Shown: one piece after another, positions 1 through 42,658 of the stretch | How positions within the stretch are numbered: the stretch's first letter is position 1 | Layout: each line of letters begins with the position of its first letter | DNA from: Verrucomicrobiales bacterium | GTDB taxonomy: Bacteria; Verrucomicrobiota; Verrucomicrobiia; Verrucomicrobiales; V1-33 | Direction: 5' to 3' | DNA: 42,658 nucleotides | Assembly: GCA_018003315.1 (NCBI GenBank) | Contig: JAGNEJ010000035.1 | Coordinates: forward strand, 1-42,658 | Translations under genes and position numbers: made by a program | The notes under the pieces: generated by a model | Databases searched by the model: none | Seen by the model: the letters and a program-made list of their open reading frames with translations, nothing else | Told to the model about the DNA's origin: nothing

Positions 1-473
1 ATGGTAAAAAATATGGAAACCACCGCACTCAATCTGGGCTGGAGCGCCCAGCGCAGTTGAGCGGAAACGATCAGATATACCCCCATCGCTGCTGAGGCCC
101 ACAGCATCGCGGACATGGCGCCGGTTTCTCCTTCGTTGCCGAACACCCAGCGGGCCAGCGGAGCGCTGAATGGAAGCGTGGCAGCGAGAAAAACGGCATA
201 GATCGCCACCGTGAACCAAAGCGCCGTGGCCGCCAAGCTTCGGCGGACGGTGGGATCAGTGGAAGCGGAGAGCCGCATGCCCATGCCCTGATGGATTTCG
301 ATGCTGATCACAATGTTGATGATGGACAGCAGACCCTGCAAAAGATAGACGCGTCCAAGCGCTGCAGGATCGAGAATCCGCGTGTAGAGCGGCACCAGCA
401 GCAGCATCATCGCCCGCGTCAGCAGCGTGGACACCGCATAAATCGCCGAATCCTTGAAAAATCTTCGAACCAT
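1..473 (-). CDS. Wzx-type polysaccharide flippase, N-terminal part (cut by window edge)
   Basis: An open frame of 157 codons starts at the ATG 473-471 and runs off the left edge. The protein begins MVRRFFKDSAIYAVSTLLTR and continues with several hydrophobic segments (around residues 8-25, 42-55, 82-105 and 125-145). This is the pattern of the Wzx/RfbX/MATE-like flippase family, which moves undecaprenyl-linked oligosaccharides across the inner membrane. Only the first third of a usual 400-500 residue flippase is present. It is the last visible gene of the minus-strand glycan operon and follows a glycosyltransferase after 147 bases. The assignment rests on the N-terminal sequence and the context; the substrate cannot be read. 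Confidence 0.75.
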   Translation of the reverse strand, partial: MVRRFFKDSAIYAVSTLLTRAMMLLLVPLYTRILDPAALGRVYLLQGLLSIINIVISIEIHQGMGMRLSASTDPTVRRSLAATALWFTVAIYAVFLAATLPFSAPLARWVFGNEGETGAMSAMLWASAAMGVYLIVSAQLRWALQPRLSAVVSIFFT

Positions 474-620
474 TGAGTGAACGAACAGGCGCGGCCCACC
501 ATTTCATTTCCTCCGCTCTCAAACTTGGATGGCAATACCCGCCCCCGGTCGTTTGTTCACAAGCGGCTACTCGGACGATGCAGTCGTTGCGGGATGCGAA
601 ACAGCGCGAGGTGAAACAAT

Positions 621-1913
621 TCACCTGCCCGGCTCCGGCGGGGCCAACCCGGCCAATGCGAGTGCCATCCGCTCCAGGCGAGGCTTGTCTTCAAGACCTA
701 ACACTTCCAAACCGTATTTTCCTATCAATTCCTGCAGGGACTGCGCAAGGACATGTTGCGGAATTCCACCGCCGGAATTAAAAACCGCGATCTCCCGCGG
801 ATCGAAAAACCATTCCTCCGGTGCCCGTCCGGAAAGAATCGTCTCCATTCGTTCAGCGACCTTGTCACTGCTCCATTCCGCCGCCCGCCGCCGTGCCGCC
901 GCTGCCGTGGATTGGCGCAGCCCAACATCGTCAGCCAGACGGCGAATCGCCTCCTCCAACTCCTCCTCCCTGCATACCAGAGATGGCCACTCGCCCAATC
1001 CGCTGATGCGCAGCCAATCGTCACTCCAGCCGTAACCACCGACGATCGCGGGTCGCCCGCAGGCCGCCGCTTCGGTGACAAAACCCGCACTCGGCGTGTC
1101 GGAATACATCTGATCAATGACAAAGTGACAACTCGTGATGGCATCCAGCACCTCCTGGCGGGGTCGGCCAGTGATCGTGACGAATTCCAGTTCCGGCCTT
1201 TCCGCCTGCACCCGCGCCACGGCCTCGGCAATGCGTGCCGTTCCTTTGTAGAGCGGGTATGAGGGAGCGTGCAGCACGCGCAATCCGGACTCCGGCTCCG
1301 GAGGCATCTCAGGCAGCGGTGCGCACGGCATTCCCACCGTGAACCAGTTGATGATGCGCCGGGTGTGAAAGTGCGCCGCCCAGGGATTGTCAATGACCCA
1401 GCTAGACCATCGGTCAATGCGCCGCACCGTGGCACGCTGTCTCCGGACCATCCGTCGTGTTTGCGCAGGCGTTTTCCTGCTCCCGTCGGGGAAAAGCACG
1501 CCACCACAGTCCAAATACGCCGGACGTGAATCCGATCCGAGGAATACAAACAGCACCCGTTTACCAAGCAGCCGCAGCAGCGGTGCATCCAGGTTCCACG
1601 GCAAAAAACTGCGGCCGAACGAAAAAATGAACGCTTCACAGGCAAATACCGCCCACGCCAAAGCCACGACGCGCAGCGCAGACGTGACGGATTTCCACAG
1701 AATCTTGTGCAACAAACTGCGTCCACGGAGGCGCCCCAGCCATTGGCAGAATGTGGTGATGCGGGCCGAAAAGCCGGAATTCCCGTCGTCCCGGTAGCCA
1801 GGGTCGTACGGTTTGATCAAAACCGCATGCACCTGGTGGCCGCGTCGCCGCAGAGCCGCTGCTACCGCGGATTGGAAGCCGGCAATCTCGGTGATGCCTA
1901 CGAAGATATTCAT
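621..1913 (-). CDS. Glycosyltransferase, GT4-like (430 aa)
   Basis: Predicted cytoplasmic or peripheral membrane glycosyltransferase that adds one sugar to the lipid-linked repeat unit. The N-terminus (NIFVGITEIAGFQSAVAAAL) looks like the first strand and helix of a GT-B Rossmann domain. The C-terminal half carries a second one: GLRVLHAPSYPLYKGTARI near residue 210, then DQMYSDTPSAGFVTEAAACG, which corresponds to the nucleotide-binding E-x7-E region of GT4-like enzymes. A hydrophobic stretch near residues 80-100 may touch the membrane. The ATG at 1913 agrees with the first core strand. Donor and acceptor are unknown. Confidence 0.75.
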   Translation of the reverse strand: MNIFVGITEIAGFQSAVAAALRRRGHQVHAVLIKPYDPGYRDDGNSGFSARITTFCQWLGRLRGRSLLHKILWKSVTSALRVVALAWAVFACEAFIFSFGRSFLPWNLDAPLLRLLGKRVLFVFLGSDSRPAYLDCGGVLFPDGSRKTPAQTRRMVRRQRATVRRIDRWSSWVIDNPWAAHFHTRRIINWFTVGMPCAPLPEMPPEPESGLRVLHAPSYPLYKGTARIAEAVARVQAERPELEFVTITGRPRQEVLDAITSCHFVIDQMYSDTPSAGFVTEAAACGRPAIVGGYGWSDDWLRISGLGEWPSLVCREEELEEAIRRLADDVGLRQSTAAAARRRAAEWSSDKVAERMETILSGRAPEEWFFDPREIAVFNSGGGIPQHVLAQSLQELIGKYGLEVLGLEDKPRLERMALALAGLAPPEPGR

Positions 1914-2128
1914 TGCTCAATACGCGACAGTGCGCGCCGCTTCTGTCACAGGCATCGCCTGGCGGAACGCCGCCAGCCGCAGCCCGCTGGCGCTATTTGC
2001 CACCAAGCAAGGCTTCGTGCCACTTCACCGCCCCTCCATTGGCCGCACCGGAGTCTGGCCTGCGGGTCTCAAGAACCTGCACCACGGAACCATGGAATGG
2101 AAAACCATCCCAGCATGGACAATGGCGG

Positions 2129-2689
2129 TCAGGCGTTTGGATTTTCAAGGTCTGTCGCAGCGGACCGAAACCGCAGAACACGGGCAGGCACGCCCACAAC
2201 GACCGCATAGGCAGGAACATCCTTCGTTACCACAGCACCCGCACCCACCTGTACTCCGCGACCGATATGAACCCCGGGGAGGATGATGGCCCCGACACCG
2301 ACATCACAGTCATCTTCAATCGTAACGTGAGCAAACTTCAGGCGACTGGCAAGAATGGGGATCTCAATGCCCTCTTCCACATGCTCAGAGGAAAGGATTT
2401 TGACGGCCGGGCCTATCCCCACGTTTTGGCCAATCGTGATGCCACCCGCACTATGCAGAAAGCACTGCTGGCCGATCCAAGTATTGCGTCCGATGACCAT
2501 TTGGTTCTGATGGTAGCCCTTGAGGATCGTCTGGTGGCCGACATAGACATTGTCGCCCAGCTGGATGTTTTCCGGATGGAATACCAGGACGCCCGCTTCC
2601 AAAATGACATTGGTGCCGAAGGCACCAAAATCTGCAGTAGAATAAACTCCGTCCCCATGGGAACGAAATGAATGGATGTCGCGGGGCAT
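2129..2689 (-). CDS. Left-handed beta-helix acyltransferase (186 aa)
   Basis: Hexapeptide-repeat (LbH) acyltransferase of the LacA/WbbJ/NodL type. Repeats such as VILEAG, IQLGDN, MVIGRN, ITIGQN, VTIEDD and VHIGRG run from about residue 28 to 160, and the loop LSSEH near residue 100 holds a His in the place of the usual catalytic base. The tail AVVVGVPARVLR is typical of the family. The ATG lies one base after the stop of the upstream aminotransferase, so the two are co-translated. Together with that aminotransferase and the SDR gene it forms a dehydratase/epimerase-aminotransferase-acetyltransferase set, so N-acetylation of an amino sugar nucleotide is likely (inference). Confidence 0.8.
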   Translation of the reverse strand: MPRDIHSFRSHGDGVYSTADFGAFGTNVILEAGVLVFHPENIQLGDNVYVGHQTILKGYHQNQMVIGRNTWIGQQCFLHSAGGITIGQNVGIGPAVKILSSEHVEEGIEIPILASRLKFAHVTIEDDCDVGVGAIILPGVHIGRGVQVGAGAVVTKDVPAYAVVVGVPARVLRFRSAATDLENPNA

Positions 2690-2690
2690 T

Positions 2691-3817
2691 TTAAGTGAGC
2701 AAGCGGTTCAGTAGCTCAATCACGCTTTCTTGTTGTGTTGCCGTAATGGCTTCATGCAACGGGAGCGTCAACGCGCGGGCCGCCGCCTCGTCGGTTCCTG
2801 GAAAATCACCGGGCTGGTGACCATACCGGCTCCGATAAAACGTAGTCAACGGCATGTGAATGGTTCCGATTTGAGTCTCAACCCCGGCCTCACGACACCG
2901 GCGAATCAGGTCCGCACGGCTGGAAACCGCCTCCGATGGAATCTGGGTGACGTAGGACTGGTACACATGCTCGGCACCGGCTGCCACAGCCGGAGCGCTG
3001 ATGCGCCCGCCCTTGAGCAGTGCATCATACCGGGCGGCGGCCGCGCGCCGGGCGGCGATGATGCGCTGGAGCTTGGTCATCTGCGCAAGACCGAGGGCAG
3101 CCTGAAATTCGGTCATGCGATTATTGTAGCCGGGCATGATGAAATCAGGCGCAGCCGCGTTGGGGTCCAGTCCATGGTTGCGAAGTGCGCGGACGCGGTC
3201 AGCCAAGGCGGCGTCGTGAGTCGTCACCACGCCACCTTCTCCCGTCGTGACGGCCTTCCGCGGATGGAAACTGAAGCAACCAAGCGTCCCCCACGAACCG
3301 GCCTGCCGACCGTGAACGGCGGCTCCCAGCGCACAGGCGGCGTCTTCGACTACCGGCAGTTCCCAGCGGGCGCACAGAGCATTCAACCGTGCCATGTCCA
3401 CCATCTGGCCGAAGGCGTGAACTGGAAGCACCGCCTTGACGCGTCGGGCGGTGTCACGGTTCGCCATCAGGCGATCGAGGACGCACTCAAGGTGATTGAG
3501 GTCGAGATTGAAGGTCGTCGGATCGACATCTACAAACACAGGTTCCGCCCCGCACAGCTCAATGACATTGGCAGTGGAAACCCATGAGTAGGCAGTAACA
3601 ACGCACAAATCACCGGGACGAACATCCAACGCCAGCAGTGCCAGTTGCAGCGCGCAGGTGCAGTTGCTCACGGCCACCGCATGCGGCACACCCGCCTGTG
3701 CGGCCACTGCGCGTTCGAATGCCGCCACGCGAGGGCCCTGCACGAGATGGCCGCTGGCCAGTGTCTCGCGGACGGCCTCCAGATCGTCCGCCTCAATGGA
3801 TGGAATGGCAAGCCGGA

Positions 3818-3821
<4 letters not shown>
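2691..3821 (-). CDS. DegT/DnrJ/EryC1/StrS sugar aminotransferase (376 aa)
   Basis: PLP-dependent aminotransferase acting on a keto sugar nucleotide. The PLP lysine is K189 in [14 protein letters not shown]; residues 52-60 (SNCTCALQL) bind the phosphate; [11 protein letters not shown] near residue 157 contains the Asp that contacts the pyridine ring. SFHPRK is the variant common in the PglE/perosamine/SpsC-like subgroup. The start codon overlaps the stop of the upstream SDR gene as ATGA (3821-3818), and the acetyltransferase follows after one base. The product is probably an amino or acetamido deoxy sugar; the exact substrate is not determined. Confidence 0.88.
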
Positions 3822-4789
<968 letters not shown>

Positions 4790-4924
4790 TGTTGTTACGG
4801 TGTGGGGTCTGCGAATGCAGGAAGTGTTCGGATCAATCAAGTGCCGGAGAGGACGCGTGTAGCTGCGATCAGACTGGCAACGGGAATTGGGATGGTCTTT
4901 TCCGGTGTTGAGGACTTCATTCGA

Positions 4925-6115
4925 TTACGAAGCCACCCAGGAGGAAATGGTTTCAATGACCCCATCGAGCTGCGCGGGCTGCAACTCGGGATAAATCGGA
5001 ATGCTGATGACTTCGGTGGCGAGCTGATGCGCCACTTCACATCCGGTGCGGCACCTGGCCGGGGTGTATTGGAAGCACTGCTGCTGGTCCATCGTCACCG
5101 GGTAATAGATCTCACAGCCAATTCCGTTGTCCGCGAGGTGCTTTTTGAGAGCATCGCGGCGGCCTTCTCCGATGACGCGCAGGGTGTATTGATTCCAAAT
5201 ATGGTCGTTGTGTGCGTAGGGTGCGGGGAGCACGAGCTTTGCGCCTGCGGCGGTGAGCGCATCATCGGAATGGGCGCAACCGGGGTGTGCGGTGTCGGCG
5301 ACAGCCACGCTGGGCAGAGCGCCGAGCTTCGCGGTATAATAGGCGGCATTGGCCTGGCGAGCTTTGGTGTAGTCGTCGTAACGGCGCAGTTTCACACGGA
5401 GTAGCGCGGCCTGGAGGGCATCGAGACGGAAGTTGCCGCCGACGAATTGATGGTAGTATTTTGGCCTGCTGCCGTGGGTGCGCAGAAGGCGTGCCCGGTC
5501 GGCTAGGGCGTCGTCGTTGGCGACGAGTAGGCCGCCGTCGCCAAAGCCGCCGAGGTTCTTGCTGGGGAAAAAGCTGTAGGTTCCAAAATGACCGATGCTG
5601 CCGACGGGGCGGCCCTTGTATTTAGCGCCGATGGCCTGGGCACCATCCTCGATGACGAACAGATTGTGTTCCGCGGCCAGCGCCATCACGGCATCCATGT
5701 CCGCGCTCTGACCAAACAGGTGGACTGGAATGATCGCTTTGGTTTTGGGGGTGATCCTTGCCGCCGCCTTGGCAGGGTCCACATTGAAGCAGACCGGACA
5801 GGCATCGACAAACACCGGGGTGGCCCCGACTCGGGACACGCAGCCCGCGGTGGCAAAGAAGGTAAACGTGGGCACCAGCACTTCATCCCCCGGCCCGATC
5901 CCCAGCGCCATGAGCGCCAGCAGAATGGCGTCGGTTCCCGAGGAGCAGCCGATGCCGTGTGCCGCCCCGACCATGGCAGCGCATTCCTGCTCCAATGCCT
6001 CCACTTCCGGTCCCATGATGAACTGACCGGAGCGCAAGACGCCGGTGAAGGCCGCGGTGAGTTCGGCTTCGAGTGGAAGATTCTGGGCGTTGACGTCGAG
6101 CAGCGGGACTTTCAT
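4925..6115 (-). CDS. DegT-family aminotransferase, WbpE/WlbC-like (396 aa)
   Basis: PLP-dependent aminotransferase with K186 in YSFFPSKNLGGFGDGG, the pattern of WbpE/WlbC-type enzymes that aminate UDP-3-keto-GlcNAcA at C3. SSGTDAILLAL (58-68) is the phosphate-binding segment and VIEDGAQAIGA (154-164) holds the cofactor Asp. An upstream extension of 99 codons exists, but it overlaps the WecG gene; the ATG at 6115 gives the correct family N-terminus (KVPLLDVNAQN) and forms an ATGA overlap with the wecG stop. The window also encodes the other three enzymes of this pathway (12551-13867, 10887-11822, 10239-10880), which supports the role. Confidence 0.87.
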   Translation of the reverse strand: MKVPLLDVNAQNLPLEAELTAAFTGVLRSGQFIMGPEVEALEQECAAMVGAAHGIGCSSGTDAILLALMALGIGPGDEVLVPTFTFFATAGCVSRVGATPVFVDACPVCFNVDPAKAAARITPKTKAIIPVHLFGQSADMDAVMALAAEHNLFVIEDGAQAIGAKYKGRPVGSIGHFGTYSFFPSKNLGGFGDGGLLVANDDALADRARLLRTHGSRPKYYHQFVGGNFRLDALQAALLRVKLRRYDDYTKARQANAAYYTAKLGALPSVAVADTAHPGCAHSDDALTAAGAKLVLPAPYAHNDHIWNQYTLRVIGEGRRDALKKHLADNGIGCEIYYPVTMDQQQCFQYTPARCRTGCEVAHQLATEVISIPIYPELQPAQLDGVIETISSWVAS

Positions 6116-6921
6116 GGTGTTGGGTTGCAAGTGGGTGAAGATGGGGTTTTGCTCCTCCAGAGAGCATCCCGAATCAGGTAGTAAATGAAGAGGGAATTGA
6201 ATTTCAGGTAGCGTGTGAACAGCCTGCGGGGTTCGGACCAGAGGCGGAAGGCCCACTCGAGACCGCAGCGCTGCATCCAGCGCGGAGCCTGCTTCACTTT
6301 TCCGGCGTGAAAGGCAAAGGCTGCACCGACGGCTGGATACACTCCCGGCGGCAGTTCCCTCAAGTGAGCGGCCAGCCAGTTTTCCTGCTTGGGGCATCCA
6401 AGGCCAATCCACGTCACGTTGGCGCCGCTGGCCTTGATGCGCCGAAGGATGTCGCCATGGACTTCAGCAGTCCATTCACCAAACGGAGGACTGAAAACAC
6501 CCGCAATTTTCGAATTTGGAAACCGATGCCGCAAATTGGCTTCCAGTTTAACGAGCGTATCCTCGGTGCCTCCGAGGAGGAAATGACGGATGCCCGCGCA
6601 TTTCTCGGTAGCCGCAAAAACAGCCAGCATGAGGGATGGTCCGTAAACTCGGTCCTTCAGTTTTCGGCCGCGGGGCAAGCGGCGATTCAGACACCACACC
6701 AGCGGCATGCCATCCGGCGTAACCATGGCAAACGGTGCCAGCGTTTCGCGATAGTGCGGATCATGACGCGCCAGGGTGACCACCATGGTGTTGGCCGCGG
6801 CAACTGGCAGCGGCCGAACGGTTTCCAGCGCGGACTCGACGATCCATGAGGCTGCCTCTTGGTAATCCACAACCGCCAGCGGAGTGCCGAGCACGGGCAC
6901 CGTCTGAAATTTCCGCGCCAT
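6112..6921 (-). CDS. WecG/TagA/CpsF (GT26) glycosyltransferase (269 aa)
   Basis: GT26 glycosyltransferase, the family of WecG (ManNAcA transferase) and TagA (ManNAc transferase), which adds a second sugar to a polyprenyl-diphosphate-linked acceptor. Visible hallmarks are TPDGMPLVW (68-76, including catalytic Asp D70), the RVYGPSLM segment near residue 91, WIGLGCPKQENW, and GAAFAFHAG. The C-terminal tail is basic and aromatic (RLFTRYLKFNSLFIYYLIRDAL), matching the membrane-docking tail of this family. It starts one base after the fcl stop and overlaps the next aminotransferase by ATGA. Because a uronic acid diamino sugar is made by neighbouring enzymes, a uronic donor is plausible (inference). 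Confidence 0.9.
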   Translation of the reverse strand: MARKFQTVPVLGTPLAVVDYQEAASWIVESALETVRPLPVAAANTMVVTLARHDPHYRETLAPFAMVTPDGMPLVWCLNRRLPRGRKLKDRVYGPSLMLAVFAATEKCAGIRHFLLGGTEDTLVKLEANLRHRFPNSKIAGVFSPPFGEWTAEVHGDILRRIKASGANVTWIGLGCPKQENWLAAHLRELPPGVYPAVGAAFAFHAGKVKQAPRWMQRCGLEWAFRLWSEPRRLFTRYLKFNSLFIYYLIRDALWRSKTPSSPTCNPTP

Positions 6922-6922
6922 G

Positions 6923-7870
6923 TCAGGTGCGCAGTGCTCCGTCTGCCGTTTCTTTCAGGTAGCACTGCCAGGTATCCAGCAGGCCCTCCCTGAGTCCGAT
7001 TTTTGCCTTCCATCCCAGGGAATGCATGAGACTGACATCCAGCAGTTTTTGCATCATGCCATCCGGGCGGGAAGGATCCGTTGCAATCTCCCCCCGGTAT
7101 CCTGCGGTTTCGGCAACCAGCGTCGCAAGTTCTCCAATGGAAAGATCCGTCCCGGTGCCGGCATTCACCCAGTCGGGAGGGTCCTCCAGTTCCAGCAGGT
7201 GAAAGCACGCCGAGGAGAGATCATCGACATGCAGAAACTCCCGGCGCGGGCGTCCGCTGCCCCAAATGGCCACAGACGGTGACTGGTCCTGCACGGCGCG
7301 GTAAAATCGCTGAATCATCCCGGGAATGACGTGACTCCGCTCAGGATGATAGTAATCGCCGGGACCGTAGAGATTTGTCGGCATGATGGAGTGATACAGC
7401 CGACCATGCTGCCTGCGGTAATACTGACAAAGTTTCAGTCCCGCAATTTTTGCAAGCGCATAGCCTTCATTCGTCGGTTCGAGTTCGCCTTGGAGGAGGG
7501 AGGTCTCCGGGATCGGCTGCGGAGAATTGCGAGGATAAATGCAGGAACTGCCAAGAAATAGCAATCTCTGGACGCCCGCTTTGTGGGAGGCTTCGATGAG
7601 GTTGAGTGCGATGCTCAGGTTTTCACCCGTGAAATCCGCCATGCAGCTCCGGTTCGCTTCGATTCCACCGACTTTTGCCGCGGCCACAATGACCGCCCCA
7701 GGGCGGTGTCGGAGCATCCACTGCTCAACCTCTGCCTGCCGCGTCAGATCCAGTTCGTCGCGTGCAGCGGTCAGGATATTCCGGATGCCGCGCCTGGCCG
7801 CCTCGCGCATGAGGGCGGAGCCAACCATGCCGCGGTGTCCGGCGATGAACAAAGGCAGATTGGAGTTCAT
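6923..7870 (-). CDS. fcl: GDP-L-fucose synthase (315 aa)
   Basis: NADPH-dependent 3,5-epimerase/4-reductase that converts GDP-4-keto-6-deoxy-D-mannose to GDP-L-fucose. It has the Fcl nucleotide-binding motif GHRGMVGSAL (11-20), the active-site serine/cysteine segment GSSCIYP (107-113), the Tyr/Lys pair Y137/K141 in GYALAK, and PTNLYGPGDYYHPERSHVIP. Its length is normal. It lies directly behind gmd (3-base gap), the standard order for GDP-fucose synthesis. A decayed second copy of the C-terminus is present at 14920-15165. Confidence 0.95.
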   Translation of the reverse strand: MNSNLPLFIAGHRGMVGSALMREAARRGIRNILTAARDELDLTRQAEVEQWMLRHRPGAVIVAAAKVGGIEANRSCMADFTGENLSIALNLIEASHKAGVQRLLFLGSSCIYPRNSPQPIPETSLLQGELEPTNEGYALAKIAGLKLCQYYRRQHGRLYHSIMPTNLYGPGDYYHPERSHVIPGMIQRFYRAVQDQSPSVAIWGSGRPRREFLHVDDLSSACFHLLELEDPPDWVNAGTGTDLSIGELATLVAETAGYRGEIATDPSRPDGMMQKLLDVSLMHSLGWKAKIGLREGLLDTWQCYLKETADGALRT

Positions 7871-7873
7871 GAT

Positions 7874-8911
7874 TCAGAGTTTGGTGGAGTCGGAGTAGCC
7901 GACTTTGCGCAGGGCAGCCTCGCGTTCTGCCAGTTTCAAATCAGCTTCGACCATGATTTTCACCAGATCCTTAAAGCGCACTTTCGGCTGCCATCCGAGT
8001 TTTGCCCGGGCTTTGGCGGGATCGCCGATGAGCAGGTCCACTTCTGCGGGACGCTCATAGCGCTGGTCATATTCCACATGCTGTTCCCAGGGCAGGTCGA
8101 GAAGGCGAAAGGTTTCTTCGACAAATTCCCGCACGCTATGCGTTTCATTCGTGGCCACGACGTAATCGTCCGGTTCTTCCTGCTGGAGCATCAGCCACAT
8201 CATCTCCACGTATTCCTTCGCGTAGCCCCAGTCCCGCCGGGCATCCAGATTGCCCAGGAAAAGTTTTTCCTGAAGCCCAAGTTTAATGCGGGTGGCTGCC
8301 CGGGTTATTTTTCGTGTCACAAAGGTTTCCCCGCGTCGAGGAGACTCATGGTTGAACAGAATGCCGTTGCTGGCGTGCATTCCGTAGGATTCCCTGTAGT
8401 TCACCGTCAGCCAGTAGGAATAAACTTTTGCGCAGCCATAGGGAGATCGCGGCCAGAAGGGGGTTTTTTCCGTCTGGGGAACCTCGTGCACCTTGCCAAA
8501 CATTTCCGATGAGGAGGCTTGATAGAAGCGGGTCTTTTTCGCCAACCCCGCCTGCCGAATGGACTCGAGAAGACGCTGGGTGCCCAGGCCGGTGGTGTCT
8601 CCCGTGTATTCGGCCGAATCAAAACTGACTTTCACATGGCTCTGCGCCGCCAAATTGTAGATTTCATCCGGCTGAATTTCACTGAGCAATCGTGCCAGGC
8701 TGGTTCCATCGGTCAAATCGCCATAATGCAGGAACAGTCGTGCGCTGGCAAAATGCGGATCTTGATAAATGTGATCGATGCGGGCCGTGTTAAAGGAGGA
8801 AGCTCTGCGAATGAGTCCGTGCACCTCGTAATCTTTTTGCAGGAGCAACTCTGCGAGGTAAGAACCATCCTGACCGGTGATGCCCGTGATGAATGCGCGT
8901 TTTGGTGACAT
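7874..8911 (-). CDS. gmd: GDP-mannose 4,6-dehydratase (345 aa)
   Basis: First enzyme of GDP-L-fucose synthesis; it oxidises GDP-D-mannose and eliminates water to give GDP-4-keto-6-deoxy-mannose. Diagnostic segments are [18 protein letters not shown] (6-23), [36 protein letters not shown] (129-141), Y158/K162 in SPYGCAK, and [16 protein letters not shown]. The frame runs upstream to 8974, but the ATG at 8911 gives the family start ([10 protein letters not shown]). A GGCCTG-ACC-CAGGCC hairpin (8926-8940) lies 15 bases upstream of this ATG. Confidence 0.96.
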
Positions 8912-9101
8912 GATGAAATGGTTGAGGCCTGACCCAGGCCGGTTGAGGAAGGTTAGCTGCAGGCCGTCTGGCAATGGACGTTACAGGAGAAAATTTCGGA
9001 GCAGCAGCGGGCGGCACCTGTGCGGAATTTGACCACTGACTGTGCTCCGGGTTGCGGGTGCACTTGCGCTGTTGATCTGACTGTCTTGCATTTGACGGCA
9101 T

Positions 9102-10232
9102 TCACGGCGCTGTCGCGACCGGCGCATCCAGCCAGCCGTGCAGGAATTGGCTCCAGCGGGCACGATAAGCCTCGACGGTGTAATGCTGCTCCCAACGGAT
9201 GCGGTTGAAGCGCCCCATCCGCCCGCGCAGAGCGCCGTCCGAGAGCAGTCGGCGCAGTCCGTCGGCGAGAGCGGCGGCGTCGCGCGGCGGGACGATGATC
9301 CCGCCTTCGCCAGCCACGACGGCATCGGGAACGCCGCCGACTTCAGAAGTCACGACCGGCAGGCCCGCGCACATGGCTTCGAGGATGGCGAGGGGAAAGG
9401 CTTCGTGCCAGGAAGGAAAACAAAAGAGGTCTGCGGTAGCGAAGGCGTTCCATTTCTCATCACCGAGGACCGGACCGAGCCAGCGCAGGCAGCCATTGAG
9501 ATCATCGCGTGCGATCTCCGTCCGCACAGCATCGTCGGTGACGCCGAGGATCGGTCTGCCGTGCAGTACGAACTCTGTGCCGGGGAACTCGCGGCCAACG
9601 GTGCGCACGGCTTCCAAAAAGGTACGCCAGCCTTTGTTGTCCTCGATGTTGCTCAGGTAGAGCACGCGCAGCGGACGGCTGTCTGCACTGCGCGGAGGAA
9701 ACGCGGGATGATCCGGCAATCCGTTGGGCAGCGCCCAGAGACGGTCGTTTGCAATCCACCTCGGCATGAACGCAATGAGTCGCTCCGCCGGCACGACGAC
9801 CCGTTCACAGCGGCGCAGCGTGGTTTTCACAAACCAGCGACCCCAGCGCGGCAGCGCATCGTATTTCATGGCCCGGAAGTCCATGTGAATCCATGCCGTG
9901 ATGCGACGACGCAGCAGCCAGCAAAGCCAGACGAAGACTGCATCCTTGAGGAACGGTTTGAAGTAAAAGGTGGGTGTGAGGACCACGGATTTGGCTCGTC
10001 CGGACAGGGAGTGCTTGGCAATCTGCCAGCAGTAGCGAAAGAGACGCGTGAGCTTATTGAACGAGAATTTTTGCAACGCCCCGACATCCTCGGTGAAACG
10101 GCTGTCCACATGCAGCAGGCGGAATTCATCGGCCACGCGGCCGGTGAGCAGAAACTGCATGGCGTAGGCCGCGCCGTGAACGGGCGGGGGGACGGGGGCG
10201 ACAAAGAGGACCCTCTGACGGGTGTCGGGCAT
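9102..10232 (-). CDS. GT4 glycosyltransferase (376 aa)
   Basis: Retaining GT-B glycosyltransferase. The N-terminal motif VLFVAPVPPPVHGAAYAMQ holds the Pro/Gly-rich acceptor loop of GT4 enzymes. The C-terminal domain starts at LRVLYLSNIEDNKGWRTFLEAV and includes the donor-binding segment FCFPSWHEAFPLAILEAMCAGLPVVTSEVGG, with the two glutamates of the EX7E motif. It starts 6 bases after the WbpD-like acetyltransferase gene; 190 bases separate its stop from gmd. The donor sugar is not predictable. Confidence 0.88.
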   Translation of the reverse strand: MPDTRQRVLFVAPVPPPVHGAAYAMQFLLTGRVADEFRLLHVDSRFTEDVGALQKFSFNKLTRLFRYCWQIAKHSLSGRAKSVVLTPTFYFKPFLKDAVFVWLCWLLRRRITAWIHMDFRAMKYDALPRWGRWFVKTTLRRCERVVVPAERLIAFMPRWIANDRLWALPNGLPDHPAFPPRSADSRPLRVLYLSNIEDNKGWRTFLEAVRTVGREFPGTEFVLHGRPILGVTDDAVRTEIARDDLNGCLRWLGPVLGDEKWNAFATADLFCFPSWHEAFPLAILEAMCAGLPVVTSEVGGVPDAVVAGEGGIIVPPRDAAALADGLRRLLSDGALRGRMGRFNRIRWEQHYTVEAYRARWSQFLHGWLDAPVATAP

Positions 10233-10238
10233 GTCACG

Positions 10239-10880
10239 CTACGTTTTGAAGTCGTCGTAGGACTTCGCACCCTGCGAGAGTTCCGCGGGCAGCGGGGCTT
10301 CTTCGTCGAGCGAAAGACAGCGCACCGCGCCTTCCTTGAGTTCGTATTCGAAGCCCGACTCCGGGCACACGGCGCGTCCGGCATCACAGAACTTCAGCAG
10401 ATGCCCGTGGCGGCTCATCCAGCCTTTCAACCGGCCCGGCACGCCCATGATGAATCCGTAGTCCGGAACATCCCTCGCCACCACGGCCCCAGCGGCGATG
10501 AAGGAATAGCGGCCCAGGGTGATGCCGCAGACGATGGTGGCATTGGCACCGACGGTTGTGCCGCGGCGGATGAGGGTTTTTTCGTAAAGCGAATGCCGTT
10601 TGACCTGGCTGCGCGGATTGGTGACATTTGTCAGGACGCACGACGGCCCGAGGAAAACATCGTCCTCAATGACCGTGCCCGTGTAGATGGCCACGTTGTT
10701 CTGCACCTTCACGTTGGAGCCGATGACGACATCGTTGGCGACCATCGTGTTCTGGCCAAAGATGCAGTTGGCTCCAATGCGCGCGCCGGGGCAAATGTGC
10801 GCGAAGTGCCAGACTTTGGTGCCGTCGCCGATGACGACGTCGTCGTCCACGATGGCGGTGGGATGCGCGGTATAGCCCAT
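10239..10880 (-). CDS. Sugar-nucleotide N-acetyltransferase, WbpD/WlbB-like (213 aa)
   Basis: LbH-fold acetyltransferase. Hexapeptide turns begin at residue 8 (PTAIVDDDVVIGDGTKVWHF), and the sequence AHICPGARIGANCIFGQNTMVANDV is the pattern of UDP-2-acetamido-3-amino-2,3-dideoxy-glucuronate N-acetyltransferases (WbpD/WlbB). The FIMGVPGRLKGWMSRHG tail and the Cys-containing extension (KFCDAG, AVCPESG) also occur in this group. It sits 6 bases after the Gfo/Idh dehydrogenase gene, the usual pairing, and the aminotransferase at 4925-6115 would supply its substrate. Confidence 0.87.
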   Translation of the reverse strand: MGYTAHPTAIVDDDVVIGDGTKVWHFAHICPGARIGANCIFGQNTMVANDVVIGSNVKVQNNVAIYTGTVIEDDVFLGPSCVLTNVTNPRSQVKRHSLYEKTLIRRGTTVGANATIVCGITLGRYSFIAAGAVVARDVPDYGFIMGVPGRLKGWMSRHGHLLKFCDAGRAVCPESGFEYELKEGAVRCLSLDEEAPLPAELSQGAKSYDDFKT

Positions 10881-10886
10881 AGCTGA

Positions 10887-11822
10887 TCAGTTGGCGGCTT
10901 GTTCCAGCACGCGGATGACTTCGAGGCCGTTGCGGCCGCAGGAGCGCGGTTGCTGGCGGGATTTGATGCAGTCGAGGAAGTGCTGCATCTCCGCAGTCAG
11001 GGCCTGGAAGTCTTTGGGAGATTCAAAGAGCAGTTCACTGCCCTCGTCCACGTTATAGAGTCGAGCATCCACGCGCTTTTTAATCAGCGTGACGGTTTCG
11101 GCTTTCTCATCATAGAGCAGCATGCCGCGCTGGCCAATGATCTTCAGGCCGCGGCGGTCTTCGGGCCATAGCCAGGAGTTGTGCAGGTGGGCTTTGCGTC
11201 CGTCGGCGAAAGTGAGGTGGAGGTAGGTGTCGTCTTCAATGGCGGACTGGAGGCCGCAGTGTCCCGAAAATTTCACTTCCACGGGGGCTTCGTTGGCGAT
11301 GTAGAGGAGGGCGGCGACGTCATGCACGCCCAGGCTCCAGAGGGCATTTTCCACGCTGCGGGCTTTGCCAAGTTTCATGCGCTCCTGATGGAGGGTGAAG
11401 ACTTTACCAAGCGCACCGGAGGCGAGGTAGTCTCGGATGAACCGCACCGCTGGTTTGTAGAGCAGCATGTGACCCACCATGAGAATCCGGCCGGTTTTCC
11501 CCGCCGTTTCCACCAAGTCCTCGGACTCGGCGACGGTGAGGGTCATTGGTTTCTCGACAAACACATCCTTTCCAGCGAGCAGGCAGTCCTTGGCGATGCG
11601 GTGGTGGGTGGCGGCGGGCGTGGCGATGGTGACGGCGGCGATGTCCGCGCGGGAGAAGAGGTCGCTGTAGTTGGCCAGCACCGCGACGGAGGGGTAATCC
11701 GCGGCCACTTGTGCCCGCAGGGGCTCCATGGATTCGGCGACGACGCCTAACACACCGAGCTGATGCAGGGTGCGCACGATGTTCCGGCCCCAGGCGCCGG
11801 CTCCGATGGCAGCGATCTTCAT
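10887..11822 (-). CDS. Gfo/Idh/MocA dehydrogenase, WlbA/WbpB-like (311 aa)
   Basis: NAD-dependent oxidoreductase of the Gfo/Idh/MocA family. It has GAGAWGRNI (7-15) for NAD binding and the hallmark EKPMTL near residue 93, with later HDVAALLY supplying the catalytic-site His/Asp region. Next to the WbpD-like acetyltransferase, the best fit is the 3-dehydrogenase step (UDP-GlcNAcA to the 3-keto sugar). It follows the methyltransferase gene by one base. Family membership is certain; the substrate is inferred from neighbours. Confidence 0.85.
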   Translation of the reverse strand: MKIAAIGAGAWGRNIVRTLHQLGVLGVVAESMEPLRAQVAADYPSVAVLANYSDLFSRADIAAVTIATPAATHHRIAKDCLLAGKDVFVEKPMTLTVAESEDLVETAGKTGRILMVGHMLLYKPAVRFIRDYLASGALGKVFTLHQERMKLGKARSVENALWSLGVHDVAALLYIANEAPVEVKFSGHCGLQSAIEDDTYLHLTFADGRKAHLHNSWLWPEDRRGLKIIGQRGMLLYDEKAETVTLIKKRVDARLYNVDEGSELLFESPKDFQALTAEMQHFLDCIKSRQQPRSCGRNGLEVIRVLEQAAN

Positions 11823-11823
11823 C

Positions 11824-12531
11824 TCAGACGGGGCGGGCGAGAACGGTCATCGGGTTTCCGCCGAGCAGGCGCACGGCGAAGTCGGGGCAGAGCTTTTTCA
11901 AGATGCGGCGCGGCAGGTGCAGCAGACGGGTGCGGAAATTCTGGTAGGAATTGCCGCGGAGGTCTGAGTAGAACCAGTCCTGCACTTCGTATCCGGTGTC
12001 CCGCAGTGTGGCGAGGGCGGTGTTCTTGCTGAAGTAGTGCAGATGTCCCACCTGACGGCGCACGCGCAGGATCGGTTCGTCGCGCAGCACCATTTGGGCG
12101 GTCATGTCCAGGGGGATGTGGAAGATGAACTGCCGACCCAGTCGGCGGAGCGAGCGGAGGAAACCCATGTAGTCCTCGACGTGTTCGAAAACATCGAGAA
12201 GCAGGACGAGATCGAAGGTCTCCGGCACTTCCTCCGCAGTGCAGTGGCGGAATGCGAGACGCTCCCTGGCCTTGGCGGAGCAGACGGTGAACGCTTCGGG
12301 CATGGGCTCCACGCCGGTGAAGTGGACATCTGCGGGAAGCCGTGCGTGCATTTCTTCCAGGATGCCGCCGCTGCCGCAGCCGAGTTCACAGATGGACTTG
12401 GGCAGGATTTTGGCGCGCTCCATCATGCGAAGAATCTGACCCGCCTTCCACGCTGCGTTCTCTTCCCCGCATCCCGGATTATGCGCGGCGTAGGTGCCAT
12501 CCTTGTAGATTTGAGCGACGCTGTCTTTCAT
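11824..12531 (-). CDS. SAM-dependent methyltransferase (235 aa)
   Basis: Class I methyltransferase. Motif I is CELGCGSGGILEEM (48-61), and the post-I and motif II region reads FDLVLLLDVFEHVEDYMGFL. An HYFSKNTALATLRDTGY stretch resembles the C-terminal half of methyltransferases in polysaccharide clusters. It lies between the UDP-GlcNAc dehydrogenase and the WlbA-like gene with gaps of 19 and 1 bases, so O-methylation of a glycan residue is a reasonable guess. The target is unknown. Confidence 0.78.
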   Translation of the reverse strand: MKDSVAQIYKDGTYAAHNPGCGEENAAWKAGQILRMMERAKILPKSICELGCGSGGILEEMHARLPADVHFTGVEPMPEAFTVCSAKARERLAFRHCTAEEVPETFDLVLLLDVFEHVEDYMGFLRSLRRLGRQFIFHIPLDMTAQMVLRDEPILRVRRQVGHLHYFSKNTALATLRDTGYEVQDWFYSDLRGNSYQNFRTRLLHLPRRILKKLCPDFAVRLLGGNPMTVLARPV

Positions 12532-12550
12532 GGGTCATGGGGCCGCGGGC

Positions 12551-13867
12551 TCAGGCTTTCGTCACCTGGCCGGGTTTCGTGGTAGTATTCACCATGGCAT
12601 TTCTGGTGTCCACGATGACGGGAGCCCAAGCGGCAAGTTCCGTGAGGTTCACTTTGGCGTGGTGCGTGGCGATCAACACGAGATCGCTGGCGCTGACCGC
12701 GGCCGGTGTCCACTCGATGGATTGCCAGCCGGTGTATTCGGCGTGTTCGCGCGTGGGGGTGATGACGGGAATGTGAGGGTCGTAGTAGGAGACTTCTGCA
12801 CCCTGGGCCCGAAGGAGGTCGAAGAGTTTGAAGGCGGGGCTTTCACGCATGTCGTCCACGTTGGCTTTGTAGGCCAGTCCGATGACCAGAATGCGGCTGC
12901 CGTGGAGCGGCTTTTTCAGTTGGTTGAGGCGTTCGGCCACGCGGCGGACGACATACTGCGGCATGGCTTGGTTGATTTCGCCCGCCAGTTCGATGAAGCG
13001 GGTGTGGATGCCGAACTGGCGCGCCTTCCAGGTGAGGTAAAAGGGATCGATGGGGATGCAGTGTCCGCCCAGGCCGGGGCCGGGATAAAATGGGGTGAAG
13101 CCGAAGGGCTTGGTTTTGGCGGCTTCGATGACTTCCCAAATATCAATGCCCATTTCGTCGGCGACGATCTTCATTTCGTTGACGAGGCCGATGTTCACCG
13201 AGCGGAAAATATTTTCCAGCAGCTTGCAAAATTCGGCAACGGCGGTGCTGGCAACGGGGACTACCTTGGGGTAAATGGCACCGTAGAGGGCTTTTCCCTG
13301 CTCCAGACAGGCGGGCGTGTGACCGCCGACCACTTTTGGAATGGAGGTGCCGTGAAACTGTGGATTGCCGGGATCTTCCCGCTCCGGGGAGAACAGGACA
13401 AAGATGTCCTCACCGATTTTGAGCCCGCGTCCTTCCACTTTCGGGACCAGTTCCTCCACGGTGGTGCCTGGATAGGTGGTGCTTTCCAGACTGACAATCT
13501 GGCCGCGCCGCAGGTGTGGAATGACCGAGTCAATGGTGGCGACCACATAGCTGAGGTCGGGGGCATGGTGTTTGTCGAGCGGGGTCGGCACACAGATGAT
13601 CAGCGCGTCCGGTTCACCGGTGCGGGTGAAATCCGTGGTGGCGTCGATGAGGTTGTTTGCCAGTCCCTCCGCGATGGGTTCCGCCGCAATGTGCTCGATG
13701 TAGCTCTGTCCGGCCTTGAGCATTGCCACCTTTTTTTGATCGATGTCGAAACCGATGACACGATAGCCCTTGGCGACGAAGCCAAGCAGCAGTGGAAGGC
13801 CGACATAGCCTAGTCCGAGGATGCCGACGACGGCGGTTTTTTCGTTGAGTTTCTGGCTCGGAAGCAT
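12551..13867 (-). CDS. UDP-N-acetylglucosamine 6-dehydrogenase, WbpA-like (438 aa)
   Basis: Nucleotide-sugar 6-dehydrogenase, NAD-dependent, oxidising C6 twice to the uronic acid. NAD motif GILGLGYVGLPL (15-26); catalytic Cys C270 in GLGGHCIPIDPFYL; catalytic Lys region near LLENIFRSVNIGLVNEMKI. Segments GQSYIEHI, SPEREDPGNP and IPKVVGGHTP match my recollection of WbpA (UDP-GlcNAc) rather than UDP-glucose dehydrogenases. It is the first step of the UDP-GlcNAc3NAcA route whose other enzymes are encoded nearby. The ATG at 13867 gives full family length. Confidence 0.92.
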   Translation of the reverse strand: MLPSQKLNEKTAVVGILGLGYVGLPLLLGFVAKGYRVIGFDIDQKKVAMLKAGQSYIEHIAAEPIAEGLANNLIDATTDFTRTGEPDALIICVPTPLDKHHAPDLSYVVATIDSVIPHLRRGQIVSLESTTYPGTTVEELVPKVEGRGLKIGEDIFVLFSPEREDPGNPQFHGTSIPKVVGGHTPACLEQGKALYGAIYPKVVPVASTAVAEFCKLLENIFRSVNIGLVNEMKIVADEMGIDIWEVIEAAKTKPFGFTPFYPGPGLGGHCIPIDPFYLTWKARQFGIHTRFIELAGEINQAMPQYVVRRVAERLNQLKKPLHGSRILVIGLAYKANVDDMRESPAFKLFDLLRAQGAEVSYYDPHIPVITPTREHAEYTGWQSIEWTPAAVSASDLVLIATHHAKVNLTELAAWAPVIVDTRNAMVNTTTKPGQVTKA

Positions 13868-13967
13868 GGATCGATGAATATAGTTGGGTTGAATGATTGA
13901 CGACGTGCCTTTTCTGCGGCGGTGATGCCGGGATGGGTGGTTGGCGGATTGTTCCGGACCAGGGCCT

Positions 13968-14897
13968 TTATGCCAACGGCTGCCGAGCGATGAGGTCGGT
14001 GATTTTCAGGGCGAGGTCGAGGGCGCGGGTGGCCTCGCTGCCGCCGACTTTGGGCTGAGCACCTGCCAGGGCGCACTGGGCAAAGGCGGTGAGTTCCAGT
14101 CGCAGCGGTTCCTGTTTTTCCACCGCGATGGCTTCCTTGGTGATGCCCGCGGCGCTTTTGAAATGGATTTCCCCGCTCTGGGCGAAGTAGTCAAGGGAGA
14201 GGTAGGCGTCCGGCTGGAAAACCCTGATTTTGCGCAACCGCTCCGGTGAAATTCGGCTGGTTGTGATGTTAGCGACGCAGCCGTTGGTAAAGCGCAGGCG
14301 GGCGTTGGCAATGTCTTCATGCGGAGTCAGCACGCTGACGCCGGCGGCGTCGATGGACACGACTTCGCTTTTGACCAAGTGCAGGATGATTTCCAAATCG
14401 TGGATCATGAGGTCCAGCACCACACCGATGTCAATGCTGCGGGCGGGAAACGGCGAGAGGCGGTGCGCCTCGATAAAACGCGGCTGGGTCATGCGACGTT
14501 CCAGTTCCGCGATTACCGGATTGAACCTTTCGACATGGCCCACTTGGAGGACGCACCTGGTTTCCTGTGCCTTGCTGATCAGTTGTCTGGCCCCTTCGAC
14601 GGTGTCTGCGATGGGCTTTTCCATGAAGACGTGCTTCCCTGCCTGCATCAGTTGCAGACCCAATGGCACATGGACCACAGTCGGTGCGGCTACCGTGGCT
14701 GCTTCAATGCAAGTTAGGAAATCCTCAATGGAGGGTGCGGCGGCCACACCGAACTCCTGGGCTACGGCGCTGGCAACCTCCGGATTTTGATCGAAAACCG
14801 CGACCAGTTCCACCTCCGGCATGGTGGCGAGCACCCGTGCATGGTTGCGCCCCATGGCACCGGCTCCCATGATTCCAATGCGAAGCTTCTGGAGCAT
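13968..14897 (-). CDS. Gfo/Idh/MocA oxidoreductase, GnnA-like (309 aa)
   Basis: Second Gfo/Idh/MocA dehydrogenase. NAD motif GIMGAGAMGRNHA (about 7-19), EKPIADTVEGA near residue 94, then VGHVERFNPVI, HRLSPFPARSIDIGVVLDLMIHDLEI and DIANARLRFTNGCVANITTSRISPERLRKI. The last three segments resemble the UDP-GlcNAc 3-dehydrogenase GnnA group as I recall it, which makes UDP-GlcNAc3N precursors. The frame extends to 14978, but the ATG at 14897 begins the family core. It is distinct from the WlbA-like gene at 10887-11822, so the two may act on different substrates. The GnnA role is only moderately supported. Confidence 0.8.
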   Translation of the reverse strand: MLQKLRIGIMGAGAMGRNHARVLATMPEVELVAVFDQNPEVASAVAQEFGVAAAPSIEDFLTCIEAATVAAPTVVHVPLGLQLMQAGKHVFMEKPIADTVEGARQLISKAQETRCVLQVGHVERFNPVIAELERRMTQPRFIEAHRLSPFPARSIDIGVVLDLMIHDLEIILHLVKSEVVSIDAAGVSVLTPHEDIANARLRFTNGCVANITTSRISPERLRKIRVFQPDAYLSLDYFAQSGEIHFKSAAGITKEAIAVEKQEPLRLELTAFAQCALAGAQPKVGGSEATRALDLALKITDLIARQPLA

Positions 14898-14919
14898 GAA
14901 CGAAAGTGGAGACGACAGT

Positions 14920-15165
14920 TCAGGTCCGCAGAGTCTGGGCTGCCGCGGTACGGAGGAATTCTCGACAGGCCTTTGCAAGCCCTTCCCGAAGACGGATTCT
15001 GGGCCGCCATCCCGTGGCGTGGCTGCGGGAAACGTCCAGTCGTTTGCGGGGAGTGCCGCCGGGTTTGGAAGGATCCGTCAGGGTCTGGCCGGTAAATCCA
15101 ATGCTGGCTGCGACATAACGGGCCAGGTCCACGATGCTCAGATCCTCCCCCACCCCGTCATGGAT
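14920..15165 (-). pseudogene. Truncated fcl (GDP-L-fucose synthase) C-terminal remnant
   Basis: About 80 codons remain, beginning after an in-frame TGA (15168-15166). They read GVGEDLSIVDLARYVAA, then DPSKPGGTPRKRLDVS, LREGLAK and end in LRT. They align with the last 78 residues of the intact Fcl at 6923-7870 (GTGTDLSIGELATLVAE, DPSRPDGMMQKLLDVS, LREGLLD, LRT). The N-terminal three quarters, including the Rossmann motif and active site, is missing. The remnant lies between the GME gene and the GnnA-like gene, so an ancestral copy was probably lost there by deletion. Confidence 0.85.
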
Positions 15166-15256
15166 TCAATTCGATGGGGTTGCGAGACTCAGCGGGTGCA
15201 GGCAAGTGTCTGTCGATTACCTCCACATTTCCCATCGCCCGCGTGGGAGCAGATGG

Positions 15257-16255
15257 TTATTGCACCACCGCTTCACCCCGCTTGCGGCGGTCAAACTGTT
15301 CCTTGATCCACCAGTAAGTTTTCTCGAGGCCCGTCTGCAGGTCCACTTCTGGTTCCCAGTTGAGCGTTTCCCGGATGAGGGTGTTGTCGCTGTTGCGTCC
15401 GCGCACCCCCTGTGGAGCATCCAGTTTGTAGCGGCGTTTGACCTCAACACCCGCAATGCCCTGCACGATGTCGGCCAACTGGTTGATGCTCACCAATTCA
15501 CTGCGCCCCAGATTCAGCGGGATGGTGCAGGCGGACGCCATCAGTTTGTCGATGCCGGTGACGCAGTCGTCGATGTACATGAATGACCGGGTTTGTTCTC
15601 CGTCACCCCAGATTTCGATTTCATGTGTGCCGTCGTCCTGAGCCTGAATGATTTTCCGGCACATTGCTGCAGGCGCCTTTTCGCGCCCTCCGTCCCAGGT
15701 GCCAAAGGGGCCATAAACATTGTGGAATCGGTAGGTTCGGACGTTCAGCCCGAAGTCTTCCAGAAAGTGCCGGCACAGGCGCTCACTGAAGAGTTTTTCC
15801 CAGCCGTAGCCGTCCTCCGGCATTGCCGGATAGGCATCGGATTCCTTGAGGGCAGTCACCTTGGCGTCTTCCTGCCGGTAGTCGGGATAGACACAGGCGG
15901 AGGAAGAGTAAAAATATTGTTTTGCGCCATGGTGGCGGGCCGCCATGAGCAGGTGGGTGTTGATGAGCACGCTCAACATGCAGAGGGCGCGGTTGGCCGT
16001 AATGAAACCCATTCCGCCCATGTTGCAGGCTAGATTGTAAATCTCGTCACATCCCTCGGCCGCCCGAAAACAGGCGTCCTTTTCCTCGAGATTCACGGAA
16101 TGATTTTCTGCCCCTGCGTGGAGTTGATACCACTGGTCCAGCGGTTTGATGTCAGCCGCGACCACGGTATGACCCCTTTGCAGCAGGACGCGGGTGAGCT
16201 GTCCGCCGATAAATCCGCCGCCTCCCGCCACTAGAATTCTTTTTGAATTTCCCAT
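15257..16255 (-). CDS. GDP-D-mannose 3,5-epimerase (GME-type) (332 aa)
   Basis: Extended SDR closely resembling plant GDP-mannose 3,5-epimerase, which gives GDP-L-galactose (and GDP-L-gulose). Shared diagnostic segments: NMGGMGFI (78-85), SSSACVYP (117-124, active-site C121), KESDAYPAMPEDGYGWEKL with Y150/K154, RFHNVYGPFGTWDGGREKAPAA (176-197, with the second catalytic Lys K193), GDGEQTRSFMYIDDC, and GVRGRNSDN. Length fits. It is the first full biosynthetic gene after the regulator-antiterminator pair and the 246-base leader. GDP-L-galactose as a polymer precursor is an inference; the enzyme call is strong. Confidence 0.92.
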   Translation of the reverse strand: MGNSKRILVAGGGGFIGGQLTRVLLQRGHTVVAADIKPLDQWYQLHAGAENHSVNLEEKDACFRAAEGCDEIYNLACNMGGMGFITANRALCMLSVLINTHLLMAARHHGAKQYFYSSSACVYPDYRQEDAKVTALKESDAYPAMPEDGYGWEKLFSERLCRHFLEDFGLNVRTYRFHNVYGPFGTWDGGREKAPAAMCRKIIQAQDDGTHEIEIWGDGEQTRSFMYIDDCVTGIDKLMASACTIPLNLGRSELVSINQLADIVQGIAGVEVKRRYKLDAPQGVRGRNSDNTLIRETLNWEPEVDLQTGLEKTYWWIKEQFDRRKRGEAVVQ

Positions 16256-16298
16256 AAATAAAATAATTTCCGTGATTAAATGCTAGAATTGCAGACGA

Positions 16299-16391
16299 TC
16301 AACACGAAATCATCTGGTTTTTTTGATTGCCTCCACGCTTTAGCCGAAACGCTTTCAGAGCCTGGCTTTGATGACGTGAAAATGTGGACAT
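16299..16391 (-). other. Possible 30-codon leader ORF before the GME gene
   Basis: An ATG at 16391-16389 opens a 30-codon frame (MSTFSRHQSQALKAFRLKRG at the start) that ends at the TGA 16301-16299, 43 bases before the GME start. The ATG is preceded by AAGGGCGG, a passable ribosome-binding site. It is basic and has no recognisable domain. It may be a leader peptide or simply chance; the start lies inside the 18-base repeat described separately. Confidence 0.25.
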
Positions 16392-16406
16392 GCTGCCGCC
16401 CTTGGT
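16389..16406 (-). promoter_or_regulatory. ops-like element in operon leader (18-base repeat copy 1)
   Basis: On the minus strand this reads ACCAAGGGCGGCAGCATG. The core GGCGGCAGCAT differs by one base from the known RfaH recruitment element (GGCGGTAGnnT). It lies about 135 bases upstream of the GME start, in the leader that follows the NusG-like gene. A hairpin at 16404-16433 (GGTTC/GAACC with inner CGCC/GGCG) directly precedes it. The same 18 bases occur at 36634-36651. Function as an antitermination site is inferred. Confidence 0.35.
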
Positions 16407-16501
16407 TCTCCGCCGCCGAGTGGCGATCGAACCTGGGATTTTTGAATGATGTTGTTGGGCGCTGCGGTCATGAGGACGCGCGGCGGGAAATCGGGGCAGA
16501 T

Positions 16502-17056
16502 TCAGTCCTCCCTGCCGGCAATGATCTGCCTCGGATTTTTGAAGCCGAGCAGACGGGTCAGCGAGACTTCCATTTCGCGTGGACTGCCGAGAAAGTCTAG
16601 CAAAATGCGGACGCGGTCCCGGCCGGGCAGCAGGCTGGTAATGACCGCCTCCGCTCCCTGGAGGGGGCCGTCAGCAACGGACACGGTTTCTCCCACCTGG
16701 AAACCTTCCTCCACGGTCTGGGGGGATTCACCCGGAAACTGGGCGCGCAGATCAGCAACGGTGTCATCTGCGAGACGTCCGAATTCCGGGGTGAAGTGGA
16801 GCAGGCCCGCAACGTAGGCGGTGGCCTGCACCTGGCGGTTGCTGGTCAGCGGAAAGCGGGCAAACGCATACCCCGGAAATAATGCCTCAACAAACCAGAC
16901 TTTGCCCCGCGCGGTCTTTTTCATGTGGCGCAGTCTGGGGGAATAGGCATCAAAGCCGGCAATCCGCAGGTGTTGTGCCGCCAGGTGTTCGCTCTTGGGT
17001 TTGGTGCGAAAACACCTCCAGGCGGCTTCTTCCTGCGGGATGGGATGCAGTCTCAT
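16502..17056 (-). CDS. NusG/RfaH-like transcription antiterminator (184 aa)
   Basis: NusG paralogue of the RfaH/UpxY type. The NGN domain is clear: AAWRCFRTKPKSEHLAAQHL (10-29), the central segment VWFVEALFPGYAFARF, then a KOW-like region near GETVSVADGPLQGAEAVITSLLPGRDRVRILLDFLG. Such paralogues bind RNA polymerase at a leader element and let it read through long polysaccharide operons. The ATG at 17056 is chosen over an upstream extension to 17116, because that would overlap the regulator gene; with 17056 the gap is 5 bases. It sits just ahead of a glycan operon of about 16 kb, as expected for an operon-specific antiterminator. Confidence 0.88.
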   Translation of the reverse strand: MRLHPIPQEEAAWRCFRTKPKSEHLAAQHLRIAGFDAYSPRLRHMKKTARGKVWFVEALFPGYAFARFPLTSNRQVQATAYVAGLLHFTPEFGRLADDTVADLRAQFPGESPQTVEEGFQVGETVSVADGPLQGAEAVITSLLPGRDRVRILLDFLGSPREMEVSLTRLLGFKNPRQIIAGRED

Positions 17057-17061
17057 GGCGG

Positions 17062-17592
17062 TTATTCCAGCATTCCCGTCAGCAGCGGAATCAGTGAGCG
17101 GCTTCGGGTGTGCCACTGAGCCAGTTTTTCGATGCGCGCATGGAAAAATGCCGCTTCCTGGGGTGTGGTGGCGCTGGATTTCGCGGCGCTGCGCAGTCGC
17201 TCCAGTCGGCGTTCTCCACTTTCCAGTTTCGGTTGCACTTGCTCCCGGATCAGTCCGCCGATCAGCTTTTTCAACTCAGTCTCCGCCGTGTAGTGGTCCC
17301 GGCGGTCTCCCGCGACGTAAACCGGGCGGATAGCACCAAGGCCACGCAGCACTTTCAGCCCCTGGCTTGCCGACCCCTTGCTCATCCGCAATTGCTGCAC
17401 GACCGCATCCAAGGCCAGCGGTTGGGGAGAAATATAAAGTAAGCCGTATATCTCAGCAATCGATTTCGGGACGCCCAGCAACCGGATGACGGAGACAAAC
17501 AGATCGACGACCTCAACCTCGAGTTCCGACAACACGCCCTCCTCCACCTGAGCGGTGTCGGCGACGGGAGTGGTGGGTGTGGCGAGTTCCAT
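17062..17592 (-). CDS. GbsR/MarR-family transcriptional regulator (176 aa)
   Basis: Winged-helix regulator. The segment ELEVEVVDLFVSVIRLLGVPKSIAEIYGLLYISPQPLALDAVVQQLRMSKGSASQGLKVLRGLGAIRPV (about 24-92) is the GbsR/MarR HTH pattern; SKGSASQGLKVL is the recognition helix. The C-terminal half is helical and charged (dimerisation). It opens the operon, 5 bases before the antiterminator gene. The AT-rich upstream region contains a 9+9 base inverted repeat (17617-17642) that is a good candidate operator, so it may repress its own operon. The effector is unknown. Confidence 0.87.
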   Translation of the reverse strand: MELATPTTPVADTAQVEEGVLSELEVEVVDLFVSVIRLLGVPKSIAEIYGLLYISPQPLALDAVVQQLRMSKGSASQGLKVLRGLGAIRPVYVAGDRRDHYTAETELKKLIGGLIREQVQPKLESGERRLERLRSAAKSSATTPQEAAFFHARIEKLAQWHTRSRSLIPLLTGMLE

Positions 17593-17608
17593 GGAGGCAC
17601 CATATCAA

Positions 17609-17701
17609 ATTGTTTATTTTGTTCAAGAAATTCTGAACAAAAAATTTCTAGCATTCAAAAGTGGCGTATTATTATGGAAATTCAATAATTTTCTAAACAA
17701 T
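17609..17701. promoter_or_regulatory. AT-rich promoter/operator region of the glycan operon
   Basis: Just upstream of the regulator ATG (17592) the composition shifts to strongly AT-rich. The inverted repeat TTTTGTTCA (17617-17625) - 8 bases - TGAACAAAA (17634-17642) is perfect over 9 bases per arm. A second, wide inverted repeat ATTGTTTA (17609-17616) / TAAACAAT (17694-17701) brackets it with the related half-site TTGTT(C/T)A. A promoter for the minus strand could use TTGTTT as -35 and CATAAT as -10 with an 18-base spacer inside this stretch; this is a weak guess. MarR-family proteins usually bind such dyads at their own promoters. Confidence 0.55.
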
Positions 17702-17817
17702 ATTATCAAATTTCATTTATCATTCCCATCCCTTGGATTTGCTGGCACCTGCGTGCTTCGAAGTGCCGCGGATTGCAAACGGTGCTTTCGATCCCCCACC
17801 CCCACCCTTCCGATCCA

Positions 17818-18699
17818 TCAATCCCTGGTCCACTGGTTCAGGCGAACCTCCAGTTCCGGGAGGTTCGAGAACTCGACGGCCATTTCCGGCAGGTCTTGCT
17901 GCAATTGCGTCAACTGGGGAATCGCCCCCCATGCCGTGACGCGAAACACTTCGAGCGCCCGGCGCGTGGCCAACCCCTGCTCCCGGTTCTTGCGCTCAAA
18001 ACGGCCGTGCAACATCCCGGTCCATTCTTCCAGTGAGGCGGGTGGAGTCATCCGGTGCCGCCCCACCCAGGGGAGCCATTCGGTGACTTGTGATTGGTGA
18101 CACCAGGACATCGCGCAGATCAGCGGGAAAACTTCCTCCACGTCCACGGCAAAATCGTAACCATTCGCACCAAACTGGTATCCGTCGTACACATTCAGAA
18201 TCACTGGAACCTTGCACGGAACGGCCGGCATTTCCTTCGCGGGATATTCCGGAGTGAAGGCATGGGGCACGTTGATCATGTAGGCGACACGCCGCACCGC
18301 TTGGGCCACCGTTTCATGGTCGTTGTGGATGCCGGCCAACGGGTCTGCTGCTACTGGCGGGCAGAACAGATAGTCCGGCTCGAAGTCGCGGATCACCTGC
18401 CACAACGCCGCCAGCAGATCGGGCGTCACCTGCAGGCACGCCTCCCGCGGCACCTCGCCGTTGGGCAGCCGCAGCACCTCGAACGCATACTCCCCCACCC
18501 TGGCCGAGGCCTCCTGCTCCGCCAGCCGCAGCCGTCCGGTCTCCTCCCGCGTGCGGAAATGGTGTCCGGCCTTGCCGTCCGTGCAAATCACGACTTTCCC
18601 TTGAAACGCCTTGCCCCATTTCCGCTGCCACAGGGCAAATGTCCCCGCCGTCGTGAATTCATAGTCATCGAAATGCGCATGCAGAAAGAGAGCCTTCAT
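17818..18699 (-). CDS. PIG-L/LmbE-family deacetylase (293 aa)
   Basis: Zinc-dependent de-N-acetylase family (MshB/BshB/PIG-L). The metal-binding motif is AHFDDYEF (residues 8-15; His, Asp-Asp and Glu as in HPDDxE), and the distal His is in GIHNDHETVAQAV. The frame extends to 18789, but the ATG at 18699 places the motif at the expected N-terminus (MKALFLHAHFDD). It stands alone, 225 bases upstream of the operon regulator start, in the same direction. Substrates of the family are N-acetylglucosaminyl compounds; whether this one acts on the EPS, a thiol cofactor or another glycan cannot be told. Confidence 0.85.
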   Translation of the reverse strand: MKALFLHAHFDDYEFTTAGTFALWQRKWGKAFQGKVVICTDGKAGHHFRTREETGRLRLAEQEASARVGEYAFEVLRLPNGEVPREACLQVTPDLLAALWQVIRDFEPDYLFCPPVAADPLAGIHNDHETVAQAVRRVAYMINVPHAFTPEYPAKEMPAVPCKVPVILNVYDGYQFGANGYDFAVDVEEVFPLICAMSWCHQSQVTEWLPWVGRHRMTPPASLEEWTGMLHGRFERKNREQGLATRRALEVFRVTAWGAIPQLTQLQQDLPEMAVEFSNLPELEVRLNQWTRD

Positions 18700-19168
18700 C
18701 TGCCAATGCTGGCAGAGAATCCGGAAACCAGCGACTGCAATTTGGCAAGCCTCCACCACTCTCCCGCACCTTTCCGGTGGCGGCTTCATTTGGGCTTGTC
18801 AACCAGTGCGTTCGCCGCGGAATCGGCAATCCCTGTCCACTTTTGATGATCGGGATTCCGCCCAAAAATGTTCAGCGCTAAAACTCATTCCGCATCGCCT
18901 CGAATCAATCCGATGAACTCCATCACAAGCATCACCTAAGTCAATCCAGCGGAGGACTTGCTGGCGAAAGCCTGCGGTCCCGTCGCCACCATCCTGGCCA
19001 ATCCTCGGTCATACATTGTTATCTCTGGGTGCCGAACGTCCTGCTGCTGGAAGCCCGCCCAGCCCCACGGCGCGGCGTGGGCTTTTACTTTCGCAACGTC
19101 ACGGAACGGGTTCTCTTTGGTGTTCGCGGCAGCATGCGAACGCTCCAGCCCGGACGGACACAAGGTTG
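18700..19168. other. Gene-poor stretch between parE-like and PIG-L genes
   Basis: No convincing gene was found. A minus-strand frame from the end of the parE region continues to 18936 and looks protein-like in part (HAAPWGWAGFQQQDVRHPEI), but it has no start outside parE. A hairpin is present at 19064-19081. The rest holds nothing I recognise; it must contain the promoter of the PIG-L gene near 18700-18850. Confidence 0.5.
19064..19081 (+). terminator. Hairpin with T-rich flank downstream of parE-like gene
   Basis: CCCACG-gcgcgg-CGTGGG followed on the plus strand by CTTTTACTTT. On the minus strand the same hairpin lies about 88 bases past the parE-like stop, without a T tract. It could end parE transcription or be incidental. 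Confidence 0.3.
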
Positions 19169-21058
19169 TCAGGCGGCCTCTCCGCTGTCCGGTTCCTTGG
19201 TTTCCTCCACCAGATCTTGTTCGATGCGGAGATTGCCGATGATGAATTCCTGGCGTTCCGGAGTGTTTTTCCCCATGTAGAAGGTGAGCAGGTCCTTGAG
19301 CGAGTGGTGGTGTTCCACGGTCACGGGCTCCAGTTGCATCTCCGGTCCGATGAGGTCTTTGAAATCCGCCGTGGACATCTCCCCCAGCCCTTTGAATCGC
19401 GTGATTTCCGCGCTCTTGCCGCATTGTTTCAGCGCATCCTGTTTTTCTTCTTCCGTGTAACAGTAGTGGGTTTCCTTTTTGTTCCTAACGCGGAAGAGCG
19501 GTGTCTGAAGCACAAAGAGGTGGCCTTGCCGGACCAGATCGGGGAAAAACTGGAGAAAGAACGTGATCATGAGCAGGCGGATGTGCATTCCGTCCACGTC
19601 GGCATCGGTGGCCAGCACCACGCGATTGTAGCGGAGATCGTCGAGCGAATCCTCGATGTTCAGGGCGTGCTGCAGGAGGTTGAATTCCTCGTTTTCATAA
19701 ACCACCTTTTTTGTTAGTCCAAAGGTGTTCAGCGGCTTGCCGCGGAGGTTGAAGACCGCCTGGAAATTCGGATCGCGGGCGGACGTAATGGTGCCGCCGG
19801 CGCTGTCACCCTCGGCAATGAAAATGGTGCTCAGTTCCTTGTTTTTTGCGGTGCCGTCGTAATGGACCCGGCAGTCGCGCAGCTTGCGGTTGTGGATTTT
19901 TGCCTTTTTCGCCCGTTCCCGGGCCAGCTTCGCCACCCCGGCCAGCTCCTTGCGCTCCTTTTCGTTGTCGGAAATCTTTCCCTGCCATGCTTCCGCGACC
20001 AGTTTGTTCCTGTGCAGGAACGGGTCCAGTTCCTTGGCCAGGAAATTGCTGACAAATGACCGGACGCTGGCCCCTCCGGGCTCCATTTCCTGGCCGGTGA
20101 GCTTGATCTTGGTCTGCGTCTCGAATTGCGGTTCCTGCACCCGCAGGGAAATGGCGCCCACGATGCCCTGCCGCACGTCGGCGGGTTCAAAATCCTTTTT
20201 ATAAAACTCCCGTGCCACCTTGACCAGGGCTTCGCGGAACGCTGCCAGGTGCGTGCCGCCCTGCGTGGTCCACTGGCCGTTGACGAAGCTGAAAATGTCC
20301 TCGCCCGTCTGGTGGGTGTGGGTGAACGCGATCTCAATGTCCGGCCCCTTGAGGTGGACGATGGGGTAGAGCGGGTCCTCAGCGAGGTTTTCCACGAGCA
20401 GGTCGGCAAGCCCGTTTTTCGACCGGAACGCCTGACCGTTGAAGTTGATCGTCAGTCCGGTGTTCAGATAGGAATAATAGCGGAACATCCGGGAGAGGAT
20501 GTCCTTGTCGAACTTGAATTTTGGATCAAACAACCGCGGCGCTCCTTCCGGAGTGAAGGAAACCCGCGTTCCGTTCGGCTCCGTGGTCCGGTCGGGTTTT
20601 TTCATCTGCAGCGTGGCTTTCCCCCGGGCAAACTCATGAGCCATGGTTTGTCCGTCGCGAAACGCCTGGATTTCAAAAAACGTGCTCAGCGCATTGACCG
20701 CCTTGAGTCCCACCCCATTCAAACCGACCGATTTTTGAAACGCTTTCGAATCGTATTTGCCTCCCGTGTTGATGATGGCAGCGCATTCATACACCTTGCC
20801 CAGCGGAATCCCGCGGCCGTAATCCCGGACCGTGAGCGTCCGGTCGTCCAGCTCCACTTCGATCTGTTTGCCATACCCCATAACAAATTCGTCGATCGAG
20901 TTGTCGATCGCTTCCTTCACCAGAATGTAGAGACCGTCGTCGGCCGACGACCCATCGCCCAGCTTCCCAATATACATGGTCGGCCGCATCCGGATGTGCT
21001 CCACCGGATCCAGGGTTTTGATCGAGTCTTCGTTGTAGGCGTGGGGGTCGTTGCTCAT
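19169..21058 (-). CDS. parE: Type IIA DNA topoisomerase subunit B (ParE/GyrB-like) (629 aa)
   Basis: ATPase subunit of a topoisomerase IV/gyrase. GHKL ATPase motifs: [24 protein letters not shown], and [15 protein letters not shown]. Transducer domain in the middle. Toprim domain: [10 protein letters not shown] and [15 protein letters not shown], followed by [11 protein letters not shown]. Length 629 fits the ParE-like group of Bacteroidota, Chlamydiota and Verrucomicrobiota rather than gyrB with the long insertion. The frame has a 7-codon upstream extension; the ATG at 21058 ([12 protein letters not shown]) is chosen because it starts the family core. No parC/gyrA partner is in the window. 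ParE versus GyrB is not settled by sequence alone. Confidence 0.93.
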
Positions 21059-21325
21059 GCAGGTTGGGGAAATGATCAAACTAACCGGGCGAGTACACAG
21101 TTCAAGCAGCAGGCCGATTCATTGTTGCAGAAATGGCCTGTCGGAATCCGCGCTTGGGTCCAATGTGTGCTGGTGTTCCGCCGTCCGCGGCGCAGGCAGG
21201 GCATCCCTGCATGGGCCTGCGCGGATGTGAAGGGGAACTGCAGTCGGGCGGTAGAGCCGGAACGGGCAGAATCGGTGGGAAATTTTGATCCGAGAAAATC
21301 ACACAAAATATTGAGTAACATTGTA

Positions 21326-23209
21326 TTACGTCTCTGTAATGCACTGTTTTCCACGCTCAACCCAGACGCTCAGCAAGACCAAGTCCGCTGGAGTGACTCC
21401 TTGGATGCGCGCCGCTTGGCCGAATGTCCTCGGCTGGATTTTTGCCAAAGTGAGTTGGGCTTCCCGCTTTAACCCAGGAATTTGATCGAATTCGAGCCAT
21501 TCCGGCAGCAGACGATCCTCCATCCTTTGCAAGCGTTCGACCTGGTCCTGCTGCCGGGTCAGGTAACCCTCATATTTCAGGTCGGTCTCCACGAGATCCC
21601 AAATCTCTTCCGGACACGTTCTTTTCATCTCCTCGGGTAATGCCTGCCACCGATTCTCTGGGCGTCGGAACCATTTGTTCAGTTTCAGACCGTCGTGTGT
21701 GGTCTCCCGGCAGAAACGGTGTGCATCCCCCAGTTGGCGTATTTTTTCCTGAGTCCTTCTTGCCCGCAGGCCATCCGCCAATCCCAGTTCCGTCGCGATT
21801 GGCGTTAACCTCAGATCACAATTATCCTGCCGCAGGAGCAGCCGATGCTCCGCCCGGCTGGTGAACATGCGGTAGGGTTCCAGGACGCCCTTGGTCACCA
21901 GGTCGTCGATCATCACTCCGATGTAACTTTCAGACCGGCGCAGAATGAACGGAGGCTTGCCAAGCAATTTTAATGCCGCGTTGGCACCGGCCACCAAACC
22001 CTGAGCCGCTGCTTCCTCATAGCCGGAGGTGCCATTGATTTGCCCTGCAAAATACAAATTGGCGATCCGCTTGGTCTCCAGTGTCGGCTGCAACTGAGTG
22101 GGCGGACAGAAATCATACTCCACTGCATAGCCCGGTCTGATGATTTCCGCATTTTTCAATCCCTCAATCGTCCGGAGGAACGCATACTGAACTTCGTAGG
22201 GCAATGAGGTGGAAACGCCATTCACATAATACTCCTGCGTTTGGCGGCCTTCTGGTTCCAAGAACAGTTGATGCCGTTCCTTATCCGCGAAACGTACCAC
22301 CTTGTCTTCGATGGAGGGACAATAGCGTGGACCGATGCCTTCAATGCGACCGCAATACATGGGTGATTTATCCAAGTTCGCCCGGATGATCTCATGGGTT
22401 TGGGCGTTCGTATAGGTCATCCAGCAGGGGATTTGTTCCACGTGGAACTGAGGATTTGCCCACTGGTTGAGGGTGAAAGCCTCGTTTGGTCCGCCTTCCA
22501 CCTGGTCTGAGCGATAGCTGAACCGGGGTGGGGGAGTGTCGCCATCCTGCCGTTCACATTGCGAAAAATCAATGGATCGGCCATTGATGCGACAAGGTGT
22601 TCCGGTTTTGAAACGTCCGATCTCAAAGCCCAGAATCCGGAGGGAATCGCTCAAAGTGGAGAGCGTATCACCCATGCGACCGCCAGCCTCGTTTTGCAGG
22701 CCGACATGGAGCAGTCCGCGCATGAAGGTTCCGCTGCTGACCACGGCCGCACGACAGGAAAATCGGAGTCCCAGGTTGGTCCGAGCACCGACAATTTGAT
22801 CATTTTGGACGAGAAGCTCGGTGATGTTTGCTTGATGAAGGTCGATTCCGGGGGTGGTTTCCAATAGCCATTTCATGCGGAACTGGTAGGCTTTTTTGTC
22901 GGCTTGGGCTCTCGGCGCCCGAACGCTTGGTCCCTTGTTTGCATTCAACATGCGAAACTGGATTGCCGTGGCATCCGTATTCAGTGCCATCGCTCCGCCC
23001 AAGGCATCGATTTCACGGACGATATTCCCTTTGGCCAGCCCACCAATGGCGGGATTGCACGACATTTGTGCGATGGTGTCCAGATTCTGGGTCAGCAGAG
23101 CCACATCACAGTCCAAACGGGCGGCCGCCAAAGCCGCTTCGATTCCGGCGTGACCGGCACCGATGACCAACAGGTCATACCGTTTCGGGAATAGAAAATC
23201 TGCAGACAT
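21326..23209 (-). CDS. mnmG: tRNA uridine-5-carboxymethylaminomethyl modification enzyme MnmG (GidA)
   Basis: FAD-dependent enzyme that, with MnmE, installs the cmnm5/nm5 group on U34 of certain tRNAs. FAD motif VIGAGHAGIEAALAA (about 15-29), PROSITE-like signatures GPRYCPSIEDKVVRF and AGQINGTSGYEEAAAQGLVAGANAAL, and the C-terminal helical GidA domain (FDQIPGLKREAQLTLAKIQPRTFGQAARIQGVTPADL). Full length at 627 residues. It lies 25 bases after cdd. A parS-like site occurs inside the gene at 22434-22449. mnmG is classically close to parAB and oriC. Confidence 0.97.
   Translation of the reverse strand: MSADFLFPKRYDLLVIGAGHAGIEAALAAARLDCDVALLTQNLDTIAQMSCNPAIGGLAKGNIVREIDALGGAMALNTDATAIQFRMLNANKGPSVRAPRAQADKKAYQFRMKWLLETTPGIDLHQANITELLVQNDQIVGARTNLGLRFSCRAAVVSSGTFMRGLLHVGLQNEAGGRMGDTLSTLSDSLRILGFEIGRFKTGTPCRINGRSIDFSQCERQDGDTPPPRFSYRSDQVEGGPNEAFTLNQWANPQFHVEQIPCWMTYTNAQTHEIIRANLDKSPMYCGRIEGIGPRYCPSIEDKVVRFADKERHQLFLEPEGRQTQEYYVNGVSTSLPYEVQYAFLRTIEGLKNAEIIRPGYAVEYDFCPPTQLQPTLETKRIANLYFAGQINGTSGYEEAAAQGLVAGANAALKLLGKPPFILRRSESYIGVMIDDLVTKGVLEPYRMFTSRAEHRLLLRQDNCDLRLTPIATELGLADGLRARRTQEKIRQLGDAHRFCRETTHDGLKLNKWFRRPENRWQALPEEMKRTCPEEIWDLVETDLKYEGYLTRQQDQVERLQRMEDRLLPEWLEFDQIPGLKREAQLTLAKIQPRTFGQAARIQGVTPADLVLLSVWVERGKQCITET
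22434..22449. promoter_or_regulatory. parS-like ParB-binding site 1 (inside mnmG)
   Basis: TGTTCCACGTGGAACT matches 15 of 16 bases of the perfect palindrome found in cdd 840 bases away, and the core TTCCACGTGGAA is intact. It resembles the bacterial parS pattern TGTTnCACGTGnAACA recognised by ParB. Confidence 0.75.
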
Positions 23210-23234
23210 GGGTGCAGTTTGCCTTCCAAAGCGG

Positions 23235-23687
23235 TCAGGTCAACTGCCGGGCTTCGGGAGTATCGTCCCCAGTTGTTCCACGTGGAACATCGGCGGCGGG
23301 AAAATCCAAAATGCCAACCTTGGCGCGGGGGAAAAGGATGCTCAGCGTGGCATGGAAAACCACTCCGGCCCGAGCGACCAAGATGAGGCGGCAATCGCCA
23401 AATTCGGCTAAAACCTGCCGACAAGCGCCACAGGGGCTGATGGGTTCGGAAGTGTCAGCGACCACGGCGATGGCGAGCAGGCTGCGGTGCCCGGCAGCCA
23501 CCATGCTGCCGAGGGCGACACGTTCGGCGCAGAGGGTGAGGCCATAGGACAGGTTTTCCATGTTGCACCCTGGGAAGGTCATACCGTTGGTTGTCAGGAC
23601 AGCAGCGCCGACCTTGAATTTGGAATAGGGTGCGTAGGCCTGTTCGCGGGCCTGCCAGGCGAGGTCAATCAAGGAATCGTCGTTCAT
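23235..23687 (-). CDS. cdd: Cytidine deaminase (150 aa)
   Basis: Homotetrameric-type cytidine deaminase of the pyrimidine salvage pathway. Zinc ligands and catalytic Glu: C53-A-E55 in TLCAERVAL, and C86/C89 in SPCGACRQVL. N-terminal YAPYSKFKVGAAV is the family signature. The frame extends to 23903, but that part overlaps the recombinase gene; the ATG at 23687 forms an ATGA overlap with the xerC stop and gives normal length. The C-terminal about 20 residues (ADVPRGTTGDDTPEARQLT) are extra and include the codons that carry a parS-like palindrome. Confidence 0.95.
   Translation of the reverse strand: MNDDSLIDLAWQAREQAYAPYSKFKVGAAVLTTNGMTFPGCNMENLSYGLTLCAERVALGSMVAAGHRSLLAIAVVADTSEPISPCGACRQVLAEFGDCRLILVARAGVVFHATLSILFPRAKVGILDFPAADVPRGTTGDDTPEARQLT
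23274..23289. promoter_or_regulatory. parS-like ParB-binding site 2 (inside cdd)
   Basis: A perfect 16-base palindrome, TGTTCCACGTGGAACA, encoding part of the dispensable C-terminal tail of cytidine deaminase. It matches known parS sequences of several bacterial phyla. With the site at 22434 it forms a pair within 860 bases. Confidence 0.8.
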
Positions 23688-24565
23688 GCCCGAGGATGGA
23701 ATTTGCGATGCACCGCTTTCAATCTGCCTTGATCGACATGGGTGTAAATTTGTGTCGTGGAGATATCGGCATGTCCCAGCATTTCCTGGATGACGCGGAG
23801 GTTTGCGCCATTGCTGAGGAGGTGGGTGGCAAAGGAATGCCGGAGCAGGTGCGGGTAGGCCTTGATCCCGGCGAGTTTGGCCCGGCGCGAGATGATTTGC
23901 CACACGCGCTGGGTGGTCAACCGCTGTCCGCGAACAGAGAGAAACAGGTGATTTCCGGTGCGGGGCTTTACGAGGGATGGTCGTTCCAGCAACAGGTAGC
24001 CTTGCAGCGCTTCCCTGGCCTTGGTACCGACAGGAACGATGCGGGTTTTTCGCCCTTTGCCAATGACCCGGAGAAAGCCATTCTCGAGGTCCAACATGTC
24101 CAGAGTGGCATCCGTCAGTTCTGCGGCGCGCAGTCCGCTACCGTATAGGAGTTCCAAAATGGCCCGATCTCGCCGGTCCAGCGGGGCATTGCCTCCGGTC
24201 GATTCCAGCAAGATTTCCACTTGCTGCGGCCCGAGGGTTTCCGGCAGTTCACGCTGCTGATTGGGGGCAAGAATTCCGTCCGACGGATCCGTGTTCAACC
24301 ATCCGCGGCACACCATGAACCGAAAGAATCGCTTCAGGGCGATGATTTGCAGGCGAATGCTGGAGCCGCTCAGCCCACGGGACTTTTCCGTTGCGAGGAA
24401 ATCCGTCAGTTGCTTTTGATCTACCGCTCCCCAAGTGCAGACTCCATTCGCCCCTGCCCACCGCAGAAAGCTCTCCAGCGATCGCTGGGTTGACAGTTGG
24501 TAGTGGGTGGACAATCCGCACTCGGTTGCGAGATAGAGCAGAAATCGATCAAGAAAAGCTTCCAT
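23684..24565 (-). CDS. XerC/XerD-type tyrosine recombinase (293 aa)
   Basis: Site-specific recombinase that resolves chromosome dimers at dif sites. The six catalytic residues are present: R146 (GSGLRAAEL), K170/173 (GKGRKTR), H239 and R242 (PHLLRHSFATHLL), H265 (LGHADIST) and the nucleophile Y274 (TQIYTHV). The N-terminal SAM-like core-binding domain is at 1-85. Length is typical of XerC/XerD. Its stop overlaps the cdd start (ATGA). XerC and XerD cannot be told apart by eye; no dif site was located here. Confidence 0.92.
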   Translation of the reverse strand: MEAFLDRFLLYLATECGLSTHYQLSTQRSLESFLRWAGANGVCTWGAVDQKQLTDFLATEKSRGLSGSSIRLQIIALKRFFRFMVCRGWLNTDPSDGILAPNQQRELPETLGPQQVEILLESTGGNAPLDRRDRAILELLYGSGLRAAELTDATLDMLDLENGFLRVIGKGRKTRIVPVGTKAREALQGYLLLERPSLVKPRTGNHLFLSVRGQRLTTQRVWQIISRRAKLAGIKAYPHLLRHSFATHLLSNGANLRVIQEMLGHADISTTQIYTHVDQGRLKAVHRKFHPRA

Positions 24566-24882
24566 TTAAAATTCAATATAATCGAAATAATTTTCATTGC
24601 AACGATTGCCACGATGTTTTGGGAAATGAAATCGACCGCGAGATGCAAGATTTTTTCAATGTAATATATTGGAATTCAACATCTTGTAGCATATCTGATT
24701 CCAATGTTCCACCAACCCAAGTCTGGAACCGGAAGATGCCAATTTCAAATCGCTCCGGTGATGTGGGCTGGCGAGCAGTCGTGGGGTTTCCGCTCTTGCG
24801 TCTTGGGAGAATGCGGTATAAATGGCGCACCGTGCGGGTGAGCCACCCGAGAAATCTGAACCATTAACCGAACGTTCACGCT
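24566..24882. promoter_or_regulatory. Divergent intergenic region between xer recombinase and SAF oxidoreductase
   Basis: AT-rich from about 24566 to 24720, so it likely holds the promoter of the xer-cdd-mnmG unit (minus strand) and that of the oxidoreductase (plus strand). I see no clear operator, riboswitch or small gene. An in-frame stop at 24865-24867 sets the limit of the downstream gene. Confidence 0.5.
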
Positions 24883-26190
24883 TTGATTTACAAACTCAGG
24901 AAATTGCAACAGGAAGGAGGCTGCATCCGCGTGGGTGTGGTTGGCCTTGGAGCCATGGGAGTGGGCGTGGCGTGGCAGGTGGCCCGGACACCAGCCATGG
25001 AAACGGTGCTGATTGCCGACGTTAGCGCAGAGGCAGCAGCCCGGGGAGTGGCGGCGACGGGAAAAAAAGCCGTTTACGTGACGGACGCAGGAAACATCCC
25101 GCCGCGCCGTGCAGGCGAGGAAGTGTATGTGGTTGTCGGCCCGACCGGGTTTATTCTGGAAGCTCTGCGCAACATCAAGCTCGATGCACTGGCCGAGTGT
25201 TCGAACCGGATTTATGAGGCCTATCTGTATTGCGAGGCGGCGATTGCGCAGCAGGCGCACTGCATTTTGATGAATGCCGAGGTGGATCTGGTGCTGGGAA
25301 CAAGCCTGGCGCATCAGGCAAAAAAACAGGGAGTGGTTGTTTCCTCCGATGCCGGCGACCAGCACGGCGTTCTGGCCACCATGGCGGACGAAATCCAGCT
25401 TTGGGGATTCAAGATCGTGCAGGTGGGCAATATGAAGGGATTTCTCAACCGCTACTCAGTGGCGGCCACCGCGCGGGAGTGGGCCGAAAAACAGAAAGGC
25501 AGCGTGGTGCAGACGGTGTCCTACACTGACGGCACCAAGATGAACATTGAGCAGGCGATCATCGGAAACTATCTGGGGCTCACTCCGATCAAGCCCGGCA
25601 TGGAAGGGCCGAGGTGCCGGGATCTGCGGGAAGTGCTCGATCAATTCGATTTTTCGAAATACGGAGACCAGGGGAGGATCGAATACACCGAAGGCGTGCC
25701 GTGGCCGGGTGGCGGAGTTTACGTGGTGGGATACTGTGACGACGACCAGCAGGACTTTCTGCTGAACTATTACAAGGTCACCAGCAAACGTCCCTACTAC
25801 CTGTTTTTCCGTCCCTATCATCTGTGCCATGTGGAGACGCCGCGGGCGATCGCCCAGGCGTATTTTGACGGACGCCCGGTGATCTCACCTCCGCTGGGGC
25901 GCAAGCGCAATGATGTTTATGCCTATGCCAAGACGGATCTCGCCGCGGGCACCGTCATCGAACACGCCATCGGCGGAGACGAAATTTACGGCATGGTCAA
26001 TGATGCCTCGCTTGCCGAGGCCGATGCCAACGTTCCGGTGTATTGGTTTGAAGCCGTGGAAGGCAAGCACGCCGTTCTCAAGCGGGCGGTGAAAAAGGAT
26101 GAACCGGTGCGCTGGGACGACGTGGAACTGCCCGACACCCATTTCCACCGGCTGCTCAAGGCGCAGGAGGAATTGATCCGGCAGCAGTAG
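24883..26190 (+). CDS. NAD(P)-dependent oxidoreductase with C-terminal SAF domain (COG4091-like) (435 aa)
   Basis: Resembles the group annotated as predicted homoserine dehydrogenases with a SAF domain. N-terminal Rossmann motif RVGVVGLGAMGVGVAWQ (16-32), central IMMNAEVD-type segment (ILMNAEVDLVLGTSLA), SSDAGDQHGVLATMADE, and a C-terminal SAF-like region (KTDLAAGTVIEHAIGGDEIYG ... KHAVLKRAVKKDEPVRWDDVEL). The first possible start after an in-frame stop is a TTG at 24883, which gives the usual N-terminus (MIYKLRKLQQEG). It is alone and divergent from the xer gene. In other bacteria such proteins sit in sugar-acid or amino-acid pathways; the reaction here is unknown. Confidence 0.8.
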   Translation: MIYKLRKLQQEGGCIRVGVVGLGAMGVGVAWQVARTPAMETVLIADVSAEAAARGVAATGKKAVYVTDAGNIPPRRAGEEVYVVVGPTGFILEALRNIKLDALAECSNRIYEAYLYCEAAIAQQAHCILMNAEVDLVLGTSLAHQAKKQGVVVSSDAGDQHGVLATMADEIQLWGFKIVQVGNMKGFLNRYSVAATAREWAEKQKGSVVQTVSYTDGTKMNIEQAIIGNYLGLTPIKPGMEGPRCRDLREVLDQFDFSKYGDQGRIEYTEGVPWPGGGVYVVGYCDDDQQDFLLNYYKVTSKRPYYLFFRPYHLCHVETPRAIAQAYFDGRPVISPPLGRKRNDVYAYAKTDLAAGTVIEHAIGGDEIYGMVNDASLAEADANVPVYWFEAVEGKHAVLKRAVKKDEPVRWDDVELPDTHFHRLLKAQEELIRQQ

Positions 26191-26223
26191 CACACCAACC
26201 GCCAAACGCGGGCGTCGGCTATC

Positions 26224-26246
26224 AGCGGGAATTTTGTGGCCCCGCT
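26224..26246. terminator. Hairpin between convergent genes
   Basis: AGCGGG (26224-26229) and CCCGCT (26241-26246) form a 6-base stem with an 11-base loop, between the stops of the oxidoreductase (26190) and the Wzc-like gene (26264). No T run follows on either strand, so it is only a candidate bidirectional terminator. Confidence 0.3.
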
Positions 26247-26263
26247 CAGCAATGGGTGGGGGC

Positions 26264-28486
26264 TCAGGCTTCCGGTTCCGTTTTCAGGCGGGCAGTTGCC
26301 GGGTTCGGTTCAGCGGGTTTGACCGGGGAGGTGGTTGTGCCGCTTGAACGGCGGCGGCGGCGCTTGTCGCCACCGCCTTTTCCCTTGCGGCTGTCGCTCC
26401 CGTAAACGCTGTCCTTTACATAGGGGTCGCCGTAGTAGTAGTAATAGTAGGAAGCACCGCGTCCCACGGGCAGCCGATTCATCACGATGCCAGCCATGCG
26501 GGCGCCGGATTTTTGCAGCAGTTCAATGGCTCGCTGGATGATGCGGCGGGGCGTTTTTCCAAATCGCAGCACCAGACACACCGCGTGAGCGTGGGGTGAG
26601 AGGTAGAGGGTGTCGCTCACGGCATGGATGGGGGCAGTGTCGAGAATGATCCGGTCGTAATCGGCGAGCAGGGAGGCGAGCAGCTTTGGAAGGCGCGGTT
26701 GGGCGAGCAATTCAGAGGGGTTGGGCGGGCGTCTGCCGGAGGGCAGCAGGGACAGTCCTTCCGTTTCCGTGGAGCGGATGGCACCTTTGGGTTCTTCCAA
26801 GCCGCTCAAGACATCCGACAGGCCGCGGTAGTCCTCCTCGGAACGGATGTCACGGCTCAGGAAGCAGGCGCTGAGCATGGGGCGGCGCAGGTCGGCATCA
26901 ATCAGGAGTGTGCGCAATCCCTGACCGGCCAGTGCCGCCGCGAGATTGAGGGAAGTGAACGTCTTCCCTTCGGAAGGTACCGCACTGGTCACCAGCAGGA
27001 GACGCCGGTTGGTCTCCTCGCCCAGCAGGGAAAGGGCCGCTCGCAGGGAGCGGAAGGCTTCGGATTGGGAGCTGCCGGGGTCGGATTCCAGGACCGGCAC
27101 GGAGGATTCCTTCAGGTCCTTGCATTCTGGAATGGCTGCCAGCACCGGCAGTTCAAGTTCGGATTCCGCCTGATCCACCGTGCGGATGGATGCGTCCAGG
27201 CGGTCGATGAGCAGGATGATGCCCACGCCCAGTGCCAGGGCGAGCAGGCCGGCGATGGCCAGCGTTTTCGTGCGGTTGGGACGCACTGGCAGGGGGTTGA
27301 CCAGAGCGGGTTCGATGATCCGGTATTTGTTCTTCAACAGATCCGGGTTGATTTCCATTTCCTTGTTGGAGGTAAGCAGGGAGGCGTAAATGTCGCGGTC
27401 CGCCTTGAGCTGTTCCTTCATCAGATTATACGGAATCAGCTTTTTATTCAGGACGAGCAGCGCCTGGTTTTCATTGGCCAGCATTTTCTCCACTTTGTCG
27501 CGGTTTTCCTGCAGGGTTTTGAACTGCTGCTGAAGGCTGTCTCCCGCCTTGCCCACTGCGGCATGCAGTTTGCCGTCCAAATCCTGGAGCTGGGCATGTG
27601 CCGCGATAAATTTTGGATGTTTGGGACCGTAGCGTTCCTTCAAGGCTTCAAAGGCACTCTGCTGCTTGGTGATTTCCAGGCGCAGCGCCGCCACTTCGGT
27701 AAGGGTGTTCACGCTTTCCAGTTTCAGCATGGCTTCCACATCCTTGGGATCGGTCCGCTGCAGCGTGGCCAGGTCGGTTTCCAGCACCGCAATGCGCACT
27801 TTGGATTCAGCAGCCTGCTTGTCGAGATCCCGAATCCGGGTATTGAGCAGCATCTGGCTTTCTTCCGCAGAAATGGCATCATTTTTCGAGGGCCAGTCGG
27901 CAATCGCCTTTTCCGCTTCGTCCAGTTTGAGCTTGAGCCGCTCCACCTCCTTTTGCAGGGGGGATTTCATCTTGGCAATGTCATCGACTTTGGCCTGCTG
28001 TTTGGCCTTGAGAAATTCGGAAAGCACCGTATCCGCCACCAGCCGGGCTTTTTCAGGGTCGGCATCTTCCGCAACGACATCGATGATCCGCGTGCCGCGG
28101 CGCAGGGAGACCGTCAACTGACTCCGGGTCGTGGCTGCCAGCGAGCTTTCCATCACCGCAGAAACCTTGCCGGTGGGGTCCTTCGAAGCCCATTCCGCCG
28201 TCAATCCGGTGGCTTCCGCGGTCGCCAGCATGACCGCGTTGCCGGTCATGGCCTGCACGTCGGTGTTCAGGGAATCCAAGCCGGTGTAGCGTTCATTCTG
28301 AATGGTGCCAACTTTGTCGCCCAGCGGGTTGATGGTGGAATCCTCCACTTCCAGGGCGGCCCGGGAAGCATAGATGGGAGTCTGCTGGCTGAGCCAGGCC
28401 CAGGCTCCGCCCAATCCGGCGGCCACGAGTAGGACCATGATCCAGGAATTTCGCAGAAAAAGGAACAGATAGCGCTGAAAATGCAT
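26264..28486 (-). CDS. Wzc-like polysaccharide co-polymerase and tyrosine autokinase (740 aa)
   Basis: Inner-membrane chain-length regulator fused to a BY-kinase. TM1 at about 14-33, periplasmic Wzz domain with long coiled coil (about 165-360), the Pro-rich motif NPLPVRPNRTK, TM2 at about 409-427, then the kinase: Walker A SAVPSEGKT (501-509), Walker A' LLIDADLRRP (527-536), Walker B IILDTAP (613-619). The C-terminal tail has six consecutive tyrosines (680-685) plus Y689 and Y695, followed by a Gly/Lys/Arg-rich stretch with five arginines. Phosphorylation cycles of the Tyr cluster control polymer length. It ends an operon with the Wza-like and barrel genes. Confidence 0.95.
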   Translation of the reverse strand: MHFQRYLFLFLRNSWIMVLLVAAGLGGAWAWLSQQTPIYASRAALEVEDSTINPLGDKVGTIQNERYTGLDSLNTDVQAMTGNAVMLATAEATGLTAEWASKDPTGKVSAVMESSLAATTRSQLTVSLRRGTRIIDVVAEDADPEKARLVADTVLSEFLKAKQQAKVDDIAKMKSPLQKEVERLKLKLDEAEKAIADWPSKNDAISAEESQMLLNTRIRDLDKQAAESKVRIAVLETDLATLQRTDPKDVEAMLKLESVNTLTEVAALRLEITKQQSAFEALKERYGPKHPKFIAAHAQLQDLDGKLHAAVGKAGDSLQQQFKTLQENRDKVEKMLANENQALLVLNKKLIPYNLMKEQLKADRDIYASLLTSNKEMEINPDLLKNKYRIIEPALVNPLPVRPNRTKTLAIAGLLALALGVGIILLIDRLDASIRTVDQAESELELPVLAAIPECKDLKESSVPVLESDPGSSQSEAFRSLRAALSLLGEETNRRLLLVTSAVPSEGKTFTSLNLAAALAGQGLRTLLIDADLRRPMLSACFLSRDIRSEEDYRGLSDVLSGLEEPKGAIRSTETEGLSLLPSGRRPPNPSELLAQPRLPKLLASLLADYDRIILDTAPIHAVSDTLYLSPHAHAVCLVLRFGKTPRRIIQRAIELLQKSGARMAGIVMNRLPVGRGASYYYYYYGDPYVKDSVYGSDSRKGKGGGDKRRRRRSSGTTTSPVKPAEPNPATARLKTEPEA

Positions 28487-28534
28487 GTCGGAGAGGGGTT
28501 GACGGGGGTGAAGAGAGGGGCGGGAAGGGATGCC

Positions 28535-29119
28535 TTACAGGAGGCTTTTGGGAATGCGGATGGTGTCTCCAGGCTGGACATAAACCGCTGGCAGATCCTT
28601 GTCCTTGAGGTTGACTTCGATTTCTTGGTCGCGGCCTGCCCGCTTGATGAAGGCCCTGCCCTCCTTTGCCATCTTGGTGAAGCCGCCGGCATAGATGATC
28701 GCCTGCTGCACGGTCAGCCGCTCTCCCTGCGGCATGACGTAGCGCGCCGGCTTGTTGACCTCGCCGCCGATGGTGTAGAAATGCTTCACGTAATCCACCA
28801 TCGCCACCGTCACGCTGGGCTTGACCAGATAGCCGTCCTTGTAGCGGGTCTCGATGACGCGGGCCGCTTCCGTGCAGGTCATGCCCGCCACGGAAACTTC
28901 CCCGATGAGGTTAAGGGAAATTTTACCCTCCTTGCTCAGCACGGCCTTCGGTGTGGACAGGTCGTCCTCCTGGTAAACGTTGACCATCACGCTGTCTCCG
29001 GGAGCCAGCTTGTGATCCGTTTCCTGTGCCGTCAGGAGGGGAAGCGGAAGGCACCAGAGGAACCAGGCTGCTGCGCAGACCAGGAAATGTCGCAGGGAGG
29101 TTTTGAATGATGATTGCAT
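28535..29119 (-). CDS. Polysaccharide export protein, Wza-like (194 aa)
   Basis: Periplasmic/outer-membrane export protein. A signal peptide (1 to about 32, ending LLTAQE) precedes the Poly_export domain (HKLAPGDSVMVNVYQEDDLSTPKAVLSKEGKISLNLIGEVSVAG) and one SLBB domain (HFYTIGGEVNKPARYVMPQGERLTVQQAIIYAGGF). No lipobox Cys is seen at the cleavage site, unlike E. coli Wza, and the length is about half of Wza, so it may need the adjacent barrel protein for the outer-membrane pore. The frame extends to 29155; the ATG at 29119 begins the signal peptide. It is 48 bases before the Wzc-like gene. Confidence 0.92.
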   Translation of the reverse strand: MQSSFKTSLRHFLVCAAAWFLWCLPLPLLTAQETDHKLAPGDSVMVNVYQEDDLSTPKAVLSKEGKISLNLIGEVSVAGMTCTEAARVIETRYKDGYLVKPSVTVAMVDYVKHFYTIGGEVNKPARYVMPQGERLTVQQAIIYAGGFTKMAKEGRAFIKRAGRDQEIEVNLKDKDLPAVYVQPGDTIRIPKSLL

Positions 29120-29151
29120 GGCGAGTGGGGGGAGGGATCGAAGGTGCGGCG

Positions 29152-30882
29152 TCAAAAAGCGACGCCGAATTGGATGCCGCAGCGGTTGCTAGTGTAGTTC
29201 AGGACGTCCGTCTCGCCCTCATTCCTGCGGTATTCATAATACAGGGAAACCGAAGTGGTGGCGGACGGGGCAAAGCCGAGTCCTACCCGGCCATACCAGA
29301 GGCTCTGGCTTTGATCCACCTGCTGGGCCAGACCGGATACGGTGGATTGGTCTGCGTTGTAGTCATAGCCTGCCATCAGGCTCAAATTCCACCGGTCGCC
29401 GATGCGCTGGTCCACGCCCAACTGCACCGTGGTCCTGTCGGAGGAGGATCCATACACCGAGGCGGAGCCAACCATGAATTTGCTGGCCCGCAGTGTCAGG
29501 GCGGTTCGCTCCCGCATCAGGTAACGGGCATTGAGGGAGAAAACAAAATTTGTTTCCGAGTCGGTGACATCACGTTGGTCGGCGGTAGCAGCCACTTCCG
29601 CCTGCTGTTTGCGATAAGCCGCAAGCTGCGCCTGGTAAGCCTGTTGCTGCGCCCGGTAGGCCGTTTCCAGGGCCTGTTGGTCCTGCGGAGTGGTGCCCTG
29701 GTTCGGAGTGGGGGCCACCGGCGCTACCGGTTCTGGTCCGACTTGTGGACGGCGGTCCTCCGGTGCCTGTGCTTGGTCATATTGGCGGAAATCCAAGCCA
29801 AACTCTCCGGACAAGCTCAGGCGTCCGGTGGCCTCGTAATTGACCGTCATCAGCGCCTGTTGATACGTCTGGTTGGCATTCGTCTCCGCATCCAGTTGCC
29901 CCACTGCCCAGGAAAATCCCAGCGTCGTCCGCCCGCTGAATGCATAGGTGGCCCCCAGCCGGGCCTGGTAGTCGGTGGAGGAATTGAGCGTCTCATAGGT
30001 TTCCGACCGGTAAGACAGACCGGAGGTGAGGTGCGTGCGGCCGCCCAGTTCGTAAGCCAGCGAGGCGGTGAGATTCAGGATGTCGCGGTCCTCCTGCTGG
30101 CGGGCACGGTTGTCTCCGGCGGATGCCGGGTCCATGGCCGTGGCAATGTGGCCGAAGGTGCCGGTGAAGCTGGAATGGAGTCGGCTGAATGCATGGGCGG
30201 CAGTCAGACTGGCATCGTGATTCACCCCGTTCAGGTCGGAGTGGTCCAGATAAAAAAACGCGGTAGCCCGGTAATGCAGGGCCAGGGAGTTTTCGCTCCC
30301 TTCGCCGAGCAGCCAGGAAAGTGAACCGATGGCCTGCAGGGCCACATCGGATTGCTTGTTGCGCAGGGCTTCGTAGGCCCGGTCTTCGGCCTCGGCCATT
30401 TTTTCCGCTTCCTTGGCTGCAGTTTCAGCAGCCTTTTGTGCAGCAGCCTGTGCCTGTTTCTGGGCAGGACTTAACTGTCCACTGGTGACCGTGGCGGTTG
30501 TTGCAGACGCAGGTTCGACCACGCGTTTCGGACGTGATACGTGGTCCGGTGTCCCATAGAGATTGTCGTCAAACATCGCACCCAGACCAAATTCAAGCCG
30601 CAGGGATTTCGGTAAAAAACGGCTTTTGGACAGTTCCTGCTCCATTGCCTTCATCGCCTCCTGCGGAACCTCACTGCTCATTTCCTCCGGCACCGCCAAA
30701 TCCACGCTGCCATCCTTCAAAAACATGCTCCCGTCCGGCAGCAGGTCCCCCGCCTGTCCGGAAATGTCCTCCAGCATCATGGGCAGCGCCGGTTCCACGG
30801 CTTCCTGGGCAGCCCCAGTCCCAGCCCACAGGAAACCCAAAAGGCTGCCTGGCACGAGACGGAGCAGACGGTTTGTTGACAT
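29152..30882 (-). CDS. Outer-membrane beta-barrel protein of the EPS operon (576 aa)
   Basis: Signal peptide at 1-25 (MSTNRLLRLVPGSLLGFLWA), then a long run of alternating hydrophobic strands such as LTASLAYELGGRTHLTSGLSYR, ending in GIQFGVAF with a terminal Phe, the usual outer-membrane assembly signal. Two Ala/Gln-rich helical insertions are present: 139-175 and 396-436. The protein resembles BBP2/EpsL-type barrels that accompany EPS export genes. The frame continues to 31044, but the ATG at 30882 starts the signal peptide. Its stop is 32 bases upstream of the Wza-like start, so it is the first gene of the barrel-wza-wzc operon. Confidence 0.82.
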   Translation of the reverse strand: MSTNRLLRLVPGSLLGFLWAGTGAAQEAVEPALPMMLEDISGQAGDLLPDGSMFLKDGSVDLAVPEEMSSEVPQEAMKAMEQELSKSRFLPKSLRLEFGLGAMFDDNLYGTPDHVSRPKRVVEPASATTATVTSGQLSPAQKQAQAAAQKAAETAAKEAEKMAEAEDRAYEALRNKQSDVALQAIGSLSWLLGEGSENSLALHYRATAFFYLDHSDLNGVNHDASLTAAHAFSRLHSSFTGTFGHIATAMDPASAGDNRARQQEDRDILNLTASLAYELGGRTHLTSGLSYRSETYETLNSSTDYQARLGATYAFSGRTTLGFSWAVGQLDAETNANQTYQQALMTVNYEATGRLSLSGEFGLDFRQYDQAQAPEDRRPQVGPEPVAPVAPTPNQGTTPQDQQALETAYRAQQQAYQAQLAAYRKQQAEVAATADQRDVTDSETNFVFSLNARYLMRERTALTLRASKFMVGSASVYGSSSDRTTVQLGVDQRIGDRWNLSLMAGYDYNADQSTVSGLAQQVDQSQSLWYGRVGLGFAPSATTSVSLYYEYRRNEGETDVLNYTSNRCGIQFGVAF

Positions 30883-31624
30883 GGAATGGGGATGGAAAGG
30901 GAAAATGGGGTGAGGCGAATCTGCGAAGACGTTGCAGAAAATGCCTTGGGGTGGGGAGTGGCAGGCAGTCGATAGGTTCGGGAACTTCAGGAAACCCAAC
31001 GCCGGGGACGCGCGGCCTCGGGAAGGTGACGCCATTATGTTCACGACTCAAGAAGATTTGTGCGATCCAGGTTGGATCAGATGATATCCACCAACGATGG
31101 GGAACCCCGCCCCTGCGCCAAGAGTTGGTGCTGCCTCTCGGCGTCAACGGCAAGATTTCCCTTGGATTAATAAGAAATTTTTTTTGAATTGTTACACGAA
31201 TAATTAAAAAAACCCGGGCAATCTCCGAGTTAATATGAAAATTACGGTTTCCTTATGAGAAAAAGCACACCGATTGTCGAAGGCAACAAGTCACGGCCGT
31301 TTCGGCAGTCGGCTCCACCGGCAATGAACCGCAAGGAAATTCACCCGCAGACCAACAAAGGATCTGGCTCCTGCTGCTGATGGGTGAATGATACTGGAGC
31401 TGACAAAAACGGGATAACCCGAGGCTCCTCGGGGCGGGAAAGCAGAAACAGAAAGGCCGTGCCCTGCTTGATGTGCATTGGCAAAGCATGATGAAAATCA
31501 ACCGCAACGCATTCAAGGAAACCCTGTGGCGAAAGCCAGGAGCCGCTGAATTCCGAAAAAACCTCAAAAAAAAACTTGACCCGATTTTGCCGAACCACTA
31601 ACCTTTCGCCCAAATCAAACCACC
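30883..31624. promoter_or_regulatory. Divergent intergenic region between EPS export operon and secreted-peptide gene
   Basis: 742 bases without a convincing long gene. 31165-31260 is strongly AT-rich (TTTTTTTT and AATTAAAAAAA runs), the likely promoter zone for the minus-strand export operon. A small hairpin CCCGAG-gctc-CTCGGG lies at 31418-31433. The sequence just before 31625 should hold the promoter of the 49-residue peptide. Short frames here look like noise. Confidence 0.5.
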
Positions 31625-31774
31625 ATGAAACAACCCTCGAAAATCATTATCACCCTGATCGGAATCGCCGTTGCCCTCGCGGCAGCAAGTTCCGCCACGG
31701 CCGGAAACCGCCGGGCTCCCAGTACGCCGGTGATCATCACCAGCCCGACGGGAATCATCGTCAGCCACTCCTAG
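31625..31774 (+). CDS. Small secreted peptide (49 aa), unknown
   Basis: ATG at 31625, TAG at 31772-31774. The protein starts MKQPSKIIITLIGIAVALAA, a textbook signal peptide (n-region Lys, hydrophobic core, small residues), with probable cleavage after SSATA. The mature part is only about 23 residues (GNRRAPSTPVIITSPTGIIV then SHS), basic at the front and rich in Ile, Val, Thr and Pro. I know no family. It lies 114 bases before the PEP-CTERM gene in the same direction, in the surface-matrix region. Codon use is normal for the window. It could be a peptide secreted with the matrix; this is inference. Confidence 0.6.
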   Translation: MKQPSKIIITLIGIAVALAAASSATAGNRRAPSTPVIITSPTGIIVSHS

Positions 31775-31888
31775 TCAACGATACGTGCGAGGCTGCCTGG
31801 AAAAACCAACCGTGCATTCCCAAAACAGGTTCGCCCCAGCATCTCGCGTCACGATCAGAATTCACCATCATCCTTCCAAGAACTCGAC

Positions 31889-32731
31889 ATGAGAATTTCC
31901 TTTGCAATGATTGCCAGCGCTGCCCTCTGCACGGTCGGGTCGGCGCTTGCCGCTTCCTTTACCACCGGTAATTTCGGTGCCTACAATACTAATACCGGCG
32001 AAGACTTGGTCGGCCAGCAGGGCTGGACGTCGCCGAGCTACACCGATGACCTGTCCATCTCCACCGGAACCGGCGGTTCGTGGAATGGAAATGCCGCATT
32101 CCGGGTGGGAGGGCTTTATGCCCAGCCGCCCTCGATGAATACGGACATCAACCACAGTCATGCGGACAATTTGGCCGGGACGACGTTCTCCGTCAATTTT
32201 TCCATCTTCAACAGTCAGCAAGCGGAGTTCTACAATGGCGACATCGCCAATATCACGGACCCTGCCATCTTCGGCGGTCGTGACAAGTTTGGTTGGTCCA
32301 TTCGGGATGGGTCCAACAACCAGCTCTGGCGCTTGGCATTCGAACCTGCCACGTTGGCGGACCGCATGGAAATTGTGTGGTATGATCCTTCCAACACACG
32401 AAACACCATTCCGCCGGCCCCGGGCTGGGACATCATCAATGGCGAAGCCTACACGCTGAATGTGACCTTTACCCAGAGCGGTGCGAACGCCACGTTCGCA
32501 GCGACGTTGAACTCGCTGAGTTTCGGCGGCACGCTCACCGGCCAAGGGGCAGCCCAGATCGCCGATTTCGGGGCTGACTACGATGTCGGTGGGGGCAATA
32601 CGGCTGCAGCCGGATCAAACTACATGATTTTCAACCAGCTTACGGTGATTCCTGAACCGACGGCGTCTGTGCTAGCCGCTCTGGGAGGATTGATGCTGTT
32701 CGGCCGCCGCCGCGCAGCGAAGCAGGCGTAA
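31889..32731 (+). CDS. PEP-CTERM sorting-signal protein (280 aa)
   Basis: Secreted protein with a signal peptide (1 to about 21, MRISFAMIASAALCTVGSAL) and a C-terminal PEP-CTERM signal: VIPEP near residue 255, a short hydrophobic helix (TASVLAALGGLMLFG) and GRRR. Such proteins are processed by an exosortase and are linked to EPS matrices; no exosortase is in the window. The 230-residue body is Gly/Asn/Thr-rich, consistent with a beta-sandwich. It is paralogous to the N-terminal half of the next gene. Position between EPS export genes and the sugar transferase supports a matrix role. Confidence 0.9.
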   Translation: MRISFAMIASAALCTVGSALAASFTTGNFGAYNTNTGEDLVGQQGWTSPSYTDDLSISTGTGGSWNGNAAFRVGGLYAQPPSMNTDINHSHADNLAGTTFSVNFSIFNSQQAEFYNGDIANITDPAIFGGRDKFGWSIRDGSNNQLWRLAFEPATLADRMEIVWYDPSNTRNTIPPAPGWDIINGEAYTLNVTFTQSGANATFAATLNSLSFGGTLTGQGAAQIADFGADYDVGGGNTAAAGSNYMIFNQLTVIPEPTASVLAALGGLMLFGRRRAAKQA

Positions 32732-32799
32732 TGACCTTGTTTGCCCTCCGCCATCACTGTGGCAGTCAGGCCCGGTGGTCGTGAACAGTGGGAGTTTGT

Positions 32800-34545
32800 A
32801 TGCGCTTTGGATGTGACATTCCAGCCGCAGGCGCAGTGTTTTGCCGCTGGGCTGCTGTGCTGTGGATGTTAACTTCCGCCACGGTGTCCCAGGCGGCACC
32901 ATTGGTGACGGGTGTTTTTCCCAAGCCCTATCTCACCGGGCCAGGTGACGATTTATCCGGCCAGCTTGGCTGGTCGGGGAATGATCCCGCGGATGATCTC
33001 AGTTTCTTTGTCCGCTGGAACGGGTCACTCGCTGGGGCAGTGGGCGGGTATTTTTCCACACCCACCCTGCGCCATGCTGATTTCCAGCACGGCTGCGGAG
33101 AGCCGCTGGCAGGGATCACCTTTCGCGTGGATCTTGCTTTCATCAACAGCGGCGCCTGTGAACCCGGGCAAACTCCAGGAATCGACTGTTTTCCCGGACG
33201 GGATGCTTTTGGCTGGACCTTTCGGGATGCAGGCGGTGCGGAACTGATGCGGGTTGCTTTCGAACCGACTCCCCTCAACCGCATGGAAATCGTCTGGTAT
33301 GACGGGTCCGGCACCCGCATTTCCACGGATAAAGATTTGTTTTACGGGGCCACCTATTCCCTGAGCGTTCACTTTGAGGCAGTGGGTCCGGACATTGTGT
33401 TCAATGCAGCCATCCACAGCGGCTCCACCCTTTCGTTTCAAGGCACCCTTGCGGGCAAAAGCGGCGCAACGCTGGATTCCATTGGTTTTGATTTCGACGT
33501 GAGCGGTGCCACTCCTGGCGAGGCCGGTGACAACATGATGGTTTTTAACCGACTGAGCGTCATCCCCGAACCAGCCGTGCAAGCGCCCTCACCCTCCACA
33601 CTGGTCGTGGCGGAAATCAACTGCCAGCCGCCGCCACCCTCCGTTGCAGAAGCGATCTCGCCGGTTCCCACAGCCAGCGATTTCGAATTCGTGCGGCTGC
33701 TCAACGTCGGATCCACTTGGCTGGACCTCCGCCAGTTGCGCTTCACCGGCGGCATGAGTTTCGACTTTTCCAAGGCGGATGTTCTGCTCTTGCCGCCGGG
33801 TGCCTACGTAACCGTGGTGAAACGCCAACTGGTCTTTGAGCGGCGCTATGGTTCCGCTGGAATTGGAAACATTGCGGGACAGTTTTCCGGAACGTTGAAC
33901 GATGCCGGGCAGACCATCTCCCTCGAATGGGGTGATCCAAATCTTGGTCCGACTTCCATCCTTCATCGCTTTGCCTACGGCGGCGCACCGCTCTGGCCTG
34001 CCGGAGCCGCGGGGTTCGGTCCCACCCTCTTGTTGAAAAACCCGGACCTCGCCCCCGATCCGGCAAATCCGCAACACTGGACTGCCAGCGCGCATCCAGG
34101 AGGGCAGCCCGGAGGAATGCCTCATCCTTTGGATTATGACGGCTGGAGGGCGCTGTGTTTTTCGATCGCAGAGACTCAAAACGACTTGATTTCCGGGCGA
34201 TCCGCGGACCCCGACGGAGACGGAATGACCAACGAACTGGAATGCATCCTCGGATCCATTCCGCGCCTCTGGGACGATGCCACACAGATCGTCAGTCCCG
34301 GCATGTTCCAGCAGTTGGGAGAAACATTTCTTGCTCTGGATTACCGACTCCAGCCGGGCATCACCGGATTGACTCTGGTCCCGGAAGTATCCACGGATTT
34401 GACGAATTGGAATCACGAGCCTGCCGATCTCGTCATCCTGTCGGGACCACTCAGCCAGCCCAATGGCACCATCTCGTGGAAAGTCAGAGATGCGATACCT
34501 CACCAGACGAGTCACCGGCGGTTTCTCCGGGCTTCCGTCCAGTAG
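32800..34545 (+). CDS. PEP-CTERM-derived multidomain secreted protein, anchor lost (581 aa)
   Basis: Start ATG at 32800 is preceded by GGGAG with a 5-base spacing; a GTG at 32788 is also open. Residues about 30-255 are a paralogue of the preceding PEP-CTERM protein (shared GRDxFGWxxRD, AFEP, RMEIVWYD, GEAxxNxMxxFNxLxVIPEP). The VIPEP motif is kept at about 254-258 but is not followed by a helix and Arg box. Instead come a lamin-tail-like domain (about 266-420, starting VVAEINCQPP), a Ca-binding-like segment (SADPDGDGMTNELE), and a C-terminal module (GLTLVPEVSTDLTNW). Function unknown; a non-anchored matrix protein is plausible. Confidence 0.82.
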   Translation: MRFGCDIPAAGAVFCRWAAVLWMLTSATVSQAAPLVTGVFPKPYLTGPGDDLSGQLGWSGNDPADDLSFFVRWNGSLAGAVGGYFSTPTLRHADFQHGCGEPLAGITFRVDLAFINSGACEPGQTPGIDCFPGRDAFGWTFRDAGGAELMRVAFEPTPLNRMEIVWYDGSGTRISTDKDLFYGATYSLSVHFEAVGPDIVFNAAIHSGSTLSFQGTLAGKSGATLDSIGFDFDVSGATPGEAGDNMMVFNRLSVIPEPAVQAPSPSTLVVAEINCQPPPPSVAEAISPVPTASDFEFVRLLNVGSTWLDLRQLRFTGGMSFDFSKADVLLLPPGAYVTVVKRQLVFERRYGSAGIGNIAGQFSGTLNDAGQTISLEWGDPNLGPTSILHRFAYGGAPLWPAGAAGFGPTLLLKNPDLAPDPANPQHWTASAHPGGQPGGMPHPLDYDGWRALCFSIAETQNDLISGRSADPDGDGMTNELECILGSIPRLWDDATQIVSPGMFQQLGETFLALDYRLQPGITGLTLVPEVSTDLTNWNHEPADLVILSGPLSQPNGTISWKVRDAIPHQTSHRRFLRASVQ

Positions 34546-34911
34546 GTGGTGCAGATGCCCTGAAGAAACCGCCACCCTCCGGGAAGCGATGCTGAGCGGA
34601 ATCGAAAACTTTTTGAAAAAAGCATGTAACCTTTTGCAGAAAATGAGGTAGTCATACACGAGCGGAATTGCTTTCCGATTTTGTCCGCTTTAACCCAAAC
34701 CCCCCCAGATTTCGCCGCGACCAGAAGCTGTTCCGTCGAACCGACTACCCAATCATTCCGCGGCGAAGCAAAGAACTTGCTGAAACAGGATCAAGTTCGG
34801 GAGGAAAATTCTCCCGACTAGCCTCGAATTTCGGCAGGAACCTTTGTCCCGAGGTTTCTGATTTGGCAACGCAGGACTCGACGAAAGTTTTTGGCATTGC
34901 GCCATACCAAA
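34546..34911. promoter_or_regulatory. Intergenic region upstream of the initiating sugar transferase
   Basis: 366 bases with no gene. A perfect CGGGAG-gaaaatt-CTCCCG hairpin is at 34798-34816 but lacks a T run. AT-rich patches near 34600-34680 may carry the promoter of the sugar transferase; I cannot fix -35/-10 boxes. Confidence 0.4.
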
Positions 34912-36402
34912 ATGATCACCGAAGATCCAAAGCCAACCGAACGTGAGCCCCCACAGCAGGGGACTCCATCGTTTCGTGCGGCGCTGGAACTGCCTTCGGA
35001 GGAAACCACCGGTCAACCGATTCGGCGGCGCCGACGACTCTCCACGGGTTATTTTTCTGTCGTTTTCGTTCTGATGGACCTGGTCCTTTGGCTCGGCATG
35101 TTCGGACTCATCTACTGGATCAAAAGCTTGACCCATCAGGTGTCCCACCTTGAGCACCTTTCGGTGGTGGGGATCCCCCTCGGTGTTTCGCTGGTGGCGG
35201 CCTGGCTGGTTGGGGGGTATGACCGGGAATCGGATTTTTTCAGCCTGCGATTTGCATCGGAATTTGTCCTCGGCGGCATTCTGGCTGCGTTCGCAGGCGC
35301 AGGGCTGTCTGCCCTGGTTGGAACCTATGGCAGTTCCATGCAGACCAGCCGGATGCTGCTCATCCTCGCACCTGTGGGCTATACGTTTTCCGCCCTTTAC
35401 CTTCGACGATCGCTGGAGCCGGTGTTTGGACGAACCGCAACCACGGCACGACGCATTTTAGTGCTGGGAACTCCCGAAGACGGAGCCGCAATCCTAACCG
35501 CCATGGCGATTGTCGGCAAGGCTGCGAACGTCAGAGTGGTCGCATTGAACAATGGCGCTACGGAGGCGTCTCTGCGGAAGGCCCTGGATGCCGAAACGGC
35601 CGTTCAGAAAACCGAACATGCCTTGGACAGCATCGTTCTGGGCCGTGAAGTCCGTCAGCTTGATCCAGGTCTTTCGGAGATGCTGGTGGTCCTGCACTCC
35701 AATGCGGTTCCGGTCTTTGTCTGGGGCGCTTTCTGGCAGCAGCGTCTGCGCATGCTGGACGTGATGGACCCTTCCCCGTGCTGGTTGTTTGACCGCGACT
35801 TCCGGCTCGCCCGTTTTTCTGTGTATTCCCACGTCAAACGCCTTGCGGACGTTCTCCTCGCTTCCATTGGGCTATTGGCAACCTCGCCGCTGTTGCTGCT
35901 CATCTGGCTGGCCATCCGGGTCACCAGTCCAGGCAAAGGCGTCTTTCAACAGGATCGGTATGGGTACCGCGGGTGGCCGTTTACGATTTACAAGTTTCGT
36001 ACCATGAAGATGGATTCGGAAAAGGCGGGGACCACCACCGCGAGTGCCGATCCGCGCATCACCCGCATCGGAAAATTTCTCCGAAAATCCCGGCTCGATG
36101 AACTGCCCCAGCTCTGGAATGTGCTCAAAGGAGAAATGAGTCTGGTGGGGCCGCGTCCGGAATGGAGCGAATGCATCAAAGACTACGAAAATGAGGTTCC
36201 CTACTACCATCTCCGCCACCTTGTGAAGCCAGGAATCACCGGCTGGGCTCAGGTCAATTACCCCTACGGTCAGGACGTAGAGGACGCCCGGAACAAGCTC
36301 GCTTTCGACCTCTATTATGTAAAAAATGCCAGCATGATTCTGGATTGCAGCATCATCTTGAAAACCCTCCACGTCATCGTCGGCCGGGTGGGAGGACGGT
36401 GA
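34912..36402 (+). CDS. Polyprenyl glycosylphosphotransferase, PEP-CTERM/EpsB-like (496 aa)
   Basis: Initiating enzyme that transfers a sugar-1-phosphate to undecaprenyl phosphate. N-terminal half: transmembrane helices (about 46-70, 85-105, 120-145, 150-170) and a CoA-binding-like domain ([19 protein letters not shown]). C-terminal sugar transferase domain: [61 protein letters not shown], and [29 protein letters not shown]. The last segment resembles the PEP-CTERM-associated sugar transferase subgroup (TIGR03013) as I remember it. The ATG at 34912 is preferred over a TTG at 34891. It completes the EPS system together with the region 1 glycosyltransferases. Confidence 0.93.
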
Positions 36403-36633
36403 ACACTCCAATGCCATTGTTCCAACCCATGCCCTCACTGGAATTCACTGAAACCGCACGCCGGTTCCGGCTGTTTCCCCGGGAGCGCATTGCATTGAAA
36501 CGGCACACCAGCCATGTTTGTGCCGGGCTTTCCTCTGGCAGAACCTGACAACCACCCGCCTGCCCCGGCACCGGTATCATGGAAATGATGCCCCGATTCC
36601 ATCCTGCTCTGCGATTGGTCCGGCCATGCCCCG

Positions 36634-36651
36634 ACCAAGGGCGGCAGCATG
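36634..36651 (+). repeat. 18-base repeat copy 2, overlapping the YdcF-like start
   Basis: ACCAAGGGCGGCAGCATG, identical to 16389-16406 on the minus strand. Here the final ATG is the start codon of the YdcF-like gene and AAGGGCGG serves as its ribosome-binding site. The two copies sit in the leaders of two glycan transcription units. Confidence 0.6.
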
Positions 36652-37350
36652 GAATTGGGCGCAGCACCGCAGTCCCGCAACCCTCAGGCCTTTCAAACCC
36701 TGTCTGAAATTTCAGCATCTCTTCGCACCCGCAGCCGGTGGGGTCGCTGGGGCGTCCGGTTTGCCATTTTGGTTGTCGGGGCGCTGCTCCTCTGGTGGTT
36801 CCGCATCCCCTTGGGTCGCACTGCGGCACGGTGGTGGATGGTCGAGGAATCGCCCGCCAGCGCCGACGCCATTGTTGTCCTCGGTGGCGGTGAGGACTAC
36901 CGACCGTTCGCCGCTGCGAAGTTGTGGAAGGAAGGGCTGGCGCCGCTCATTCTGGTTCCCAACGTCCCTCCCAGCCCCGCAGAAACACTGGGCCTGCGCT
37001 CCACCACCACCGAGATCATCCTCGGCGTGCTCAAATCCCAGGGAGTTCCGGAGGCGGCCATCCAGCGCATTGGCCACGACGCCTCCAGTACCCGCGAAGA
37101 AGCGCTGGCTGTGAAGACTTGGGTCGAGGCGCACCCTTCAACAGTGCACATTCTTCTGGTGCCCACCGATCCTTTTGCCACCCGCCGCACCAACTGGTTT
37201 TTTGAAAAAACCCTGCCCGGCATTGATACCCGCGTGCTCCGCATCGACCCCCACGAATACACCGCCGAAACCTGGTGGGAAAAGGAACAGGGCCTCATTG
37301 CTTTCCAGAATGAAGTCCTCAAAAACCTCTACTATCATCTGAAATACTGA
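36649..37350 (+). CDS. YdcF/ElyC/SanA-like DUF218 protein (233 aa)
   Basis: Single transmembrane helix at about 36-51 (VRFAILVVGALLLWWF), then a DUF218 domain: ADAIVVLGGGEDYRPFAAAKLWKEG, a central segment with STREEALAVKTWV, and LLVPTDPFATRRTNWFFEKTLPG. ElyC and SanA affect envelope carbohydrate biogenesis; the YdcF fold binds nucleotide-like ligands. It follows the sugar transferase after 246 bases, in the same direction, so a role in EPS or envelope assembly is likely. The start is fixed by the ATG inside the repeat above; there is no other Met before the helix. Confidence 0.82.
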   Translation: MELGAAPQSRNPQAFQTLSEISASLRTRSRWGRWGVRFAILVVGALLLWWFRIPLGRTAARWWMVEESPASADAIVVLGGGEDYRPFAAAKLWKEGLAPLILVPNVPPSPAETLGLRSTTTEIILGVLKSQGVPEAAIQRIGHDASSTREEALAVKTWVEAHPSTVHILLVPTDPFATRRTNWFFEKTLPGIDTRVLRIDPHEYTAETWWEKEQGLIAFQNEVLKNLYYHLKY

Positions 37351-37448
37351 GCGGGCAAACATTGAAATCCAGACAAGTGGAGGTGGTGCATTCTGAAAGG
37401 TTGAAATCTTGAAACGGAAAGTTTGAAGAACGTGCAGGCTCCGTGCAA

Positions 37449-38459
37449 ATGCACGGCCCGGATCTCCACCCCACCGACGTCCACCAGTCCCTCATTTCGC
37501 TCCCTCTGCATCAGCCGCACGACAAACTCTTCAAAGCAGCATTTTCCGAAACGGAAACCGCTGCCGCGTTTCTCAAAGCCCAGTTCTCCCCTTCCTTGAC
37601 CGCCCGGATGGATTGGGAAGTCCTGCGCCTCATCCCCGGCACCTTTCTGGATGAACACCTTCAGGCTTCCGCAAGCGATCTGCTCTACCAGATCCCGCTG
37701 GATGGCGGTCCCGCCTTTCTCTACATTTTATTTGAGCACCAGCGGCAGGAAGACCCGTGGCTGCCCCTGCGGCTGCTGCGCTACATGCTCCGCATCTGGG
37801 AAATCCAGCGGCGCGACCACCCGGAAGCATCCAGTCTATCCCCCATTCTTCCCATTGTCCTGGCACAAAACGCCACTCCTTGGAAGTCCTCGACACGGTT
37901 TTTCGACCTGTTCTCAGTGCCGCCGCAGCTCGCCCCGGAAATCCAGCGCTTCACACCCGATTTTATCCATCAGCGCCTGGAATTAGCCGGACTCCCCTTC
38001 GACAAAATTACGGGCACTCCGCAGGGCATCCTGACATTGCGGGTTCTCAAAGCTGAACAGCTCGGGCAGCTTCTTGATGCCGCAGTTTGGGATGAAGCAT
38101 TGCTGGTTCGATTGCCTGAACCCGCCTTGCTGCAGTTGCTCCGCTACATCTTTGCCGCTGAGGTTGACAGGGACGGCTTCACCCGTAGGATTGAATCACT
38201 CAACGAACCCAAGACCAAATCCGCCGCCATGTCCCTAGCTGATCAACTCCGCCAGGAAGGCCGCCAAGAGGGCCGCCAGGAAGGCCAGGTCCACACCAAG
38301 CGGCAGGATGTGCTGGAGGCGCTGGAGATTCGATTTGATTCCGTGCCGGAAGGACTCCGCGAAGAGATCGCCCGCATCGCCGACCTGTCCAAACTGCAGG
38401 CCCTGCTCCGCAGCGCCATTCGCTGCGCTGACCTTGAGACATTTGCCAGGGAACTGTAA
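37449..38459 (+). CDS. Rpn-family recombination-promoting nuclease-like protein (336 aa)
   Basis: PD-(D/E)XK-type Rpn/transposase_31 family. The N-terminal HDKLFKAAFSE, the DLLYQIPLDGGPAFLYILFEHQ segment (the Asp and the E-x-Q of the nuclease motif), LRLLRYMLRIWE, and the LPIVLAQNATPW region are family hallmarks. The C-terminus has the charged Q/E/G repeat RQEGRQEGRQEGQ and LEALEIRF ... GLREEIARI. E. coli Rpn proteins are DNA endonucleases that promote RecA-independent recombination. An in-frame GTG at 37443 is ignored in favour of the ATG at 37449. It starts the accessory segment and is a tandem paralogue of the next gene. Confidence 0.88.
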   Translation: MHGPDLHPTDVHQSLISLPLHQPHDKLFKAAFSETETAAAFLKAQFSPSLTARMDWEVLRLIPGTFLDEHLQASASDLLYQIPLDGGPAFLYILFEHQRQEDPWLPLRLLRYMLRIWEIQRRDHPEASSLSPILPIVLAQNATPWKSSTRFFDLFSVPPQLAPEIQRFTPDFIHQRLELAGLPFDKITGTPQGILTLRVLKAEQLGQLLDAAVWDEALLVRLPEPALLQLLRYIFAAEVDRDGFTRRIESLNEPKTKSAAMSLADQLRQEGRQEGRQEGQVHTKRQDVLEALEIRFDSVPEGLREEIARIADLSKLQALLRSAIRCADLETFAREL

Positions 38460-38571
38460 GGGAAAACCACAGGCGAACAAGGCCGACGCACATTCCAATT
38501 CGCGTTCCAAATGAGCGGCATGACCAGGCCGGAGACTTGCCGGTTCACTGGTGCGGTAACGGGGAGTGCTG

Positions 38572-38588
38572 CCATGCCTCCGGCATGG
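38572..38588. repeat. Perfect short palindrome between the two Rpn genes
   Basis: CCATGCC-tcc-GGCATGG, 7-base stem, 3-base loop, in the 203-base gap between the Rpn-like genes. Possibly part of a dispersed repeat; no T tract follows. Confidence 0.4.
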
Positions 38589-38665
38589 GACAGGGTGCGG
38601 GCTTCGTTTCCCAGTCGTGCTGCCTGCACAAGGCTTCTGTTCAAAAGGGTTGAAAACATTTCGTG

Positions 38666-39505
38666 ATGGGAAGCCCCGTCACGGCACCGTCCATTTCGCA
38701 TGACTACCCTCGCGAGGACCCTCGGTCTGACGGTTCCCGTCTCCGGTCTTTCCCGGAAGGCGCGCCGCTCACCGACTCCGATTGCCTGGTGTATCTTTTG
38801 TTTGAACACCAGACCACCCGGGACCACGCACTCGCGCTGCGGCTCTTGCGCTACATGGTTCGCATTTGGGAATCCCGGCTCAACAGGCATGCTGCCCCCG
38901 CCCGCTTGCCCGTCATCCTGCCGGTCGTGCTCGCCCAGAATGCCGAGGTCTGGGAACTTTCGCCACGCTTCTCCAGCCTCCTGGACATCCCCGCGGATTT
39001 TGGGGACGAACTGCGCGCCTGCATCCCAGACTTCACTTTCCGTCTCATCCAACTCGCCGGCCTGTCGTTTGAATCCATCCGCGGCACCCCGGCGGGCATC
39101 ATGACGCTGCGCGTCATGAAGGCGGAGCGCATCGCCAGGCTGCTCGACGACCCAGTCTGGGACGAGGCGCTTCTGATGCAGCTCCCGCGTGAAACCCTCG
39201 AGTTCATCATCCGCTACCTGCTCCGTGCCGATATTGACAAGGACGCGTTCGACCATAGGGTGAGCACCATCGCACAACCCGAACTGCAGACGACCACCAT
39301 GACACTCGCCGACCAGCTTCGTGATGAAGGCCTGCAGAAGGGCCTGCAGGAGGGTATTCTGGAAGCCTTGGAAATCCGCTTTGGCCCGATCCCCGACGGT
39401 CTGCGCGAGGTGGTCGCCGCGATGGATGACGTGACCCAACTGCGCGGCCTCCACAAAGCGTCCATTCAGGCAACCTCGCTGGAAGAATTTTCCCGCAGCC
39501 TGTGA
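38666..39505 (+). CDS. Rpn-family protein, N-terminally truncated copy (279 aa)
   Basis: Tandem paralogue of 37449-38459: shared LFEHQ, LRLLRYMVRIWE, LPVVLAQNA, PDFTFRLIQLAGL, GTPAGIMTLRVMKAE, VWDEALLMQLP, LADQLRDEGLQKGLQEG and GLREVV. Compared with the first copy, about 60 residues are missing between the N-terminal HD and the segment DSDCLVYLLFEHQ, so the HDKLFK start and the first catalytic Asp region (SDLLY) are gone while the EHQ is kept. The frame is still open, but the nuclease is probably inactive. The upstream 203 bases do not contain the lost part in any frame. Confidence 0.7.
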   Translation: MGSPVTAPSISHDYPREDPRSDGSRLRSFPEGAPLTDSDCLVYLLFEHQTTRDHALALRLLRYMVRIWESRLNRHAAPARLPVILPVVLAQNAEVWELSPRFSSLLDIPADFGDELRACIPDFTFRLIQLAGLSFESIRGTPAGIMTLRVMKAERIARLLDDPVWDEALLMQLPRETLEFIIRYLLRADIDKDAFDHRVSTIAQPELQTTTMTLADQLRDEGLQKGLQEGILEALEIRFGPIPDGLREVVAAMDDVTQLRGLHKASIQATSLEEFSRSL

Positions 39506-39702
39506 GTTCGTAATCGGGGCGGTTCAAATGGCATGAGGCGCTCGATTCGGAGGTGGTCGGCCCTGCCACCCATGCGCGGATGATCAACCCCGCTCGCCTG
39601 TTCCAAGTGCCTTGTAACTTGTGAAAAGCGGCAGACCCGCCGCCACGAAAACCCGGGCCCAAGCAAGATCGGGAACCGAACCCATGTTGTCCGGTATCAG
39701 CT

Positions 39703-40737
39703 TTGACCACCAAGCCCTCCCTCCTCGTCACCGGCTCGTCCGGCCTCATCGATTCCGAAGTTTGCGTCCATTTTGCCTCGCTCGGCTGACACATCCATGG
39801 CGTCGATAACAACCAGCGCGCGGTCTTCTTCGGCCCGCAGGGCGACACCCGCTGGAGCCAGTCCCGCCTCGCGGACTGGCTCGGTGCCTCGTTCACCCAC
39901 CACGAACTGGACATCCGGAATCGCCAAGGCGTGCTGGATCTGCTGAAGCACGTAAAGCCCGACGCCATCGTCCACACCGCCGCCCAGCCATCGCATGATC
40001 GCGCCGCGGCGATCCCGTTTGAAGACTTCGACACCAATGCCGTCGGCACGCTCAACCTGCTCGAAGCGACCCGTCAGGCTTGTCCGGAATCGCCCTTCGT
40101 CCACATGTCCACCAACAAGGTCTATGGCGACCGGCCCAACACGATCGCCCTCCGCGAGCTGGAAACCCGCCGGGACTACGCCGACCCGGCCCGCGCCAAC
40201 GGTATCGCCGAGGACTTTTCCATCGACCAATCCAAGCACTCGCTCTTCGGAGCTTCCAAGGTGGCGGCCGGCGTGATGGTCCAGGAATACGGCCGCTACT
40301 TCGGCATCCACACCGCCTGACTGCGCGGTGGCTGCTTGACCGGACCGAACCATTCCGGCGCTGAACTCCACGGCTTCCTCCCCTGCCTCGTGAAGGGCGA
40401 CCTCGAGGGGCGCGAATACAAGGCCTTCGGCTAAAAGGGCAAGCAGGTCCGCGACAAAATCCACTTCCACGACGTCGCCCGCTTCATCGAGGAATTCATC
40501 AAGGCCCCGCGCATCGCGGATGTCTACAACATCGGCGGCGGACGCAACAACTCGTGATCGATTTGGGAAGCATTCAAAATCGCGGAAAATTCCTCCGGCA
40601 AACGGCAGGTTTACCAATACGTCGATGAAAACCGCATTGGCGACCACATCTGTTACCTCTCGGATCCCGCCAAGCTGCGCGCCCACTACCCGACATGGGA
40701 CATCACGGTCTCTTTGGAGGAAACCATCCGGCAGATG
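39703..40737 (+). pseudogene. Decayed NAD-dependent nucleotide-sugar epimerase with four in-frame stops
   Basis: Reading one frame from a TTG at 39703, the protein shows a degraded Rossmann motif [81 protein letters not shown] and GDHICYLSDPAKLRAHYP, the pattern of CDP-tyvelose-like epimerases. Stops occur at 39787-39789 (TGA), 40318-40320 (TGA), 40432-40434 (TAA) and 40555-40557 (TGA), and no frameshift is seen. Conserved family residues at these points appear to be Trp, Cys, Tyr and Cys, each one base away from the stop found. The 3' end joins a permease fragment. GC3-rich codon use differs from the EPS region. Confidence 0.9.
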
Positions 40738-41173
40738 CCGGCCTGTTGCCGTGGACTTTCTTCGCCACCGCTTTGTCCGAGGCCAGCAACAGCCTCGTCT
40801 CCAACGCCAACCTCATCAGCAAGGTTTATTTTCCTCGCCTCATCGTCCCCACCGCCACCATCGTCGTTGCCTTCGTCGATTTCCTCATCGGATTCTCCTC
40901 CTACCCGTCATCGTCGCCTTCCTCGTTCAGTTCGGTCTCTACGTTTCGCCCGTCGGCTTCGCCAGCGGGGTCATCCCGGAAAAATGGCGGCTTCTCTACT
41001 CGCTCAATCCCATGGTTGGCAGCATCGACGGTTTCCGCTGGTGCCTCCTCGGCGGCCGGACGCCCATCGACTGGCAGGTCTTCGGCCTCAGCCTCGCCGT
41101 CACCGCCTTCTTCCTCTGGCTCGGCATCCGGCAGTTCCGCAGCATGGAAAAAAGAATTGCGGATTTGATCTGA
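40738..41173 (+). pseudogene. Broken ABC-2 polysaccharide export permease (Wzm/TagG-like)
   Basis: Two frames together give a permease: LLPWTFFATALSEASNSLVSNANLISKVYFPRLIVP followed by VVAFVDFLIGF in one frame (from about 40740), then, after a frame change near 40900, LLPVIVAFLVQFGLYVSPVGF and EKWRLLYSLNPMVGSIDGFRWCLLGG in another frame, ending at the TGA 41171-41173. The N-terminal part of the family is absent, and the middle, where these permeases carry the segment around SALNVKYRDVRY, is deleted. The partner ATPase (Wzt) is not in the window. Together with the epimerase pseudogene it is the remnant of an ABC-type glycan locus. Confidence 0.85.
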
Positions 41174-41240
41174 GAGGGGGCAGGGGGGAAGAGGGGCGCA
41201 TACCCCTTGATTATTTCCGTACGTTTGGCACATTTGATGC

Positions 41241-41519
41241 ATGACTGAGCAAATTAGACTCCGGATCGATGGCGAACTGGCGGCCGCAGCGGGCGAGGTA
41301 TGTCGCGAAATCGGGATTACGCCAACGGCGGCGGTCTCCATGTTCTTCGCACAGATGGTCAAACTGCGTGGACTCCCATTCAGGCCAAGCAGTTTTCCGG
41401 CCTTGGATGAATATGCCGTTACCCTGACTCAGGCGACGCTGGCGGAAGACCTTGCACTGGCGGAAATCGCCGCGTCGCGAGAAACCGGCGGGTTGGAGAT
41501 CTTCACTGGCGCGTTATGA
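41241..41519 (+). CDS. RelB/DinJ-family antitoxin (92 aa)
   Basis: Ribbon-helix-helix antitoxin: QIRLRIDGELAAAAGEVCREIGITPTAAVSMFFAQMVKLRGLPF (4-47) is the RelB/DinJ N-terminus that binds DNA and dimerises; the C-terminal tail would wrap the toxin. Its stop overlaps the toxin start as ATGA (41516-41519), typical of a co-translated module. It probably autorepresses its promoter, located in the 67 bases after the permease pseudogene. Confidence 0.87.
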   Translation: MTEQIRLRIDGELAAAAGEVCREIGITPTAAVSMFFAQMVKLRGLPFRPSSFPALDEYAVTLTQATLAEDLALAEIAASRETGGLEIFTGAL

Positions 41520-41800
41520 TTGAAGTGCTGCTTTCGGAAAGAATCCGGAAAACCGCAGCCAAATTGCCTCCCGGCCTTCGTGGAAAAGTTTCCCGGACAA
41601 TCTCCAAAGTAGCGGCGGCTTTTGGCGACCCTCACGCACACCGGGGCTTCGGGCTTCGCAAACTTGCGGAGCGGTCCTATGAGATCCGTGTTCATTTGCA
41701 ATGGCGCGTGGTGTTCATCCATGATGGGACATCCCTGATCGCCTATGACATCATGAACCGCGATGATGTGGCGCTTTGGTTGCGGGGACAGCGTCAGTAG
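41516..41800 (+). CDS. RelE/ParE-superfamily toxin (94 aa)
   Basis: Small basic protein. The segment GFGLRKLAERSYEIRVHLQWRVVFIHDGTSLIAYDIMNRDDVALWL is the RelE/ParE/YafQ C-terminal beta-sheet and helix pattern; Arg residues in RVHLQWRVVF are in the RelE RNase region. It follows RelB/DinJ by a 4-base overlap. Ribosome-dependent mRNA cleavage is the usual role for RelE-type partners of RelB/DinJ; a gyrase-targeting ParE type is less likely given the antitoxin. Confidence 0.85.
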   Translation: MIEVLLSERIRKTAAKLPPGLRGKVSRTISKVAAAFGDPHAHRGFGLRKLAERSYEIRVHLQWRVVFIHDGTSLIAYDIMNRDDVALWLRGQRQ

Positions 41801-41933
41801 GCAGGAGACACGAAGCACACTTCGTTTCCAAGCTGACGGACTATGACGGGGAAAATGGCGAGACGGATATTTCCAAGGGTGCCACGGAGATTTTTTCTGG
41901 ACAGATATCCTGTTCAGGTTTATCTGGGTCGTC

Positions 41934-42209
41934 ATGCCTGCCGTTTCCTACACTGAAGCACGTGACCGTCTCGCCAGCATTTGGGACGAGGCCGTCTCAA
42001 CCCGTGAGCCGGTGATCATTTCCCGCCGTGGTTCCGAATCCGTGGTGCTCGTGCCGCTGGACGAATGGGAGGGCTTGCAGGAGACCGCCCACCTCCTCCG
42101 CTCTCCCGCCAACGCGCGGCGCCTGCTGGGCGCGCTCCAACGTTTGGGCGAGGGAGAAGGGCAGACCCTCGCCATGGGAGACCTCAGACAAAATGCCGGC
42201 TTGCCCTGA
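41934..42209 (+). CDS. yefM: Phd/YefM-family antitoxin (91 aa)
   Basis: AVSYTEARDRLASIWDEAVSTREPVIISRRGSESVVLVPLDEWEGLQET (3-51) is the Phd/YefM DNA-binding N-terminal domain, followed by a Leu/Arg-rich C-terminal tail (LRSPANARRLLGALQRLGEG) that would neutralise YoeB. Its stop overlaps the toxin start as TGATG (42207-42211). Confidence 0.92.
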   Translation: MPAVSYTEARDRLASIWDEAVSTREPVIISRRGSESVVLVPLDEWEGLQETAHLLRSPANARRLLGALQRLGEGEGQTLAMGDLRQNAGLP

Positions 42210-42475
42210 TGTCCGCTGAAAGGCTGCTGGTGTTCGACCGCGATTTCCTGGAAGATTTGGCCCATTGGGTGGCCACGGACAGGAAAACCGCCTTGAAAGT
42301 GCTTGATCTGGTGGAAGCCGTGCGACGGGAACCCTTCGCGGGCATCGGCAAGCCCGAACCTCTCCGTCATTTGGGTTCTGGCGTGTGGTCCAGACGGATC
42401 ACCGGAGAACATCGCCTGGTCTATCGCGTCACCGATGACCGCCTGCTCTTCGCCCAAGCCCGTTACCATTATTGA
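42209..42475 (+). CDS. yoeB: YoeB/Txe-family mRNA interferase toxin (88 aa)
   Basis: Ribosome-dependent mRNA-cleaving toxin. Hallmarks are EPFAGIGKPEPLRHL (41-55), GVWSRRITGEHRLVYRV (58-74) and the C-terminal ARYHY (84-88) with the catalytic His-Tyr pair. Full length. The start ATG at 42209 overlaps the yefM stop. An in-frame upstream extension to 42065 is not used because it would overlap yefM. It is the second toxin-antitoxin module in 1.2 kb. Confidence 0.94.
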   Translation: MSAERLLVFDRDFLEDLAHWVATDRKTALKVLDLVEAVRREPFAGIGKPEPLRHLGSGVWSRRITGEHRLVYRVTDDRLLFAQARYHY

Positions 42476-42658
42476 ACGGGACATCGGGAGGCCGGAAACC
42501 TGAGGGCGGAGAGCTGAAACCTGGAGTTTAGTTTTACTTCGTTACCGAATTTCTGGAGTTTCCATCCGTCCACTTTCGCTTCTGAGCGACCCGGCGTTTT
42601 GATCGCGTCACCATTCGCCGTCGCTGGTGGCGGCGCAGAATTCGATCAATGACAACCT

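Follow-up and report, generated by a model that had tools for sequence, protein, structure and literature searches.

Two adjacent genes on the forward strand of a 42,658-nucleotide contig from a Verrucomicrobiales bacterium (contig C89, hereafter the window) encode the proteins P1 and P2, which share a predicted lectin-like front domain (N-domain) and differ in their C-termini. We favor, with a probability of roughly 0.55, the reading that they form an exopolysaccharide (EPS)-associated pair using two C-terminal routes, P2 being the product of a gene fusion that retains its PEP motif as a vestige. As suggested by its motif and the gene content of the genome, P1 would be exported by Sec and then processed by exosortase. 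P2 would descend from a PEP-CTERM protein to which, directly behind the PEP motif, the rear part of a protein with a lamin-tail domain (LTD) became fused. This fusion would have swapped the helix and Arg box for an LTD, a TSP3-like repeat and a C-terminal Ig-like domain (CTD), the stock rear end in this genome. P2 would also be exported by Sec, its fate, anchored or secreted, presumably being set by the CTD. Each protein would thereby bring a lectin-like domain to the exopolysaccharide or its vicinity, and the two may act jointly in the EPS matrix. With the same domain, two tails and one locus, P1 and P2 make a matched pair for asking where exosortase substrates go.

Shared front domain and different tails of P1 and P2

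P1 (280 aa; 31889–32731, + strand) has, by sequence and hydropathy, the layout of a PEP-CTERM substrate, in which a signal peptide and, here, a predicted ConA-like domain are followed by a C-terminal VIPEP motif, a hydrophobic helix and a basic cluster. After VIPEP it reads TASVLAALGGLMLFGRRRAAKQA, which comprises the hydrophobic stretch and the Arg box (RRR), and this tail layout is common to its relatives. Its place in an EPS locus, together with the signal peptide, PEP motif, hydrophobic stretch and Arg box, likens P1 to the PEP-CTERM/exosortase (EpsH) system, and exosortases are also encoded in the source genome, a 5.09-Mb draft in 155 contigs with two exosortase genes and at least 11 PEP-CTERM genes (TIGR02595, E ≤ 1e-3). 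Despite its PEP, helix and Arg-box layout, P1 is absent from the 11 TIGR02595 hits at this threshold, and its whole-protein match to the NCBIfam PEP-CTERM family NF038129 is weak (21.7 bits, cut-off 65). Upstream of P1 lies a 49-aa ORF (31625–31774, +) with a signal-peptide-like start, MKQPSKIIITLIGIAVALAAASSATAG; none of the retrieved loci contains a relative of this ORF.

P2 (581 aa; 32800–34545, +) is readable from a GTG at 32788, the ATG at 32800 being the likelier start, and a GGGAG is situated at 32790–32794. BLASTP aligned P1 and P2 over 241 aa with 42% identity (E 3e-49), and the alignment stops exactly at VIPEP, which bears out the claim of the earlier note that P2 repeats the domain of P1 through this motif. 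In P2, the N-domain (32893–33561, +) runs up to a stranded VIPEP (33559–33573, +), behind which lies the fusion junction, and the protein reads on as AVQAPSPSTLVVAEIN. In place of the hydrophobic stretch and RRR of P1, P2 carries AVQAPSPSTLVVAEI and then ~320 residues that contain no helix of this kind and no Arg box. P2 thus departs from the PEP-CTERM/exosortase system in that the motif is kept while another C-terminal module replaces the helix and Arg box. The motif is, as had been proposed, buried and disabled, with LTD, TSP3-like repeat and CTD following it. Codon-position GC looks gene-like through both halves of P2, so a frame artefact seems an unlikely origin of the fusion.

The structure prediction that had been suggested was run for both halves. 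The C-half of P2 was modelled with a pLDDT of 92. Its LTD (approximate limits 33595–34020, +; family alignment A7) scores only 18.3 bits against PF00932, under the gathering cut-off of 34.3, and P2 is therefore called LTD-like by fold and relatives: residues ~10–144 of the modelled C-half match lamin A/C, B1 and B2 with Z of 7.3–8.0 over ~98–112 aligned residues, in line with the lamin-tail Ig-type fold, and the region is also present in close sequence relatives. The TSP3-like repeat DPDGDGMTNELE (34207–34245, +; alignment A1) is of the Ca-binding type and weakly matches PF18884 (TSP3_bac). The CTD (34285–34542, +), which ends in RRFLRASVQ, has an Ig-like model (Z 6–7), a common arrangement. 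A PDB sequence search with the C-half returned teneurin hits, which were disregarded as marginal (E 0.03). Within the family of the source organism, residues 264–585 of P2 have dozens of matching proteins per genome, and the last ~320 residues are 41% identical to proteins of the sister species (G008). The same rear end is found in Verrucomicrobiota LTD proteins, a part of which also carry CotH and chitobiase C-terminal modules; unlike P2, these LTD proteins are mostly 900–2000 aa long and lack a ConA-like front.

The N-domain model, built with AlphaFold2 from the P2 and P1 sequences, is all-beta with a pLDDT of only 62, and at this confidence it presents the jelly-roll beta-sandwich of the ConA-like lectin/glucanase superfamily (Foldseek E about 1e-5, TM 0.4–0.47). 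Matching folds include those of the sialidase BT_1020 and PL7 alginate lyases as well as of galectins and legume lectins (VIA Z 11–12.8). While the predicted fold is that of ConA-like lectins and PL7 alginate lyases, no sequence similarity to solved structures is detectable, and a PDB sequence search with the N-domain found nothing. From fold and context, the N-domain probably binds glycans. Within the order, 77 of 387 genomes have a match to it (E ≤ 1e-3), mostly in PEP-CTERM proteins of 260–350 aa. The true count is lower, because the weakest of these matches lie chiefly in the C-terminal region that includes the PEP tail. A search of the set genome_contigs for related loci with the N-domain gave no relatives.

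P1 and P2 are flanked by EPS genes on both sides. On the − strand lie an outer-membrane beta-barrel protein (29152–31044; PF13505), a Wza-type polysaccharide export protein (28535–29155; PF02563 and SLBB, TIGR03027 below cut-off) and a chain-length determinant/tyrosine autokinase (BY-kinase; 26264–28486; TIGR01007 above cut-off, GNVR). On the + strand follows a polyprenyl glycosylphosphotransferase, the first EPS sugar transferase (34891–36402; TIGR03025 above cut-off, PF02397). The same neighbourhood recurs outside the window: in 14 loci of other genomes, which belong to three families, N-domain genes likewise lie close to genes for a BY-kinase, Wza, barrel or sugar transferase. The BY-kinases of the window and of five other EPS loci (L105, L106, L107, L110, L114) have very Tyr-rich C-termini (YYGYYGNYYYG...) that are conserved between loci; such C-termini are typical of autophosphorylating tyrosine kinases. 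In both loci of family f3, a conserved secreted protein of ~180 aa adjoins the N-domain fusion gene (L107:5119-5661, L106:49-591).

The C-terminal tail of P2 and its relatives

Within 80 loci from named genomes, 72 of the 73 complete LTD+TSP3+CTD matches stop 0–6 residues before the stop codon. A TSP3+CTD profile gave 89 matches in the source genome (E ≤ 0.01), and in all 16 inspected matches (+ strand loci) the protein ends 0–28 residues past the aligned part. Across the phylum, the TSP3+CTD tail is present in 105 of 240 genomes, with copy numbers per genome that are lower bounds (at most 19 candidates scored in each). The architectures upstream of it vary and include CotH/LTD proteins, an alpha-amylase-like protein and Calx-beta proteins; the nearest named matches of the LTD cassette come almost all from Verrucomicrobiales, Akkermansiaceae and Chthoniobacteraceae. 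LTD, TSP3 and CTD are thus a stock C-terminus rather than a module picked up incidentally. A separate family of secreted proteins (480–620 aa; L121, L126, L140, L123, L115), located next to or near the EPS-type PEP-CTERM gene in several genomes, combines a signal peptide and a 'QTYDG'-type N-terminus with the TSP3+CTD tail.

Since its new tail ends about 90 proteins of the genome, P2 was probably re-addressed and not set free. The earlier note had described P2 as freely secreted, which finds no support in view of these matches and of the extreme C-terminal position of the tail. Possibly the tail is a different signal, for sorting, anchoring or secretion, that would not leave P2 free. The earlier proposal was to be refuted if P2 had some other kind of sorting signal at its C-terminus, and the CTD, with its putative sorting role, is a serious candidate for one. 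More tentatively, TSP3 plus the Ig-like CTD might constitute a general Verrucomicrobiota sorting or secretion signal, with up to ~90 copies per genome and parallel to PEP-CTERM/exosortase, for which P1 and P2 would be a natural tail-swap. If the CTD is read as such a signal, P1 and P2 send one lectin-like domain by both routes.

It seems rather unlikely that duplication and domain capture simply disabled sorting, making P2 a freely secreted matrix protein with a merely structural or binding CTD. This would agree with the missing helix and Arg box after the PEP motif and with the CTD matching no known sorting family; LTD and Ig-like folds are common adhesion and binding modules, and the CTD might serve as a structural cap or in binding instead of as a signal. 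However, the CTD occupies the extreme C-terminus in all but one of the complete relatives, behind unrelated upstream architectures. This placement is typical of C-terminal signals; a binding domain of the usual sort should also turn up elsewhere in proteins.

In Pfam and NCBIfam, no model covers the CTD and no known sorting family is among the matches. As a C-terminal beta-sandwich on many unrelated secreted proteins, the tail of P2 is like the T9SS CTD (Por_Secre_tail), a matter of resemblance alone; it differs in that the CTD has no NCBIfam match. Por_Secre_tail (TIGR04183) was absent from the source genome, whereas two controls were detected, and P2 and the tails were also without a match. 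By sequence, the tail family was not assigned to the T9SS CTD. The SprA translocon gave no hit in the source genome, with its control likewise silent, and the absence of the T9SS CTD fold among the structural matches listed for the CTD excludes nothing. No cognate machinery for the CTD was found in the analysis; secretins are present in the source genome, and the tail might therefore use a route that depends on them (type II or pilus). NCBIfam NF042425, a family of the Amuc_1099 pilus-like system, weakly matches 3 of the 12 tails in alignment A1 (best E 1.8e-4), a similarity that may be fortuitous or may point towards the machinery.

PEP-CTERM and LTD are known, and so are pairs of homologues of which one has a PEP-CTERM end and the other lacks it; PEP-CTERM regions in atypical places may be non-functional (Haft et al. 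2006, PMC1569441). In Akkermansia, proteomics has detected PEP-CTERM proteins (PMC4960237). What we add is a variant and a lead to a domain family that awaits characterisation. A literature search, mostly of titles and abstracts, did not find a description of the CTD, which is weak evidence of absence. The CTD family is large, occurs in Verrucomicrobiota including Akkermansiaceae, lacks a Pfam or NCBIfam model and may represent a second route of protein sorting; little is known about surface export in this phylum.

Origin of the fusion and changes of tail

In a tree of 38 N-domains, P2, P1 and a third, unlinked paralogue on contig C58 (265 aa, VVPEP + helix + RRR) form one group (99/96), within which P1 and the C58 copy are sisters (99/95) and P2 stands outside that pair. 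The closest paralogue of P1 is the unlinked C58 copy and not P2, which argues against a simple P1-to-P2 tandem duplication. The idea of domain capture after duplication is therefore supported for the replacement of an exosortase-type C-terminus and not for the tandem duplication. Because VIPEP is kept, the change in P2 likely ran from the PEP tail to the other end.

The tree calls for three or more changes between ends with and without the PEP tail (bootstrap range 3–4). G012 encodes a 328-aa protein of N-domain, TSP3 and CTD, in which VMPMPV at the expected PEP place is possibly a vestige, and G224 a protein joining the N-domain to Calx-beta, TSP3 and CTD, whose gene is divergent from a PEP copy; in both genomes the non-PEP copy adjoins a PEP copy. 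G217 and G035 combine the N-domain with Calx-beta-like, cadherin-like, TSP3 and CTD modules, and in G035 a PEP-CTERM protein whose N-domain was missed by the profile lies two genes away. In G382, the N-domain precedes a CTD-like end, judged by eye, without TSP3. With a shared ConA-like front domain, an EPS-export locus and a pairing that recurs elsewhere, the suggestion that P2 is a matrix partner of P1 is plausible.

Neighbour statistics, which are indicative because the pattern was noticed before counting, gave a tail-bearing gene as immediate neighbour of an N-domain PEP gene in 9 of 76 cases versus 5 of 233 other genes (Fisher P 0.0015; same loci, not independent, with the window itself and related loci included). 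By the same indicative kind of count, 4 of about 14 inspected PEP-CTERM genes in the source genome directly precede a tail gene (the window; C58, L108; C3, L236; C81, L239), about 0.3 cases being expected from 89 tail genes among an estimated 4300 or so genes (P 1.6e-4, and P 0.025 without the two N-domain cases). A PEP gene followed by an LTD/tail gene would offer a route to P2 through deletion between both.

Such a deletion, between a PEP-CTERM copy and a downstream LTD gene, might also have left P2 as a recent or decaying fusion without function, which we regard as improbable. The raw material is at hand, as PEP-CTERM genes directly before LTD/tail genes on C3 and C81 illustrate, and the combination of N-domain and LTD was seen only in the source genome; the sister species gave no N-domain hit at all. 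Yet the 581-aa frame is intact, with signal peptide, Shine-Dalgarno sequence and coding-like GC by codon position, and it has been kept even though identity to P1 is only 42%. Furthermore, the C-half is well-formed in prediction, and independent analogues exist in other families. An assembly chimera of two loci, to which the 155-contig draft and the unique architecture might point, is very improbable, given that the junction is in frame and falls precisely behind the PEP motif, and that both flanks carry EPS-locus genes in a combination also present in G035.

The further fusions with an internal PEP motif that the earlier note proposed to search for were not encountered: none of the 80 named-genome LTD loci has an internal PEP-CTERM front, three PEP strings in them being within the LTD or incidental. 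Elsewhere in the source genome, contig C117 carries a tandem pair of PEP-CTERM genes (L237:5648-7438). One LTD protein is truncated where contig C36 ends (L235; ...MVLMRPETNPDPALPE) and appears to run on at the start of C72 (L055), and these two contigs therefore probably adjoin.
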